Below the pieces are notes generated by a model. That model saw only the letters and a program-made list of their open reading frames with translations, did not search any database and was not told the origin of the DNA. A program made the translations under genes and the position numbers. From a bacterium (GTDB taxonomy: Bacteria; AUK180), in assembly GCA_023144005.1 (NCBI GenBank), contig JAGLGN010000027.1, forward strand, positions 15,703-79,702: a stretch of DNA of 64,000 nucleotides. The letters run 5' to 3'. Below are positions 1 through 64,000 of this stretch, one piece after another (within the stretch, counting starts at the first letter, position 1; each line of letters starts with the position of its first letter).

Positions 1-2244
1 TACGGGATTGCCCAAATAATGCTCGGATTAGGGCTTGTAGATAAAGTTCTTGTCCTATGTCCTTCACTCACTATTGAAAAAGGATTGATGGAAAAATTTA
101 CTCATTTAGCCAGTGATACTAAATTAAGGCAAACCATTCCTGAAAATTCAAACTATAAAAGCCCCAGAATTATTGATGCAAACAGCACAATTAGAGATGG
201 AGATATTTGTGTTGAAAATATTCATGCTGTTTATGAAAGAACGGGGTCATCGATTCAAGATAGTTTAAAAGATGTTGGGGAAAGGGTATTAGTACTGAAT
301 GATGAGGCTCATCATATTTACAATAAAGTTGCAGGAAGAGACAGCCAGAGTAAAAGTATAAAGAAGTGGAAAGGATTTTTAATGAATGATGTCTACAATT
401 TCAAATATACACTTGGGTTTACAGGAACTGCCTACATTAATGATGAATATTTTAACGATGTTATTTACAGATATTCACTACGCCAAGCAGAAGATGACCA
501 AATGGTCAAAATGGTTGATTATGTCAGCGAAGATGAGACAATCGAAAAAGATGAGAAGTTTCAAAAAATTTATGATAATCATTCGCAAAAAAGAGATTTG
601 TATCGAAAGATCAAGCCTTTAACGATTTTAATCACTAAAGACATTCACAACGCAAAACGACTTACAGAAGAACTAAAAGAATTTTTGGAAAGAAAAGAGG
701 AATTACCACGAAAAGCAATTGATGGAAAAGTATTAATTGTAACATCACACAAAGACCATCAGGCAAATGTAGCAAAGCTCTCGACAGTTGACGACAAAAG
801 TGATCCTGTTGAATGGATCGTTTCTGTTTCAATGCTTACTGAAGGTTGGGATGTAAAAAATGTTTTTCAGATTGTGCCATGGGAAGATAGAGCATTCAAT
901 TCAAAATTACTTATTGCTCAAGTACTTGGCAGGGGTTTACGAATACCTCCTGAATATCAGACCCCACAACCTGAAGTCAGAATTTTTAATCATGCTGCCT
1001 GGAGCCGCAATATAAGGGGATTGGTGGATGAAATACTAGAAATTGAAATGAAATTGAAAAGTCATGTGTTAAAGGATGGTGGCAGAAGTAAGTACAATTT
1101 TGATTTGTACAATATTAATTATGATAAAGATCAAATAGAAAAGGAATCAACAAAGAATCATGAAGAATTTGATTATACAAAAGGTTATATCGAATTAATT
1201 GCACAAGTAGAGCAGTCCGAAAAGACAACGGAATATACTAATCTAAAAGGAAAAATCAAATCGAAAAATACGCTTATTGAATACAACACTTATACTGTTG
1301 AAGAAATTGCAAATAAAATATGTGAGGAGTTTAAAACCCGAGAATGGGAAGGCCAAATATTAAAACTTCCAGAGGGTTCATATACATTAAAAGAAAATTT
1401 ACCGTCAAAAGATGAAATAAAAAGAATAATTCTTAACTCAATGGAGAAGAGAGGTATTAAAGGCAATAGATTGGTTGAAAAAAACAAACATAAGATTCTC
1501 AATATGTTTAGCACATTATTAAGAAAAAAAGGCAAAACTGTTGTTAATATTAGGAGAGTTACCTCCCCTTTCTCTCGTTCAACACAAAATATTGACCGTG
1601 AATCATTATCTATTGGCAATCTCAGACATAATTCAACAGTTTTTCATACAGTTGAATATAACAATGAATTACTTCCCGATGTCAAAGACATTTTGAAGGC
1701 AGTTATTGAAGATGAATCGTTGCCTAAGAGTTCAACGAAGGAGATTAACCCCTATCTATTTAAAACGCCCTTAGACATAGTCTTCACGAAAGCAGAACCA
1801 GAGAGGAGGTTTGTTAAAACACTGTGTGAAAAAGATAACGCAGAAAAGGTAGAATGCTGGATAAAATCGAGAGATCAAGGGTTTTATAGCCTTGATTATT
1901 CAATTACAACTATCGGTGGGAAGCACTCCAAACAACAATCTTTTAATCCTGATTTTTTCATTAAAATTTCGAAAAACCAATTTGAGTATATCGTTGTTGT
2001 AGAAATCAAATCTGATGATGATTGCTCACCTGAAAATAAGGCGAAGTACAAATATGCGCTTCAGCACTTCATATATCTTAATAATGAACTTGTAAAGATC
2101 GGCATCAAACAGAAATATTTATTTCACTTTTTAAGCCCAAATAATTTCACCGAGTTTTTCCAGTATTTAAGGGATGATCGATTAATTAATGGTCAATTTG
2201 GAAGCGATCTTGAGGGTAAATTAAGAAATGGTGAATATTCTTAA
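1..2244 (+). CDS. DEAH helicase with C-terminal PD-(D/E)XK nuclease, type III restriction Res-like (5' truncated)
   Basis: The reading frame is open from base 1, so the true start and probably the Walker A motif lie outside the window. Residues below are counted from the ATG at 19. Superfamily 2 helicase motifs are visible: VLVLCPS near residue 12, the DEAH box near 95-98, FTGTA near 134 and motif VI QVLGRGLRIP near 301-310. At the C-terminus, NPDFF (about 643) and VVVEIK (about 659-664) fit the Asp and Glu-x-Lys of a PD-(D/E)XK nuclease. This architecture is typical of type III restriction Res subunits and related defence helicases that translocate on DNA and cut it. No methyltransferase is present here; if it exists it must lie upstream. 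The helicase family is certain, the restriction role is inferred. Its AT-rich codon use differs from the genes to the right, which could indicate transfer. Confidence 0.85.
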   Translation, partial: YGIAQIMLGLGLVDKVLVLCPSLTIEKGLMEKFTHLASDTKLRQTIPENSNYKSPRIIDANSTIRDGDICVENIHAVYERTGSSIQDSLKDVGERVLVLNDEAHHIYNKVAGRDSQSKSIKKWKGFLMNDVYNFKYTLGFTGTAYINDEYFNDVIYRYSLRQAEDDQMVKMVDYVSEDETIEKDEKFQKIYDNHSQKRDLYRKIKPLTILITKDIHNAKRLTEELKEFLERKEELPRKAIDGKVLIVTSHKDHQANVAKLSTVDDKSDPVEWIVSVSMLTEGWDVKNVFQIVPWEDRAFNSKLLIAQVLGRGLRIPPEYQTPQPEVRIFNHAAWSRNIRGLVDEILEIEMKLKSHVLKDGGRSKYNFDLYNINYDKDQIEKESTKNHEEFDYTKGYIELIAQVEQSEKTTEYTNLKGKIKSKNTLIEYNTYTVEEIANKICEEFKTREWEGQILKLPEGSYTLKENLPSKDEIKRIILNSMEKRGIKGNRLVEKNKHKILNMFSTLLRKKGKTVVNIRRVTSPFSRSTQNIDRESLSIGNLRHNSTVFHTVEYNNELLPDVKDILKAVIEDESLPKSSTKEINPYLFKTPLDIVFTKAEPERRFVKTLCEKDNAEKVECWIKSRDQGFYSLDYSITTIGGKHSKQQSFNPDFFIKISKNQFEYIVVVEIKSDDDCSPENKAKYKYALQHFIYLNNELVKIGIKQKYLFHFLSPNNFTEFFQYLRDDRLINGQFGSDLEGKLRNGEYS

Positions 2245-3009
2245 CAAAATATTTTGGTACGAGGAAACCTATTATGGTGCCGATATTGTTGGAACTTGTT
2301 CAGTTAAGGCAGATGGTAGCGGAAACTGAGCAGTAATCTTATGATATTCATCATTGAAGGGAAAAGATTTCGAACCTTCCGATGGAATAAGATCGACCAA
2401 TACGAAAATCCATGCATAGTGTTTTACAACATTTCCACATCTCCTTTAGATTCGCAGAATTACTTATTGAAGTATAACCAGATTTTATTCATTTAGACAA
2501 GATTGAAAGGCTCACTAATTCTGACGGAAAAGGGAATTAACTCAGTCGCTCTATTATTACATATTGTCATAGGGTTTTAAGAGGTAGCCTCACAAATTTT
2601 ACGATCCGTATTAAATAATTAATAACAACATGGTAAACTTCCACTGAAGATAGTATCTTGGAACTCGCTGAACTCCCATTCAGAATTATTGCCTCGCTTG
2701 CCTATAATTGGTAGGGTAGAAATGGGGACGAGGATTGAAAAGGTGAAAACTCACGGGGTCCAAACTCAAAATATAACAAAATAAACACCCGGAACCGGAA
2801 ATTAACCATTTCTCTCCTCCCCTTCTCATTATTCGTTTACATATTCATTATTCATATCTTAATTATCCATATCCTACATTCCCTTCCCCATTATTCACTA
2901 TTCATTATACTTGTGCCTACAATCCTATCATTGTACCTTGTTCCTCTCCACCTCGTACATCGTACTGTTTTTATCACTTGTCGCTTGTGCACTGCGCAGC
3001 AGGCTGGGA
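2245..3009. other. Gene-poor region with short ORF remnants and short-word repeats
   Basis: No convincing gene lies here. A 33-codon ORF (2228-2329) overlaps the end of the helicase gene, and a 51-codon ORF (2341-2496) follows; neither is recognisable and both may be decayed remnants. From about 2780 the sequence becomes repetitive: a CCGGAACCGGAAA word, then variants of CATTATTCATTATTC (2825-2915), then CTTGT/CTTGTGC words (2975-3000). The same words recur in other intergenic regions of the window. Confidence 0.5.
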
Positions 3010-6000
3010 TTACCTGATCACCGCCAGCCGCAGCACCGCGACATTTCCGTCCTTCTCCAATGTGATCAGATATATCCCGGATCTTACACCGAAACGGCCG
3101 GTCTTCCCATCCCAATGGAATATTGTCCCTGAAGATATCTCAGAAAAAAGCAGCTCGCCCGAAACAGTGTAAAAACTGATCTTCGTGCCATCCGGCAGAC
3201 CGCTGATATTGACCTCTGCCGAAGTTGGGTTCGGGTAAATGACCACATTGGTAAAATCGGTCACAGCAAGGGAAGGGATATATGCATATGCCTCGACCGT
3301 ATTCGTGTCCTCTACTCCGAGAGAATCGTATGCCCGGGCCACATAATAGTAAGTAGCAGCGCCGGCAAGTACGGTATCCACATACACGGTATTGGCAGTT
3401 GAATCCAGAGGGATAGAATAATTCTGACCGCCGGAAACAGACGAACGGTAAATATTATAATTGATCGGGGTATCCGAGTCGACCGCGGCATTCCAGCCGA
3501 TGGAAATAGAAGGAACGGCGTCATCGGAGGATACACTGTTGATGCCTGAAAACTCAGGGGCTGAATTACTATAATACGGAGTCGCTGACAATTCAACTTC
3601 GTTATCGTCAAAAGTGCCCTGAGCATCCCGCGCTCTCACAACATAATAGTATGTTACCCCATCGACAAGGCCGGTATCATACCAATTCGAGAATGTTGTG
3701 AAGTACAGGGGGGAGCCGAAGTTCTGGCCTGAAGAAGCAGTCGAACGATACACATAATAGTTGACGGGCTCATTGGAGTCGATGGCAGTACTCCAGGCGA
3801 TCCTGTTCTCTCCCGGATTTCCGGTGCCGTATGCGCTGGTAATCCCTGAAAATATCGGAGGTGTAAAATAAATGCCAGCATGTCCTTCAACGGTATTATC
3901 TTCTTCCAGCCCCATCGAATCCTCTGCTCTCACAATGTAGTAATAGGTAACGCCCATGGAAATGGAGGCATCGCTGTATGAGCTCATAAGAGTGGAAGCA
4001 TTCGGTGCGAAAAGGTCCTGTCCACCGCTGAAAGTTGAACGATAGATATAGTAAGTTATAGGAGTATCAAGATCTGATGCGGATTTCCACTCCAGATCGA
4101 TCTCAATATCCACATTATCAGGCGCGATCGAGAATAATCCGGCAAATGTGGGAGCAATATTCACATAATCTGGCATTGCCGCATGCTCCACATTATTTGA
4201 ATCCCCCAGGCCGAAGGAATCATATGCCCGCACAACAAAGAAGTAAGTCACTCCATTTGTCAATCCCGAGGTCAGATACGAAAGTGCTTCGGTGCTGTCA
4301 AGCGGCAGGTCGAAATCATACACCCCGCTTTGAGTACTGTGAAATACCCGATATGAGATCGGTGTATTGTCGTCAGAGGCAGCAGACCAAGAGAGAGATA
4401 CTTCGCCGTTATTACCGGTTGAGAACGCAGTTTCCAGGCCCGCAAAACCCGGAGCGGCAGCAAACACCATTTCGGCTGATTCCACACTATTGCTGTCCTC
4501 AGCGCCTCTGTTGTCAAGAGCGCGGACCACATAATAATAGGTAGTACCGGGAACGATTGCTGTATCATCGAATGAGAGTGATGCGGTGGAATATGTTTCT
4601 ACGCCGAAATCCTGGCCTGAAGAAGCAGTCGAACGATAAATAATATAAAGCAGCGGCGTGTCGCTATCAGTGGCGGCAGACCATGAAAGTACGATCTCAT
4701 TATTGGCTGCGTCTCCGACCGCATTCTCAATGCCGGCGAAAACCGGTGGATCATTTACAAGTGTAGGTGTTCCACTCAGCTCTTGCATATTTGTGCTGAC
4801 ATTGTTCTTGCTGTCGCGGGCGCGGACCACAAAGAAATACTCCATTCCATTGGTCAGGCCGTTCACATCGTAGGTCAATTCTTGAGTAACATAATTGGCT
4901 GAGCCGAAATCCTGCCCACCACTTGCGGTGGAGACATAAATATAATACGATATCGGTGTGGAAGTATCTGAGGCTGTGCTCCAACCGAGAGTAAGCTCTC
5001 CTCCCCATTGTGTATCTGTAACGGACTCTATTCCTGCGAACAGCGGAGGAGTGGTATCTGTTATGCCGCCACCGTCATAGTAAAGCTCTATATACTCATA
5101 TTTATAATCACTTCCATCTGAAAATTCATTGATGATCACGCCCGCATTTGACGGCGTACCCGCACCTGATCCGGGCGTTGCATTATCATATGTACTCGTG
5201 GTCCAGGAAGCGATCAAAACACCGCTATCCCCGGGATTATTTCTTTGATTTGTATTACCATTGGTTGATAAGGACACGGGACTGGGGCCGTCTACTGTGA
5301 TATCGGCATCATCGAGCAGCTCATAGTACTCACCGCCGTTGATAAGGAAATCGTTAGAGCTTTCATCGTCCAGATAGACATCATCGGCATGAATGGTTAC
5401 CCCCCACTCCAGCTCAAATTCACTCTTTGTAGCATCACGGCCAATGATCAGATAATGTCCCGCTTTTATTATCGTATCAGCGGGAATAGTATATGTTCTC
5501 GGCGCATCTAGGTCTGTTATCTTCCACCCGGAAACATCAAGCTCAGCCGGTGCGATATATTGTGAAGGGATCGCAAAGAGTTCAACCGTATTAGTGTCCT
5601 CCAGACCCAGAGAATCCGTCGCTCTGACGACATAAAAATATGCCTGTCCTATGCTTCTGCCGGTATCTGTCATATTAAGCGAAGAGGTCGTATTGATGGG
5701 AGAGGAGAAATTCTGGGCACCGCTGGTGGTAGAGCGGTAAATATTATAGGTGATAGGAGTATTGATATCCCATGCCGAGTCCCAGGCAATGTATATGCTT
5801 CCGCCATCTTCTACATCGGTAACTTCAGAGACACCGGCAAAGGCGGGCGAGGCATTAACATCGGTAGGTATCGCAGCAAGTTCTACTGTATTTGTATCTT
5901 CATTTGGAACAGCGGCACTATCCTCCGCCCTCACAACAAAATAATATGTAACGCCGTTAGTAAGTCCGGTAACGGTATAGTTCAGAGATGTTGTGCTATA

Positions 6001-6987
6001 GTCGTAAGAAGAGAAGTTCTGACCGCCTGCTGATGCGGCGATGTAGATATGATAATTTATGGGTGTGCTGAAATCCGCTGCCTCGCTCCATGAAAGATAG
6101 ACCTCGCCGGATGTCTGAGTGGCATAGGCCTGCTCTATTCCCGCAAATGTGGGAGCAGTGATATCATCGCCGCAGCTGCCGCCCCAGACAACGCAGACCC
6201 AGTCAGGGTGGTCTATATACGGATTTCTATTGCCCTGTACCGCGTAAACCGCGTCATTTCTTGCGATCTCCTTAGGAGATACTGGATCCATCACATGCCA
6301 CTCACGGAGCATATCGATCGCCCAGGTCGCAAAAGCGGGATACTCGGTACCATTGAACATGCCACCGGTCCATGTATCCACATCGTATTCATACCTTGTT
6401 GCTGCATAGAAATATGTTCTGGCAAAATCCCCTTTATAACAATCAATGGGTTCGAAAACAGTTCCGGAATATCCAGGATAAGTGCATGAGCCCACCTTTG
6501 ATCCATTAGATGAAGTCCATACTCCGCCGTTATTTTCACCAAAAGGATAATTACTTCTTCTGTTATTTACATATCCGTCAGTGGGATACACCATGAAAAG
6601 GTCGGTGTACATCGGAGCTGAGTCGCCGAACCAGCTGGCGGGCACTGAATGCTCTCTATTGTAGCAGTCTCCCTCTTCGCTATAGTTTCCACATTTATCT
6701 GATGATGTTGAGTCATTGTAATAATAATAATCTGCCGTTCCATCCGCCTTGAATGAATACATATCCCATACTGTGTTCGCGCCTGTATTATCTGTCGTCT
6801 CGTAATAGGTGTACAGAGAATCATAGGATTTGGAAGAGTGCCCGTTGATAATATTGTACAATTGCGTTTTCAGGGTTGCGCCGCTTCCTGTGGCGGAATC
6901 ATAATACCCTGCCGGAGCGGCAGAATAGGCCGTAAGAGCAAGCAAAGCCAGGATAATGATTAAAAATATGGTCTTTACAGATTTCAT
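3010..6987 (-). CDS. Secreted endonuclease I with eight FN3 repeats and C-terminal sorting domain
   Basis: A 1325-residue exported protein. Residues 1-22 form a signal peptide. Residues about 27-265 match the endonuclease I (EndA/NucM) family, with the active-site block NREHSVPASWF at 110-120; such enzymes degrade extracellular DNA and RNA non-specifically. Eight fibronectin type III repeats follow, recognisable by the recurring PxFAGI...SW...YYxVRAxDS pattern. They are interrupted after the second by a lamin-tail-like segment (DVSGWKITD) whose first strand (VIINEF...EYIELYY) sits at the end instead of the beginning. The last 80 residues start at YPNPTSAEV and end LAVIR, like the sorting domains of the protease at 59200 and the large protein at 45833. 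Probably translocated across the outer membrane by a PorV-dependent, T9SS-like system (inference). An SD-like GGAG precedes the ATG. Confidence 0.88.
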   Translation of the reverse strand: MKSVKTIFLIIILALLALTAYSAAPAGYYDSATGSGATLKTQLYNIINGHSSKSYDSLYTYYETTDNTGANTVWDMYSFKADGTADYYYYNDSTSSDKCGNYSEEGDCYNREHSVPASWFGDSAPMYTDLFMVYPTDGYVNNRRSNYPFGENNGGVWTSSNGSKVGSCTYPGYSGTVFEPIDCYKGDFARTYFYAATRYEYDVDTWTGGMFNGTEYPAFATWAIDMLREWHVMDPVSPKEIARNDAVYAVQGNRNPYIDHPDWVCVVWGGSCGDDITAPTFAGIEQAYATQTSGEVYLSWSEAADFSTPINYHIYIAASAGGQNFSSYDYSTTSLNYTVTGLTNGVTYYFVVRAEDSAAVPNEDTNTVELAAIPTDVNASPAFAGVSEVTDVEDGGSIYIAWDSAWDINTPITYNIYRSTTSGAQNFSSPINTTSSLNMTDTGRSIGQAYFYVVRATDSLGLEDTNTVELFAIPSQYIAPAELDVSGWKITDLDAPRTYTIPADTIIKAGHYLIIGRDATKSEFELEWGVTIHADDVYLDDESSNDFLINGGEYYELLDDADITVDGPSPVSLSTNGNTNQRNNPGDSGVLIASWTTSTYDNATPGSGAGTPSNAGVIINEFSDGSDYKYEYIELYYDGGGITDTTPPLFAGIESVTDTQWGGELTLGWSTASDTSTPISYYIYVSTASGGQDFGSANYVTQELTYDVNGLTNGMEYFFVVRARDSKNNVSTNMQELSGTPTLVNDPPVFAGIENAVGDAANNEIVLSWSAATDSDTPLLYIIYRSTASSGQDFGVETYSTASLSFDDTAIVPGTTYYYVVRALDNRGAEDSNSVESAEMVFAAAPGFAGLETAFSTGNNGEVSLSWSAASDDNTPISYRVFHSTQSGVYDFDLPLDSTEALSYLTSGLTNGVTYFFVVRAYDSFGLGDSNNVEHAAMPDYVNIAPTFAGLFSIAPDNVDIEIDLEWKSASDLDTPITYYIYRSTFSGGQDLFAPNASTLMSSYSDASISMGVTYYYIVRAEDSMGLEEDNTVEGHAGIYFTPPIFSGITSAYGTGNPGENRIAWSTAIDSNEPVNYYVYRSTASSGQNFGSPLYFTTFSNWYDTGLVDGVTYYYVVRARDAQGTFDDNEVELSATPYYSNSAPEFSGINSVSSDDAVPSISIGWNAAVDSDTPINYNIYRSSVSGGQNYSIPLDSTANTVYVDTVLAGAATYYYVARAYDSLGVEDTNTVEAYAYIPSLAVTDFTNVVIYPNPTSAEVNISGLPDGTKISFYTVSGELLFSEISSGTIFHWDGKTGRFGVRSGIYLITLEKDGNVAVLRLAVIR

Positions 6988-7003
6988 TGTATCTCCATCT
7001 TAT

Positions 7004-7033
7004 ATTTTAACTTATTTTACCTCTTTTTGGCAA
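7004..7033 (-). promoter_or_regulatory. Predicted sigma70-type promoter of the endonuclease gene
   Basis: On the minus strand TTGCCA (7028-7033), an 18 bp spacer and TAAAAT (7004-7009) precede the endonuclease start. It lies just inside the end of the neighbouring inverted-repeat element. Confidence 0.45.
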
Positions 7034-7042
7034 ATGGGATAT

Positions 7043-7225
7043 TAGGGACGGTCCTTTAATTCTTTAGTATTTGGCAGGCCCCTATTTCGATTATATCTAC
7101 ACTTATATGTTATATCTCAGTAATACCGAAAATTGTAACCATCCGGAAATCCATATCTCCTGCATTGTTGGGGAATCCGAATTATCACAAATTTGGAAAA
7201 CTAAAGAATTAAAGCACCGTCCCTA
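7043..7225. repeat. Inverted-repeat element with GGGACGG ends
   Basis: The ends are near-perfect inverted repeats: AGGGACGGTCCTTTAATTCT from 7044 and, on the opposite strand, the same sequence with one mismatch ending at 7224; the match extends through TTTAGT. The roughly 130 bp interior has no recognisable gene. The right end contains the stop codon of the radical SAM gene. Paired GGGACGG ends resemble palindromic elements mobilised by REP-associated or IS200-type tyrosine transposases, but no transposase is nearby. A second element with similar outer bases but a different interior is at 61735-61856. Confidence 0.7.
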
Positions 7226-8569
7226 TATTCGGATCTCTTTAGGAAAAGGAACACGCTGAGCAACGGTCCAGACCTTGTTGATATAATTCAGAGAAAAGTA
7301 ATTCTGCATCAGATGCAGCCAGAAGGCTCCGCGCTCATTTAAAAGAATTTCCGCATCATTCTCAATGCACATATTGAGTGCCTTCATCGCGAAGATCAGC
7401 TGGCTCATCTTTCTGCCGGTTTTACCGGAATATCCTTTGATCCCCTCTTTCGGTATCCTTGTATCATAAAGGCGCCAGTAGAACCAGTGAAATGCTGTCA
7501 TTTCTTGGGAGAATTCCATTTTCAATGCGGTCGGGAATTTATCATTGCCGCATCGCTCCATATAATCCGAAACGGAAAAGGTATTCATATAATATGTTCC
7601 GGGGATATTTGAACCGGCTCCTGCTCCGAGGCCTATATAATTATCGCGTGTCACGGATGAATATCTCGGTGCGGAGGATCTTTTAAATCCCCATACTGAA
7701 ACACGGTTAAAGTCGTTATCCGCACACATAGTATGAATAGTCCTGTACATAGACCTTCTGATCCTTATTCCCGGCATATGAACCTTTTTTAATTTCATAT
7801 ATTTACCCACGGAAGTGTAGGGAAAAGTGAAAAGCGGATATGTAGTCAATTGATTTACTCCCGAGTCCATCGCTTTGTTGACATCAGAGCGTAATTCTGA
7901 AATCGTTTGACCGGGCAGGGCGAACATCAGATCAATATTTACGGATTTGAAATCCGAACGATTGACAAGATCGATCGCGTCATAGGCCTGCTTAACAGAA
8001 TAATTCCTTCCGATCAAAGCAAGGTATTTCGGGTCAAAGCTCTGAACTCCAAGACTTATCAGATCGATACCAAAGTCTTTGAGTTTATTTACATTTTCCT
8101 GATCGATATCATTTGGATTGGTCTCAATGCATACATTTCCACTGACTCTGAACCGCTTTCTGACCCGCTCAAGGATCACGCCCAATTCGTCGATGAGATT
8201 GGTCGGTGTTCCACCGCCGATATATATTGAATCGATATTCACAGCACCCAGCTTCTCGTAATACATCTCGATCTCATTCAATATAGCTTCCAGATACGGC
8301 TTTGAATACGACTCATCGTATTTTATCTTATTATACGGACAATAGGGACAGAGATTCTTGCAAAAAGGAATGTGGATATAAAGATTGATGCTTTCTATTT
8401 TGCCGAGATCGATCGACTCCGATCTTTTGAAAATAAATTCCTGCTGAGGTCCGACCAGATATCTCCGGATCAGCTTAGTAAAGTATTCAATGAGAGTAGG
8501 TCTTTCGTTACTCTTAAGTAGGTCAGACACTATTATCACTGTATTTGATTTTCGTTCTTTCAGCACCAC
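7223..8569 (-). CDS. HemN/HemW-like radical SAM protein
   Basis: The HIPFCKNLCPYC block gives the CX3CX2C motif (C70, C74, C77) that binds the radical SAM [4Fe-4S] cluster, followed by YIGGGTPTNL (about 116-125) as in oxygen-independent coproporphyrinogen oxidase-like proteins. It could be a coproporphyrinogen dehydrogenase, a HemW-type haem chaperone or a related radical SAM enzyme; sequence alone does not decide. No other haem genes are near. The longest frame starts at GTG 8569 and overlaps the upstream DUF3795 gene by 47 bases. GTG codons nearer its end (around 8530) are alternative starts; none has a clear SD. The stop lies inside the GGGACGG element, so the element may have altered the C-terminus. 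Confidence 0.8.
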   Translation of the reverse strand: MVLKERKSNTVIIVSDLLKSNERPTLIEYFTKLIRRYLVGPQQEFIFKRSESIDLGKIESINLYIHIPFCKNLCPYCPYNKIKYDESYSKPYLEAILNEIEMYYEKLGAVNIDSIYIGGGTPTNLIDELGVILERVRKRFRVSGNVCIETNPNDIDQENVNKLKDFGIDLISLGVQSFDPKYLALIGRNYSVKQAYDAIDLVNRSDFKSVNIDLMFALPGQTISELRSDVNKAMDSGVNQLTTYPLFTFPYTSVGKYMKLKKVHMPGIRIRRSMYRTIHTMCADNDFNRVSVWGFKRSSAPRYSSVTRDNYIGLGAGAGSNIPGTYYMNTFSVSDYMERCGNDKFPTALKMEFSQEMTAFHWFYWRLYDTRIPKEGIKGYSGKTGRKMSQLIFAMKALNMCIENDAEILLNERGAFWLHLMQNYFSLNYINKVWTVAQRVPFPKEIRI

Positions 8570-8951
8570 AGAAGGGGCATTTGTCTCTGTGGACCGTGAA
8601 GGTTTTCCCGCAGCTGGGGCATTTCCATTTTTCCCTCTCTGATCGTATGAACTCCCTGATACCTTTTTCTTTTATCATCTCAAGATTTTCAAGCATACTC
8701 ATTCCGTATCGGGTGCGGTATCTTTTATCCAGAGTTTTGAGTCTCCGGCAGGGATACTTCTCACATTTTTCGGAGCAGTATTTCAGTCCCTTGGTCTCTC
8801 TTATCTCACAGTAGATTATTACGCATTTTCTCTGGTATCCGGTTGTTTGACGGGAGCGTTCACGGCATCCGGGACACTTTTTGGCCTCTCTGAGATATCC
8901 AATGCAGAGGCCGCAATTCATCCCGCAGGGAGCTATAAGCTCACTTTTCAT
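8523..8951 (-). CDS. DUF3795 cysteine-rich protein with zinc ribbon
   Basis: A 142-residue protein. The N-terminal part (APCGMNCGLCIGY, then KCPGC and CEKYPC) has the Cys pattern of the DUF3795 family. The C-terminal 35 residues add a zinc-ribbon-like module (CPSCGKTF...CPFCGAER). The function of the family is unknown; metal binding is inferred from the cysteines. It lies four bases downstream of the CsgG-like gene and overlaps the radical SAM gene, so the three are probably co-transcribed. A second, shorter family member is at 10353-10700. Confidence 0.75.
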   Translation of the reverse strand: MKSELIAPCGMNCGLCIGYLREAKKCPGCRERSRQTTGYQRKCVIIYCEIRETKGLKYCSEKCEKYPCRRLKTLDKRYRTRYGMSMLENLEMIKEKGIREFIRSEREKWKCPSCGKTFTVHRDKCPFCGAERTKIKYSDNSV

Positions 8952-8955
8952 GGAT

Positions 8956-9975
8956 TTAATTATAGCCCAAGCCGCCGATCACAGAGTGGCTGATCTCACC
9001 CGTCTTGCTGTCATACTTCCACTCCCCGTCCACCGGATCGGGAATACTATCCAAAGCGCCATGTTTTACCAATACTTCCAGTGAAGCGGGTGGCTCTCCA
9101 TATTCTGCCGTGTACATCTGAATGCTGACATGGATGTTCCTAAGGCGCGAAAGAATGACATTCTTTTTCGCCATATCCAGCGCCGGCTGAACTTTGGGAA
9201 ATTCCACCGAGGGCTCTATATTCGGATATGCGCTATTCTTTACTCTGCCGTTCTTCTTGTCATAGATCCACTTTCCTTTTATCGGATCAGGTAATTTATG
9301 AAGAAATTCGGGGACAAGGGCGGAAAGGGCCTTCGGGTATTTAATGCGGAAACCTTTTTTATACTTTATGCCGTAATAGTAAAGCGCTACATAGATGGCA
9401 TCAATATTTTTCTGTATCCTGTCCTTGATGAGTCGTGGAGTAACCGGCCTGCCGTCACTTCCGAAGTATTCAGATTGCTTCAACTCCAGGACAAGGGCGG
9501 TAATAACACTGGAGCGCTCAACATCAATGAGGCGGACATTAATGTCAAAATATGTGCCTAGCTCGGATGTAGTGCCGCACAGAATAAGATCGGCCGCCAA
9601 AAGAAGCCCTATTTGATGAGCAGACCGCGAATCCACAAAACCCGTCTTGGAGAGATTCAATTCCTCAAGAACCTTATCCAACTTACTTCTCTCTACAAGG
9701 ACAAATTGTTTAGATGCGACAAATTCTGTCATCAGAATGCTCGAGATGATCTCGCCCAGATTTTCTTCTTTTGTCAGATCTGAAAGGTCTTCCAATTCAA
9801 TGATGGCGACCGTGACCTTATCATCTTTGAAGTGAGAGGAGGCTTCTTTGATCATTTCCGCTGCAAAATCAGTTATTTGACTTTTCACGGCAGATTCTCC
9901 GTAAAACGCCTGCGGGACGAAAAGCAGAAATACTGTAAGCAATAGAAGTGTTACATCGATATTTTTATCTTTCAT
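8956..9975 (-). CDS. CsgG/FlgO-like exported protein with two GspG-like tail segments
   Basis: A signal peptide (hydrophobic residues about 9-25) is followed by a domain with KVTVAIIELEDLS, FVLVERSKLDKVLEEL and LLLAADLILCGT, the pattern of CsgG/FlgO-type envelope proteins (alpha/beta domain, residues about 50-185). The rest holds two copies of a short module ending LPDPIKGKWIYD and IPDPVDGEWKYD, each preceded by a helical stretch. This resembles the C-terminal part of type II pseudopilins (GspG), without a prepilin leader. Likely periplasmic or attached to the outer membrane; the role is unknown. It carries an SD-like AAAGGG and a good promoter. A paralogous N-terminal domain occurs in the protein at 62865-63896. 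Confidence 0.65.
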   Translation of the reverse strand: MKDKNIDVTLLLLTVFLLFVPQAFYGESAVKSQITDFAAEMIKEASSHFKDDKVTVAIIELEDLSDLTKEENLGEIISSILMTEFVASKQFVLVERSKLDKVLEELNLSKTGFVDSRSAHQIGLLLAADLILCGTTSELGTYFDINVRLIDVERSSVITALVLELKQSEYFGSDGRPVTPRLIKDRIQKNIDAIYVALYYYGIKYKKGFRIKYPKALSALVPEFLHKLPDPIKGKWIYDKKNGRVKNSAYPNIEPSVEFPKVQPALDMAKKNVILSRLRNIHVSIQMYTAEYGEPPASLEVLVKHGALDSIPDPVDGEWKYDSKTGEISHSVIGGLGYN

Positions 9976-9991
9976 AATTACCCTTTGACAT

Positions 9992-10020
9992 ATTATATGC
10001 CATTTTCAGTAATTGTCCAA
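9992..10020 (-). promoter_or_regulatory. Predicted promoter of the CsgG-like gene
   Basis: On the minus strand TTGGAC (10015-10020), a 17 bp spacer and a perfect TATAAT (9992-9997), 16 bases upstream of the start codon. Confidence 0.6.
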
Positions 10021-10352
10021 AAATAGATAAAAGAAGAGGTTTGAGGCTGGAGGTTGGAGGCTAGGGCAGAATTGGTAAAGGGAACACACCCGTAACCGAA
10101 AATTCGTTATTTCGCTTACCCCATTAAATATCCTGTTACAATCGTTTCACGCCGTTCCCCAATCAAGATATGGGACATGTCGTACGCCACCGGCGTTCGT
10201 CTGTCCCGATGTAAAAGTTCCAAGCAAAGAGTTGACAGGAAGCGAAGCGTGTAAACTCTTTGCCCCGTTAGAATCACCAGGTAACATTCTCCACACTTGT
10301 TTTCGGTTACGGATGAGTTTGTTTCTACATTCTCAACGTGAGACATCACACA
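10021..10352. repeat. Intergenic repeat region with nested hairpins
   Basis: Contains a GAGG-rich word tract (10030-10065). An inverted pair of CGTAACCGAAAA at 10091-10102 and 10300-10311 frames about 220 bp. Inside is a strong hairpin at 10224-10263: two 14-base arms beginning GCAAAGAGTT with one mismatch, and a 12-base loop. The word CCCGTAACCG(G)AAA also occurs near 38094, and a variant near 2786. A 77-codon ORF across this region has no features of a real gene. Confidence 0.55.
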
Positions 10353-10700
10353 TCAAACGTGATCTTCGCTATTTATTCCGTCAAGAACCGCTTTGGCTTC
10401 CGGAACATATTTAAAGAAATCCCTGAGGTCCTGACACGGATAGTCTGAACATTTTCCGCAATTCTCCAGGTTTTTAGAACGTGCGCAGTCACGGGATTTA
10501 CATTCGTGACAGTGTGAAAAATGTATTCCATCGTTTACGGTACAGCCTACGCAATTAATATCTTCCTTCTTAATATCAGCTGAGAACATCTTTGACCATT
10601 CGGCAGCGGTCTTTTCCCTCAGCTTGTCATCATTATTCCCTAAGGCAATGAAAGCGGGGCAGGTATCACAATCGAGTCCGCAATATGCGAGCTTTGTCAT
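10353..10700 (-). CDS. DUF3795 family protein
   Basis: A 115-residue protein with the DUF3795 pattern: YCGLDCDTCPAF at the N-terminus, then CVGCTVNDG, CHECKSRDCA and CGKCSDYPC. The many cysteines suggest metal or Fe-S binding; no function is established for the family. It has a strong SD (AAAGGAG). It lies 46 bases downstream of the DJ-1-family gene and is probably in its transcription unit. Confidence 0.8.
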   Translation of the reverse strand: MTKLAYCGLDCDTCPAFIALGNNDDKLREKTAAEWSKMFSADIKKEDINCVGCTVNDGIHFSHCHECKSRDCARSKNLENCGKCSDYPCQDLRDFFKYVPEAKAVLDGINSEDHV

Positions 10701-10746
10701 AATTTTCTCCTTTTATTTGTATTATGAACGCCATTACACGAATATC

Positions 10747-11307
10747 TTATTTTGTCCAAAGCATTCCCTTTGCGAGTTCATCCCTTTTTTCCTTGCCGGC
10801 TAAATACTCAACCAGAGCGAGAGCGAATGGGAACGCCGTAGCGGGCCCTCGTGAAGTAATAATATTACCGTCAACCACCACATCCTGCACTAAGAATTTG
10901 ACCTCGGGAGAGAAGCGGCTCTCGCAGCCGGGATAGCAGGTAGCTGATCTCTCAACAAGGATGCCGGTTTTTTCCAGAACATAAGCGGGAGAGGCGCAGA
11001 TCGCCGCGACCAATTTACCCTTACCGTTAAGCACTTTTATGGCATCCAATAAGACATAAGAAGCCGCAAGGTTCTCCGCGCCGGGCAGGCCGCCTGGAAG
11101 AACAACACCGTCTATCATATCAAAATCCATATCCGAAATTTCCAGGTCACATGCCACCTTAACGCCATGAGCCCCGGTGATATTTCCCCCTTCTAAACCA
11201 GCGATAACGACCTCTATCCCGGCACGCCGTAATATATCGATCGGTGTAAATGCTTCGATCTCCTCAAAGCCTTCAGCAAGGATCACTACTACCACAGATT
11301 TCCTCAT
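10747..11307 (-). CDS. DJ-1/PfpI family protein (YajL/ThiJ-like)
   Basis: About 186 residues. AEGFEEIEA near residues 11-19 supplies the conserved Glu, and AAICASPA places the nucleophilic Cys near 104, as in DJ-1/YajL proteins. VVLPGG (about 68-73) is also typical. Members act as chaperones, deglycases or stress proteins; which applies here is open. An in-frame ATG at 11328 gives a longer form, but the ATG at 11307 sits just after a full-strength AAAGGAGG and matches family N-termini, so 11307 is preferred. Confidence 0.88.
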   Translation of the reverse strand: MRKSVVVVILAEGFEEIEAFTPIDILRRAGIEVVIAGLEGGNITGAHGVKVACDLEISDMDFDMIDGVVLPGGLPGAENLAASYVLLDAIKVLNGKGKLVAAICASPAYVLEKTGILVERSATCYPGCESRFSPEVKFLVQDVVVDGNIITSRGPATAFPFALALVEYLAGKEKRDELAKGMLWTK

Positions 11308-11341
11308 GACATCCACCTCCTTTGTCAAATAGATATTTTAT

Positions 11342-11371
11342 ATTATAGCACCGAAAACACTTAGTTTTCAA
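11342..11371 (-). promoter_or_regulatory. Predicted promoter of the DJ-1-family gene
   Basis: Minus-strand TTGAAA (11366-11371), 18 bp spacer, TATAAT (11342-11347). Confidence 0.6.
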
Positions 11372-11683
11372 GAGATGTTTGAGGTTTCACCTTTAATATT
11401 TTTCCATTCACTAAGCTTTATCAACAATTCAACTGTTTAAGTATAATGAGAAAATGGTATTCTCAGGAGCAATTTGATGTCCGGCGAATGGGAAAATAGG
11501 TTTTAGTGTTCTGATGTATACATGGAGGATAGAGGCTAGAGGTTCGAGGTTAGTTAGGAAGTGAACAATTGGGAAATGAATAATGAACAATTATAAGATA
11601 GAGCACAAAGAGATTCTTATCTCAACCTTTGAACTTTTGAACTTGGAACTTTTGAACGATCTTCTTACTATGTTGTTGATATA
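11372..11683. repeat. Intergenic word-repeat tract
   Basis: No gene is seen. From 11520 the DNA is a chain of short words: GAGG(C/T)TAGAGG variants, then AATGAATAATGAACAAT (about 11575-11595), then TTGAACTTTTGAACTTGG variants (about 11620-11660). All recur elsewhere in the window, some on the other strand. At 11504-11525 TAGTGTTCTGAT resembles one end of the MITE family but has no partner. Confidence 0.5.
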
Positions 11684-11706
11684 CGGGGGTGATGAATTCA
11701 CCCCCG
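11684..11706 (-). terminator. Hairpin downstream of the Spy-like gene
   Basis: A perfect 9 bp stem (CGGGGGTGA / TCACCCCCG) with a 5-base loop begins 15 bases after the stop codon of the Spy-like gene. No long U-tract follows, so it may be a weak terminator or an mRNA-stabilising stem. Confidence 0.5.
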
Positions 11707-11721
11707 CATAATGAAGGGTTA

Positions 11722-12228
11722 TTAATCTCTGTCTTTATGTATCTTTTTCTTCTTCATCATCTTCATCATTTTCTCCTTTTTATCACCGCGGAAAAAATGA
11801 TTTTTGAATTTGGCAAATTGTTCTTTAGTAAGTATCTTCGAGGATTTTTCCAGATGCAATATCTTGATTATTTTAAGTTCATAATCCAGATCATTGATCT
11901 CCTTCAATACCATTTTGATAGCTTTAAAATCAATATCATCTTCCAAGAGCAGTTCTTTGATATCAAGTTCTTTTTTTGCGATCTGGATCTTGATCTTCGC
12001 GGCTTTTTTATCCAGCTCCATTCTGAGTTTTTCCAATTGATCGAATTGCTTATCAGAAAGTTCAAGGGCTTCTTTTATCCTCTCCTCAAAATGCATACGG
12101 CCGTGGTAATTATCGCCGTCTTTCATACCCGGGTGCATTCCCTTACCCATCTCGGGGGAATCGCCGGCGAACGAACTCATTGATAGAAACATCAAAGCAA
12201 TGGTGAAAAGAAGTGTTTTTTTCTTCAT
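11722..12228 (-). CDS. Spy/CpxP-like periplasmic protein
   Basis: About 168 residues: signal peptide (MKKKTLLF...SSFAG), then a His/Met-rich segment (MGKGMHPGMKDGDNYHG) and a long, charged helical region with LTKEQFAKFK near the C-terminus, as in the LTxxQ proteins Spy, CpxP and CnrX. These are periplasmic chaperones or metal sensors. The C-terminal KMMKMMKKKK stretch is unusual. The ATG at 12228, six bases after GGAGGT, is chosen over the frame start at 12243. The family call rests on composition and the LTxxQ-like motif, so it is moderate. Confidence 0.6.
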   Translation of the reverse strand: MKKKTLLFTIALMFLSMSSFAGDSPEMGKGMHPGMKDGDNYHGRMHFEERIKEALELSDKQFDQLEKLRMELDKKAAKIKIQIAKKELDIKELLLEDDIDFKAIKMVLKEINDLDYELKIIKILHLEKSSKILTKEQFAKFKNHFFRGDKKEKMMKMMKKKKIHKDRD

Positions 12229-12348
12229 CTTGACCTCCGTCAACTAATAGAACGCTACAATTGGTAAAAAGGTTACACATTGTTGGGAAATGAATAATTG
12301 AGAAATGAATAATGAACAATGAATAGCAAGTGGCCCAGTGAACCCGTG

Positions 12349-13329
12349 TCAATCGTGAAGATAGAATTCAATGACAAGGCCTTCGGAAAGCGGTTCTGTT
12401 TTACCGATCCTCTGCCCGTCATAGAACTCCCCTCCCCATACACGCGCATAATTGAACTGCGCTACGAAATCCTTGTGAATATGTGCTGCAAGGTCTATCA
12501 CCGTGGTTCCCTCGTCAACGACAAAAGGATCTACCATATTGGGTTTTTCTCCCTGCTCTTTCGTATATATCCTGATCTTCCGGCTTAGAGCAAAGACCTC
12601 CTCCATTATTTCATTTCTGCCGTCTCCGAGTATCAGAGAGGTTGAGATCACCTTTAAGTCCATAGAATCTCTAAAGTCGTCGAGAGCTGTGTAGTCATCG
12701 ATCAGATCGATCTTATTCATTATGATCATATGCGGAAGGTTCACAGTGCCTTCTTGCTCATACTTCTCCCCGGAGGCCAATAGCTGTATGTTTTTTTTGC
12801 TGAGAAATTGAGTTAACTTCTCATATTGTGTTGAGGGATCGCTCTCCGCTGTTAATATTACAATTACCAGGTCTGCGATCCGAAGTTGATTAAACACTAA
12901 AAAGGAAGTGAAGCCCTCTTTAATGGCAGGGGTATCAATGAATTGAAATGATAGGTCTTCCCAATCACCCATTCCGAGGACAAAGTCAGTTGTGGTGTAG
13001 GCGTATCTCTCAACCTGAGATGAATGCCCCGTATACATCGTTAAGAATGTCGATTTTCCAGCATTTGCCGGGCCGATGACAAGTATCTGGGCAGCACCGC
13101 TCTTTTCTATCTTATTTGAAACTGAACTCTTCTTCTTAACCACCCCTTCCATGCTTTTTTTCAGCTGAGAGATCTTTTTCTTGATCTCGCCCTGAAGTTT
13201 TTCCGTACCTTTATGTTTTGGGATGGTCGAATACATCTGCTCCAGCCAATAGAGTTTCTCATCCTGATCAGCTGCTAACTTGTAATTCTTCTCATTGCGT
13301 AAGTAATCGGGAGTAAGATTCGCTGGCAT
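12349..13329 (-). CDS. DRG/Obg-like GTPase with TGS domain
   Basis: A 326-residue GTPase. G1 is GPANAGKST (about 86-94), G3 is DTPA (132-135), where most relatives have DxPG, and G4 is NKID near 214. The last 60 residues (VVDEGTTVIDLAAHIHKDF...EGLVIEFYLHD) form a TGS domain, as in DRG proteins. Unlike Obg it lacks the glycine-rich N-terminal domain and has instead a charged helical N-terminus (1-80). DRG-like GTPases associate with ribosomes or translation; the role here is inferred. The start is only five bases from a -10 box, with no SD, so the mRNA is probably leaderless. Confidence 0.8.
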   Translation of the reverse strand: MPANLTPDYLRNEKNYKLAADQDEKLYWLEQMYSTIPKHKGTEKLQGEIKKKISQLKKSMEGVVKKKSSVSNKIEKSGAAQILVIGPANAGKSTFLTMYTGHSSQVERYAYTTTDFVLGMGDWEDLSFQFIDTPAIKEGFTSFLVFNQLRIADLVIVILTAESDPSTQYEKLTQFLSKKNIQLLASGEKYEQEGTVNLPHMIIMNKIDLIDDYTALDDFRDSMDLKVISTSLILGDGRNEIMEEVFALSRKIRIYTKEQGEKPNMVDPFVVDEGTTVIDLAAHIHKDFVAQFNYARVWGGEFYDGQRIGKTEPLSEGLVIEFYLHD

Positions 13330-13334
13330 AGTTT

Positions 13335-13363
13335 ATTTTATCGGAATAGTTCAGATTTTTCAA
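13335..13363 (-). promoter_or_regulatory. Predicted leaderless promoter of the GTPase gene
   Basis: Minus-strand TTGAAA (13358-13363), 17 bp spacer, TAAAAT (13335-13340), then only five bases to the ATG at 13329. Transcription would start at about the A of the start codon. Confidence 0.6.
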
Positions 13364-13376
13364 GGGGGCGGAAGAG

Positions 13377-13405
13377 TTGAATAAATGGGAAAAAAATAAT
13401 ATAAT
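13377..13405 (+). promoter_or_regulatory. Predicted leaderless promoter of the flippase gene
   Basis: TTGAAT (13377-13382), 17 bp spacer, TATAAT (13400-13405), then six bases to the ATG at 13412. It is divergent from the GTPase promoter, and the two -35 boxes are 13 bp apart. Confidence 0.6.
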
Positions 13406-13411
13406 TCCCAA

Positions 13412-14887
13412 ATGGATCAAAAGAGAAAGGAATTATTTACTCTACTTAAAGGCAGCGGTATAAATATTATTTTTGAGATCGCGAATAGAGGCCTGACCTT
13501 TCTACTGATCGTGCTTCTTACAAGATTCTTCAAGACCGAAGACGCGGGGACTTTCCTATGGGGATTCGCAACTATTTCAATGTTTGCCATCATCCCTATG
13601 TTCGGGCTGGACCGGGGCATATTGAAATTGGGAGCGAAATACCTTGCAGATAAGGAATACGGAAAGGTCAAGTTCATTATGACCAGAAGCCTTGTTTCCG
13701 TTGTGTTCTTCTCTCTGTTTATTATGGCGGGCATCCTCGCGGTTCCTGCAGCGAGAGAAAGTATTCTACTCATCTTCATCCCATATATCTTCCTTTCATC
13801 GATCCAGAAGGTGTTCAGAAGCGTGATCTGGGCAACCGGAGATATGTTCTCATTGAATCTATCCATCATCTCCGAAACGATATTCCGCTTTGCTATCCTG
13901 GCTCATATTTTTACTCCATTGTCGATCAATACAGTGGTGTATATATACCTTGGCGCCGTGCTGATTAATATTGTGATCGAATATTTGATCCTACGGTCTA
14001 AGCAGCCCCGGATATTCTCAAGCTCAAGCACTAGAGTACCATTTAAGGAATTGGTAAATATTTCCCTGCCTCTTTTTTTTGCCTCATTAACATTTGTTCT
14101 TATGACAAATATAGATACTTTCATGATCGGACTTTTCCGGCCCATGGCAGAAGTTGCCTTCTACAGGGTCGCAGTAAGAAGCGCCTTTTTTCTTCTATTG
14201 CCCATGACCCTTTTTTCAAGATCCCTCATTCCTCATATCTCAAAAGAAGGCAGTTTCGGCAAGCAATTCCGGCATACATATCATATCTTTAATCGAATGA
14301 TACTGCTCGTTTCATTTCCACTTCTGCTCATCTTCCTGCTTTTTTCTGAACAGGTGGCAGGGATCTTCGGCAGTGATTACACATCTCTATCTGGTACTAT
14401 CCTCATTGTTTTGTCATCCGGACTTATTTTGAATATCCTGACGGGGTTAAATGCACCGATACTCTCTTATGGCAATATGCAAAAGGCCTATTTTCTCATA
14501 ACTCTTGTAGTTCTGCTGGTGAACCTGATACTGAACTATTTGCTGATCCCCCCATTGGGTGCTTTAGGAGCTGCCTATGCCACTGCCATGAGCTATATTC
14601 TGATAAGCATCATTATTTCCACCACAGTGTTTATCAAATACCGATTTCACCCCTTCAACTTTAGTTACTTAACTGTTATCCTGGCATTCGGCTTGCTTTT
14701 TTCACTGTCCAAATTCTTTTTATCCTATTTTCCTAAGAATCTTTTAACATTAGCGATCACATTTTTGGGTATATATCTCATGGAATTTCTTTTTATAGTG
14801 ACCTTCAGAAGAAAGAGTTATGAATATCAGGTCATAATAAAAACCTGCCGAAGATTCAGGATCAATAGGAGTAGTAATGATTCATAA
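13412..14887 (+). CDS. Polysaccharide/oligosaccharide flippase (MOP superfamily, Wzx-like)
   Basis: A 491-residue integral membrane protein with about 12-14 hydrophobic helices, beginning with the helix and pattern GSGINIIFEIANRGLTFLL...TRFFKTEDAGTF that is typical of PST/Wzx exporters. Such proteins flip lipid-linked sugar units across the inner membrane. No glycosyltransferases lie next to it, so the substrate is unknown. It is transcribed divergently from the GTPase and apparently without a leader. A MITE starts about 27 bases after the stop. Confidence 0.82.
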   Translation: MDQKRKELFTLLKGSGINIIFEIANRGLTFLLIVLLTRFFKTEDAGTFLWGFATISMFAIIPMFGLDRGILKLGAKYLADKEYGKVKFIMTRSLVSVVFFSLFIMAGILAVPAARESILLIFIPYIFLSSIQKVFRSVIWATGDMFSLNLSIISETIFRFAILAHIFTPLSINTVVYIYLGAVLINIVIEYLILRSKQPRIFSSSSTRVPFKELVNISLPLFFASLTFVLMTNIDTFMIGLFRPMAEVAFYRVAVRSAFFLLLPMTLFSRSLIPHISKEGSFGKQFRHTYHIFNRMILLVSFPLLLIFLLFSEQVAGIFGSDYTSLSGTILIVLSSGLILNILTGLNAPILSYGNMQKAYFLITLVVLLVNLILNYLLIPPLGALGAAYATAMSYILISIIISTTVFIKYRFHPFNFSYLTVILAFGLLFSLSKFFLSYFPKNLLTLAITFLGIYLMEFLFIVTFRRKSYEYQVIIKTCRRFRINRSSNDS

Positions 14888-14913
14888 GATCAATGAGGGC
14901 AAGATGTGGGTTC

Positions 14914-15170
14914 TAGAGTTATGATTCGTAAATACGATGACAATGGAATGTTTAGATTTGAGTCAATTCCAACGAACAATGAGCGTGGCGTACCCTTGGT
15001 GGTCCGTGAGCGAAGAATGAGGAAGAAATTGACCAAAGATGACATTCCCCTCGGGCTGATACCCTTTTTCTGTCTTTACATACCGCGTTGGTATGTTGCG
15101 TTCGCTGCGCCTCCCATGCTGAACAAAATAGTATCAGCCAGTGTTCACGTCTTCATAGATTAGAGCACTA
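14914..15170 (+). mobile_element. MITE copy A (253 bp plus flanking TA)
   Basis: TA dinucleotides at 14914-14915 and 15169-15170 flank an element whose ends are degenerate inverted repeats; the left end reads GAGTTATGATTCGTAAATAC. The interior is closely similar to copies B (40941-41211) and C (42200-42452, opposite strand), and all contain the hairpin CATACC...GGTATG. TA flanks and terminal repeats suggest mobilisation by an IS630/Tc1-mariner-type transposase, which is not in the window. An 85-codon ORF across it (14906-15163) is judged fortuitous. Confidence 0.8.
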
Positions 15171-15172
15171 AA

Positions 15173-16120
15173 TTGACTATTTACCCGATCCTTCAATTTA
15201 TCATTAAAACATTCGGCCTGATGGTCCTTGGATATATTTCCTTTCGACTTTTCCTGCCGAAGATGTGGCTGAAGCCCCTCTCAACCTTATTTGTAAATTT
15301 TCTTATCCCCGTGATGATACTTCATAAATTCCTTCTGAGATTCAATATGGAAGTTCTTCTCCAGTTTTGGTATATCCCCTTCATAACGCTCGCTTTCCTT
15401 GCCATTGGGATTGCCGGCGGTTATCTTTTCGGAAAGATCACTCGAACGGGGTTTATGAAAGAAAATCTCGCGCTATTCACTTTTTTGAACAGCGGATATC
15501 TTTCGGTCCCTATCCTTCTGGAAATAATGAAGGGCGATACCTTGGATCTCGCCATTGTACTGCTTTTCATGTATATAATGCTCCTTTTGCTTCTGTTATG
15601 GTCACTCGGAGTTCTCTGGATCACAGGAGGAGAAACAAGGCCCAAGACAAATACACTCCCCGTTCCATTTGTTATAACAGCGATCTCAATGATCCTTGGA
15701 GTTGCCGGCGTTGGAAAATATGTACCGGGACAGGTCATGGACATCCTTGATCTCATCGGCAAAATCGGTATCTACGGTGTGATGTTCGTCCTTGGCGGAA
15801 TACTTTCGAAGATCGTTTTGAAGAAGGTAAGGATCAGAGGAGTACTCCTTTTCGTTTTAGCAAAAAATTTCGTTCTTCCCCTGATATTTATTTCCCTTAT
15901 ATGGGCATTCAATCCCAGCAAACTCCTGGGCTGGGTGCTTTCATTGGCATGTATCATGCCGCCCGCAAATAATTTTGCTGTCATGCTGGAAAAATATAGG
16001 CATAGAGCGGGAAATGAAGAATTCGTGTATCCAAGATTATTATATTCTTATATCGGAGCTTTGATCTCAATCCCGGTCTGGGTCTTTATCCTGGAGCTGC
16101 TCTATCCCGAGTTGCTCTAA
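15173..16120 (+). CDS. AEC family transporter (auxin-efflux-carrier type)
   Basis: A 315-residue membrane protein with about ten predicted helices in two halves. It has the N-terminal FGLMVLGYISFRLF...NFLIPVMILHKF pattern and the C-terminal LACIMPPANNFAVML typical of AEC/BART permeases, which export or import small organic anions. The substrate is unknown. The frame starts with TTG at 15173, only two bases after the MITE's TA flank, with no SD visible; an ATG at codon 17 is an alternative. Insertion of the MITE may have replaced the original upstream region. The 3' end overlaps the converging ECF ATPase gene by 54 bases. Confidence 0.8.
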   Translation: MTIYPILQFIIKTFGLMVLGYISFRLFLPKMWLKPLSTLFVNFLIPVMILHKFLLRFNMEVLLQFWYIPFITLAFLAIGIAGGYLFGKITRTGFMKENLALFTFLNSGYLSVPILLEIMKGDTLDLAIVLLFMYIMLLLLLLWSLGVLWITGGETRPKTNTLPVPFVITAISMILGVAGVGKYVPGQVMDILDLIGKIGIYGVMFVLGGILSKIVLKKVRIRGVLLFVLAKNFVLPLIFISLIWAFNPSKLLGWVLSLACIMPPANNFAVMLEKYRHRAGNEEFVYPRLLYSYIGALISIPVWVFILELLYPELL

Positions 16121-16666
16121 CCCTTTTATCTCCTCGTGGGAAAATGCTAATACCGTTTTATCACTCTCAAGTATCCTTGAAAATACCTTGGTCTTCCATT
16201 GATCATCTAGATCTGCGGTGGGTTCATCCAGAATAAGATACGGCAGTTCCGAAAGAAACACGCCGGCAAGAAGCACCCTTCTTTTTTCAGACGAAGATAG
16301 GGTGAGCGGATTTCTCTTGAGAAAAGGCCGCAATTGAAAGAATTCGATGATCTCATCTGTAATGGTCTTTCTTGAAATGAATTCGATCTCCTTTTTCACT
16401 TCCATGGTCAATAATTGAAGATCACTGTTCTGAGCGATGAAGTTAACCTGCCCGCTTATCACTTTCTTGCTTATTTGCTTTCCTCCAATATAGATCTGAC
16501 CGCTTGTGGGGGCTTCAAATCCAAGAAGAAGGTCAAAGAGCGTTGATTTTCCCGATCCGATCGGGCCCTTGATACAGATCTTGCTATTCTCATCTACTTT
16601 GAGATTTAAGTTTTTGAATATTCTTCTTTCACTCCGTATAAAGTCCAATGCAATGATCTCTATCAA
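16067..16666 (-). CDS. ECF transporter ATPase, second subunit (EcfA')
   Basis: A 199-residue ABC ATPase: Walker A GPIGSGKST (about 35-43), unusual signature LSSSEKRR (canonical LSGGQ), Walker B LILDEPTADLDD and switch histidine in LAFSHEE. It pairs with the ATPase at 17367 in an energy-coupling-factor importer. It starts with TTG overlapping the EcfT stop codon, so translation is coupled. Short for the family (often 270 residues or more); the C-terminal domain is missing. Confidence 0.82.
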   Translation of the reverse strand: MIEIIALDFIRSERRIFKNLNLKVDENSKICIKGPIGSGKSTLFDLLLGFEAPTSGQIYIGGKQISKKVISGQVNFIAQNSDLQLLTMEVKKEIEFISRKTITDEIIEFFQLRPFLKRNPLTLSSSEKRRVLLAGVFLSELPYLILDEPTADLDDQWKTKVFSRILESDKTVLAFSHEEIKGLEQLGIEQLQDKDPDRD

Positions 16667-17370
16667 ATAAGATCTCCTCTGAAACGAAAATATACGATTA
16701 TTGAAACAAGAGCAAAGAATAGATAAATAATATCTGCGACCCTTATTCGGTCACTCTTCTTTGCAAATAAGGAATCCACCGATTCTATGTTCCTGCGCTC
16801 GACGGAAAGCCACATATAGAATACCCTTTTGAAAACGCCCACAAAAAACGGTGTGAGTAAGCTGGAATAGAGCTTTATTTTTGAAAAGAAACCGGCTCGT
16901 CCGCGATTGGACCTGATCGTAGCATAATGATTCATCACTCGCGCCTGAATGGTAATCGCGGGTAAAAATCTATATGCCGTGTATAATGGAAAGATAATGA
17001 CCCTCGGAAAATGAGCGGATTCCATTTTATGAAAGATCACATCAGGATCGACCGTACCCAGAATTCCGATAATAAATAGCATGGAAAGAAATACAGTTGC
17101 TACATTCAATCCCATATATAGTCCGTTCAGATAGAATTTCATCGGACCCAGGGCATAGAGGATGTGATCCCCTTTTCTGAAAAGCATCTGCAAAATGACT
17201 ACCGTTATCGATGCGCCTATCACAAATTTCAAGAATTTTCCCGAAAGGGATGATTTGAAAATGATAGAAAAGCAAACCGTTATTAATAAGAATATCAACC
17301 CGAATGTAACTGAGGAATTGGCAAAAATGAATGCGGAGATGAGCAACGTTGTGAGTAATCTCAGTATCAT
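16663..17370 (-). CDS. ECF transporter transmembrane component (EcfT)
   Basis: A 235-residue membrane protein with about five hydrophobic segments and, near the C-terminus, the charged SVERRNIES stretch where EcfT proteins carry the Ala-Arg-Gly-type coupling motifs that contact the two ATPases. It overlaps both flanking ATPase genes by four bases. It links ATP hydrolysis to movement of the substrate-binding S component. Confidence 0.8.
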   Translation of the reverse strand: MILRLLTTLLISAFIFANSSVTFGLIFLLITVCFSIIFKSSLSGKFLKFVIGASITVVILQMLFRKGDHILYALGPMKFYLNGLYMGLNVATVFLSMLFIIGILGTVDPDVIFHKMESAHFPRVIIFPLYTAYRFLPAITIQARVMNHYATIRSNRGRAGFFSKIKLYSSLLTPFFVGVFKRVFYMWLSVERRNIESVDSLFAKKSDRIRVADIIYLFFALVSIIVYFRFRGDLI

Positions 17371-18002
17371 TTTTTCAACTCCGAAAACGGTATTTCGATA
17401 CAGCCGCGCGGGATCTTGCCCCTGGTATTCTCAATAATTATTACTATCAGTCCTTTTTGTGAAAGATCCTGAAGCAGAGTGAATATCCTTTGACCGTATT
17501 TCTCGTCCAGAGAAGAAAACACCTCGTCCAGAATAATTGCCTTAGGCGAGAGCGTCAGATTCGAGGCAAGTATCACCAGTTTTTTCTCTCCATACGAGAG
17601 TTGATCAGAAGGCCGGTTCAATAGATGCGAAATTCCCAATGTGTCGGTGATATCGTTGACTTTCTTACTGTCAAAGGAGATAGGAAAACCGATCTCGAGG
17701 TCAACGGAGTGAAAGAATATCTGATAATCCGGATTCTGGAATACGATCCCCACAACCTTTCCTATCTCATGCTTAGAGATGTCTCCCATATCGCGGTCCG
17801 CGATCTTAACCGTACCTGTGATCTCATAATCAAGGAATTTCGGTATGATACCCGAGATCGCATAGGCGAGAGTTGTCTTTCCACAACCACCGGGCCCGTA
17901 AATGCCGTACATACCCGCCATGGGCAGGGAGCATGTAATATTCTTGATTAAAGGTGTGCCGTCATTTGAGGAGACGGAAACATTGTTCAGAAAAAGCGTC
18001 AT
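17367..18002 (-). CDS. ECF transporter ATPase, first subunit (EcfA) lacking the switch histidine
   Basis: A 211-residue ABC ATPase: Walker A GPGGCGKTT (about 35-43), Q-loop GIVFQNPDYQ, signature LSYGEKK and Walker B IILDEVFSSLDE. After Walker B the expected H-loop (VTHD in relatives) reads VIIIENTRGKIP, with no histidine. With the EcfA' partner this could give one impaired ATPase site. It overlaps the S-component gene by four bases. The family call is firm; the functional effect is inferred. Confidence 0.82.
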   Translation of the reverse strand: MTLFLNNVSVSSNDGTPLIKNITCSLPMAGMYGIYGPGGCGKTTLAYAISGIIPKFLDYEITGTVKIADRDMGDISKHEIGKVVGIVFQNPDYQIFFHSVDLEIGFPISFDSKKVNDITDTLGISHLLNRPSDQLSYGEKKLVILASNLTLSPKAIILDEVFSSLDEKYGQRIFTLLQDLSQKGLIVIIIENTRGKIPRGCIEIPFSELKK

Positions 18003-18565
18003 ATTTTTAAATGAAGTTCCTTCAATATCCTATTGATCTGCTTCGAAATACCATAATTAAAGATACCCATGAAGGCAGAACCCAAAATTCCCGCACCAAG
18101 CAGAATGAAAAAGAGATTCAATGGATATTTTCCAAGCAGTATCATCACGAGGGTCAAACCTGTAGCATTTGCCAGGGCAGTCGCGATAACGGCTCTCCAC
18201 AGTTCGTGTTTTATCGTGTAGTAGATCACATCTATCATCAGGCCCGGTAATGAAAAGGAGACCAGGGACAGAACGCCATTGGCGCCGTATGCCCCTGTTG
18301 TTATCATTAGAATTGCCTGAGTGAGGCCAATAAAAAAACCGGTAAAGCCAAAACGGGAGACACCCTTGCCCACAATAAGAGGCAGAAAGTATATTCCCCC
18401 GATGATCGCCCCGCCGGGTATATTCAAAGATGCCTTTAAGGCGTGCACCAAACCCGCAAGTATCGGCTTCAGGGCAGTGGCAGAAGCAGCCATCAACCCA
18501 ATGACCATCAGATCATAAATGGTCGGTTTTAGTCTGAAGGCAGGTGCGATCGCCTTTTCAGACAA
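17999..18565 (-). CDS. ECF transporter substrate-binding (S) component
   Basis: A 188-residue membrane protein with about six helices (MVIGLMAASATALKP...PGGAIIGGIYFLPL...), fitting the ECF S-component fold. S components bind a vitamin or metal; the substrate cannot be named. Being the first ECF gene after a flavin/Fe-S complex, it might import a cofactor or its precursor (speculation). It starts with TTG inside the last codons of the giant oxidoreductase gene (8-base overlap), so coupled translation is likely; the next in-frame ATG would remove part of the first helix. Confidence 0.75.
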   Translation of the reverse strand: MSEKAIAPAFRLKPTIYDLMVIGLMAASATALKPILAGLVHALKASLNIPGGAIIGGIYFLPLIVGKGVSRFGFTGFFIGLTQAILMITTGAYGANGVLSLVSFSLPGLMIDVIYYTIKHELWRAVIATALANATGLTLVMILLGKYPLNLFFILLGAGILGSAFMGIFNYGISKQINRILKELHLKI

Positions 18566-21500
18566 GCCCCTTCTCCCTCACCTTCAGTATCGCAAGATTT
18601 GAATACGGCTCAATACAGCAACTCTTCTTATTGGCATGCTGCAGCGACATTTCAACCGGAGTAGAAGTGTAGAAATCAGTTGACTCGGAAAGCACTGAAA
18701 AATCCACCTTGATCCAATCGTTCAATTTTGAAGACCGTATCCTTATACTGGTCATATCCGCAGCCAAAACCGTCCCTCTTTTCACTGAAAGCGGGACATT
18801 CTGTATAAATAATTCTTCACTTCCTGTTTTCTCGGGCCCGATATTGGATACTACCGCTGATCTGTTATATTCTATGCCTTCAGGGATAATGGTATTGAAG
18901 GTCACCAGAACGTCCGCAGACAATATCTCCTTGAGATCCCATTGCTTTATGCCATTGCGCATCAGAAGTTCATCTCTGCCGTTCTCATTGGCATATTTTT
19001 TCAGCAGGACATACTTGCTTTTACTCAGAAACTCTACATTGTCCTCCGTGATGAAGCTTTCACTCAAGATCACGATATCACCCTCATGAAGCTCGGGAAG
19101 TTCCGCAAGAACACTGTCCGCATTAAGATGGTCATCGTAATTATCTCCGACAAAAACGATCTCTATGCCGTTCTTTTTTGCCTGAGCAAGATAATATCTC
19201 AATGAGCCGTGAACCTCGTTTAAATTGTCCCCGCATAGAAACAGGCGCTTTGCGGAAAGTATCTCCGAAAATTTCGTGTTTGAAAATCCGGACACCTTAT
19301 CCTTATCAAGCACTCCGATAAGATCCGTGTAATTCTTCACATAAGGGATCAAGGCGCGATATTCTTCATTTGTAAAACCTCCTCCAAGGAGAACGCCTAC
19401 CTTCTTATTTCGATGATTCTGCAGGAATGTGGTCAATGAGCTTATATTCAAGCTCCAATCTACGGGCATATTCCTCATGTAGCCGCTGCCGAATTTTCCG
19501 GTAGCGCACATCATGCCGTTTAAAAGAGGGGCTTCCGCGTCGCCGATAAAATTCTTGAACTCGCCGCCATTATAAGATGCGAGTACTTCACACCCCAGAT
19601 CACAATTGGCGCAAACCGTTTTATAATGAGTAAGCGTGTGCGGACCGGGTTGACATGTGTCCGGCAAAGATGCTATAGCGCCGGTGGGACAGGTATCAGC
19701 GCATTCTCCGCAAGAGATACAGTCGGGAGAATGAAAGAAATCCGAATCCATTCGCGGGCCTATCTGTGTGGGGAAGCCTCTGTTGATATATCCCAGAGCA
19801 TTGACGCCAACCAATTCCTCACATACGCGGACACAACGGCCGCAAAGAATACACTTGTTGAAATTTATCTCCATATAGGGATGCGAGGTATCTCTTACGA
19901 GGTCCTTGAATGTACCGGCATATCTATCTTTTTGGATCTCATAAGTCGTGCAGTATTCCTTGAGTTTGCAGTCAAATAATTCCTGGCAACCGCATTGCAT
20001 ACATCTCATTGCCTCTTGCTTTACCTGCTCTTCCGTTAATGTGAATTCATAGGCATCGAAATTCTTTTTTCTGACATCAGGTGAAATATGCTTTAGTTTC
20101 TGAGCGGGTTTCTTTTCTTCACCGGCAAAATCTTCGAGCGTGACCGGACGGAAATCATCTTTATTGATAAAAAATTCAAACGGTTTGCCTGAAACTGCTC
20201 CATCTTCCAGATAACGGATAATAGCTTCAGCGGCATTCCTTCCGGTTGCAATTGACTCAACAACAGTAGACGGGCCAAGGACACAGTCGCCACCCGCAAA
20301 GACACCGTCAACGCTTGTGAGCATACTGTCTTCTTCGATCAATATTCTTCCCTTTCTATCTGTATTCATACCGGAGAAGTAAGAAACGATATCACTATCG
20401 ACTTTCTGCCCGATAGCTGTTACGATGGCATCTAACTCCATAATATACTCAGAGCCTTCAACGGGAACAGGACGGCGGCGGCCCGATGAATCGGGTTCGC
20501 CTAATTCCATCTTAATGAGTTTCACGCCTTTTGCGAGCCCGTTCTCATCTAATATTACTTCCTGAGGATGCCTCAAAAAATCAAAAATAACTCCCTCTTC
20601 CTCGGCTTCTCTTATCTCTACCGGGTCGGCGGGCATTGCATCTTTATTCCTTCTATAGATAATATGCACCTCTTTGGCGCCTAAGCGGACAAGAGTTCTG
20701 CACACATCCATCGCGGTATTGCCGCCACCGACAACGGCGCAGATATCACCGATCTTTGGTAGTTTTCCAAGAGAAAAATCCCTGAGAAACTCTATGGAGC
20801 GAAAGGAACCATTTGCGTCTTCACCGGGAATGCCCATGGTCGTATCATACTGAGCGCCGATGCCAACAAAGAATGCCTTATAGCCCTGTGCTTTCAATTC
20901 CTCAACGGTGACATCCTTTCCGAATTCAACACGGGTCTTTATCTCAACACCCATTTTTCTGATTATGTCGATCTCTTTATCAAGTAATTCCTTTGGGAGC
21001 CGATATGCGGGAATACCGTATCGAAGCATTCCGCCTGTTTCCGGTAATTTCTCAAAGATGGTTACCTGATATCCCTTTATCCGCAAATAATAGGCAGCGG
21101 AAAGGCCGGCGGGGCCTGAACCCACAACAGCAACCTTAATACTCTTTTCTTCTTCGATATCCGGTATGTATGGGCTTAAAGATTCAATATCCTTCTCGGC
21201 GACAAATCTCTTCAAAGGATTGATCATCAGTTTTTCTTCGATCTCATTCCGATAACATTTTTCTCCGCAAAGCTGCGGACATATGCGTCCGATAGAAACC
21301 GGCAGCGCTATCTTCTCCTTTATCAGGCGAATGGCTTTCTTGTACTCTCCGTTCGCGATATGCGCTATATAGCCCTGAATGTCAACATTTGCGGGGCAAG
21401 CGCGATTACAGGGAGGATAACAATCAGCAAAGTGATTGGAGAGCATCAATTCCAATGACATCTTTCTGGATTCTTTGATATCTTCGGAATTCTCAATGAT

Positions 21501-21719
21501 ATCCATGCCATCCCAAACATAAGTGGAACAGGCGGGCATGAATGCCTTTGCGCCTTTTACTTCAACAAGGCACACGCGGCATGAGGCATAATGGTCCAAT
21601 CGCGGCTCTTCGCAAAGCGTCGGGATGAAAATGCCTTGCTCTGTTGCAATATCGAGTATTGTCCTGCCCTTTTCCACCTCTAATTTTCTTCCATTAAAAG
21701 TTATTTGTACGGTTTCCAT
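18558..21719 (-). CDS. GltD/NuoG-type fusion oxidoreductase, redox subunit of a NuoEF-like complex
   Basis: About 1053 residues in a chain of redox modules. A plant-type [2Fe-2S] domain comes first (C36, C47, C50, C64), as at the start of NuoG. Next is the GltD N-terminal Fe-S region (C100, C104, C108, then GRICPQLCGEKC), then an FAD-binding fold (GSGPAG about 199-204) and an NAD(P)-binding fold (AVVGGGNTAMDV, YRRNKDAMPA). A dicluster ferredoxin follows (CILCGRCVRVC and CISCGECADTC). Last comes a NuoG-type C-terminal region with CANCDLGC and no obvious molybdopterin site. With the adjacent NuoE- and NuoF-like subunits it should form an NAD(H)/NADP(H)/ferredoxin-linked complex of the electron-bifurcating (Hyd/Nfn) type; no hydrogenase H-cluster domain is present. 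The reaction is inferred. The ATG at 21719 follows AAGGAG; NuoF ends four bases upstream. Confidence 0.82.
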   Translation of the reverse strand: METVQITFNGRKLEVEKGRTILDIATEQGIFIPTLCEEPRLDHYASCRVCLVEVKGAKAFMPACSTYVWDGMDIIENSEDIKESRKMSLELMLSNHFADCYPPCNRACPANVDIQGYIAHIANGEYKKAIRLIKEKIALPVSIGRICPQLCGEKCYRNEIEEKLMINPLKRFVAEKDIESLSPYIPDIEEEKSIKVAVVGSGPAGLSAAYYLRIKGYQVTIFEKLPETGGMLRYGIPAYRLPKELLDKEIDIIRKMGVEIKTRVEFGKDVTVEELKAQGYKAFFVGIGAQYDTTMGIPGEDANGSFRSIEFLRDFSLGKLPKIGDICAVVGGGNTAMDVCRTLVRLGAKEVHIIYRRNKDAMPADPVEIREAEEEGVIFDFLRHPQEVILDENGLAKGVKLIKMELGEPDSSGRRRPVPVEGSEYIMELDAIVTAIGQKVDSDIVSYFSGMNTDRKGRILIEEDSMLTSVDGVFAGGDCVLGPSTVVESIATGRNAAEAIIRYLEDGAVSGKPFEFFINKDDFRPVTLEDFAGEEKKPAQKLKHISPDVRKKNFDAYEFTLTEEQVKQEAMRCMQCGCQELFDCKLKEYCTTYEIQKDRYAGTFKDLVRDTSHPYMEINFNKCILCGRCVRVCEELVGVNALGYINRGFPTQIGPRMDSDFFHSPDCISCGECADTCPTGAIASLPDTCQPGPHTLTHYKTVCANCDLGCEVLASYNGGEFKNFIGDAEAPLLNGMMCATGKFGSGYMRNMPVDWSLNISSLTTFLQNHRNKKVGVLLGGGFTNEEYRALIPYVKNYTDLIGVLDKDKVSGFSNTKFSEILSAKRLFLCGDNLNEVHGSLRYYLAQAKKNGIEIVFVGDNYDDHLNADSVLAELPELHEGDIVILSESFITEDNVEFLSKSKYVLLKKYANENGRDELLMRNGIKQWDLKEILSADVLVTFNTIIPEGIEYNRSAVVSNIGPEKTGSEELFIQNVPLSVKRGTVLAADMTSIRIRSSKLNDWIKVDFSVLSESTDFYTSTPVEMSLQHANKKSCCIEPYSNLAILKVREKGLV

Positions 21720-21722
21720 CAA

Positions 21723-23480
21723 TTACTCCTTGATAACAGCGTCAAAGCGGCAGACATCATAACACTTCCCGCACTTGATACATGCTTCCTGATCTATCAG
21801 GTGCAGCTTTTTTACTTCGCCGCTTATGGCATCCACGGGGCAATTGCGGGCACAAAGGGTACAACCCGTGCATTTCTCTTCATCAATAGTAAATAAGATA
21901 AGCTCCTTACAGACACCGGCGGGACATTTCTTTCCTTCAATGTGAGCCACATACTCATCTCTGAAATATTTCAGGCTTGTGATCACCGGATTGGGGGCAG
22001 TTTGCCCTAGGCCGCAGAGCGAGCCGTTCTTGACCTGATGTCCTAATTTCTCAAGTTCATCAAGATCCGACATCTTCCCTTCACCGCGGGAAATACGATC
22101 CAATATCTCATACATTCTTCTTGTTCCGATCCTGCAGAATGTGCACTTGCCGCAAGATTCCTCGACCGTAAAATTCAAGAAGTACTTCGCGACATCCACC
22201 ATACAGGTTTCCTCGTCCATGACCACCATACCGCCGGAACCCATGATGGCTCCGGTTGCATTCAAGGCCTTATATTCGACGACCGTATCAAGAAGGGATT
22301 CCGGCAGACAGCCGCCGGATGGGCCGCCGATCTGAACTGCTTTGAATTGTTTATCGTTCTTTATCCCGCCTGAAATATCAAATATGATCTCACGCAGAGT
22401 ACTGCCCATGGGAACTTCAACCGTACCGGAATATTTCACTTTCCCTGTCAAGGCAAAGACCTTCGTCCCCTTGCTGTCCTCAGTTCCGATCGCAGCATAC
22501 TTATCAGCACCGTAAAATACTATCCAGGGAATATTGGCTAAGGTCTCCACATTATTGATATTCGAGGGTTTACCCCATAGCCCGCTTTCGGCTGGAAACG
22601 GTGGTTTTAGCGTGGGCATTCCCCTGTCACCTTCTATTGAATGCATCAAAGCCGTTTCTTCACCACATACAAAAGCGCCTGCACCTTTCTTGATCTCAAG
22701 ATCGAAATCAAAGCTGCTGCCGAAAATATTTTTACCGATAAAACACTTTTCTCTCGCCTGAATCAAAGCTTTTTCCAATCTCTCGATCGCCAGCGGGTAT
22801 TCTGCTCTGACATAAATATATCCCATGGTCGCGCCGATAGCGCATCCTCCGATCACCATACCTTCAAGCACAGCATGCGGGTCACCCTCCAAAAGGGACC
22901 GGTCCATGAATGCACCGGGATCTCCCTCGTCAGCATTACATATAATATATTTCTGATCATTTTGAGAGCGGCGGGCGAATTTCCACTTCAAACCCGTAGG
23001 AAATCCAGCTCCTCCACGGCCGCGAAGGCCGGAATCAAGGATCAGCTGGCAAAGGTCATCACCGGGCATTTTCAATGCCTTCTTCAGTCCTTCATAGCCA
23101 TCTTTTTCCAAATACTCTTCTATCGATTCGGGGTTAATTATACCGGAATTCCGCAAAGCGATCTTATGCTGTTTGGAAAAATACGGCTGCTTTGCAAATT
23201 CTTTTGAGGCTGTGTCATATATGATCCACTCCTCGGGTATTTCTGTTGTAAGTTTTTCCGCCAGAAGCCTTGCTCTCTCGGGATCAACATCACCTATGGT
23301 AAGATTCCTGCCGTCCGTAAATTCTATCTCAATCAGCGGCTCTCTGAAACACATACCGATACAGCCGGTGCCTTCCAATTTGTCACCGAGATCCGCAGAT
23401 AATATATCGTAGATCTCCTGAGCGCCGGCCGCAAGGCCACATGAAGCCATCCCTACCTTGATCCTCTTGATATTATTCAT
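21723..23480 (-). CDS. NuoF/HydB-like NADH-binding flavoprotein subunit
   Basis: About 585 residues. The N-terminal thioredoxin-like [2Fe-2S] domain (GMASCGLAAG, GCIGMC) is followed by the FMN/NADH region (LRGRGGAGFPTGLKW, ADEGDPGAFMDRS), an SLBB region and the [4Fe-4S] motif ESCGKCTFCRIG. At the C-terminus is a dicluster ferredoxin (CTGCTLCARNC, CIKCGKCYDVC). The extra N- and C-terminal domains match HydB/Hnd-type subunits of soluble flavin complexes rather than respiratory NuoF. The frame extends to 23555, but the ATG at 23480, preceded by AAGGAG, gives the conserved N-terminus and an 8-base overlap with the NuoE-like gene. Confidence 0.9.
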   Translation of the reverse strand: MNNIKRIKVGMASCGLAAGAQEIYDILSADLGDKLEGTGCIGMCFREPLIEIEFTDGRNLTIGDVDPERARLLAEKLTTEIPEEWIIYDTASKEFAKQPYFSKQHKIALRNSGIINPESIEEYLEKDGYEGLKKALKMPGDDLCQLILDSGLRGRGGAGFPTGLKWKFARRSQNDQKYIICNADEGDPGAFMDRSLLEGDPHAVLEGMVIGGCAIGATMGYIYVRAEYPLAIERLEKALIQAREKCFIGKNIFGSSFDFDLEIKKGAGAFVCGEETALMHSIEGDRGMPTLKPPFPAESGLWGKPSNINNVETLANIPWIVFYGADKYAAIGTEDSKGTKVFALTGKVKYSGTVEVPMGSTLREIIFDISGGIKNDKQFKAVQIGGPSGGCLPESLLDTVVEYKALNATGAIMGSGGMVVMDEETCMVDVAKYFLNFTVEESCGKCTFCRIGTRRMYEILDRISRGEGKMSDLDELEKLGHQVKNGSLCGLGQTAPNPVITSLKYFRDEYVAHIEGKKCPAGVCKELILFTIDEEKCTGCTLCARNCPVDAISGEVKKLHLIDQEACIKCGKCYDVCRFDAVIKE

Positions 23481-23949
23481 CCGGCTGCTCCTTCTTATAT
23501 TTCTCAATGATCTTCTTGACCTTGGTGGAGTCCAGCTTACCGAAAACCTTGTCATTTATCATTATAACAGGCGCCAATGAACAGCAGCCCAGACAGGCGA
23601 CCTTTTCCAAGGTGAAAAGCTTGTCCTCTGTTGTTTCATCAACATCTATCTTCAAAGCTTCCTTCAATGTATCGGAAATGCTCTCACTATTATTGACAAA
23701 ACATGCGGTACCATTGCATATCCTTACTATGTATTTCCCGACCGGTTCCGAGCGGAATTGCGCGTAGAAAGTTATTACACCGTTTATCTTCGTTACCGGA
23801 ATGCGTAATTCCTTGGAAATGACAGCAACACTGTCAGGTGGGATATATTTATATTTTTCCTGGATATCCTGCAAAACAGGGATCAAAACTCCCCGCTCAC
23901 CCTTATACTTAGCCAGCATCGGCTTTAATTCCTCAAGCATCTGTATCAT
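23473..23949 (-). CDS. NuoE/HydC-like [2Fe-2S] subunit
   Basis: A 158-residue thioredoxin-like ferredoxin. The N-terminal helical part (KGERGVLIPVLQDIQEKYKYIP) and the cluster cysteines in CNGTACF and CLGCC match NuoE/HydC proteins. It passes electrons within the NuoEF-like module encoded with the two downstream genes. It starts three bases after ndk, with a GGAG in the ndk stop region. Confidence 0.9.
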   Translation of the reverse strand: MIQMLEELKPMLAKYKGERGVLIPVLQDIQEKYKYIPPDSVAVISKELRIPVTKINGVITFYAQFRSEPVGKYIVRICNGTACFVNNSESISDTLKEALKIDVDETTEDKLFTLEKVACLGCCSLAPVIMINDKVFGKLDSTKVKKIIEKYKKEQPDE

Positions 23950-23952
23950 AAT

Positions 23953-24375
23953 TTACTCCATGATCAATTCATTTTCAGAAAAAAAGAATGGGATCTCACT
24001 ATCTGCAGATTGCGTCGAATCCGATCCGTGTATACAATTCTCTCTGACATTGTGGGCGAATTTCTGGCGGATAGTGCCTTTCTTCGCCTCTAAGGGATTC
24101 GTCTTTCCCATGAGTTTTCTGAGGCCGAGAATAATATTTTCTCCTTCCCATACGGATACAAATATCCGGCCGGTCAGCATAAATTTCACCAGACCGTCAT
24201 AGAATTCTTTGCCCTTATGAACATGATAGAACCCCTCGGCTTGCGCCTTGGAGAGTTTAATCACTTTTCCGGTAACCAAATGATAGCCCTTTTCCTCTAC
24301 CATTGTAAGAATTTTACTAAACTTATTTTCCTTCATCGCACGCGGCTTAATAATAATAAGAGTTCGTTCGATCAT
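23953..24375 (-). CDS. ndk: Nucleoside diphosphate kinase
   Basis: A 140-residue protein of normal family length. It transfers the terminal phosphate between nucleoside di- and triphosphates through a phospho-histidine. ERTLIIIKPRA near the N-terminus, the Lys and Arg of the nucleotide site, and the catalytic His in NCIHGSDS (about 116) are all present, as is the C-terminal EIPFFFSENEL. It is first in the operon with the NuoEF-like complex and the ECF transporter, with SD GGAAGGAG. Confidence 0.95.
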   Translation of the reverse strand: MIERTLIIIKPRAMKENKFSKILTMVEEKGYHLVTGKVIKLSKAQAEGFYHVHKGKEFYDGLVKFMLTGRIFVSVWEGENIILGLRKLMGKTNPLEAKKGTIRQKFAHNVRENCIHGSDSTQSADSEIPFFFSENELIME

Positions 24376-24407
24376 TGAGCGCTCCTTCCGAGTATTTTTG
24401 CTTTTGC

Positions 24408-24436
24408 ATTATAACCTTTTGACTGAAGTTTTTCAA
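24408..24436 (-). promoter_or_regulatory. Predicted promoter of the ndk-NuoEF-ECF operon
   Basis: Minus-strand TTGAAA (24431-24436), 17 bp spacer, TATAAT (24408-24413), 32 bases before the ndk ATG. The next eight genes down to 16067 overlap or lie within a few bases of each other, so one transcript is likely. Confidence 0.65.
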
Positions 24437-24471
24437 GGAAAAACAGGCCTATAAGAACGCGATTTTCAACA

Positions 24472-26745
24472 TCATAAAACAACAAAATCCAATACGAAAT
24501 ATCCGCCGAGATCATCGGTAACTTCAATGCGGTGCTCTCCCTTTTTGAGTTCCCAGAACCCATCTTCGGCAGGCGTGGTCTTCATGATGAATTCGCCGTC
24601 AATGAACCAGAAATACTCCGTTGACCGGCCCGTTCTACACACGGCCTTGAGCGGGATAACACCACCCGTAGAACCCCGATACACCCTCTTGGATACTGGT
24701 GAAATGATCTTGATACCGCCGGACGCCCTTCTATTCACGCATTTTGGATGAACGGGAGGTATATCTTTCAGGACGCTTCCTGAATAAAGATGATCCTTGA
24801 CCTGCGGAGGATATTGGACATATTTTCTCACCTCAAGCTCACCCAGTTCGGGAAAGATGGATGTTATGCGAAGCCCGCTTTTTTTCTCGATCAAATACTT
24901 CTTGTGAAGATCACATGTTTCAGCGAAATGTGCGATCTTCGGTATCTGCGTCAATACCATATCCGGACAAGCGTCCGTGATGATCTTCCCCGAAAGAGAG
25001 CATATTTCAACAGTTTTCAAGTCCTCCGGAGATTCCAGAACTTCTCCTGAATCCCTACCCTCGAGCCCTTCCATTATCTCAAAAAATATAGGAGCGGCGG
25101 CAGCAACTCCTATCAGGTCCTGGGAGCTTGCGCCATTGAAATTACCCGACCAGACCCCAACAACATATTTCTCCCCATAGCCGATGGTCCAGGCATCCTT
25201 ATAATTCTGGCTCGTTCCCGTCTTCCAGCATATTTTCCTGACGAAATGTTTATGGGAGAACTCTGATGGGATATCGGGATTCTGCTTTATGGAAAGAGCT
25301 TGAGAGGTGAGATAAACTGCTCCGGATGAAAATATTCCGACGGGATTATCTTCAATATCATTTTCAAGAAACGATGCCCGTGAATAATTACCGTCATTTG
25401 CCAGGGCACGGTAAAGATCTGTCAATTCCATTAAGTTGATATCACAGGCACCCAGAATAAGTGATAATCCGTAATACCCTTTTCTGGAGGATAGGGTGGA
25501 AATACCGCCATCCCGCAATTTCTCAATGAAATCACCTATTCCATAAGTATGAAGCAGACGCACGAAGGGTATATTCAGTGAATTGCTCAGGGCAAATTCC
25601 GCTTTCACCAGGCCGCTGAACTCTCCGCTGAAATTAGACGGAGAAAAACTACCATAAACAGTGGGAATATCCAGAAGTACAGTATCTGGAGTTATTATTC
25701 CATCATCAAGAGCGGAGGCGTACAAGAATGGCTTCAGCGTGGACCCCGGCTGGCGCAGGGCTGAATACCCTCTGACCTGGCCGGAAATGCTGCTGTCATA
25801 ATAATCCATGGAACCCACGGCGGAAACGATCTTTCCCGATCCTTTTTCAATGACTATTACGGACGCATTTGTAATTCCGCGAAAGGAATACTCTGTCTTG
25901 AACTTTCCGAGAACGCTCTGACAGAATTCCTGTTTCCCCCTTTCAATAGTGGTCACGGTATCGCTTCCCGGATAGGAAAGCCGCATCTCGTCCGAAATAT
26001 GCGGCATACCGCGTAGCAGAGCATAGTATCCCATCATTAGGGAAGAATTAACAGCGGTAGTGTATTTATCTTTTGAGATCTTTTTCTTCCGGTATAGATC
26101 TTTCAATATTCGGTTTCTTTTACGCTTTATAAGATCGGGATGTTTGAAAAGGTCGATACCCGGGATCTGAGGAAGATTTGCCAAAGCGGCCGCGGTGGGC
26201 AGGTCCAATTCCTCGATGGGTGTTCCAAAATATCGCATAGCGCCTGCGGCGGCGCCAACATTATTCCCGCCGAACGGAGCCAGATTCAGATACATCTCAA
26301 GGATATCTTTCTTTGAAAAACGGATCTCAAATTGTATGGCGCGCAGGATCTCACATATTTTTGACGGTATCGTCCTTTCCTTTGGCTCGCATATCCTCGC
26401 TAATTGCATCGTAATGGTGGAACCGCCGTTGATAATACGCCCGGCTTTGATATAACGCAAAGCAGCCTTGATCAAAGAGACGGGATTGAACCCCGGATGA
26501 TAAAAGAAATACCTGTCCTCTTTTATCAGTATACTTTCTATGAGCTCTTCAGGCAATCTTTCATATGAAGTGAAGATGCGCAACTGTTCATCAGCCGCGA
26601 GATAGATCGACGCGGGCCTTCCATTTGAATATCTTACAACCGTGGAGCGGGGCGGAAACAGGCCAGCAGGCAATGGTATCGCCCAGGGGAGTATGAAGAG
26701 TAGCACCGAAATAATGACGGCGGAATAAATAGCCCGTTTCGACAA
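24472..26745 (-). CDS. pbpC: Penicillin-binding protein 1C
   Basis: A 757-residue bifunctional peptidoglycan synthase anchored by an N-terminal helix (about 5-25). The GT51 glycosyltransferase carries the catalytic Glu in KEDRYF (E76) and GGSTITMQ (about 108-115). The transpeptidase has STLK (S335-K338), an SLN motif and KTGTS (about 512). A C-terminal BiPBP_C-type domain follows, as in PbpC. The gene lies two bases downstream of an alpha-2-macroglobulin gene, the well-known pbpC/yfhM pairing. It starts with TTG 26745, with GGAG in the end of the upstream gene. Confidence 0.92.
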   Translation of the reverse strand: MSKRAIYSAVIISVLLFILPWAIPLPAGLFPPRSTVVRYSNGRPASIYLAADEQLRIFTSYERLPEELIESILIKEDRYFFYHPGFNPVSLIKAALRYIKAGRIINGGSTITMQLARICEPKERTIPSKICEILRAIQFEIRFSKKDILEMYLNLAPFGGNNVGAAAGAMRYFGTPIEELDLPTAAALANLPQIPGIDLFKHPDLIKRKRNRILKDLYRKKKISKDKYTTAVNSSLMMGYYALLRGMPHISDEMRLSYPGSDTVTTIERGKQEFCQSVLGKFKTEYSFRGITNASVIVIEKGSGKIVSAVGSMDYYDSSISGQVRGYSALRQPGSTLKPFLYASALDDGIITPDTVLLDIPTVYGSFSPSNFSGEFSGLVKAEFALSNSLNIPFVRLLHTYGIGDFIEKLRDGGISTLSSRKGYYGLSLILGACDINLMELTDLYRALANDGNYSRASFLENDIEDNPVGIFSSGAVYLTSQALSIKQNPDIPSEFSHKHFVRKICWKTGTSQNYKDAWTIGYGEKYVVGVWSGNFNGASSQDLIGVAAAAPIFFEIMEGLEGRDSGEVLESPEDLKTVEICSLSGKIITDACPDMVLTQIPKIAHFAETCDLHKKYLIEKKSGLRITSIFPELGELEVRKYVQYPPQVKDHLYSGSVLKDIPPVHPKCVNRRASGGIKIISPVSKRVYRGSTGGVIPLKAVCRTGRSTEYFWFIDGEFIMKTTPAEDGFWELKKGEHRIEVTDDLGGYFVLDFVVL

Positions 26746-26747
26746 AT

Positions 26748-29700
26748 CTACTCTCCAATATTCACATCAGCAAGCTCTCCGAAATAATAATACTGAGGAT
26801 CATACATCACTTCCGCGGAAGCGCCGGGCATCGTAAATCCACCCGAAAACGAAGCGCGAACGGCAAAGTATATATGTTTTGTCTGATGGTATGGGAGATC
26901 CCCAAAGAGCTGTATTCTCTCATCCCTGATATCCATATGCTCGTAATTCCACAAGGTATTCTCATTGACCCAAGAAATTACGTGGCCGCCTTTCAGACGC
27001 GGATTCTCAATGTCAAAGCCGGAAGGGATGCGAACGGTCAGAGCCACATCATTCAATTTAGATGAAGCGAGGTTCTCAATGGATACATGAAATACGATGA
27101 GATCGCCGATCTTGACGCCGGTGGTCAATTGAACGGGATTGCCTTTAATATCTTTCGCGATCACCTTTACCTTCAAGCCGTTATAATCCACCTTTCTACT
27201 AAAATCAAGCGGATAGCCGGTGGTGCTCAGATATGCATAGCCCGCACCGTCCGTATTTAACTCAAGCGGGCTCATTCCGGAGAAGCCCGTACCGGAAAGG
27301 ACCAGTCCTGCATTACACTTCTTCAGGGGATATTTCTTATCCGCGGCTATGAGAGTTGCCTTTTTCACCCTTTGATCTCCCATATTATGCAGGCGTTTGC
27401 CTAGCCCGCAGACACTCCACGCCAATTCCTGTGTCGTATAGTAATAATACCGGGTAAAACGGTCAAGCATTCTGGCGATAGCTTCTGCGGTTGATTGTCC
27501 CCAGTCCCCCGCCGGATCGATCTCTTCCATAATGAAAAGCTTCAATCCAAGATACCGCAAGGTCGAGTAGAAATTCTTATTCGGATACCTTTTAAATTCG
27601 GGGATATCGTTAAAAAGCGGGGTTATTAATTTCATGCCTTCGCTTTTCTCACCTGACAGTATCAATGCCGCGGAAAGGAGAAATAACTCCTCACTGCGTG
27701 TTTCCTTTGAGTATTTCCTGATATTTTTGATCGCTTTTCTTATCCGGTTAACATTCTTCTTTCCCGCAAGGGCAAGCACATAATAGCTATATGCCTTATA
27801 ATTCCGGTAATTGTAATAGAAGGCCATGTCCTGAACATAATTCAATGCGGACTCCAGAACCTCTTTCGGGACCGTATAACCCGCTTTTGACGCCTCTAAA
27901 AGCATATGGGTGGCATAAATACTGGACCACTCCGAGACTCTTCGCCCGCCGGGCCAATAGGAGAATCCACCGGAAAGCTGCTGCATGGAGATCACCTTTC
28001 CTATGCCCTGCATCACCATCTTGTGAACATCACGGCCCTTCAGGATCTCCGGGTCGATCGAATCAAGAATATCGCTTATATACAGTAGCGGGAATGTTGC
28101 TGAAGTGGTCTGCTCTATACATCCGTAAGGGTAGCGCACAAGACGCTTTATAGCCATTATTCCGTTCAAGAACCCTACCGGATTGACTAAAATGGTATCC
28201 ATCTCATATTCGGGGACCCAGCCGCTGAAATACTGCGAAATATTATTTGTTCCCTTGGCAAGTTTAACCCTTTTGATCCTTGTCTGCTGAAAGAGAGGCG
28301 GGATTATAGGTATCTCCAGGGTATCCGAGGTAATGGCGCCATTTCCGGCGGCATGGAAATTCAGCTTTACCGTACCGGCAAGCTCCTGCACATTGATCGT
28401 AAAGTACTCTATATGTGAATCTTCCTTTCCCAGCTCCACTAAACGGGAATCCTCTCCTTCCAGAGTAGCTCCTCCCTCAACGCTGAGTTTGTATGTGATC
28501 TGACCCTTTTTCCCGGTCATATTGGTAATGCTTACAGGGATCCTGATCTTATCGCCTATGGTAAGAAAGCGCGGGACAGAAGGCATCATCACCAGAGGAT
28601 CTCTTACTATGGTAGTTTTCTCCTCACTCGCGAAGCGCTTTTCGCTGGAAGCGAGAGCCATAATCCTCAGTGAGCCGTTGAAATATGGAACCTTGAAAGT
28701 GATCTCCGCTTTTCCCTTATCAAAGGGTAGAATTCCTGACCAGAGCGAGACGATCCTTATCGGAGAAACCCTCTGTTTTCCCTGAGGTCCCGCAGCGGCA
28801 GCATCAGCATCGCCTCCGCTGAGTTCTTCTTTTGACGGCCTGCCCATGAGCCATCCGTAATTCGCATAGGAATTTACGCCCAAAGCCCTCTTGGCGAAAA
28901 AGAACTTAGTGGGGTCGGGGGTCTTGAATGAGGTCAATTGAAGTATGCCTTCATCCACAGCGGCAATGGTCACATAGGCCTTTTTTTCCGATGCGGGCAC
29001 CTTAACGGTAACGGTAAGTTCGGAATTAGGCAGTATCTTTTCCGGAACCTCCATCTCCAGCTGAAGTGTATGCTTCTCAGGTTCAATAGTGATATTCTTC
29101 ACTCCGATCGCATGGAATGGCTGAAAGCCGTCGGAAGCTTTTGTGGGAGAATCACGGAAAAAGTGAGCCACGATATACCCATTGGGAATATAGTCCTTGA
29201 TCTTGAATTCTATATCATTTCTGCCTTCTTTGACCTTAAGCCATTTTGAAAAAAGGACACGGTCGCTTTCAAAGGACAGCAGGAGCAGGCCATCGAATTT
29301 GGGAGTGATCGAGACCTTCACGAGATCGCCTTCTTTGTACTTGTCTTTGTCTGTTCTTACTTCCAGATATTCCGGATCACGATATTTTCTCAGCTCATTG
29401 GCGCGCTGCGAGGAATAATATCTGCTATACCGCCATTCCCAGCGGCATGGCATGAAGTACTCGGTTATTACCTTGCCTTTCTCATCAGTGAATGAGATAA
29501 GATATGCCCCCCAATTGGAATCGGAGTCGAGGGTGTATGTGAATTTTCCATCCTTTGCTTCTATTTGTTCCTGCTGCACGACATACTTATACGGCATCCA
29601 CTGCCAATTGTACCCGTAATCAGTATATTCATCATAATAGTAATACCACTCATAGCGGACCCTCTGGACCTTGACATCTATCTTTCCGGACCATTTTTTC

Positions 29701-32213
29701 AATTCACCGGAACTATCTACCAGAACGCCCTGGAATGCCGCTTTTGTACCTCTGCCCACGCTGTTCACTTCCGGTTTTACGCCGATTAGGAAATTGCCGG
29801 GAATGATCCGTGCGTTCGCGAATGCCCTGGTCGTCCTTCCGCTTCCCATTTCAAAAACGGAAAGCGAGGCGGTAACATCCATGGGGGTTTGGGCTTTTAT
29901 TCCCTGATCCTCAAGATCTATCTCCGCATTGCCCTTTCCCTTTTTATTGAGTTTGCCCTCGATCGTATCCAAATAGGTCTTGGAAGGAGAGCGGTCAAAA
30001 TGCTTCCCGAAACGGAATCCGGGGAAGGTCTCGTAAGCGACCGCCACTGGAACATAAGAAAAGCCCAACTCATATTTGGAATCGGCGGCGGGTGCACCGA
30101 AGAGGAAGTCAGCATTGAAATCCCATTTGATTACATCCTTCTCGCTGAATATCTTCTTTGCGGGAGAAATAGACGCTTTTATCCGCTCCGGAACGAATTC
30201 TTCTACCTTAAAATTGCCGGTTCCGATGATCTTCTTTCTGAAATAGATCTGAACGCTATAACTTCCGGTAACAGGGAAATTACCAAATACTTTATTGAAT
30301 GTCCCCATACCGGTATCATTTACTTTTAGAAGACGTGACTCTATTACCTTGCCCCGCGGATTTAATAGTTTTGCGGTGAGAGTGAATTCCTCGGAAGGAG
30401 CCCAGGCATCCTTGTCTCTCAAAAGAATGGATATATTTGCCGTATCATTGGGACGGTAAACCCCTCTGTCGGTGTAAACGAAACATCTGTAGGATGATTC
30501 TGTGGAATAGGGCTCTCCGCCGGTATCCTGCATTGAGAGGTCCACTTTCGGCTCATCCATCGTGATATAATTCAGATCGTCGCCCTTGGAGACGATGAAT
30601 ATATTGGCTTTGATGCCGTCAAAGGTCACCTCACCCTCCATATTGGTATCCTTCTCAGCCAATACCACATTGGAATATGACATAGCCTTGACCTTGGCAC
30701 CTGAAACGGATTTCATATCCTTGAATGAACGAACCCACAATTTGTATCCCCCGGCGGACTCTTTTTTCAGATTAATGGCAAGGTCGCTCATTATGAGCTG
30801 CACCTTATCTCTTGCTCCGGATGTACCATCAATGCTTATCTGGAAAACACCTCTTCCGGATTCAGGGATGAATTGACTGAGGTCCAGTATAGAGAAAAGG
30901 GGTTTGTTCTGTTTCGAATCAAATTTTATGATCTCATTACAGATCTGATCCGAAATATTCCCTCCGGGATAATTTCTCTGGTCGGTGAGCCAGAAATGGA
31001 TGTTCTGCTCATGTATATGCCTTATCTTCAATCGGGCTTCTTTGATATTGACCGTTTTCAGATTTATTTTATTCTCATACATCTCGGGTACTATATGTCC
31101 CTTGGACAGGATTTGCAATGAGGTCTTGAAATTACCCAATTTATGTTTAAAATCATAGTCCTTTTCCATGACCTTGCCGTCATTGGAGTAAAGGCCCTTC
31201 TTTATGGTGATGTGATAATCTGTTTGCGGTTTGAAATCACCTTTTACCCGATACCAGTCGTCTATACACATTACGGTGAATCTTACCTTGGGTTCGATCT
31301 CCAGATATCTCTGGAACACTTCGACATCGATGCCGGGCGGTACATATCTGTAGCGCCATCTGCCGGAACTGCCCTGCTCATATTTACCCGGATTCTTGGC
31401 ATCCTCCTGACGCATCTGCAAAAGAAGGTCAAAGGAATCATCATTAGTATTGAACTTATGGTTCACGATATACAGGCGCAGCTGCCTTAGATTGACCGTG
31501 GTCATCTCTTCGAATGGATGGTCCAGAGAGTTGCCATAGCTATCCCTGAGGGCTTTATTGATAAGAAAATGTATCCTATCTCCATGTGATACCTTCGTGG
31601 CTTTTATCTTGTGATTTTTAGCGCTGCCCTTTGTAATTATCTTAAACGGGGCACCCTTCCGGTCTTTGTAACTCACCTGAAGGGCTGATTTGAGTTGAGC
31701 CGCATCTACCGGTGAATTGAAGGATATTCTGAAGACGGGCTTTTTCAGCGCGTCCTGCCGGATCTCTTCCACCCTGAATTGGGGGACATGAAGGCGGAAT
31801 TCTCCGCCTAATATCTTAAAGGTATAACTGCTGTGTTTATGCAGCAATCCCGAAGGGAAGAAGATCCGAAACTCATTATCCGATATCCTTGTGACATCAA
31901 TTGCGGCACTCGGTGAAATGGATATGGACAATTTGCTCTTCAGATCTCCGACACCTTTCAAGGGCTTTGTAAGAGTTATGTCGATATAATCAGGGATCTG
32001 ACCTTTAAAGGGATTATTGAAGTTTGCCACGGCAATAGGGTCGTCACTCTTCAGTGATTCCTCTTTTACCGCAACGATCTTTATCCGTTGTTTGGAATCA
32101 GCTTGCTTCTTCTTATCTCCAGGACTCTTTTTAGCTTTTCCGCAGCCCGCGAGAAGCATCACAATGAATAATACAATGGTAAGAACTCTAAGAGATCTGA
32201 TAAATGATTTCAA
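26748..32213 (-). CDS. yfhM: Alpha-2-macroglobulin family lipoprotein
   Basis: An 1821-residue exported protein with a lipobox (LLAGC, C24), so it is membrane-anchored on the periplasmic side. It has a series of MG-type beta domains, the bait region, and the thioester motif YPYGCIEQ with Cys near 1365 and Gln three residues on, followed by an alpha-helical thioester domain. Bacterial A2Ms trap proteases that breach the outer membrane, and PbpC encoded next repairs the wall. It starts with TTG after AGGAGGG. It may share a transcript with the upstream aminotransferase (34-base gap). Confidence 0.9.
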   Translation of the reverse strand: MKSFIRSLRVLTIVLFIVMLLAGCGKAKKSPGDKKKQADSKQRIKIVAVKEESLKSDDPIAVANFNNPFKGQIPDYIDITLTKPLKGVGDLKSKLSISISPSAAIDVTRISDNEFRIFFPSGLLHKHSSYTFKILGGEFRLHVPQFRVEEIRQDALKKPVFRISFNSPVDAAQLKSALQVSYKDRKGAPFKIITKGSAKNHKIKATKVSHGDRIHFLINKALRDSYGNSLDHPFEEMTTVNLRQLRLYIVNHKFNTNDDSFDLLLQMRQEDAKNPGKYEQGSSGRWRYRYVPPGIDVEVFQRYLEIEPKVRFTVMCIDDWYRVKGDFKPQTDYHITIKKGLYSNDGKVMEKDYDFKHKLGNFKTSLQILSKGHIVPEMYENKINLKTVNIKEARLKIRHIHEQNIHFWLTDQRNYPGGNISDQICNEIIKFDSKQNKPLFSILDLSQFIPESGRGVFQISIDGTSGARDKVQLIMSDLAINLKKESAGGYKLWVRSFKDMKSVSGAKVKAMSYSNVVLAEKDTNMEGEVTFDGIKANIFIVSKGDDLNYITMDEPKVDLSMQDTGGEPYSTESSYRCFVYTDRGVYRPNDTANISILLRDKDAWAPSEEFTLTAKLLNPRGKVIESRLLKVNDTGMGTFNKVFGNFPVTGSYSVQIYFRKKIIGTGNFKVEEFVPERIKASISPAKKIFSEKDVIKWDFNADFLFGAPAADSKYELGFSYVPVAVAYETFPGFRFGKHFDRSPSKTYLDTIEGKLNKKGKGNAEIDLEDQGIKAQTPMDVTASLSVFEMGSGRTTRAFANARIIPGNFLIGVKPEVNSVGRGTKAAFQGVLVDSSGELKKWSGKIDVKVQRVRYEWYYYYDEYTDYGYNWQWMPYKYVVQQEQIEAKDGKFTYTLDSDSNWGAYLISFTDEKGKVITEYFMPCRWEWRYSRYYSSQRANELRKYRDPEYLEVRTDKDKYKEGDLVKVSITPKFDGLLLLSFESDRVLFSKWLKVKEGRNDIEFKIKDYIPNGYIVAHFFRDSPTKASDGFQPFHAIGVKNITIEPEKHTLQLEMEVPEKILPNSELTVTVKVPASEKKAYVTIAAVDEGILQLTSFKTPDPTKFFFAKRALGVNSYANYGWLMGRPSKEELSGGDADAAAAGPQGKQRVSPIRIVSLWSGILPFDKGKAEITFKVPYFNGSLRIMALASSEKRFASEEKTTIVRDPLVMMPSVPRFLTIGDKIRIPVSITNMTGKKGQITYKLSVEGGATLEGEDSRLVELGKEDSHIEYFTINVQELAGTVKLNFHAAGNGAITSDTLEIPIIPPLFQQTRIKRVKLAKGTNNISQYFSGWVPEYEMDTILVNPVGFLNGIMAIKRLVRYPYGCIEQTTSATFPLLYISDILDSIDPEILKGRDVHKMVMQGIGKVISMQQLSGGFSYWPGGRRVSEWSSIYATHMLLEASKAGYTVPKEVLESALNYVQDMAFYYNYRNYKAYSYYVLALAGKKNVNRIRKAIKNIRKYSKETRSEELFLLSAALILSGEKSEGMKLITPLFNDIPEFKRYPNKNFYSTLRYLGLKLFIMEEIDPAGDWGQSTAEAIARMLDRFTRYYYYTTQELAWSVCGLGKRLHNMGDQRVKKATLIAADKKYPLKKCNAGLVLSGTGFSGMSPLELNTDGAGYAYLSTTGYPLDFSRKVDYNGLKVKVIAKDIKGNPVQLTTGVKIGDLIVFHVSIENLASSKLNDVALTVRIPSGFDIENPRLKGGHVISWVNENTLWNYEHMDIRDERIQLFGDLPYHQTKHIYFAVRASFSGGFTMPGASAEVMYDPQYYYFGELADVNIGE

Positions 32214-32247
32214 AACACCCTCCTGGTAAATATTTGAGAATAGGAAA

Positions 32248-33417
32248 TTATTTTCTGCCGTTCAGCAATGCGTCCTGTATCCTCTTAATAGCGGCCAGGA
32301 TATTATCACTTGAAGCAGCGTAGGATAACCTTAGATAACCTTCACCGTACTTGCCGAATCCTGTCCCGGGCAATAATGCGACTCCGGCATTTTCCAGGAG
32401 AAAATTAGCCAATACTTGAGACTGCATTCCGGTACCTTCGATATTTGGAAATACATAGAATGCTCCGAATGGTTTCAGGGTAGTGAATCCGGGGATCTTA
32501 TTGAGGCCTTTCACCATAAGGTTTCGCCGGTCACGGAACTTCTTCACCATTTCATGTGTCATGGTTTGATCGCCGGTGATCGCCTGTATGGCGGCGCGTT
32601 GAGTAATGGTCGAAGCGCATGAGGTGATATTGCCGTTAAGGCGATTCATCATCGTTGAGATCTCCTTGGGCATGATACCCCATCCCAGGCGCCATCCGGT
32701 CATCGCATGTGATTTTGAAAGGCCGTCGAGGACAATGGTCCTCTCCTTCATGCCGGGGATAGCAGCTATGGAGTTGAATTCACCCTCGTAAACTATTCGT
32801 GAATAGATCTCGTCGGAAAGTACTATCAGGTCATTTCTTATCGCGATCTTCGCGATAAATTCCAGGTCCTTTTGAGTAAAGATAGTACCGGTCGGATTTG
32901 AAGGCGTATTGAGTATTATCATTTTTGTCCGGGGAGTTACCAGACTCTTGAAAAGCCCCGGATCAAAATTAAAGGCATTTATTCCAAGGAAAGGAAATGG
33001 GATCGGCTTGCCGCCGCAAAAGCGTATAATGGATTCATAGACGGGATAACCGGGATTAGGAGTCAGTATTTCATCCCCTCTTTGAGAAAAAAGAGTGATC
33101 GCATAGTACATGATCGGCTTACCGCCGGATGTGACGACGACCTCTTCAGGAGAGACCTCAAATCCCTTGAATTGAGATTCATATTCGGCAATTGCCTCAC
33201 GAAGGTCCCAAAAACCGGAAGCGGCACTGTAATGAGTATAATTATCCCTGATGGCCTGTATCCCGGCTTCCTTGATGTGGTCAGCGGTCTTAAAATCGGG
33301 TTCTCCGATCTCAAGGTGAATAATATCCCTGCCCTCTGCTTCCATTTGCTTGGCTTTCTGCAGCACTTCAAAGGAGGCGACGACACCCAATTTGTCCATT
33401 CTGCGCGCAAATCTCAT
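32248..33417 (-). CDS. Aspartate/aromatic aminotransferase family protein (class I/II, PLP)
   Basis: 389 residues, typical family length. The N-terminus HLEIGEPDF, the Asn/Pro region NTPSNPTGT, LSDEIYSRI and the PLP lysine in GLSKSHAMTGWRLGW identify a fold-type I aminotransferase close to AspC/AlaT/PatA enzymes. The amino donor and keto acid cannot be fixed from sequence. It has an SD (AGGAG) and a clear promoter, and heads the cluster with A2M and PbpC. Confidence 0.9.
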   Translation of the reverse strand: MRFARRMDKLGVVASFEVLQKAKQMEAEGRDIIHLEIGEPDFKTADHIKEAGIQAIRDNYTHYSAASGFWDLREAIAEYESQFKGFEVSPEEVVVTSGGKPIMYYAITLFSQRGDEILTPNPGYPVYESIIRFCGGKPIPFPFLGINAFNFDPGLFKSLVTPRTKMIILNTPSNPTGTIFTQKDLEFIAKIAIRNDLIVLSDEIYSRIVYEGEFNSIAAIPGMKERTIVLDGLSKSHAMTGWRLGWGIMPKEISTMMNRLNGNITSCASTITQRAAIQAITGDQTMTHEMVKKFRDRRNLMVKGLNKIPGFTTLKPFGAFYVFPNIEGTGMQSQVLANFLLENAGVALLPGTGFGKYGEGYLRLSYAASSDNILAAIKRIQDALLNGRK

Positions 33418-33439
33418 CTTGACTCCTGTCTATACAGTA

Positions 33440-33467
33440 AATATATATGATTTTTGAAAATTGTCAA
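33440..33467 (-). promoter_or_regulatory. Predicted promoter of the aminotransferase gene
   Basis: Minus-strand consensus TTGACA (33462-33467), 16 bp spacer, TATATT (33440-33445). Confidence 0.6.
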
Positions 33468-33540
33468 GGGGATACAATGATTTTTTCTTATAAAAATGTG
33501 AGAATTCATACTTGCGTTGATCTCATTCATCTTCATAGTC

Positions 33541-35331
33541 CTACTTTTGTGCTTGATAGAGTTTGAAGTAGATCCCCGAAGTATTCTTTATAAGCTCACT
33601 GTGAGTACCTTCTTCAACCAATTTGCCGTGGGAGAGCACCAGGATCCTGTCTGCGTTCCTTATCGTTGATAGACGATGCGCCACCATCAGGGCTCCCCTT
33701 CCTTCAATGACCTTTTCCAGAGCCTGCTGGATCAAAACCTCTGTTTCGGTATCAATATTTGATGTCGGCTCATCCAGGATCAGGATCTCCGGATCATATA
33801 CAAGTATCCTTGAGAATGAGATCAGCTGACGTTCACCAACTGAAAGATTGGTCCCGCCTTCTACCACCTTGTGGTCCAGGCCGGCATCAAATTTCTCCAG
33901 TACCTTATCCAAACCCACTTGACGAACAGCTTCTTCAACTCTCTCTCTTGAAATATCCTTGTTCCCCAGAATAATATTATCGAAAATACTGCCCTCGAAA
34001 AGATAGATGTCTTGAGGTACCAGTCCGAATTTTTTCCTCAAAGCATTCAAATCATATTCCTTGATATCCTTGCCGTCTACCACTATTTTTCCCGTTTCGA
34101 TATCCCAGAAGCGCAATAAAAGATTGATTATGGTGCTCTTTCCGGAGCCCGTATAACCTACAAGGGCGATCTTATCCCCTTTGTCAAAACGAAAGGAAAT
34201 ATCCTTTAGAACATCTTCTTTGCCGTAAGAGAAGGTTACATCCTTGAATTGAAAATGGTCGCCTTTGATGTCGGTGATCTGTCCTTCATCCTTGACCATA
34301 TCATCGGAATCCAGTATCTCAAAAATACGGACACTTGAAGCGACCGCATTCTGGAGAACATTGAATTTCTGAGCAAGGTCAGATATCGGGCGATAGATCT
34401 TCTTGAAATATTGAAGGAATAAAAAGAGTTTCCCGATAGTAAGTGTTGCGGCAACACCGCCGAATGAACCGATTCCGAGCAGGCGCACACCTCCATAGAA
34501 AATTATTGCCGCGACCGCCAATGCCTGTAGCATATCTATCACTGGATAAAATACGGTATATGCCAGAACGGATCTCTCATTGGTCTTGAAGTAATTCCAA
34601 TTTCTCTCATTGAGCTTTTTATAAACCCTCATTTCCTCAGTGAAGGCCTTGACGACCCTGATGCCTCCGAGGATCTCAGCGAGGTAGGCGTTCAATTCCG
34701 CCTGTGTTTTTCGGATCTTCAGATAGATCGGCTGTATTGTCTTTCGGAATAAGACGACGGCTACTATTAAAAAAGGAACTACGGCGATAATCACAAGCGT
34801 AAGGCGCCAGTCCTTTATCAAAACGATGGTCAATATGACCAGAATGGTGATGATATCCCCCATCATCTCAATGAAACCGGCGGTGAAAAGTTCATTTAAA
34901 CTCTCCACATCATTCGTGACCCTGGTGGTCAACCTTCCTATGGGATTGCCCGTGAAATACCTCATCGAGAGGCGTGTCAGGTGACGGTATAGTTTTGAAC
35001 GGATATCGAAAACAACATTCTGTCCAAGTGTTCTTGAAATAATGATCCTCGCATAAAAAAGGACCGATGTGAAAATAACAACGATCAAATATATCCCGGC
35101 AAGATGAGCGAGCCCATTCAGGTCACCGGCGGGTATATAGACATCGACTGCTTTTTCCCAGATTATCGGGCCGACCAGATCCACCAGAGAAGCCAGTATC
35201 ACTACGGTCAAGGCGACCATCGCGGCCGGGAGATACGGTTTGAAGAATGTAAAAAGGCGCTTTAAGATCTTCCGATCCAATACCTTTCCGGTAATATCAT
35301 CGGAGTAAATGCCTCCGCCGCCGTGTCTCAT
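33541..35331 (-). CDS. ABC exporter half-transporter with catalytic Walker B
   Basis: 596 residues: a six-helix exporter domain (about 35-330) and an ATPase domain with Walker A GYTGSGKST (about 394), signature LSVGERQL (about 497, degenerate), Walker B LILDEPTSNID with the catalytic Glu, and switch His in VAHRLST. It overlaps the next gene by one base; together they form a heterodimeric type IV exporter of lipids, drugs or peptides (substrate unknown). Confidence 0.9.
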   Translation of the reverse strand: MRHGGGGIYSDDITGKVLDRKILKRLFTFFKPYLPAAMVALTVVILASLVDLVGPIIWEKAVDVYIPAGDLNGLAHLAGIYLIVVIFTSVLFYARIIISRTLGQNVVFDIRSKLYRHLTRLSMRYFTGNPIGRLTTRVTNDVESLNELFTAGFIEMMGDIITILVILTIVLIKDWRLTLVIIAVVPFLIVAVVLFRKTIQPIYLKIRKTQAELNAYLAEILGGIRVVKAFTEEMRVYKKLNERNWNYFKTNERSVLAYTVFYPVIDMLQALAVAAIIFYGGVRLLGIGSFGGVAATLTIGKLFLFLQYFKKIYRPISDLAQKFNVLQNAVASSVRIFEILDSDDMVKDEGQITDIKGDHFQFKDVTFSYGKEDVLKDISFRFDKGDKIALVGYTGSGKSTIINLLLRFWDIETGKIVVDGKDIKEYDLNALRKKFGLVPQDIYLFEGSIFDNIILGNKDISRERVEEAVRQVGLDKVLEKFDAGLDHKVVEGGTNLSVGERQLISFSRILVYDPEILILDEPTSNIDTETEVLIQQALEKVIEGRGALMVAHRLSTIRNADRILVLSHGKLVEEGTHSELIKNTSGIYFKLYQAQK

Positions 35332-37151
35332 TATTCTTCCTCCAGTTGCTGTGTCAGATATATCCTGTAGAACTCATTCTGCTTCTTCAGGAGTTCATCG
35401 TATCGCCCTGACTCCACGATCTTCCCTGATCTCAGCACAAATATCTTGTCCACATTCTGTATAGTGGAAAGGCGGTGGGCGATAAAAAGCTGCATCACAT
35501 CCGTAAGTTGTCCACTCAAAGAAGTGAGTATCTTTTCTTCGATGTGAGAGTCAATGGAAGAAAAGGAATCGTCAAATATAATAAATGCCGGCTGCCTGTA
35601 AAGAGCGCGGGCAATGGTCATTCTTTGCCGCTGTCCGCCTGAGAGGGTGATCCCCTTCTCGCCGACAACGGTTTCAAGGCCGTCCTTAAACTCGGAGATC
35701 GTATCTGTCAAACCCGCGTTCATGATCACTCGTTCCATCAAATTATCATCTTTGTCAAAAGAGAGGGCAAGATTATCCTTGAGCGACTCGGAAAAAAGAA
35801 AGCTGTCCTGTGGTATATATCCGATAGAAGATCTCAAAGTTTCCAAAGAGAACTCCTTAATTGGCTTGTCGTTAATGATTATTTCGCCCTTTTGGGGGTC
35901 ATAGAATCTCAACAATAGTTCTGTGATCGTGGATTTTCCCGTACCGATCCTCCCGACGAAAGCGATCTTCTCGCCGCTTTTGAACGAAAAGGAGATATCT
36001 TCCAGTATCCAACTCTTGGATTTGGGGTATTTAAACCAGACATTCTTGAATTCGATCTTGTTAATCTTGTCGATGCTGTGCTTTCCGCAGATCAATGTAT
36101 TCTCACTTTCCAGTACTTCGTTGATCCTGGACATTGATGCCATACCGCGCGCCCATAGAGTGATGACCCAGCCGATCGCCACCATGGGCCAGATAAGCGC
36201 CATCAAATACATCTGAAAGGCATAAAAATTTCCGATCGTAACGGTACCGTCAATAACGAGTTTGCCGCCGTAGTACAATATCACGATCAGAGACAGCGAT
36301 GAAAATAAGATGATCATCGGATGAAAAAGACCCTCGACCCGGACTAGTTTCAGGAAACTGGAACGGTATGAAGAGGAAAATTCATCAAAACTGTCCGCCA
36401 TCTCAACTTCTTTTGTATAACTTTTAATGATCTTGATCCCATTGAAGGAGTTCTGCGAATAATTGGTCAGAGAGGAGAATTTCTGCTGTACCTCTTTGAA
36501 ATACTTGAAGATTATCCTCTCGAAAATAAAGACGAGTACCGCTATCAAAGGGAGCGGGATCAATGAAAGAAGGGTTAGCTTCGGATTGATCGAGATCATA
36601 TTGACGATCGCCAGCACTCCCATAAAGAGCGGGTCGAACAGCGCAAGTATACCCGGCCCGGCGGTCATTCTTACCGCGTGAAGATCACTTGTGGCGCGTG
36701 ACATTAGCTCCCCGGTGGAATATCTCGAATAAAACTCCATTGGTAGGGAAAGCAGTTTTTTGTAATAAACATCCCGAATATCGTAATCCACCCTATAAGA
36801 GGTCTTCATTATAAATAAACGCCAGAAGACCCTGAAAAGATTGGAAAGTATGTTGACGAACAAAATTACACCGGCGGCGAAAAGAAGAAAATATATCAAT
36901 CCGGAAGATACAAGGCGATTAGCCAGATTCTCTACCATTTCATTGTAGGGAAAGAGGAAGGAGCGTTCTGTGAATATATTGGCGGAAACATGCCCGCCCG
37001 CCATCAAGCTTCTTATGCCGTCAATGGCGAAGCCGGTGAATTTCGGCGTAAAAAGCATGAAGAGATCTGTAAAAAAGAGAACAAACAGTCCCAGGACATA
37101 CTTGTACCAATACCTTCTGGTAAATGAGAACAGGCGTTTTAAAGGACTCAC
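35331..37151 (-). CDS. ABC exporter half-transporter with Asp in the catalytic position
   Basis: 606 residues: six-helix exporter domain, then Walker A GRIGTGKST (about 400), a canonical LSGGQRQR signature and Walker B IIFDDSFSSID (about 527), where Asp replaces the catalytic Glu. With the partner's degenerate signature this gives one weak and one active ATP site, as in TM287/288 and BmrCD. It starts with GTG overlapping the stop of the barrel protein gene upstream. Confidence 0.9.
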   Translation of the reverse strand: MSPLKRLFSFTRRYWYKYVLGLFVLFFTDLFMLFTPKFTGFAIDGIRSLMAGGHVSANIFTERSFLFPYNEMVENLANRLVSSGLIYFLLFAAGVILFVNILSNLFRVFWRLFIMKTSYRVDYDIRDVYYKKLLSLPMEFYSRYSTGELMSRATSDLHAVRMTAGPGILALFDPLFMGVLAIVNMISINPKLTLLSLIPLPLIAVLVFIFERIIFKYFKEVQQKFSSLTNYSQNSFNGIKIIKSYTKEVEMADSFDEFSSSYRSSFLKLVRVEGLFHPMIILFSSLSLIVILYYGGKLVIDGTVTIGNFYAFQMYLMALIWPMVAIGWVITLWARGMASMSRINEVLESENTLICGKHSIDKINKIEFKNVWFKYPKSKSWILEDISFSFKSGEKIAFVGRIGTGKSTITELLLRFYDPQKGEIIINDKPIKEFSLETLRSSIGYIPQDSFLFSESLKDNLALSFDKDDNLMERVIMNAGLTDTISEFKDGLETVVGEKGITLSGGQRQRMTIARALYRQPAFIIFDDSFSSIDSHIEEKILTSLSGQLTDVMQLFIAHRLSTIQNVDKIFVLRSGKIVESGRYDELLKKQNEFYRIYLTQQLEEE

Positions 37152-37969
37152 TTAAAGATTATTGTGACTCCCATAAAGAATTTGGGCTGGAAACCGGCAT
37201 CCTGGAACCAATGCTCCAATTTCTGGCCTCCCAGTGAAACCGTCATTAAAAAAGGTCCCGGATCAAAGGAAGCGTTCACTGCCATATTAAAATCTCTACC
37301 GTCCTGTTCAGCGGAAGCGGTTATTATTGTACCCTTAAGATCCAATGTGTACGCTATCCCGCCGAAAAGTGAAATAACATTATGAATACTCACCCTCTGC
37401 GACCAGGTGGCAAAACCCACAAAACGGCCTGCGCCGAGGCCCGCATTGAGAAGGAGCGGCCCGAAATGTTTTGATGCCGCGAGATAAAAGGAATTGGCAT
37501 TATACAATTTATCATTGGTGATATAACCGTCAGCGTCAAGTTCCTGATATGTCAGATGATCGTATTCCACAGCGTCTCCCTCGGTAGAAATATATTTCTG
37601 CCAGGAGATATTCTGCATGCCTGTAAACAGGGCGGGCTGATACTTACCCTCCTCTTCAAGGATGTGGAAATCGAGATTAGCTGCCGACGCAAATGGCTTG
37701 AAATTATTCACAAATATCGAGACCTGGAGGAAAGGGACCGGGGAAAAAGAGAACCTGAAATTGGAGTTGAAATAGATATCATGCTCTGGTATTTCATTTA
37801 GAGGCGAGTTTGTCGAACCGAGAGTGAAATCCCAGTTGACCATCATTTCTCTATCCACGAAACTTTCACCACCGGGGATATCTACGAAAATCGGGCGGCC
37901 GGTAAAACCACCGGCAAGCACGGACACGGAAGCCAAAATTGCAAGAAACAGTATCGAAATTCTTCTCAT
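37148..37969 (-). CDS. Predicted outer-membrane beta-barrel protein
   Basis: 273 residues: signal peptide (MRRISILFLAILASVSVLAG) and alternating beta strands to a C-terminal VTIIFK, fitting a small outer-membrane barrel. The family is not recognised. It is co-transcribed with the ABC exporter pair (4-base overlap), which could mean a shared envelope export role. The ATG at 37969 lies about seven bases after AAAGGTG and is preferred over a TTG at 37984. Confidence 0.6.
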   Translation of the reverse strand: MRRISILFLAILASVSVLAGGFTGRPIFVDIPGGESFVDREMMVNWDFTLGSTNSPLNEIPEHDIYFNSNFRFSFSPVPFLQVSIFVNNFKPFASAANLDFHILEEEGKYQPALFTGMQNISWQKYISTEGDAVEYDHLTYQELDADGYITNDKLYNANSFYLAASKHFGPLLLNAGLGAGRFVGFATWSQRVSIHNVISLFGGIAYTLDLKGTIITASAEQDGRDFNMAVNASFDPGPFLMTVSLGGQKLEHWFQDAGFQPKFFMGVTIIFK

Positions 37970-37986
37970 AATAGCACCTTTCAATA

Positions 37987-38015
37987 ATTGTATAATATTT
38001 TCACTCTATATGCAA
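37987..38015 (-). promoter_or_regulatory. Predicted promoter of the barrel/ABC exporter operon
   Basis: Minus-strand TTGCAT (38010-38015), 17 bp spacer, TACAAT (37987-37992). Confidence 0.5.
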
Positions 38016-38079
38016 CTGATAAGGGGACAAGTTACCCAGTGGAACAGGGAAATGGGTTAGAAGTACGACGTGAAAACAA

Positions 38080-38193
38080 AAACAATATCCATGCCCGTAA
38101 CCGGAAAACCGTTTGAGATAGGAATCTTTTTGTGTTCTATCTCTTAATTGTCAACTATCTCTTTTGTTCCCTTCCCCATTATTCATTTCTTTG
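38080..38193. repeat. Intergenic word-repeat tract
   Basis: Contains CCCGTAACCGGAAAA (about 38094-38108), shared with 10089 and 10300, then TCTTAATTGTCAACTATC and CCTTCCCCATTATTCATTTC, variants of words seen at 2825-2915 and 45725-45775. No gene is seen. Confidence 0.5.
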
Positions 38194-38484
38194 TCAGCAG
38201 CATTTACCTTTAACTTTTTTTCTGCCTAAAATACCACCGCTGAGGAAAAGGCCGGCACCAAGGACAAAGCCGAAATTGTACCAATTCCCATTATTGTGGA
38301 TCTCATAAAATCTAACTTCACGGGTAAATAGAGAAATTATGAATGTGATCGGCGAGATCAATCCATGCCATATCCCCTTCCAGAACCCTGCTTTCTCTCC
38401 GGGTAATTTTTCCACAAAATTCGGACCCGGGGCACAGCCGGCAAAAAGTACTGTGAGCAAAAGTAGCGCTAATAATATTTTCAT
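38194..38484 (-). CDS. Small lipoprotein with two membrane-like segments
   Basis: 96 residues: lipoprotein signal (LLLLTVLFAGC), a GFWKGIWHGLISPITFI segment and a C-terminal glycine-rich helix (FGFVLGAGLFLSGGILG) with a basic, double-Cys tail. No function is known to me; short lipoproteins with this W-x-G-x-x-H-G-x-I pattern occur in many genomes. It starts one base after the stop of the S9 peptidase gene, with SD AGGAG, so the two are co-transcribed. Confidence 0.65.
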   Translation of the reverse strand: MKILLALLLLTVLFAGCAPGPNFVEKLPGEKAGFWKGIWHGLISPITFIISLFTREVRFYEIHNNGNWYNFGFVLGAGLFLSGGILGRKKVKGKCC

Positions 38485-38485
38485 C

Positions 38486-40924
38486 TTACTCTCCTGCGTT
38501 CTTAACATATTTTTCAAACCATTGATCGGTTTCCCAGAGGACATGCATCACCGATTCTTTAGCCTTATACGAGTGATCTTCAAATGGAAGCATTACCAAT
38601 TTCACCGTTACCCCATGAGCTTTAAGCGCATCGTAGAATCTCTCGCTCTGTATCGGATATGTTCCGGGATTGGAATCGTTCGCTCCGTGAATCAATAAGA
38701 CCGGCTCCTTTATCTTATCAGTATTCATAAAGGGAGACATCTCTATATAGGTTTCCTGCGCCTCCCAGAAAGTGCGGCGCTCCGATTGAAAGCCGTAGGG
38801 CGTAAGGGTCCTGTTATACGCTCCTGTCCGGCATACCGCAGTCGAGAAAAGGTCGGTGTGCGCTACAAGATTGGCGGCAGTAAAGGCGCCGTAGGAATGA
38901 CCGCCGATGGCAATTCTTTTACCGTCTGTAATACCCAATTGCTTTAACTTATCGATCGCGGCTTCTGCACTCATTATCAATTGTTCTAAATAAGTATCAT
39001 TGGGTTCATTATCCCCTTCACCGATGATAGGCATGGTAGGGCCGTCAAATACTGCATATCCTCTTGTAACCCAAATCGCTTGCGACCACCATTCCAAATT
39101 GGTGAATCTATGTGAAGAACCCTTTCTCTGGCTGGCGGTTCGCGCACTTTTGAATTCCTTGGGATACACCCACATTATTACAGGCAACGGACCGTCTTCT
39201 TTCTTATAATCAGGAGGCAGGAACAATTTTGCCGAGAGTTGAACTCCATCCTTTCTCTTATAGGCAACAAATTTTCCCTTCAGATCCTTCATATGAGGAT
39301 AAGGATGAGGAAAATCTGTTATCTTACTTTCTTTATCACCGCCAAGTTCCTTGATCAGGTAATTGGGGAATTGTTCACCACTCTCTCTTCTGGTGACAAT
39401 TTGTCCTGCACTTGGATAGTTCATCTTCACCACATACTCATAAACATCAGCACCCGATTCAAACAACCTTTCCGTTTCCAGGGAAGAAATATTTAATTTA
39501 TCGAGAAAAGGGTGCGCTCCATCGGGCGAAGCTCCTTTGCCCTTTAGATACAGGCCGTCACCCTCAGGGGAAAACCGCAATACAAAGTGGCCGGAATCAG
39601 TTTCGGTCGTGAGAAATGCCCCCGGATCCTTATATACATCCTCCGAGTTCAGTGAAAACACCTCTTTCATTTTTCCCGGGGAAGAAGGATCAATAAAAAA
39701 GATCCTTTTTATTCTTTTCGGATGCCATCTCTCATGGACAACGGCAAGGTCGTCTCGGCCCCATTCAATGCTCTTGAATCTGTATTCTGTTGTAAATATC
39801 TCCTTTCCCTCTCCTGTGAACGGTGCGGAAAGCAGGTAGCCCTTATCGCGAAACGGCACATCTTTTCTTGGATCGCCTTCATCTTGGGCGACCGCGTAAA
39901 ACAATGTACTCGGCACATCCGAACGCCAGTGCAATTTACGCATGCCCGGCTCGGCGGTTTCCCACATTGTGGGGATATTCTCCATTAAAGGAAGGTCCGC
40001 AAGCTCTACAAGCTCCTCTCCGTTGATGGCCCAAACCTCCACTCTCCGAGGGAAGCGATATGCGGGAACAGTATAAGAAAAGGGTTCGTGCGTAGATTCG
40101 ATAAGGAGATACTTGCCATCTGGAGAAATATCAAGATAAATTATCATTCTGGGATCGCCTATCTTCACATTCTTGCCGCCGAGATCAGCTTTAACAAGCT
40201 GAACCGTTGCATAAGCCTTAAATAACTTCACATCTGTTTCATTCTTCAGAAGATCCTTGTAGGTTATCTGTGCCGCTCCTTCACCGGTGCTTTCCTTCAC
40301 CATAGGAGAAATGGGTTCACAAACACCTTTTAGCAGCTCGGGAATGCTCTGTTTATAGAAGATCGAAAGCGAATCCGATGACCATCCGAATGAGTCGCCC
40401 CAATACACCGCATTGACATTATTACCCACGAATCTTGCCGCGCCGGTCTTTGAGTCCGCCACCCAGAGCTGTATCTCTTTCTCCTCGTAAACCAAAAACG
40501 CGATCCACTTTGAGTCAGGAGACCATTTAAAGGTCCTGCATCGGGCATTTTCCGCTAATCCGCTTATTGGGATCGTATTTCCGGATACAACATCCATCAG
40601 ACGAAGTCCGTCAAATGTCCAGGGCTTACTCGGGCCGTAATTATCCGGATCCAGCCGTATGCCCGCCAAGCCCAGTTCTTCTACATCAAGGGACCTTATA
40701 GTGGGATATTCCGGACGGTCGATCAGTAGGATCTTTTCGCCCTTTTTATCAAAGATCAGATACGGGCTTTTTACGGAATTGATCAATTGCGAGATCTCTG
40801 GAGGCGGTTCCTTATAACCCTCGATCTTTCTCTCACCGCGCAAGATCACATTGTCAAGCGGACGGGTACAGCCCAAAATGGCAATAAGCAGAACAAGGGC
40901 AATTAACGGTGCATATTTTCTCAT
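38486..40924 (-). CDS. Exported S9 family peptidase (glutamyl endopeptidase-like)
   Basis: About 812 residues: lipoprotein-type signal (IAILGC), an N-terminal beta-propeller region (about 50-560) and an alpha/beta-hydrolase domain. The catalytic triad is visible as GGHSYGAF (Ser about 676), HGANDSNPG (Asp about 748) and FEDHSY (His about 783). The context AYNRTLTPYGFQ after the serine matches the S9D glutamyl-endopeptidase group. It likely degrades peptides in the periplasm. The ATG at 40924 (SD CGGAG) is chosen over 40954, which would lie inside the adjacent MITE; the MITE ends four bases upstream of the SD. Confidence 0.88.
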   Translation of the reverse strand: MRKYAPLIALVLLIAILGCTRPLDNVILRGERKIEGYKEPPPEISQLINSVKSPYLIFDKKGEKILLIDRPEYPTIRSLDVEELGLAGIRLDPDNYGPSKPWTFDGLRLMDVVSGNTIPISGLAENARCRTFKWSPDSKWIAFLVYEEKEIQLWVADSKTGAARFVGNNVNAVYWGDSFGWSSDSLSIFYKQSIPELLKGVCEPISPMVKESTGEGAAQITYKDLLKNETDVKLFKAYATVQLVKADLGGKNVKIGDPRMIIYLDISPDGKYLLIESTHEPFSYTVPAYRFPRRVEVWAINGEELVELADLPLMENIPTMWETAEPGMRKLHWRSDVPSTLFYAVAQDEGDPRKDVPFRDKGYLLSAPFTGEGKEIFTTEYRFKSIEWGRDDLAVVHERWHPKRIKRIFFIDPSSPGKMKEVFSLNSEDVYKDPGAFLTTETDSGHFVLRFSPEGDGLYLKGKGASPDGAHPFLDKLNISSLETERLFESGADVYEYVVKMNYPSAGQIVTRRESGEQFPNYLIKELGGDKESKITDFPHPYPHMKDLKGKFVAYKRKDGVQLSAKLFLPPDYKKEDGPLPVIMWVYPKEFKSARTASQRKGSSHRFTNLEWWSQAIWVTRGYAVFDGPTMPIIGEGDNEPNDTYLEQLIMSAEAAIDKLKQLGITDGKRIAIGGHSYGAFTAANLVAHTDLFSTAVCRTGAYNRTLTPYGFQSERRTFWEAQETYIEMSPFMNTDKIKEPVLLIHGANDSNPGTYPIQSERFYDALKAHGVTVKLVMLPFEDHSYKAKESVMHVLWETDQWFEKYVKNAGE

Positions 40925-40938
40925 ATTAATTATCTCCG

Positions 40939-41213
40939 TAGTGTGCTGTTTCATAAATACGATGACAATGGAATGCTTAGATTTGAGTCAATTCCAACGA
41001 ACAATGAGTGCGGCGTACCCTTAGTGGTCCGTAAGCGAAGAGAGAGGAAAAAATCGACCAAAGATGACATTCCCTCCGGGCTGAATCTCTTTTGCCGTCT
41101 TCTACGTTGCTCGTTGCTTACATACCGCCGTGGGTATGCAGCGTTCCTCGCTCCTTGAATACGAAACAAAATAGCATCAGCCATTGTTACCGTCTTTATG
41201 AAACTGTACACTA
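40939..41213 (+). mobile_element. MITE copy B (271 bp plus TA flanks)
   Basis: TA at 40939-40940 and 41212-41213 flank an element with clear terminal inverted repeats: left GTGTGCTGTTTCATAAAT, right (reverse complement) GTGTACAGTTTCATAAAG, with similarity continuing through ACAATGG (about 31 bp in all). The interior matches copy A. It lies between the epimerase and S9 peptidase genes and encodes the last ten codons and stop of the epimerase. Confidence 0.85.
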
Positions 41214-42184
41214 GTATTATATTTTTTGATGATCTCTTTCTCTTTCGCGGCATCTAATCCCGCTGAATATTTCTTCCCCATTGTTGAAGTAATCGCCCAT
41301 TCCAATGTATCACGCACGGTTGTTTCCAGCTCTGTGAATGCCAAACCGGCATCCAATGCTTTCTTGATACTTACGGTGTCGTTAAAACCGGGGATCCACA
41401 ACGGCATTTCCACATACGGACCCAACTCTGCGTCTAAAAGGAATTTATCGGGGATCCAGGTGCCTGAATACTCAGCGGATATCGCATTTGCCGACTGTTC
41501 AATAAAATCCGACATTGAAAGAGCTGCCGCCGGGCCGGTGGCATTGAAGGTTCCGGTGAGCCCTTTCTCAGCAGAAGATACTGTCCATGCGGCTAGGTCT
41601 CTGACATCAATGAATTGTATCTGCCTTGCGGGGTCGCCGGGAAGGAGCACATCACCACCCTTATTCAATCTCATGGGCCAATAGGTGAAACGGTTTGATG
41701 GGTCATCCGGACCTACTATCAATCCGGGACGGATATTAAGGAAGTTTTTAGGAAAACACCGCTGAACCTCTTTTTCACAAAGAACTTTCAAGCCGCCATA
41801 GGTTTCTCCGGTGATCTTCTCGGTTTTTGTATCAGGTAATGAGATCAGCTCAGATGCTTCATCTACCGCATCCGCGGAAAGGTCGGGATATACGGATACA
41901 GAAGAAATATATACATAAAGTGATGCGCTGTCTATTGCATCCGCTACTTCCTTGATCTGACGCGGGAAGTAACCCGAAGGATCAATAACAATATCCCATG
42001 AGCTTCCGCGTATCGAATCATAATCGCCCTTTATACGGTCACCTTTGTAATGGATTTGGTCTTGAAACAGTTCGGGATTGGAAATTCCCCGATTGAAAAA
42101 TGATACCTCATGTCCCCTTTCAAGAGCGATCTGTGCTATATGTTTTCCTAAAAATACTGTCCCGCCCAATATCAAAATATTCAT
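41177..42184 (-). CDS. NAD-dependent epimerase/dehydratase-like SDR with MITE-derived C-terminus
   Basis: 335 residues. The N-terminal ILGGTVFLGKHIA is the Rossmann nucleotide-binding motif, followed by the extended SDR pattern (YVYISSVSVYPD, SxxxTxxxYGGLK with the Tyr and Lys). It is similar to NAD-dependent sugar-nucleotide epimerases and RNA-binding CSP41-like proteins; the substrate is unknown. The last ten residues (VQFHKDGNNG) and the TGA stop lie within MITE copy B, so the original 3' end has been replaced. A second MITE (copy C) ends three bases upstream of the SD (AAGGAG). Confidence 0.82.
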   Translation of the reverse strand: MNILILGGTVFLGKHIAQIALERGHEVSFFNRGISNPELFQDQIHYKGDRIKGDYDSIRGSSWDIVIDPSGYFPRQIKEVADAIDSASLYVYISSVSVYPDLSADAVDEASELISLPDTKTEKITGETYGGLKVLCEKEVQRCFPKNFLNIRPGLIVGPDDPSNRFTYWPMRLNKGGDVLLPGDPARQIQFIDVRDLAAWTVSSAEKGLTGTFNATGPAAALSMSDFIEQSANAISAEYSGTWIPDKFLLDAELGPYVEMPLWIPGFNDTVSIKKALDAGLAFTELETTVRDTLEWAITSTMGKKYSAGLDAAKEKEIIKKYNTSVQFHKDGNNG

Positions 42185-42199
42185 TCACTTCTCCTTAAA

Positions 42200-42452
42200 G
42201 TGCACTATTTCGTAAATACGGTAACAATGGCTGAGGCGATTTTGTTCAGCATGGGAGACCCAGCGAGCGCAGCATACCCACGCGGTATGTAAAGACAGAA
42301 AAAGAGCCTCAGCCCGAAGGGAATATCATCTTTGGTCAATTTCTTCCTCTCGCTTCGCTGACGGACCACAAAGGGTACGATGCGCTTATTGTTCGTTGGA
42401 ATTGGCTCAAATCCAAACATTCCATTGTCACAGTATTTACGAAATAGTACAC
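42200..42452 (-). mobile_element. MITE copy C (253 bp, inverted)
   Basis: The best-preserved terminal repeats in the window: GTGCACTATTTCGTAAATAC at the left and, on the opposite strand, GTGTACTATTTCGTAAATAC at the right; about 28 of 31 bases match, ending in ACAATGG. It is flanked by AA on both sides rather than TA. The interior matches copy A in reverse orientation. It lies just upstream of the epimerase gene. Confidence 0.85.
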
Positions 42453-42454
42453 AA

Positions 42455-42545
42455 GTGTCCTATTCCATAAATGTATGCTGACACAGAATAATACGAAAAA
42501 AAGGGAAAAGTATTCCATTGTCATCGTGTCTATGAATCAGAACAC
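42455..42545. mobile_element. Short MITE derivative D (91 bp)
   Basis: Directly abuts copy C after AA. It consists almost only of the two ends: GTGTCCTATTCCATAAATG at the left and the reverse complement of GTGTTCTGATTCATAGACAC at the right, with the CCATTGTCA end motif. The interior is deleted. Confidence 0.65.
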
Positions 42546-42581
42546 CAATATATTTTATCATAAGTGATTCAAAAATAAAAG

Positions 42582-42610
42582 TGGACTTTTTCAACGTTTT
42601 GGTATACAAT
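42582..42610 (+). promoter_or_regulatory. Predicted leaderless promoter of the S1/P1 nuclease gene
   Basis: TGGACT (42582-42587), 17 bp spacer, TACAAT (42605-42610), then seven bases to the ATG at 42618, with no SD between. Confidence 0.45.
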
Positions 42611-42617
42611 AATCTCT

Positions 42618-43616
42618 ATGAATAAGAAGATAACGGCTCTACTGCTTGTCACATTACTCTTCTCCACCAATCTCTTTTCCTGGGGACACCGCGTTCATAA
42701 TGAAGCGACATGGAATGTGTGCAGGACCTTACTCCCCCATTTCGGCAGTAATTTTGAGAACTACATGAAGTATATCTCCGATAACGGTTCCCTGCCGGAT
42801 AAGTGGAAGTTCTACGATAGCAATGAGTCCCCTAACCATTATTGTGATTATGATTTTTACGCAGAGAAGGATCTGATCGATCTCAATAATCCCTTTGAAA
42901 AGGTGTTTCGCTATTATGGATCTGATTTTATGAAAAAGAACGGGACGGTGATCTGGGCGATCGAGGAATATTATAAACTGCTCGTTGATGCCTTTGAAAA
43001 TCAGGATTTCTCCTCAGCTTTGGTTTATATGTCGGCATTGAGCCACTATATTCAAGATATACATCAGCCATTTCACACGACAAAGAATTATGACGGCCAG
43101 CTCACCGGAAATAAAGGCATACACGCACGATATGAAATCGATATGATAGACCTCTTCTGGGTACCTGAGGATATCAAGGATATTTCGTTGGATCAGCTAC
43201 CTCAACCTGCCGAAATTAAGAAATTCGTTATTAATATTATAGAAGAGTCGCTGACATTCGTTCCCGAAATACTGAGCTCCGACCGCGCGGCCAGAGAAGA
43301 TAGCGATGGCAGCTACGACCACGCTTACTTCGAAGCTTTGTGGGAAGACACCGGCGGGATGACCACGCAAAGGATCTCCAGATCACAGATAAAGACCTCA
43401 GCTCTACTGCTCTCCGCGTGGAAAGCTGCTGGTTCACCTGCATTTCCCCAAAAAGTACTTCTCTTGGAAGGGCGTATGCAGGGATTGGAAAAACCACAGT
43501 TTTTCAAAGAAGGTAGGGTAAAACGGGGCGAAATATCAGAAAAGAAGATCGTATTTTCAGGCGCTCTTGCCGCTGTGATCTTTATCGGCATCATTGCTGC
43601 GCTCAAGGGGCTTTGA
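42618..43616 (+). CDS. S1/P1-type zinc nuclease with C-terminal membrane anchor
   Basis: 332 residues. A signal peptide (MNKKITALLLVTLLFSTNLFS) exposes an N-terminal Trp in WGHRVH, as in S1/P1 nucleases and phospholipase C, where this Trp and several His/Asp ligate three zinc ions. NHYCDYDFY and LSHYIQDIHQPFHTT carry further ligands. A C-terminal hydrophobic helix (VFSGALAAVIFIGIIAAL) probably anchors it in a membrane. Likely a periplasmic nuclease; lipase activity cannot be excluded. Confidence 0.82.
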   Translation: MNKKITALLLVTLLFSTNLFSWGHRVHNEATWNVCRTLLPHFGSNFENYMKYISDNGSLPDKWKFYDSNESPNHYCDYDFYAEKDLIDLNNPFEKVFRYYGSDFMKKNGTVIWAIEEYYKLLVDAFENQDFSSALVYMSALSHYIQDIHQPFHTTKNYDGQLTGNKGIHARYEIDMIDLFWVPEDIKDISLDQLPQPAEIKKFVINIIEESLTFVPEILSSDRAAREDSDGSYDHAYFEALWEDTGGMTTQRISRSQIKTSALLLSAWKAAGSPAFPQKVLLLEGRMQGLEKPQFFKEGRVKRGEISEKKIVFSGALAAVIFIGIIAALKGL

Positions 43617-43680
43617 TAATAGTAACAGAGTGTTTAAAGGTTCAAAAGTTCAAGTTTGGTAAAAGCAGTGATCAATTTTG

Positions 43681-43709
43681 TTGAATTAAGTCATTTTTTC
43701 CTGTAAAAT
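43681..43709 (+). promoter_or_regulatory. Predicted rubrerythrin promoter
   Basis: TTGAAT (43681-43686), 17 bp spacer, TAAAAT (43704-43709); an SD (CGGAGG) and the ATG at 43728 follow. Confidence 0.6.
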
Positions 43710-43727
43710 GTCATATCGGAGGTATTT

Positions 43728-44303
43728 ATGAAATCGATAAAAGGAACCGAAACAGAAAAAAACCTACTGAAATCATTTGCGGGTGAATCCCAAGCAAGAA
43801 ACAGATATACCTTCTTTGCGTCCGCGGCAAAGAAAGAGGGCTATGTCCAGATCCAGAAGGTCTTTCTGGAAACAGCAGAGAATGAGAAGGAGCATGCGAA
43901 GGTCTTCTTCAAATTCTTAGAAGGCGGAGACCTGGAGATACAGGCCACATATCCTGCCGGCAGGATCGGCACCACAGAAGAGAATCTTGAAGGCGCAGCG
44001 AATGGTGAACATGAGGAATGGGAAATTATTTACAAGGAATTCGAAGATACAGCCAGACGCGAGGGATTTCCTGAGATAGCTTTTAAATTCAAAGAGATCG
44101 CCGAGGTCGAAGAAGAGCATGAAAAGAGATATCGCTCATTGGTAAAAAATATCAGAGAAGGCACCGTATTCAGAAAAAAAGATAAGGTCAAATGGCATTG
44201 CCTCAATTGCGGCTATGTTCATTTCGGCAATGAAGCACCAGAGATGTGCCCGGCCTGTGATCATCCTCAGGCGCATTACGAAGTACTTCCGGAAAATTAC
44301 TAA
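43728..44303 (+). CDS. rbr: Rubrerythrin
   Basis: 191 residues, full family length. The N-terminal four-helix bundle has the di-iron ligand glutamates (ESQARNRY, ENEKEHAK, EHEEWE, EVEEEHEKRY). The C-terminal rubredoxin domain binds one Fe through CLNCG and CPACDHP. Rubrerythrin reduces hydrogen peroxide in anaerobes. It has its own promoter and SD, and a 7 bp hairpin follows the stop. Confidence 0.95.
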   Translation: MKSIKGTETEKNLLKSFAGESQARNRYTFFASAAKKEGYVQIQKVFLETAENEKEHAKVFFKFLEGGDLEIQATYPAGRIGTTEENLEGAANGEHEEWEIIYKEFEDTARREGFPEIAFKFKEIAEVEEEHEKRYRSLVKNIREGTVFRKKDKVKWHCLNCGYVHFGNEAPEMCPACDHPQAHYEVLPENY

Positions 44304-44315
44304 ATCCAACGAGGG

Positions 44316-44333
44316 AGAGGCCTGACGGCCTCT
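44316..44333 (+). terminator. Hairpin after rubrerythrin
   Basis: Perfect 7 bp stem AGAGGCC-TGAC-GGCCTCT 13 bases after the stop codon. The following bases are only mildly T-rich, so termination is probable rather than certain. Confidence 0.5.
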
Positions 44334-44671
44334 GCCTTAATAAACCTTTTCAAAATCGATTAAAATAAATAGTAAATAATTATTATGAAAACGAATCCTT
44401 CTTTGTCATTCTTACGGAAGCGGGAATGACAAGAGACAGGTCCAGCTCTTTCATTACAAATATACTGCCATTCTTTATTGTATTTTCCCACTTCACACTT
44501 TCTTTTGCACTTGTCTCTGGGACACTGGGTCCACTGGGTAACTGCGTAGCTAGTCCCTTGTGCTCTGCGAAGCTTAACTTTTGAACAATCATGCACATCG
44601 TTCTCCACAGTGGAACGATGGCAAGTAAGGGCGAACACAGAGGTTCGCCCTTACGATTATCGGTCAGATAT
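44334..44671. repeat. Intergenic region with two hairpins and word repeats
   Basis: Holds a GCGGGAATGACAAG word (about 44416, also near 59038), CTTGTGCTCTGCGAAGC (about 44557), a hairpin CATCGTTC...GAACGATG (44597-44621) and a perfect 11 bp stem TAAGGGCGAAC / GTTCGCCCTTA (44626-44653). The latter recurs at 59123-59149. Overlapping ORFs here have no coding support. Confidence 0.6.
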
Positions 44672-45526
44672 TTACATATCGAAATTGAGCGAAATGCCGA
44701 AGAAGAATTCAATACCGGTCATATCGATCTTAGCTTCTTCAAGGTTTGTAATGGTAGTATCCGCATCATACAGATCCTTTTCCTCAGGTGTCAGATTATC
44801 CCAGTGATGCTCATCAGCGAAGTCATACGAATACAGTGTTGTGCCGTCCAGATCGCCCTCGCCGGCATATCCTGATATAGCACCCATTCTTCCGATCACG
44901 CCAAGATAAACAGAGAACATATCGTTTATGGCATATTCGCCCTTTACATTCAGTACGCCCGCGATGCCCGAACCATTGAATATTTCCGGCTCGTCAAGAG
45001 TCTGATCAGCTCCGGCAACTGTCATTTTTGTTTGCTCATTTGTAATTTTGCTCATGTAGTATTCAAAACCGGGGCCGACATAAAGATTCATCTTCTCACC
45101 CAAAGGCAATACATAGTAAAGGTTTAAACCGAATGGGAAAGCCCAGTTCTTCATATCCGTTTCCATATATATATCCGGCTGCGCTACGGGAGAATCCGAA
45201 ACATCCGCAGTAAATACCGATGTCACCGTACCGGGCATTCCGATCTTTAATCCGGCAACGAAGCTGGACATCTGGAGCGAAAGCTCAAGGTTTGCCGCTG
45301 GGATCATTTTGACCTCTTCTCCGGTCACATCTACGGTGTCATATGCCAAATCCATTAATGCAGTTGTCATAGTCTCCAAAGATTTGATCATGTCATTGAA
45401 ATCAGAATTGGACATAAGCGCTAATCCGCCATTCAAGTTAACCTTAAACTTCAGATTCTCGGCGGATGCCGGAAGGACCAGACCCAAGATGAGTACAACA
45501 ACAAACAATTTCAAAAAACCTTTCAT
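44672..45526 (-). CDS. Predicted outer-membrane beta-barrel protein
   Basis: About 284 residues: signal peptide (MKGFLKLFVVVLILGLVLPASAE) followed by alternating strands (FPFGLNLYYVLPLGEKMNLYVGPGFEYY) and a C-terminal FGISLNFDM, as in porin-like or OmpW-like barrels. No family is assigned. The frame extends to 45667, but the ATG at 45526 directly follows AAAGGAGGT and gives the signal peptide. Confidence 0.65.
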   Translation of the reverse strand: MKGFLKLFVVVLILGLVLPASAENLKFKVNLNGGLALMSNSDFNDMIKSLETMTTALMDLAYDTVDVTGEEVKMIPAANLELSLQMSSFVAGLKIGMPGTVTSVFTADVSDSPVAQPDIYMETDMKNWAFPFGLNLYYVLPLGEKMNLYVGPGFEYYMSKITNEQTKMTVAGADQTLDEPEIFNGSGIAGVLNVKGEYAINDMFSVYLGVIGRMGAISGYAGEGDLDGTTLYSYDFADEHHWDNLTPEEKDLYDADTTITNLEEAKIDMTGIEFFFGISLNFDM

Positions 45527-45832
45527 ACAACCTCCTTTAAGTAGGGTGAATCCCCACAGTATGAAATCATAACTATACTTAACTTTAATGTATTTTTCGG
45601 ATTTAGTCAAATTTTTCGGATATATTTTTGCAATAGTAAGGAACCTGACGCGGTGCATGTGTGACATAGAGAAGGTAGTTCAAAGGTTGAAAAGTTCAAG
45701 ATTGAAGTGAAATTCTCTTTGTATTTTATCTTATAATTGTCAATTATCCATTGTTTATTGTCCATTGTTAATTGATTTAGCGGTCCCCTTGTGCGGGGAG
45801 AGCACGGATGCCCTCCCCGATTATTTTGAAAA
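45527..45832. other. Intergenic region with word repeats
   Basis: Holds the upstream region of the barrel gene, then a TTCAAAGGTTGAAAAGTTCAAG tract (about 45675-45700) and TTGTCAATTATCCATTGTTT words (about 45730-45775), then the stem-loop at 45794-45819. No gene is seen. Confidence 0.5.
45794..45819 (-). terminator. GC-rich stem-loop after the large surface protein gene
   Basis: CGGGGAG ... CTCCCCG stem with inner GCA/TGC pairs, 13 bases past the stop codon on the minus strand. No U-tract follows, so it may be a 3' stabilising stem. Confidence 0.45.
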
Positions 45833-48800
45833 CTATCTTACGATAGCAAATTTTCCGATAGCGGTGTCTCCGTCTATCTCATATACCCAGAAGTAGATAC
45901 CGGAAGCATATTCCAGTACATCAAGGGAGTAGAGAGTAGAAGCAACGATCTCGATCTCTTCCATTATTGAGCCTGAAACACTATAAATGGTGATCTTTCC
46001 GCCGTCCGCGACATTAGCGAAATTCACTACATCTGTGGTAACAGGATTAGGATAGAGTACCATGGCGTCAGCAGTCCCTGCAGCTATATCGAATACTGCA
46101 CTGGCCTGCATTCCCCAATCGATCAAGTATCCTTCTATATCTTCTATACCGGAAGTGGTCAGAGTATAAGCGCCTTCTGCAAGCTCAGATGCGAATGTTA
46201 GGCGCACAACAGTAGCGGATGTCCTGATTGCGGTAGAGGGTACCAGATCTCCGGGAGTAACCAGATAATTTCCCTCAAGTTCTCCTGTGGCCTGAGTTAT
46301 CTCTTCCGTAAAGGTCACATCCAGTACAGTATTGCTGACAACATCGATAGATGCGATTCCGGGAGGATTCACGGCTACGATCGCAAATGCGCCAGTGTTA
46401 ACTCCGCTGAATTCGACACCGTTTCCATCAGTATCTTCAACGCCTTCGACCGTGATCACATAATTATCCGGTGCAAAGAGTGAGGCGAAATCAAGCTGTA
46501 CGGTAGTCACAGAAGTCCTGGTCGCGGTAGCCGGAGTAATATTTCCGGGAGTCACAACAAAGTTGGCCTCTGTTTCAGCCGTTACCTGCGTAACCTCTTC
46601 ACTGAAGGTCAGTGTAAGAGTACTGTTATCGGTAACAACGGTATTTGTAAGCTCCGGCGGAGTTCCCACGCTGATAGAGAAGTTAAGCGCATTATTGCCG
46701 CTCAATTCAACCGCATTCGCTTCTGTATCTTCAACACCTTCCACGGTGAGCAGATAAAGCCCTTGAGCAAAAGGAGCAGCAAATACCAGTGTTACGGTAT
46801 TGGTTGTTATCCTCGTTGCGGATGCAGGTGAAATATCTCCTGCGGTCACAACATAATTACCCAAAGTCTGAGAAGAAGCAAGTGTCACTTCTTCGCTGAA
46901 AGTAACGGTGAGGGTAGCGGTATTAACTACATCAACAGCCGTCAGCTCAGGAGGACTTCCCACTGTGATGGTGAATTCTCCTTCATTCTCATTACTGAGT
47001 TCAATAGCGTTGCCGTCAACATCTTCCACACCTTCTATTGTAAGGGTATAAATATCCTGTGCGAAATCAGAAGCAAAGGTGAGCCGAACTGTATCGGTAT
47101 CGGTTCTTGAAGCAACAGTAGGATTAATATCTCCAACTGTTACAACATAATTGGCCAGGGTTTGAGCCGTAGCAAGCGTCACTTCTTCGCTGAAGTCAAG
47201 ATCCAGTGTATGATTGTCAACTACAGTTATGGTAACCAACTCTGGCGGTGTAAAATCAACGCTGAAGGGATGCGCGATATCTGTCATGGCAAATGGTATG
47301 GTATTTCCACCATAATCATATGCGTCGGCAAATACATAATACTTGTAATCACCGGTAGGTAATGAGTTACTATAAGATGTCGTATCAACGCCCAGGCCCT
47401 GGTAAACATACGGGGCCGGTTTCATATCACCTGAACCGTCAAGTTCGTAAATTGTGATCACATATGTGATCCCGTTTATCCCTGTAGGATTGCCCGCGAC
47501 CCAATTGTCGGTAAGTCCGTTTCCTGTGTAGAGATTCCACTCCAATGTGACTGGTCCGGCAAAAACAGTATCATCTGCGGTAACAATATCCACATAATCG
47601 ACCATATCAACGACAACATCCGTAACATCTGCAGAAAGGTCGGAGATCAGAGGATAATAGGATCCCGTAATAACACCGTCTATCCAATGGGCAACTGCAG
47701 GTGACAGATCATCATCTTCGGCTTCGGGGAAGACAATATATGTCACTCCCTCTTCAAGGCCGCCCTGGAATTCAAAGTATCCCGAACCGTCTGTGACAAC
47801 GGTCATGACCCTGTTTGCTGAATCCAGAAGCTCTTTATACTCATTATTTTTAAAGAGAGACATTGATAAGCCCGCAACCGGATCGTCCTGACCCCAGGAG
47901 ATTGCATGCGAATAGGCATTTCCTGCGATCTTGAGATTAGTGACCTTCTCAACATCGGACTGTTTTCTGACCAATATCTGATAATAGCTGGTGAATGGCG
48001 AATCATAATCCATCTGGCCGACAATACCAACTACCGTCACTGTTTCTCCGAGCGTGAAATCGGCCACGGCATCCCAGGTAATATCACCTGTACCGTCATA
48101 CCAGAAAACCGTTATCCCATAGGAATCGGTCTCTGTGGCATCCTGGACACCCAACTTGTTCCTGTTGGATGTCTTATCAATATAACTGACCACACCAGTG
48201 AATGTAACCAGCTGGCCTTCCTTGGCTTCGATATCCTGCCAGTTCTCTTCCAGTGTGGTATTAATGGCTTCGGGGGTGATCGTGGTTCCTGAAGGCGTGA
48301 TCGTAAAGGTGGTCGTATCAGATACTTTGACTTCAGTGGTACCTCTGTACTCTTCGACTTCGCCCTGACAGATGACCGTATCCCCTTCACTGATACTCAT
48401 TACTTCATAGGAAAATACATTTACTCCGCAGCCGCCTTCGGTCTGAACATAAATTGAGCTTCCGGAAAGTCCGAAAACACCCTGATCGACCGTGGCAATG
48501 CCTTTTATCCATACGGAATTGCCATTCTCCAGCGAATATGCGGGGGAATTAGGATCCGAAGCATTAAATGCCTGAATATCACAAATGTCCGTAAAGGTGA
48601 GATCAAGTGTAGGAACTTCGGTCGCCTCATCGGAAGAGGTTGTAGCAAGCGGCACACAGTTTTTAGCCAATACCTTGTAATAGTATGTTGTGCCGGTAGT
48701 CAAACCGGTATTCATATAACTCGTGGAAGTAAGATCGGAAGCGATCAGATTACCTACGATAATGTTAACGGGAGATGTAGTGCTTCCGTAAAGATCATAT

Positions 48801-51421
48801 GTAACAGCAACATTCTCCGCATCTGTGGCGGCATCCCAGTCAATATCCAGGCGTGCGCCTGATCCGGGATCGGTCGCGGCTATATTTGAAACGCCGGAAA
48901 CCGCCCAATCGGGGGCTGTAACATCAGTGCCTTCGCAACCAAGGACTATATCATCCGCGGAGCGGGGATTAATTGTGTAAATATCGAAACTATACGAAAC
49001 GAAGCCGGTGAGCTGGTCAAGGGCCTGTCCAAGAGGCATGTCCGCATGATAGATCATGTCATCAACTTCGATCTCTTTGGTACCCGCGGCATCCTTGATC
49101 CTCCAATAGCCGTGATTACCGGTAGCGGAAGAAACAACAACATCGTAAAATGTTACCAGAACGCCTTCATAGGACTCAGTGGTCGCATTACATGCAACTT
49201 CGCCGCCCGCGCCGCCGATCGCCTCGACGGTAACCGTTGTCGAATCATAAACAGTTGAAGCGCCGTTATTAGTATAAGAAGTAACATCGATGATCTCGGT
49301 AAGACCGTAATATTCATCTACGGTACCGGTAACGGTTACTTCATCACCGATGGCGGGTTTATTGGTATAGTCGTATACATAAATACCGTTCCATGCCCCG
49401 ACATCGTCAGCGATAAAATATTTATCGAAGCCGTCCGTCATAACAACTCCGGTGAGCGTTACGGGATTACCGTCATCCGGTGAAGAATAACAATCATCGC
49501 CGGAACCGGCAACGGAATTATTGAACTGCACCGCATATATTCCATCCGCAACAACCGCAGCGGGGGTGGTAATATCCAATTCATCGGAAGCAAGCATTGT
49601 CAGAGGCACACAGTTTCTCGCAACGATCTTGTAAAAATACTGTGTTTCAGCGGTCAAGCCGGTGCTGCTGCATGTGGTCGCTGTCTGCTCAGACGAGATA
49701 AGAGTCGCCGCCGAAGTATCCGCGATAGTAGCGGTATGTCTGTAAACATCGTATGTGACCGGCTCTGTATCCTGATCGGCATCCGTCGCGGCATCCCAGG
49801 AAAGCGCGACAGAGGTAGCGGTCGAATCGGTAAATGTAATATTTGAAACTCCTGAAACCGCCCAATCCGGTGCTGTAACATCACTATCATTACAAGCAAC
49901 CGTAACGGGAGCGGTAACGATATCAGAAGCATCTCTTGGATTCAATCTGTAAAAGTCATATCCATAAGAGAGAATACCTGTGATCTGACTTATCGTCTGT
50001 CCGTTTGCAATATCGGCCAGATAGAAAGTATCATCACAGGAAAGCTCCAGTGTTCCGCCTTGATCCTTGATCTTCCAGTATCCGTAATTACTTAGAGGTG
50101 AGCTGACTTCGACATTATAAAGTGTTACAAGGACGCCTTCATAGGCCTCGGTGCCAACATCACAACCCAATCCCCATTGTGCAGATCCTCCAATGCCCTC
50201 AACGGTAACCGTTGTCGCATTGTAGGAATTTCCTGAAGAATTTATCGTAAATGAGGTTACTGACGATAACTGTGTCAGTCCGAAATACTCATCAATTGTT
50301 CCGCTAACGGTAACATTATCTCCTACACTCGGATTATTGGCAGAATCATAAACCATAATTCCGTTCCATGTGCCGTCAGCGTCGGAAACGACATAACGTG
50401 AGCTGGCTTTGGCAGCCGTTACAATACCCTGTATGGTGACCACATTGGTCTCCTCGGGAGAATCATAACATTCTGCCCCTACCACGGCAGTCGTCTGTAT
50501 CACAGAAATGGCAGTGAGTGAATGATCCGGTGTAGTAACGCTCACCTCATCTGAAGAGAGCATTGTCAAAGGTACACAATTCGCTGCAACAACTTTGAAA
50601 TAATACAAAGTATTGGCGGAAAGCCCTGAATTTGTATATGTGGTGCCAACTATTCCCGAAGAAACCAGCGTGACCGACGAAGTATCAGAGATCGTAGCGG
50701 TACTTCGATAAAGATCATAGGTCACCGGTTCGGTATCCTGATCAGCATCCGTAGCGGCATCCCAGGAAAGATCAACTGAAACCGCGGTCGAATCGGTAAA
50801 TGTAATATTTGAAACAGTTGTAACCGTCCAATCCGGCGCTGTAACATCACTGTCATTGCAGCTGGATGACGCGCTTGGATAATCACATGTATGGGTTTGA
50901 GGAGTAGCTGCCGCAGAACTGTCATTCGGACCGATTGTCCATTCCGAAGCGGTCCATGTAGTATTTCCAGTGCCGACCGTGGGAACTCTGGTAGCGACCC
51001 TGTCCGTATATTCCCATGCTTCCGTAGTACCGTCAATGCCGATAACACCGTATACATCAATGGGAGTACCATTATTCACCAGTTCATATACATCATCACC
51101 GTTTCCGACATTGATTCCGGTCTCCCAGTCAGCGGTTTTACTGAAAGCAGTAGTAAATACCGTACCGTTATATGTCGCAACTTTTGCTTCACCGGGCGCT
51201 ATCGATCCTGTAAAGTCAAAGGTGCTACTGGAAGTTCCTGAACCGTTGACATAATAATTGAGTGTGTAATCGGTCAAATCAATGGATGAGTCGGTGGGAT
51301 TGTAGATTTCAATATACCTTGCTTCCCAGCTCTCGAAATGATCACATATTTCAGATAATATCAGATCACCGAAGACTAGAGGTGCAAGGGCCAATAATAA
51401 AAAAATAATAAGTTTCTTCAT
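45833..51421 (-). CDS. Giant secreted protein: lamin-tail, FN3, OB-like and Ig-like repeats, C-terminal sorting domain
   Basis: 1862 residues. After the signal peptide comes a lamin-tail domain (LILSEICDHFESWEARYIEIYN, about 20-170). Then alternate FN3 repeats (DVTAPDW...DLYRSTATISDT) and OB-like modules (VTIQGIVTA...GIMVYDSANNPSVGDNVTVSGT), roughly three rounds. In the C-terminal third are four copies of an Ig-like module of about 90 residues (PPELTxxxV...TFSEEVTxAxxxTxxNYVVT). The last 75 residues start MVLYPNP and end GKFAIVR, a T9SS-like sorting signal. No catalytic domain was seen; likely a surface or extracellular adhesin or matrix protein. It lies 16 bases downstream of the PorV-like gene, its probable secretion partner. 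Confidence 0.8.
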   Translation of the reverse strand: MKKLIIFLLLALAPLVFGDLILSEICDHFESWEARYIEIYNPTDSSIDLTDYTLNYYVNGSGTSSSTFDFTGSIAPGEAKVATYNGTVFTTAFSKTADWETGINVGNGDDVYELVNNGTPIDVYGVIGIDGTTEAWEYTDRVATRVPTVGTGNTTWTASEWTIGPNDSSAAATPQTHTCDYPSASSSCNDSDVTAPDWTVTTVSNITFTDSTAVSVDLSWDAATDADQDTEPVTYDLYRSTATISDTSSVTLVSSGIVGTTYTNSGLSANTLYYFKVVAANCVPLTMLSSDEVSVTTPDHSLTAISVIQTTAVVGAECYDSPEETNVVTIQGIVTAAKASSRYVVSDADGTWNGIMVYDSANNPSVGDNVTVSGTIDEYFGLTQLSSVTSFTINSSGNSYNATTVTVEGIGGSAQWGLGCDVGTEAYEGVLVTLYNVEVSSPLSNYGYWKIKDQGGTLELSCDDTFYLADIANGQTISQITGILSYGYDFYRLNPRDASDIVTAPVTVACNDSDVTAPDWAVSGVSNITFTDSTATSVALSWDAATDADQDTEPVTYDVYRHTATIADTSAATLISSEQTATTCSSTGLTAETQYFYKIVARNCVPLTMLASDELDITTPAAVVADGIYAVQFNNSVAGSGDDCYSSPDDGNPVTLTGVVMTDGFDKYFIADDVGAWNGIYVYDYTNKPAIGDEVTVTGTVDEYYGLTEIIDVTSYTNNGASTVYDSTTVTVEAIGGAGGEVACNATTESYEGVLVTFYDVVVSSATGNHGYWRIKDAAGTKEIEVDDMIYHADMPLGQALDQLTGFVSYSFDIYTINPRSADDIVLGCEGTDVTAPDWAVSGVSNIAATDPGSGARLDIDWDAATDAENVAVTYDLYGSTTSPVNIIVGNLIASDLTSTSYMNTGLTTGTTYYYKVLAKNCVPLATTSSDEATEVPTLDLTFTDICDIQAFNASDPNSPAYSLENGNSVWIKGIATVDQGVFGLSGSSIYVQTEGGCGVNVFSYEVMSISEGDTVICQGEVEEYRGTTEVKVSDTTTFTITPSGTTITPEAINTTLEENWQDIEAKEGQLVTFTGVVSYIDKTSNRNKLGVQDATETDSYGITVFWYDGTGDITWDAVADFTLGETVTVVGIVGQMDYDSPFTSYYQILVRKQSDVEKVTNLKIAGNAYSHAISWGQDDPVAGLSMSLFKNNEYKELLDSANRVMTVVTDGSGYFEFQGGLEEGVTYIVFPEAEDDDLSPAVAHWIDGVITGSYYPLISDLSADVTDVVVDMVDYVDIVTADDTVFAGPVTLEWNLYTGNGLTDNWVAGNPTGINGITYVITIYELDGSGDMKPAPYVYQGLGVDTTSYSNSLPTGDYKYYVFADAYDYGGNTIPFAMTDIAHPFSVDFTPPELVTITVVDNHTLDLDFSEEVTLATAQTLANYVVTVGDINPTVASRTDTDTVRLTFASDFAQDIYTLTIEGVEDVDGNAIELSNENEGEFTITVGSPPELTAVDVVNTATLTVTFSEEVTLASSQTLGNYVVTAGDISPASATRITTNTVTLVFAAPFAQGLYLLTVEGVEDTEANAVELSGNNALNFSISVGTPPELTNTVVTDNSTLTLTFSEEVTQVTAETEANFVVTPGNITPATATRTSVTTVQLDFASLFAPDNYVITVEGVEDTDGNGVEFSGVNTGAFAIVAVNPPGIASIDVVSNTVLDVTFTEEITQATGELEGNYLVTPGDLVPSTAIRTSATVVRLTFASELAEGAYTLTTSGIEDIEGYLIDWGMQASAVFDIAAGTADAMVLYPNPVTTDVVNFANVADGGKITIYSVSGSIMEEIEIVASTLYSLDVLEYASGIYFWVYEIDGDTAIGKFAIVR

Positions 51422-51437
51422 AGAGCTATCCTAAATA

Positions 51438-52364
51438 TCAGAAGCTGAACGCGAAAGATATTCTATGTACAGTGTCGAAGGCCTCGATCGTGGTTCCGTA
51501 AGCATAATCAAGATTCAGCTTCATTCCGTTCTCGAGTGTGTAGCCGGCGCCAAGGCCGCCTGAGAATCCTTCAACATCATAGTCGCCGCCCTTATAGCCC
51601 AATCTGATGGCAAGGTAATCCTTAAAGGAATATTCCGCGCCTATATTGAACTTGAAATCAGTATCGGTGGATTTGCCGAGGTCAAGGAGTACGATAACAT
51701 TATTGGTATCGGAAACCAAGGCACCATAGCTGACGCCAGCACCGAAATACATAGGGATGGGATCGCCTTCGCTCTCATAGGTCATCTGTCCACCGACATT
51801 TCTGATGGAGAGTCCGATGCCAAGAGGCCTGTCAGCGACCTGTACCTTATACAGTCCGCCAACATCAATGGCGACCGTACCGGCTGAATAGCTGTCTATT
51901 GTGGAGCTGATATATTTCATGACCGCGCCGATACCGAAGGCCTCGTTTATCTCACGGCCATAAGCAAGAGCGAACATCGAATCGGAAGCGGTAAAGGTAC
52001 CGTCCTCAAGTCCTGTCTCATCCGTGCGGGGAATATCTCCGTATCCAAGGCTTAGCCATGTGAAACCGAAGGTGCCTATGCCCTCCATACTGTAAACGGC
52101 TGAAGCTGAAGTGATCTGCGTATCCGCGATCCAATTCATATGGGAAAAGGCAACAGTGCCCTGGTCCATAAAAGCAAGTCCTGAAGGATTCAAACGAATA
52201 GCGTTAAAATCGTCGGCAAGCCCGATAAAGGCATCGCCAAGTGCGCTGGGCTTCGCGCCCAGTTCGATCTTCAAGAAGGTGGCAGCGGCTGTACCGGCGC
52301 TGGAACCGGCGAAGACAACTGTCCCCAATAACATGATTGCAACAAAAGAAAATAATTTCTTCAT
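51438..52364 (-). CDS. PorV/PorQ family outer-membrane protein
   Basis: 308 residues: signal peptide (MKKLFSFVAIMLLGTVVFAG), then GTAAATFLKIELGAKPSALGDAF and LNPSGLAF, hallmark blocks of the PorV/PorQ family, and beta strands to a C-terminal FAFSF. In type IX secretion PorV shuttles cargo with C-terminal sorting domains from the translocon to the surface. The adjacent gene encodes such a cargo. Core T9SS genes (PorK/L/M/N, SprA) are not in the window, so the route is inferred. SD AGGAGGT precedes the start. Confidence 0.88.
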   Translation of the reverse strand: MKKLFSFVAIMLLGTVVFAGSSAGTAAATFLKIELGAKPSALGDAFIGLADDFNAIRLNPSGLAFMDQGTVAFSHMNWIADTQITSASAVYSMEGIGTFGFTWLSLGYGDIPRTDETGLEDGTFTASDSMFALAYGREINEAFGIGAVMKYISSTIDSYSAGTVAIDVGGLYKVQVADRPLGIGLSIRNVGGQMTYESEGDPIPMYFGAGVSYGALVSDTNNVIVLLDLGKSTDTDFKFNIGAEYSFKDYLAIRLGYKGGDYDVEGFSGGLGAGYTLENGMKLNLDYAYGTTIEAFDTVHRISFAFSF

Positions 52365-52408
52365 GCTAACCTCCTGGTTATAAAATTTTTAATAATCATT
52401 AGCATAGT

Positions 52409-52437
52409 ATTGTATTACTTTTACAATATAATGTCAA
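52409..52437 (-). promoter_or_regulatory. Predicted promoter of the PorV/surface protein operon
   Basis: Minus-strand consensus TTGACA (52432-52437), 17 bp spacer, TACAAT (52409-52414). Confidence 0.6.
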
Positions 52438-52439
52438 TG

Positions 52440-52643
52440 TAAAATGCAGTATGAAGTATGAAGTATGAAGTATGAAGTGTGGAAAAAGACGAAAACGGAA
52501 TAAAACTGGATGCCACGCTTCGCTCTGCATGACAAAATCCTTCCGTACCACACTTGTCACTTGTGCTCTTGTAACTTGTGCACTGCGAAGCGTCATTGCT
52601 ACTGTATTTATGAAATAATAATAATTCATAAATTTCGTAAGTA
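52440..52643. repeat. Microsatellite-like tract and MITE end fragment
   Basis: Four tandem copies of GTATGAA near 52450-52480, a CTTCGCTCTGCATGACAAAA word, then CTTGTCACTTGTGC and CTTGTGCACTGCGAAGCG (about 52550-52592). At 52593-52620 TCATTGCTACTGTATTTATG closely resembles one terminal repeat of the MITE family, without a clear partner. No gene is seen. Confidence 0.5.
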
Positions 52644-53120
52644 CTAAAAGATGTAGCGTGCGCCTATTCCACCGATTCCCGTGACATGGAAACTTGGAAC
52701 AAATGTGATTCCGGGGCCGGCTTCAATAAAGAGCTCAATAGGCATATCGGGCAGGAAATACGAGAGTCCGATCTTTCCTCTGATCCCTATATGGATCTTG
52801 GTTCCTGAATCCGTTACCCAAGTGGTTCCGGTCCACACAACATCGGTATACGAATGAAAGCTTATTGCACCGCCGCCACCATAATACAATTTGAATGTAA
52901 CATTCTCCAGTACGAGATCCTGCTTGATCACAAAATCGCCGGCAAGATACAAACCGGTCCAGTCCCATCCGATATATCCATCTACCGCTGAGGCTTCGCC
53001 CATATCCATTCTCAAGACAAGCGCATTGGGATAACCCAGGAAAACACCTGCGGATAAATTCCCCGCAGAAGCAGTAACTGTAAACAAGATGACGGCAAGA
53101 ATAACAATATTTTTTTTCAT
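52644..53120 (-). CDS. Small outer-membrane beta-barrel protein
   Basis: 158 residues: signal peptide (MKKNIVILAVILFTVTASAG), then strands rich in Gly and aromatics (VFLGYPNALVLRMDMG, YIGWDWTGLYLAGDF) ending GIGARYIF with a C-terminal Phe typical of outer-membrane barrels. The family is unknown. It is last in the operon running from 55920, with SD GAGGAG. Confidence 0.62.
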   Translation of the reverse strand: MKKNIVILAVILFTVTASAGNLSAGVFLGYPNALVLRMDMGEASAVDGYIGWDWTGLYLAGDFVIKQDLVLENVTFKLYYGGGGAISFHSYTDVVWTGTTWVTDSGTKIHIGIRGKIGLSYFLPDMPIELFIEAGPGITFVPSFHVTGIGGIGARYIF

Positions 53121-53168
53121 AATAGCTCCTCTATGTTAATTGTTGAATGTTTTTTCTTCACTCAAAGC

Positions 53169-53435
53169 TCAAATGTCCTGTTTTTCCTTCAAGGCGATAT
53201 ACTGCTCGGAAAGCTTATCATCTTCAGAGATCTTTATCATCAAGTCCTTATACGCATCAACGCTCATGCTGTGTTCTTTCAATGCGGATAAAGCATTATC
53301 GGGATCTGTTTCAATGACAAGAGAGATCTCAACGGCCTTAAGGAGCTCCTGCGAGGGTTTATCGGTCTGAACCTTGGCACATGCGGCAAAAATAACAATT
53401 ACCGCGATCAGGATAATAACACTTAATTTCTTCAT
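53169..53435 (-). CDS. Small lipoprotein of unknown function
   Basis: 88 residues with a lipobox (VIFAAC) and a helical, acidic mature part. Not recognised. Its start overlaps the stop of the upstream charged protein gene (ATGA) after GGAGG, so it belongs to the MscS operon. Confidence 0.65.
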   Translation of the reverse strand: MKKLSVIILIAVIVIFAACAKVQTDKPSQELLKAVEISLVIETDPDNALSALKEHSMSVDAYKDLMIKISEDDKLSEQYIALKEKQDI

Positions 53436-54196
53436 CTCTTGCCTCCTCTGGAGCCGGAAGATTTCTTCTTCATTTCCAGAACCTTCGTTTCAACGGCCTG
53501 TCCTTCTTTCTTTTCGCCTTTAATCTCATCTGTTTCCGAGGCCTCTTCGCCTGCAGCTGTTTTTTCCATCTCAAATACTCTCCTTTGAGTTTGAGTACTC
53601 TCTTTGGATTCTTTCTTCACTTCTTCTTTGCAGCCATGTTTCTTTCTGGTCTCTTCGTCACAGTCCTTCCCTTTTCCTTTGCCCTTTCCACCTTTGTTCT
53701 CACCGTGATGCATATTGCCTTCGCCGCTGCCGTCCTTCTTATTCTCTCGCTTCATATGACGCTTATTTTCTCTTCTTTTTGAATTTTCCTTCTTGATGGA
53801 ATCAGACAATTCTCTTCCGCGCTTACCCGATCTTACCTGCTCTCTGACATATTCGCCCATGCCTTCATTTGAGATCCCTTCCTTGTCATTGTCTCTTATT
53901 GTGTCCATGACAGCTACGGTCTCTTGAGCTTTCAGATGTCCCTGTTTCAATTCATAGATCACCTTCTTTGCCTCTTCCTTGGATTCGGCAAGCAATTCCT
54001 GCATTTTGGCGGGTAATTGGCTGATAAAGCGGAGCTCATCGATCTGCTCCTGCTTCTCGTCCTTCACATCCGCATCTGAGGAAATTGTTTTTTCCAATTG
54101 TGATTTCGATTCTTCTATGGCTTTTTCTGATTCCTCAGCAAAGACAGGAAGAGCAATAATGAACACCGCAAGCAAAAGTAAAAGTAATTTCTTCAT
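53432..54196 (-). CDS. Secreted, highly charged low-complexity protein
   Basis: 254 residues: signal peptide (MKKLLLLLLAVFIIALPVFAE), a helical acidic part to about residue 130, then Lys/Arg/Gly/Glu-rich low complexity (GGKGKGKGKD) with two Cys near CDEETRKKHGC. Probably periplasmic and largely disordered; nucleic-acid or surface binding is possible but unsupported. It begins one base after the MscS gene ends. Confidence 0.6.
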   Translation of the reverse strand: MKKLLLLLLAVFIIALPVFAEESEKAIEESKSQLEKTISSDADVKDEKQEQIDELRFISQLPAKMQELLAESKEEAKKVIYELKQGHLKAQETVAVMDTIRDNDKEGISNEGMGEYVREQVRSGKRGRELSDSIKKENSKRRENKRHMKRENKKDGSGEGNMHHGENKGGKGKGKGKDCDEETRKKHGCKEEVKKESKESTQTQRRVFEMEKTAAGEEASETDEIKGEKKEGQAVETKVLEMKKKSSGSRGGKR

Positions 54197-55072
54197 CTAT
54201 TTCTCCGTGTGTATTGTAATATTTGGAAACGGGATCTCTATCCCGTTCTCGTCCAAAGCAAGTTTTATCTTTTCGCGCATTTCATAAAAGAGGTCCCAGT
54301 AATCCGCTCCCTGAACCCACATCTTCATCACGAGGTTTACACTTGATTCCGCAAGCTCAGTCACTCCGATAAAGGGTGCGGGGTCTTTCATAACTCTTTG
54401 CTCATCCTCCATCAATTTGGCAAGGACTTCTTTTGCTTTTTTCAGATCAGCTCCGTAAGCGATACCGGTAACGATATCGATCCTGCGAGTGGTTTCGCGT
54501 GAGTAATTTGTTATATTTCCCCCGATGATCGAGCCGTTTGGAACTATCACTATCTTATTGTCAGGAGTTCTGAATTTGGAATTGAAAATTCCTATCTCAT
54601 CAACGGTTCCCGCTGATCCGCCGGCGTCAACATAATCCCCCAATGTAAAAGGTTTAAAAAAGAGTATCATAACTCCCGCGGCGAAATGGGATAAAGAATC
54701 CTTCAGGGCAAAGCCGACCGCAAAACCCAGAGCCCCGAGTATCGCAACAAATGATGTTGTCTGCACACCTAATTTGCTCAAAGCCATGAGAAGGATCAGG
54801 ATGTAGAGGATATAATAAATGATATTTACAAGAAAATTGGACAATGCCTTATCGATATTGCCCCGTATGAGAACTTTTCTCAATCCCTTTCTGATCCCCT
54901 TGGCTATCCAAGTACCAACGATGAAAATAATGATGGCGAATATCAGGCCGGGTCCATATTTTTTTACAATGTCAAGTCCCATCTGCGTATACTTATTCAC
55001 CTGCTCCGCGCCGACTTGAGCGGCAGCAGTAATTGTCTGAGCAATTTGGGCCGTAGTTGTTTCTGCTAACAT
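54197..55072 (-). CDS. mscS: MscS-type mechanosensitive channel
   Basis: 291 residues: three N-terminal helices, the pore helix GALGFAVGFALKDSLSHFAAG, then the beta domain block KPFTLGDYVDAGG and VPNGSIIGGNITNYS, all diagnostic of MscS. It opens under membrane tension to release osmolytes. SD AGGAG lies across the stop of the upstream barrel gene; five genes follow one another from 55920 to 52644. Confidence 0.92.
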   Translation of the reverse strand: MLAETTTAQIAQTITAAAQVGAEQVNKYTQMGLDIVKKYGPGLIFAIIIFIVGTWIAKGIRKGLRKVLIRGNIDKALSNFLVNIIYYILYILILLMALSKLGVQTTSFVAILGALGFAVGFALKDSLSHFAAGVMILFFKPFTLGDYVDAGGSAGTVDEIGIFNSKFRTPDNKIVIVPNGSIIGGNITNYSRETTRRIDIVTGIAYGADLKKAKEVLAKLMEDEQRVMKDPAPFIGVTELAESSVNLVMKMWVQGADYWDLFYEMREKIKLALDENGIEIPFPNITIHTEK

Positions 55073-55080
55073 GACTTCTC

Positions 55081-55920
55081 CTAAAATAAACTATAACTGA
55101 ATGAAAGAGAGATCGTTTCCATTAAACGATGATCCTTCGGAAATATATTTGTAATCCCCGCAACCTGCTGGTCAAAAAGCCATTGAAGATTGAAGCTCAA
55201 ACCAACATACTTCCATAGATTGATATTTATCGTCGTATCCCACTTGATCGATGCGCTGTCAAAGGCAAAGGTATTAAAATACTTCAGCTCGCTACTTAAT
55301 GTGAGTTTATCGGCAAACACCTTCGTCAGCTCGGTAATGAATTGAATACCGGTCTCACTGATAAATGTCTCAAGTTCTTCCAGTGTTTCCGGATCATTCG
55401 CTGAAGAGACACCGTCATCTTCAGCATCGATCAATTGTTTTAAGGCGACACCGAGCTTCGAAGAAAGCTTGAACTTATCCTTATCAGCCCATATCACACC
55501 GACACCTAATGTCTCGGTAATAACGGAGGGATCAAATATTTCTGTGAATTGAGAATCACATGTAATCATGAACAGAGGATTGAAAAATTTCTTGAATTTA
55601 TACATTGCGGTAGATGTAAATGATATCTTATCCGCGGCTTCGGTGATGATCTGAAAGTTCGGATCAGCGGGATTCGGGGCTTCGGAGCGGCCGAATTGAA
55701 GCTGCAGTTTATTGGCCCAATTGAATTTTTCAGTATCCCTTATGGTCTCATGATTCAGGGTCCATATGTAGGTAATGGATGATTTTTCACCGCCGGTCCA
55801 ATTCTTATTCACTGCTGTCTGTGTAAATGAGAATCCTATGCTTCCAGTATTTTTCCATTCTTCTGACATTGGAGAAAGAACAAAAACAAGCAGTATTAAA
55901 AGAGAAATATATCCTTTCAC
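55081..55920 (-). CDS. DUF3078-like outer-membrane protein
   Basis: About 279 residues: signal peptide (KGYISLLILLVFVLSP), then WKNTGSIGFSFTQTAVNKNW and GGEKSS as in DUF3078 outer-membrane proteins, and barrel strands ending SLSFSYSLF. The function is unknown. The frame extends to 55950, but GTG 55920 lies five bases after AGGAGG and is preferred. First gene of the MscS operon. Confidence 0.65.
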   Translation of the reverse strand: MKGYISLLILLVFVLSPMSEEWKNTGSIGFSFTQTAVNKNWTGGEKSSITYIWTLNHETIRDTEKFNWANKLQLQFGRSEAPNPADPNFQIITEAADKISFTSTAMYKFKKFFNPLFMITCDSQFTEIFDPSVITETLGVGVIWADKDKFKLSSKLGVALKQLIDAEDDGVSSANDPETLEELETFISETGIQFITELTKVFADKLTLSSELKYFNTFAFDSASIKWDTTININLWKYVGLSFNLQWLFDQQVAGITNIFPKDHRLMETISLSFSYSLF

Positions 55921-55941
55921 ATTGCCTCCTGAACAGCGTTG

Positions 55942-55970
55942 ATTATACACAAAAACACGCGTTTTTTCAA
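55942..55970 (-). promoter_or_regulatory. Predicted promoter of the MscS operon
   Basis: Minus-strand TTGAAA (55965-55970), 17 bp spacer, TATAAT (55942-55947). Confidence 0.65.
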
Positions 55971-56010
55971 ATACTCGCCTTACTCCGGGAAGTTTTCTTT
56001 TTAAAGGCTG

Positions 56011-56038
56011 TTGTCAGAAGAAAATATTTTGATATAAT
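56011..56038 (+). promoter_or_regulatory. Predicted leaderless promoter of pyruvate kinase
   Basis: TTGTCA (56011-56016), 16 bp spacer, TATAAT (56033-56038), five bases before the ATG at 56044. There is no room for an SD. Confidence 0.6.
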
Positions 56039-56043
56039 ATGCT

Positions 56044-57633
56044 ATGAAAAGAACAAAAGTGATCGTAACTTACGGGCCTGGTATTTCCGACAAGGAAATA
56101 TTGAAAAAGGTCCTTTTGAACGGTGCCGATGGGATACGGCTTAATTTTTCTCATATGGAGCCGGCAGAGCTGAAGGCGCAGGTTAAGTATTTCAGGGACC
56201 TGGAGAAAGAATGGGACTTGTTAATACCGCTTTTCGGCGACATCCCCGGACCTAAGGTGCGTATATTTAATATTGGTAAGGAATTGGCGGTTCAAAGAGG
56301 TCAAACATTAAAACTCTCACGAGAGAACTTCAATTTCCCTTCGATATTGAGCTCAATGAAAATCGGTGATCGCCTTCTCTTTGATGATGGAAAGATCGCG
56401 GCAAAAGTAACAAAAAAAGCTCAAAAAAATGTTGAAATAGTTTTCTCAAGTAAAGGAATACTCAAAGCGAGAAAAGGTGTCAGTTTTCCTGATACCAAAT
56501 TAAAACTGCCGGCCCTTTCAAAAAGAGACCTTGAGTTCGTCGAAATGGCGGTTAAGGCGAACATCGATTATCTTTTCCTCTCATTCACCTGTACAGCGGA
56601 AGGGATAATAAAATTAAAGAGAAAACTTCACGAGTTAAGCGCCGATATTCCCGTAATCGCAAAGATCGAAACAAATGAAGGCATAAAAAACCGCAAGGAC
56701 ATAGCAAAGGCCGCAGACGGTATACTCGTCGCACGCGGTGACCTTGGCATTGAAACAGATATCGCCATACTGCCCGTAGTTCAAGACCGCCTCATTAAGA
56801 GTGCGAATAAACTGGGAAAGATCTCAATGGTGGCAACGGAAGTCCTTGATTCCATGATATTAAACAAAGTGCCGCTAAGGGCGGAGATATCCGATATCTC
56901 AAAAATGGTGGAAGAGGAAGTTGATATAGTGCTGCTCACTTCGGAAACCTCCATCGGAAAAAATCCCGTCAAGGTCATCAAAGTGTTGTCGGATGTTCTG
57001 CGCAAAAATGAGCGGATCTTTTTAAGAAAACCCAAAAAGCGGATCCCGGATATTTCTTCGGACGCTTTCCCGCAAACCGCGGCGATCACACGATCTATTT
57101 ATGCAAACGCCACTGAAAATTCAACAGACCTTATAATTACTGTTTCAAGGACTGGACTGACTTCACGGCTGCTGTCCAAATACAGGCCGTACGCCCCGAT
57201 AATAATGGCGTCAGATGATAGGCAGTCGCTTCGAAGAGCGGTGGCTCTCTGGAATGTATTCCCATTCTATCAAAAGAAGATATTCCGCTCCACAGATGCG
57301 GATATCGTGTCCGCTGTGTCTAAGTACAGAGGACTGAGATCCGGAGACAAGGTCATCATATCCCGTGGACGGCCCCACGAAATATCAGGAAGCACCAATT
57401 CCTTTTCGGTTTTCATTGTAAAGAACCAGGAGACATTCATTTCAGGTGGGAAAAAAGTATCACTGGATACCGGAAAATGTATGATCTGCGGTAAGTGTAT
57501 AGATATTTGCGCGTTTTCTGTTTTTAAGCGAAAAAAAGGCATTATCGAAGTTGCTGATGAAAATTTGTGTATCGGCGATGGCCTTTGCATTGATATCTGT
57601 CCCCGGGGAGCGATCAAGATACATGGCAGGTAA
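56044..57633 (+). CDS. pyk: Pyruvate kinase fused to a C-terminal ferredoxin domain
   Basis: 529 residues. Residues 1-470 are a complete pyruvate kinase, which transfers phosphate from phosphoenolpyruvate to ADP: IRLNFSH (R32-H37), GPKVR (69-73), catalytic Lys in VIAKIETNEG (about 207) and VARGDLGIE. A short linker (SGGKKVSLDTGK) leads to a ferredoxin-like dicluster domain: CMICGKCIDIC (C479, C482, C485, C489) and CIGDGLCIDICP (C509, D512, C515, C519). In the second motif Asp replaces the second Cys, the CxxDxxC pattern of archaeal ferredoxins whose cluster is Asp-ligated or converts to [3Fe-4S]. The fusion is unusual; redox control of the kinase or docking to a ferredoxin partner is inference. 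The frame is continuous with no frameshift, and ManC overlaps by 11 bases. Confidence 0.88.
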   Translation: MKRTKVIVTYGPGISDKEILKKVLLNGADGIRLNFSHMEPAELKAQVKYFRDLEKEWDLLIPLFGDIPGPKVRIFNIGKELAVQRGQTLKLSRENFNFPSILSSMKIGDRLLFDDGKIAAKVTKKAQKNVEIVFSSKGILKARKGVSFPDTKLKLPALSKRDLEFVEMAVKANIDYLFLSFTCTAEGIIKLKRKLHELSADIPVIAKIETNEGIKNRKDIAKAADGILVARGDLGIETDIAILPVVQDRLIKSANKLGKISMVATEVLDSMILNKVPLRAEISDISKMVEEEVDIVLLTSETSIGKNPVKVIKVLSDVLRKNERIFLRKPKKRIPDISSDAFPQTAAITRSIYANATENSTDLIITVSRTGLTSRLLSKYRPYAPIIMASDDRQSLRRAVALWNVFPFYQKKIFRSTDADIVSAVSKYRGLRSGDKVIISRGRPHEISGSTNSFSVFIVKNQETFISGGKKVSLDTGKCMICGKCIDICAFSVFKRKKGIIEVADENLCIGDGLCIDICPRGAIKIHGR

Positions 57634-58816
57634 AAATGCAGCCTTAATAATGGCGGGCGGGGAAGGAACTAGATTCTGGCCTTTCTCGACACCTGAATTC
57701 CCAAAACAGTTCCTGGATATTTTTCTGGGAAGGTCGATGCTGCGGATAACATTCGAGCGCATCAATAAGCTGATCGACACAGAAGATATATTCGTCATCA
57801 CGAACAGAAGATATGAAAAGATCACATGGGCAGAACTGCCGGAACTCCCTGCAGAGAATATACTGCTCGAACCCGAAAAACGAAACACATTCCCCGCGAT
57901 CGCCTATTTCACTTATCGGTTCTCCAACAATTATCCAGGCGGGTCGGTGATCGTTCTTGCCGCTGACCATATCATTAACAATGAAGTAAGGTTCCTTGAT
58001 ATCTGTAAGCAGGCATTTACGCTGGCGGAAGGGACCCGGGGCATAATAACACTCGGGATAATGCCGGACAGGCCGGAAACAAATTACGGGTATCTCTTTC
58101 CTCATAAGTATGAAGAGACGCAGGCAATACATCACGGCGACGCGATCGAATTCATAGAGAAGCCCGATCTTCAAACCGCTGTCAAATACTTAAAAAGCGG
58201 CGGATATTTCTGGAATTCAGGCATATTTACCTTCCCGTTCAATACATTCATCAATGAGACGGAAAAGATATCGCCCCGCGATCACGGCCTGCTGATGCGC
58301 TATGCCAAAGAAGCAAATGATATAGATGAACTTTTCAAGGAAATAACCGCGGATTCCGTGGATTATATGATCATGGAGAGATCCGATAATATTAAGATGC
58401 TCAAGGCGGAATTCGGCTGGGACGATGTTGGAAATTGGGAGGCCTTGTTCAGATTAAGGCCTGAGAAAAACAATATGGTATTGATCAATGCAGTCACTGT
58501 TAACTGCTCGAATTCCATCATTGTATCAAAAGATATTCCGATCCGGGCCGTGGGAATGCATGATACTGTTTTCGTGGTCAACGGAAATAAGATGCTTCTC
58601 TCATCTCTCAAAGGGCTTGCCGCTATCAAATCCGCGCTGGCCTCAAAAAAAGATTCCGATCTTGGCGCTCGAAATATTACTGTCAAGGGATTCAAGCCGG
58701 AAATACTGTGCCTTGATGTAGAAGGTTATGTTATTGAGAAAAAATCCGACGGGATCCTCATCAGAAAAACTGACGAGAAACTAGAGATTAGAATGCCGAG
58801 GATGATAAAGGCTTAG
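57623..58816 (+). CDS. manC: Mannose-1-phosphate guanylyltransferase (ManC-like)
   Basis: 397 residues. The nucleotidyltransferase signature ALIMAGGEGTRFWPFS with PKQF, then LAADHII, FIEKPD, NSGIF and WDDVGNWEAL, identify a GDP-mannose pyrophosphorylase. It makes GDP-mannose for glycans. The ATG at 57623 is chosen because the GG-rich motif begins about eight residues on; the longer frame to 57551 is the wrong-frame overlap with the ferredoxin domain. It is coupled to the pyruvate kinase gene. Confidence 0.88.
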   Translation: MAGKNAALIMAGGEGTRFWPFSTPEFPKQFLDIFLGRSMLRITFERINKLIDTEDIFVITNRRYEKITWAELPELPAENILLEPEKRNTFPAIAYFTYRFSNNYPGGSVIVLAADHIINNEVRFLDICKQAFTLAEGTRGIITLGIMPDRPETNYGYLFPHKYEETQAIHHGDAIEFIEKPDLQTAVKYLKSGGYFWNSGIFTFPFNTFINETEKISPRDHGLLMRYAKEANDIDELFKEITADSVDYMIMERSDNIKMLKAEFGWDDVGNWEALFRLRPEKNNMVLINAVTVNCSNSIIVSKDIPIRAVGMHDTVFVVNGNKMLLSSLKGLAAIKSALASKKDSDLGARNITVKGFKPEILCLDVEGYVIEKKSDGILIRKTDEKLEIRMPRMIKA

Positions 58817-59199
58817 TCCTGCAGCAGTGAAAGGTACCTGGTCTTTACTTTTTACTTTTTTCTCCACTTCTTAACAACCCTCACTTGTGAAGTTATACCA
58901 TAAGCGAAGCGAGAAGCCAAAAATATAGTACGAAGTACAAAAGAAGTGTAAAGTGGGAAATACAAGAAACAAATACCAGATGGATCCTTCGCCGAAAAGC
59001 TCAGGATGACAAATAGGCAGAAAGATGGATTCCCTGCTTTCACGGGAATGACAAGAAAAGAGGGATAGTATTCAAAGATTTGTGGAGAATGTTATCGTGT
59101 GATCTCTGCTCTTCTATAGCAATAGGGCGAACACGCAGGTTCGCCCCTACGATTATTCGAATTTTTCTCAACCTTGAACATTTGAACTTTTGAACTAAC
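58817..59199. repeat. Intergenic repeat region with hairpin
   Basis: Contains GTACGAAGTAC (about 58928), TGGATCCTTCGCCGAAAAGC and CTCAGGATGACA words (about 58980-59010), GGATTCCCTGCTTTCACGGG (about 59027-59046), the hairpin GGGCGAAC-acgcag-GTTCGCCC (59123-59149, matching 44626-44653 including the following TACGATTAT) and CTTGAACATTTGAACTTTTG words (about 59175). No gene is seen. Confidence 0.6.
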
Positions 59200-61692
59200 T
59201 TATCTGACGATCGCGATCTTGCCCTTATAGATAATTTTTTGACCATCCCGTACCACATAAATGTACACACCGTTCGATACTTCAATACCATCTGAGTTGA
59301 CTAGCTCCCAAGTATGCGGACCTTCGGGAAGTGTGATCAGCAATTTGCCGCTGATATCATATATATCGATGACATTTCCCAGATCGATCTCTGTAAAATA
59401 TACCATCTCCTGCGCAGGATTCGGATAAGGAAGGATCTTTTCTCTTTGGAAAATTAGCTCTTCAGAGGCACCTCTCAACCAGGCGATCGACCTTTGGATA
59501 AAGAGGTCCAGAATCGCGGTATCCGTGGCTTTGTCCACCGGGAAGGACAGAAAGAGCATACGGCCCGATGAATCGGAAGAGTATCTCGGATTTCGTATCC
59601 CGATGGGACGGTCATAATCATCGCTGAAAAGTTCTATGGCCTCTTCCACCGGCTCTGTATCCCATATTGACAATTCATTGGATGGGTCTGAAAGAGAAAG
59701 TGTGATGTCCTGTGAAACCGGGTCCATAAACAGGCCTCTCAACTCCTTCTCATGCCTGAATCCTTCCTTGGAATAACTAGAAACGCCCAGATAATCTGTC
59801 AGGAAAGCCGTTGTGGTATCGCTATCCACCGCATCGATCATTTTGAGAAGATGGCGGCTGGATATCAGTATCCCCTTCCCTGAATCAATATGTTCCTCAA
59901 CAAGATCCATCTCGCCTTTTTTGAAAAGAGTGGCGGCGGCATGGATGCCGGTGTTCCATAGAACCACAGGATAATCCTGAAGGAGGCTCTGCGGGAAGGT
60001 ATTTCCGGATTCACTTATTGAATACACGGAATAGTTCACATTGAGGCGTTCCAGAGATTCTACAAGCGGAACCTCATCTGCCTGGCCGCTGTCATCATCA
60101 ACCAAAAGAACAAGCGGGGCGCCCACATTCAAATATCCTTTGAAAACAGTGGCCTGTCCCAGGAAATCGCCTGTGACCGATATTTGAAACTGCTCACTCC
60201 CAAAACCGCTGTAATCATCTTTTATACGCGTGTTTATCTGAAGAGTAGAGGTATCATACGGCACCATATCAGAAATATAGAATAATTGTGTATCAAAATA
60301 TGAAAAATCGCCGCCCGAGCTTATTTCTATAGTCACGGTTTCATGCGTAAAATTACCCTCACTCCCGATTATCACAGTATATGTAAAGGATTCTCCGATG
60401 GAAATAGTACCGTCAGCCCCCTCGTCCTCGCTTGAATATGTACAGCTGTATTCCTCAAAAGGCGCAACCGTTTGAAGAAAGCTGTCCCAAAAGGTATCCT
60501 TTGCCAAAAGAGTATTCTTATAAATAGAAGAATAAGAGGTGTACTCGGGATAATAGACAGTGAGTCCCGAACAAACATACCCTGAAGCGGCAAAGGTATT
60601 GATTATAGTTCCCGCCATAATTTCCAGAAGATCATCAGCGGCGTCATTCATATACGGTGAAATATCAATGCCTTTTATCTCGTTCACAAATTGTCCAAGA
60701 TCAGAATATTCACCATAAGATGGCGGGACGGGGTAGAAAGAGAGTGAGCCTCTCACATTATCAATTTCAGTTTTATAACCGTTCACATTATAATGAGAGA
60801 GCAATACGGAGAATCTGTTAAATGCCTTGACCATAGATGGCATCTCTTCCAATCTAAGGGCTGACTGTGTACTTCCGGTGATAGACGGGTTTGAAACATT
60901 GGAACCATTATCCCCGTTGGCATATGCCTCTACTATCAGCGATGAAAGTTCCTCCGGATCAGTTCCGGCAGGATCAAGGGCAAGGGGCTCAAGAAAGTAC
61001 CAGTAAGACCAGCCGTCTTCCCATTCCGAATCCTCCGACCCTACAAGTATGTCCGCATAAGAAGATAGAAGATGGGCATTCTCAAGCATCTGATTGAGAC
61101 ATACATCAAAACCTGCGATATCTATATTCCTTCCGATATAGGATGACATTAGATCAAATGCTGATCCGATCTCGCCGGTTGTATAATAAAGTGAATCCCC
61201 GCTTGTGACATCATCACTGACGGATCTCTCTGTCCGCATTACCGGTGCCGTGCTTCTGCGCCACCCCTCGCCATGGTTCCATATCACGAGCATATAACGC
61301 TCGGCGGGATAAGAATCCACCGCCCAGGTGAAAAACTCGACAAGGGTATTCGGGTCACCCATGTTCTGCTCGCCGATAGAAATATTGTAAGTGGCTGAAT
61401 CATGAGAGTCACTATTGACGGGGGTATCATCTTTATTCACATAGAAACGCCTGGTATCGAGCCAATCACCGTAGAATGGAGAATATCCAGGGATCCTGTC
61501 AAATTGTATAACTATATTCATGCCCGCCGTGGAGCCGACAGAAGAGATCTCCAGAAAGTCGTCAAGAGCGGCAGGCTCCAGATTATTGTCTCCGTTCATA
61601 TAGATCATGATCGTCCATGAATCTGCCGCATAAACACTGAATGGGATCAGCAGAAACATCATAATAATGAACAATGCTTTAAATATCTTCAT
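59200..61692 (-). CDS. Clostripain-family (C11) protease with C-terminal sorting domain
   Basis: 830 residues: signal peptide (1-22), then DSWTIMIYMNGDNNLE and the catalytic His and Cys in VIWNHGEGW (H140) and GFDVCLNQ (C198), as in clostripain-type cysteine proteases cleaving after Arg or Lys. The middle part (about 430-720) has beta domains and a flavodoxin-like or GATase-like segment. The last 75 residues start LPYPNPAQE and end KGKIAIVR, like the other cargo proteins in the window. The ATG follows a -10 box by five bases, with no SD. Confidence 0.85.
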   Translation of the reverse strand: MKIFKALFIIMMFLLIPFSVYAADSWTIMIYMNGDNNLEPAALDDFLEISSVGSTAGMNIVIQFDRIPGYSPFYGDWLDTRRFYVNKDDTPVNSDSHDSATYNISIGEQNMGDPNTLVEFFTWAVDSYPAERYMLVIWNHGEGWRRSTAPVMRTERSVSDDVTSGDSLYYTTGEIGSAFDLMSSYIGRNIDIAGFDVCLNQMLENAHLLSSYADILVGSEDSEWEDGWSYWYFLEPLALDPAGTDPEELSSLIVEAYANGDNGSNVSNPSITGSTQSALRLEEMPSMVKAFNRFSVLLSHYNVNGYKTEIDNVRGSLSFYPVPPSYGEYSDLGQFVNEIKGIDISPYMNDAADDLLEIMAGTIINTFAASGYVCSGLTVYYPEYTSYSSIYKNTLLAKDTFWDSFLQTVAPFEEYSCTYSSEDEGADGTISIGESFTYTVIIGSEGNFTHETVTIEISSGGDFSYFDTQLFYISDMVPYDTSTLQINTRIKDDYSGFGSEQFQISVTGDFLGQATVFKGYLNVGAPLVLLVDDDSGQADEVPLVESLERLNVNYSVYSISESGNTFPQSLLQDYPVVLWNTGIHAAATLFKKGEMDLVEEHIDSGKGILISSRHLLKMIDAVDSDTTTAFLTDYLGVSSYSKEGFRHEKELRGLFMDPVSQDITLSLSDPSNELSIWDTEPVEEAIELFSDDYDRPIGIRNPRYSSDSSGRMLFLSFPVDKATDTAILDLFIQRSIAWLRGASEELIFQREKILPYPNPAQEMVYFTEIDLGNVIDIYDISGKLLITLPEGPHTWELVNSDGIEVSNGVYIYVVRDGQKIIYKGKIAIVR

Positions 61693-61697
61693 CCGGT

Positions 61698-61726
61698 ATT
61701 ATAAATGAATTTGACCGATAATGCAA
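61698..61726 (-). promoter_or_regulatory. Predicted leaderless promoter of the clostripain gene
   Basis: Minus-strand TTGCAT (61721-61726), 17 bp spacer, TATAAT (61698-61703), five bases before the ATG at 61692. Confidence 0.6.
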
Positions 61727-61734
61727 CCCATACA

Positions 61735-61856
61735 TAGGGACGGTGGTTGACAGTGTTTACAGTTTGAGTTTCTTATTTTTCTAAACATCGAATACTTAAA
61801 TACATATCGGGATCAGGGCATTCTTGTGCCGGTGAACTGTCAACCAACGTCCCCGA
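61735..61856. repeat. Second inverted-repeat element with GGGACGG-type ends
   Basis: TAGGGACGGTGGTTGACAGT at the left and the reverse complement of TCGGGGACGTTGGTTGACAG at the right form about 20 bp terminal repeats around 80 bp. The outer bases resemble the element at 7043-7225, but the inner ends differ. It lies between the clostripain promoter and the end of the paralogue gene. Confidence 0.7.
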
Positions 61857-61859
61857 TCT

Positions 61860-62360
61860 TTAGAATTCCCTGCCACCCTCATAATTGATCTGATACCAGA
61901 GCTTGATAAATGTATTGGTATTTGTTCCGCCTGTCTCGACCACTACAAATTTACCCCAGACAGCACCCATATCAAATTGAAAATAGTAAACAAAGCCCTG
62001 CTTGATATTTATATTCGGCATATACGCAGAATACATAGGGTCAGGCGCCTCTGTGAAATCTTCTAAAGTGCCTTCTCCCACCTCATAGAAATTCATGTCC
62101 ATAGACATAGATTCAAGGTGAAAATGTGGATCAACATCTGTATACGGATACAAATATATATCGGGGTAATAATTCACATCTTCTAAAATATCTTTGAAAT
62201 AGAAATACTTCCCGGCGTATGCCTTTAATTCGCTTACAGGCATTTGCGATTTAAAGGTCTTCACAGCATTGGGAAGCCCGACGGTCAATTTTGCCCAGCC
62301 ACAGGGGACCGCAGAGAAGTAAAATACTGCCAGAGCAAGCAAGAAAACGATCTTCTTCAT
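61860..62360 (-). CDS. Secreted protein, tandem paralogue 2
   Basis: 166 residues: signal peptide (MKKIVFLLALAVFYFSAVPCGWA) and a compact beta-rich domain with YFKDILEDVN, EVGEGTLEDFTEAPDP and KFVVVETGGT. Not recognised. It is very similar to the upstream gene, with the same GREF C-terminus. Its ATG overlaps the upstream stop (TGATG), with GGAGAG in the last codons of the upstream gene. Confidence 0.65.
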   Translation of the reverse strand: MKKIVFLLALAVFYFSAVPCGWAKLTVGLPNAVKTFKSQMPVSELKAYAGKYFYFKDILEDVNYYPDIYLYPYTDVDPHFHLESMSMDMNFYEVGEGTLEDFTEAPDPMYSAYMPNINIKQGFVYYFQFDMGAVWGKFVVVETGGTNTNTFIKLWYQINYEGGREF

Positions 62361-62854
62361 CAGAATTCTCTCCCGCCTTTATAATTTATCTGATACCAGA
62401 GTTTGATGAAGGTATCATCACCGGTTCCGCCGGTCTCGACCACTACAAATTTACCCCAGACATCACCCATATCAAATTGGAAATAGTAAACAAAGCCCTC
62501 TTTGATAATTACATTCGTCATATACATGTAATTCATAGGGTCAGGCGCCTCTGTGAAATCTTCCAAAGTGCCTTCTCCCACTTCATAAAAAGATATGTAC
62601 ATGGATTCAAGGTAAAAATCCGACACCATCGATTGAAGCGGGTACAAGTATAAATATGGAGAATAATTCACATCCTCTAAAATATCTTTGAAATAAAAAA
62701 GCTTTCCGGAGTATATCTTGAGTTCACTTACAGGCATTTGATCTTTGAAGGCCTTTACAGCATTGGGGAGTCCGACGGTAAACTTTGCCCAGCCGCATGG
62801 GACCGCGGAGAAGAAAAATCCTGAAACTAATATCGCAAGCATTATTTTCTTCAT
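62360..62854 (-). CDS. Secreted protein, tandem paralogue 1
   Basis: About 164 residues, closely similar along its whole length to the downstream paralogue (FSAVPCGWAK, KLFYFKDILEDVN, GDVWGKFVVVETGG). A signal peptide is present; the mature protein is probably periplasmic. The chosen ATG at 62854 lies after AAAGGT; an adjacent ATG at 62857 is equally possible. The function is unknown, and it forms an operon with the CsgG-like gene upstream. Confidence 0.65.
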   Translation of the reverse strand: MKKIMLAILVSGFFFSAVPCGWAKFTVGLPNAVKAFKDQMPVSELKIYSGKLFYFKDILEDVNYSPYLYLYPLQSMVSDFYLESMYISFYEVGEGTLEDFTEAPDPMNYMYMTNVIIKEGFVYYFQFDMGDVWGKFVVVETGGTGDDTFIKLWYQINYKGGREF

Positions 62855-62864
62855 CATTAAACCT

Positions 62865-63896
62865 TTAGAAGTAAAAGCTGAGGGCGGTATTAAAAACCCC
62901 ATTGACGCCGCTTTCCTGGAAGCCCGCTTCCATATTGGTATTCTTCATATCCATGAACACCGCCCCTATATCGGCGGAAAGTGAAGCGTTGCCAAGGAAA
63001 AAGTATTCAGCTCCCAAAAAGGCACCCACATAATAACCCGCGCCTTCAAGGCCGTAAATAGAAAAACGCAAATAGCCTATCTCCAGTCCGCTTTGAATTG
63101 CTATGGGACCGAAGTTAAAAAATGAATATGTGAATTTCGGGCCGATGAGCCATGAAGAATCATCGAAAGAGAACTTCAATTCACTTTGCATTTTTGCGGA
63201 GATATTGTACTTAGCGGAAATAGAAAGGGTTCCGACAGCTATCCCGAATTTCTTGAATGTCTCGGGAGAATCTTTTACGGGTTTCTCCTTTTTTATCTTC
63301 TTCACTTTCTTTACTTTCTCTACCTTCTCCGGCTTCGCCTCTTTGCTCTTTTTCACTTTCTTAGGTTTTTCCTTCTTCACTTTAGTTGATTTTTTTACCG
63401 CATCTTTTTTAGCGGAGCCGCCGGGCTGCAGCAAACGAAGATGTTCGTCAAAGATCTCCCGACTCAAAGAACCCGCTAATTTTACAAGAGATTCGATCTT
63501 TCCTTCCACCGAAGCGGATTTGGAAAATACAATTTCTGAGGACTGCACATTGATACCTTTGATATTTAGGTAATACAATGTCCCCAGTTTTGAAACGCTT
63601 CCGATAACCATCAGATTCGCCGCCAATATCTTTCCGACCTTAACGGCACATGCCGCGTCCGAGCATCCGGAAAGCTGAAGATTCTGTTCCTCAAGAACCG
63701 CGGCCATTAATCCCCTGTCAAGGATCTTAAGGCCGGGACGGCCGATCAGTACATTTCTGAACTCATCGGAGCAGATCATTGCCGCACTTGATTCTACATC
63801 ATTGACTTGAAAGTCCTGTACGGCTATGACGGTTTCCGCGAAAACTGTGGCAGAAAACAACATCAAAACAATTATTATAGGTAACTTCGACTTCAT
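62865..63896 (-). CDS. CsgG-like protein fused to an outer-membrane barrel by a Lys-rich linker
   Basis: 343 residues in three parts: signal peptide and CsgG/FlgO-like domain (TVIAVQDFQV, GLKILDRGLMAAVLEEQ, ILAANLMVIGSVS; about 20-155), a Lys/Glu/Pro-rich linker of KVKK and KPEKVEK repeats (about 165-210), and beta strands ending TALSFYF (C-terminal Phe). It possibly spans periplasm and outer membrane, with the linker bridging. The role is unknown. It has a strong promoter, and MITE copy E starts upstream of it. Confidence 0.68.
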   Translation of the reverse strand: MKSKLPIIIVLMLFSATVFAETVIAVQDFQVNDVESSAAMICSDEFRNVLIGRPGLKILDRGLMAAVLEEQNLQLSGCSDAACAVKVGKILAANLMVIGSVSKLGTLYYLNIKGINVQSSEIVFSKSASVEGKIESLVKLAGSLSREIFDEHLRLLQPGGSAKKDAVKKSTKVKKEKPKKVKKSKEAKPEKVEKVKKVKKIKKEKPVKDSPETFKKFGIAVGTLSISAKYNISAKMQSELKFSFDDSSWLIGPKFTYSFFNFGPIAIQSGLEIGYLRFSIYGLEGAGYYVGAFLGAEYFFLGNASLSADIGAVFMDMKNTNMEAGFQESGVNGVFNTALSFYF

Positions 63897-63913
63897 TTTT
63901 CCCTCTTTCCTTT

Positions 63914-63941
63914 ATTATAGCGGAAATGGAAAATATTTCAA
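63914..63941 (-). promoter_or_regulatory. Predicted promoter of the CsgG-like/paralogue operon
   Basis: Minus-strand TTGAAA (63936-63941), 16 bp spacer, TATAAT (63914-63919), followed by an AGAGGG SD and ATG at 63896. Confidence 0.65.
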
Positions 63942-63949
63942 GCGAGGGC

Positions 63950-64000
63950 TAGTGTTTTGATTCATAAATGCGATTACAATGGAATGTTTAGATTTGAGTC
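63950..64000 (+). mobile_element. MITE copy E (left end only, cut by the window)
   Basis: TA (63950-63951) then GTGTTTTGATTCATAAATGC and a continuation identical in type to copies A and B (ACAATGGAATG...). The rest lies outside the window. Confidence 0.75.

Follow-up and report, generated by a model that had tools for sequence, protein, structure and literature searches.

Pyruvate kinase (PK) is known to be controlled by small metabolites, including sugar phosphates, nucleotides, and amino acids. The choice between ATP production, the formation of H2 or acetate, and gluconeogenesis is made, in many anaerobes, at the PEP/pyruvate/ferredoxin node. Extra C-terminal domains are a further known means of PK control. 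The ECTD of the Bacillus subtilis PK is required for autoinhibition and gluconeogenesis, and its loss lowers PEP and growth (PMC11834443). The PK of Thermoplasma acidophilum needs an extra C-terminal sequence for an active tetramer (PMC12428139). Searches of the open-access literature turned up no PK that bears a ferredoxin domain or an Fe-S domain. The window considered here, which is the whole 64,000-nucleotide stretch of DNA that was analyzed, encodes a PK followed by a dicluster ferredoxin (Fd) domain, and the claim of an earlier note that no standard enzyme has this architecture holds within the open-access literature searched. The novelty lies in the type of domain; extra C-terminal PK domains as such are already known.

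The PK-Fd fusion gene (56044..57633, + strand) is a single uninterrupted frame that encodes 529 amino acids and runs from ATG to TAA. Pfam places the PK domain at residues 1-311 (232 bits), PK_C at 347-456, Fer4_7 at 478-523, and Fer4 at 505-525. Against TIGR01064, the NCBIfam equivalog for PK, the protein scores 368.8 with a cut-off of 306.4. It had been proposed from the sequence that a complete PK is followed in frame by a dicluster Fd domain, and the uninterrupted frame, the Pfam domains, and TIGR01064 bear this out. The possibility, raised in the same proposal, that a sequencing error united two genes is ruled out, as is an error of assembly, because the full-length fusion recurs in seven species of the class and in one species of a second phylum (genome G110).

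The PK part shares its whole fold and its catalytic residues with PKs of the TIGR01064 type (PF00224 plus PF02887). The barrel with its inserted B domain (residues 1-311; 56044..56976, +), recognized by Pfam and by a fold match with a Z of 49 to the Staphylococcus aureus PK 3t05, and the C-terminal, effector-binding alpha/beta domain (residues 347-456; 57082..57411, +), recognized by Pfam, are all present over their full length. The closest solved PKs are 3t05 and the Geobacillus stearothermophilus enzyme 2e28, which align over residues 1-462 only, and in VIA-align residues 1-460 match PK structures with Z values of 47-49. Residues R32, N34, S36, D66, K71, R73, K207, E209, D233, and T265 are kept in all four fusions compared (the window, G004 and G005 of the class, and G110). 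Seven of them, R32, N34, D66, K207, E209, D233, and T265, the last also within the PK barrel, align with catalytic or metal-binding residues of 3t05 and 2e28; S36 and R73 also line up with catalytic residues of known PKs. The effector-loop region is likewise recognizable as SRTGLTSRLLSKYRP, aligned with that of the same two structures. K71 occupies rabbit PK position 117, where Lys is the mark of the K+-independent group, so that PK-Fd fits this group as it is defined in that study (PMC12428139). Because the catalytic residues are kept and the effector loop is recognizable, this part of the fusion should, judging from its sequence, be a functional and possibly allosteric PK. It is also the sole PK detected in its own genome (96% complete), in which a search for a second, ordinary PK found none.

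In the PKs of Bacillota and cyanobacteria that carry an ECTD (B. subtilis, 2e28, 3t05), as in PK-Fd, an extra domain follows immediately on the PK C domain. The two appended domains differ in kind, however. The ECTD has a PEP-utilizer/PPDK phosphohistidine-type fold, which PK-Fd lacks, whereas the tail of PK-Fd is an unrelated dicluster ferredoxin. The C-terminal extension of the T. acidophilum PK is also unrelated to this tail. Among the PKs examined outside the class and G110, none carries an Fd domain.

The Fd domain (residues 475-529; 57466..57630, +) matches only Fer4-type Fe-S families, with scores of 32 bits for Fer4 (cut-off 21.1) and 27 bits for Fer4_7 (cut-off 27), and it matches ferredoxins in the PDB. 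Fer4_7 and Fer4_10 are matched by the Fd domains of all eight fusions. There is a general similarity to HgcB and related small dicluster ferredoxins (NF040864), but the score of 38 bits falls far under the cut-off of 99, and identity with HgcB is ruled out. Cluster motif I (57478..57510, +) is canonical, C479xxC482xxC485xxxC489, and is followed by Ala, which is Pro in most relatives. Cluster motif II (57568..57600, +) reads C509xxD512xxC515xxxC519P, with the Asp codon at 57577-57579. The domain has seven Cys in place of the eight of a doubled CxxCxxCxxxC, the second Cys of motif II being replaced by Asp, or by Glu in G001. The earlier description of a canonical first motif and of Asp512 for Cys in the second agrees with the sequence on both counts.

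CxxDxxC clusters are usually of higher potential or labile. Among characterized ferredoxins of the Asp-ligated or 7Fe kind, the Asp is known from motif I, and in the motif of Desulfovibrio africanus ferredoxin III an Asp replaces a Cys. Both this protein and the Pyrococcus furiosus ferredoxin share with PK-Fd an acidic residue for the second Cys of CxxCxxC, but the PK-Fd domain is fused to an enzyme and carries the residue in motif II. The likeness to such ferredoxins drawn in the earlier note is sound as regards the replacement of Cys by Asp, with a small reservation about the motif in which it occurs. The [3Fe-4S] site of D. africanus ferredoxin III, a 7Fe ferredoxin, is reactive and incorporates metal ions (PMC13111528). 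Site 512, within the CxxDxxC of residues 509-515, is Asp or Glu in all eight PK-Fd fusions, whereas Cys occupies the equivalent site in 13 other, equally spaced dicluster Fds from the fetched loci and one looser match has Asn. This contrast indicates that the acidic residue belongs to the PK-Fd architecture. From these motifs, the domain would hold an all-Cys [4Fe-4S] cluster bound by the first three Cys of motif I and the last Cys of motif II. The second cluster, with an acidic residue for one Cys, would be a [3Fe-4S] or a labile, Asp-ligated [4Fe-4S] cluster. It is conceivable that an acid-ligated cluster of this type is lost on exposure to O2 or on iron starvation, and that PK is then inactivated or degraded and glycolysis is halted. 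The acidic residue conserved at the ligand position in all eight fusions and the reactive cluster of the D. africanus protein are in keeping with such a switch. As an explanation in its own right it is distinctly improbable, and it could instead be one aspect of a regulatory role of the domain.

Conservation within the class extends to the entire protein. The full fusion is found in the six other class genomes, in each of which the match spans query residues 1-526 or more, and its identity to the window is 95% within the genus, 46-48% within the family, and 35-36% to the second family. A 95%-identical fusion on JAGLWT010000050.1 (bacterium isolate RS_12_30) is the same protein as that of G001 and apparently lies on the same contig. 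The search for homologues with both domains that the earlier note called for thus found them in all seven class genomes, and its alternative, that homologues would always lack the ferredoxin part, fails; an Fd-less PK was looked for in the seven genomes and none was found. The seven cluster Cys are invariant across the class, in which residue 512 is Asp in six genomes and Glu in one. Identity within the family is 52, 53, and 52% for Fd and 48-49% for PK, and between the families it is 33-36% and 36-37%, respectively. The linker (residues 457-474; 57412..57465, +), variable in the alignment of the relatives, has an identity of only 10-33%. That Fd comes close to PK in its conservation while the linker does not indicates that the Fd domain itself is under selection.

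The AlphaFold2 model of PK-Fd, which was built from the alignment of relatives and as a monomer only, has a mean pLDDT of 84.8. Confidence is about 90 for the PK part, below 50 for linker residues 461-468, and 73-82 for Fd. From the monomer model, no reliable placement of Fd against PK can be derived. One alternative to a sensory function is that the clusters only fold or stabilize the PK tetramer and carry no signal in vivo. The tail is short, Fe-S clusters are often structural, and the T. acidophilum PK offers a precedent in an unrelated sequence that its active tetramer requires. For a purely structural part, a dicluster Fd of the redox type whose acidic ligand site is conserved would nonetheless be an odd choice, and the PKs of other phyla manage without Fd. 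A solely structural tail is accordingly considered unlikely.

The fusion is rare. A profile of the junction between the C domain and Fd was used to search a sample of 386 genomes from across the domain, with the eight best candidates scored in most genomes. Among the candidates so scored, fusions came from all seven genomes of the class and from G110, the only genome available for its phylum. The rest of the sample yielded no further fusions among the scored candidates, and a near-repeat from another centre gave the same outcome. At the thresholds used, the 185 genomes searched from the G264 phylum yielded no fusion, and none was found in 50 genomes of the G116 phylum or in two further sets of other phyla comprising 3 and 3 genomes. 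Altogether the fusion was absent from about 610 other genomes searched, and since only the best candidates were scored in most of them, this rarity is a good estimate, short of a census. Ferredoxin matches at three loci in a scan of genome contigs (L036-L038) were considered as PK fusions and are none.

In G110, an ordinary-looking PK is followed by CNGCGLCVEECAF...CAVDDFCINVCP, again with CxxDxxC. In the PK trees the class forms one supported clade, and the G110 protein falls among ordinary PKs. A single origin of the fusion had p = 0.26 in an AU test with 20 rows and p = 0.002 with 24 rows, among them PKs without Fd from the G144 phylum. The placement of the G110 PK apart from the class suggests that the tail was probably gained twice, independently. 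The trees were quick ones with long branches and a short tree search, so that two origins are likely rather than proved.

The surroundings of the gene are less constant than the gene itself. A sigma70-like promoter, TTGTCA-16-TATAAT (56011..56038, +), ends 5 nt before the ATG and matches the consensus at 11 of 12 positions, the assignment being a consensus match only. This near-consensus promoter is present in G000 and, in identical form, in G001. The segment 56011-56046 of the window has an extended -10, and the predicted transcript start coincides with the ATG, making PK-Fd a candidate for a possibly leaderless transcript. Downstream, a nucleotidyltransferase gene (mannose-1-phosphate guanylyltransferase-like, PF00483; 57623..58816, +) overlaps PK-Fd by 11 nt. 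This neighbor is common to G001-G004, which belong to the same family (f1), and is absent in the second family (f2), where a rotamase-type protein follows PK-Fd; in G110 the next gene encodes FtsH. No PFOR, hydrogenase, or ferredoxin genes were recognized beside PK-Fd in the stretches read. As the neighbors differ between families and none is a redox gene, the fusion, rather than an operon, is the conserved unit.

Several other features were observed near these loci. At two loci of the second family (L077 and L076), the region upstream of PK-Fd contains CCTATCCTCCACCA, which resembles a tRNA 3' end. In the window, an 830-amino-acid protein of the clostripain family (PF03415; 59200-61692, -) carries at its C terminus a tail of the sorting type (Por_Secre_tail, at 25.6 bits slightly below the cut-off), and a frame of 1862 amino acids at 45833-51421 ends in a similar tail. 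These predicted tails hint at a type IX-like secretion system. Tandem secreted paralogues of 160-180 amino acids (SAVPCGWAK...GLPNAVK) lie at 61860-62902 (-) of the window and at 1231-2270 of locus L072, and their content differs between the two species of the genus.

The host bacterium is anaerobe-like. POR_N-family genes (PFOR and relatives) are present in all seven class genomes, as is PPDK, which is above the cut-off in six. Together they make a switchable PEP/pyruvate/ferredoxin node likely in the class. In six class genomes (G000:C35:151019-158063, and matching places in G001-G005), PPDK lies about 4 kb from a POR_N gene of 600 amino acids that is indolepyruvate:ferredoxin oxidoreductase alpha-like; the pair forms a conserved PEP/ferredoxin neighborhood away from PK-Fd. 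POR_N genes also occur in G110 and in G144, whose phylum has a PK with no Fd tail. PFOR alone consequently does not explain the tail, and the metabolic setting is not specific to the fusion.

The same observations bear on the possibility that the tail carries electrons as a tethered domain and binds to PFOR or a similar enzyme, joining it to PK so that pyruvate is handed on and electrons exit via the tail. By profile the Fd domain is an ordinary dicluster Fd, and the POR_N-family genes of the class and of G110 could supply a partner. Linkage to a PFOR gene was not seen in the stretches read, however, G144 combines PFOR-family genes with a tail-less PK, and a cluster of higher potential or greater lability would be less suited to PFOR. 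An electron carrier of this kind is improbable, and the earlier suggestion that the fusion directs pyruvate to PFOR finds little support.

The other suggestion of the earlier note, a link between glycolysis and the redox state of ferredoxin, is plausible. The most likely reading is that the tail, comparable in role to the unrelated ECTD, is a C-terminal regulatory domain of a working PK and uses its Fe-S clusters to sense redox or iron; this reading is about as probable as not. On its side are the known control of PK by extra C-terminal domains, as in B. subtilis, the conservation in all seven class genomes, the invariant Cys, the acidic residue 512, the recurrence in G110, the kept active site, the conservation of Fd at about the level of PK, the PPDK and POR_N-family genes of the class, and the reactive cluster of D. 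africanus ferredoxin III. Counted against it are that no PFOR, hydrogenase, or ferredoxin gene was recognized next to PK-Fd in the stretches read, that the model yields no reliable docking, and that POR_N genes also accompany a tail-less PK. Under this regulatory reading, changes in redox, oxygen, or iron status would make the clusters either trade electrons with the pool of ferredoxin or take up and release the labile iron. Fd, joined to the end of the effector-binding C domain through a short linker, would shift the T/R balance of the tetramer and move PK activity up or down. As to the direction of control, we infer that the PEP to pyruvate step would be turned down when ferredoxin is reduced and PEP is needed, with pyruvate synthesis plus PPDK in operation, and turned up when ferredoxin is oxidized. 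Cells that also possess PPDK and 2-oxoacid:ferredoxin oxidoreductases would then adjust their use of PEP to the ferredoxin pool.

Overall, it may be, as a tentative and somewhat doubtful proposal, that the PK of this class is gated directly by the ferredoxin pool through an Fe-S domain with an acid-ligated cluster, an undescribed redox allostery that evolved independently in a second phylum. That PKs of two phyla carry the same kind of acidic-ligand ferredoxin provides a built-in replicate, and so small and soluble a system is easy to test. Through an Fe-S domain of its own, a PK would link the PEP/pyruvate/ferredoxin node to electron supply within a single molecule.
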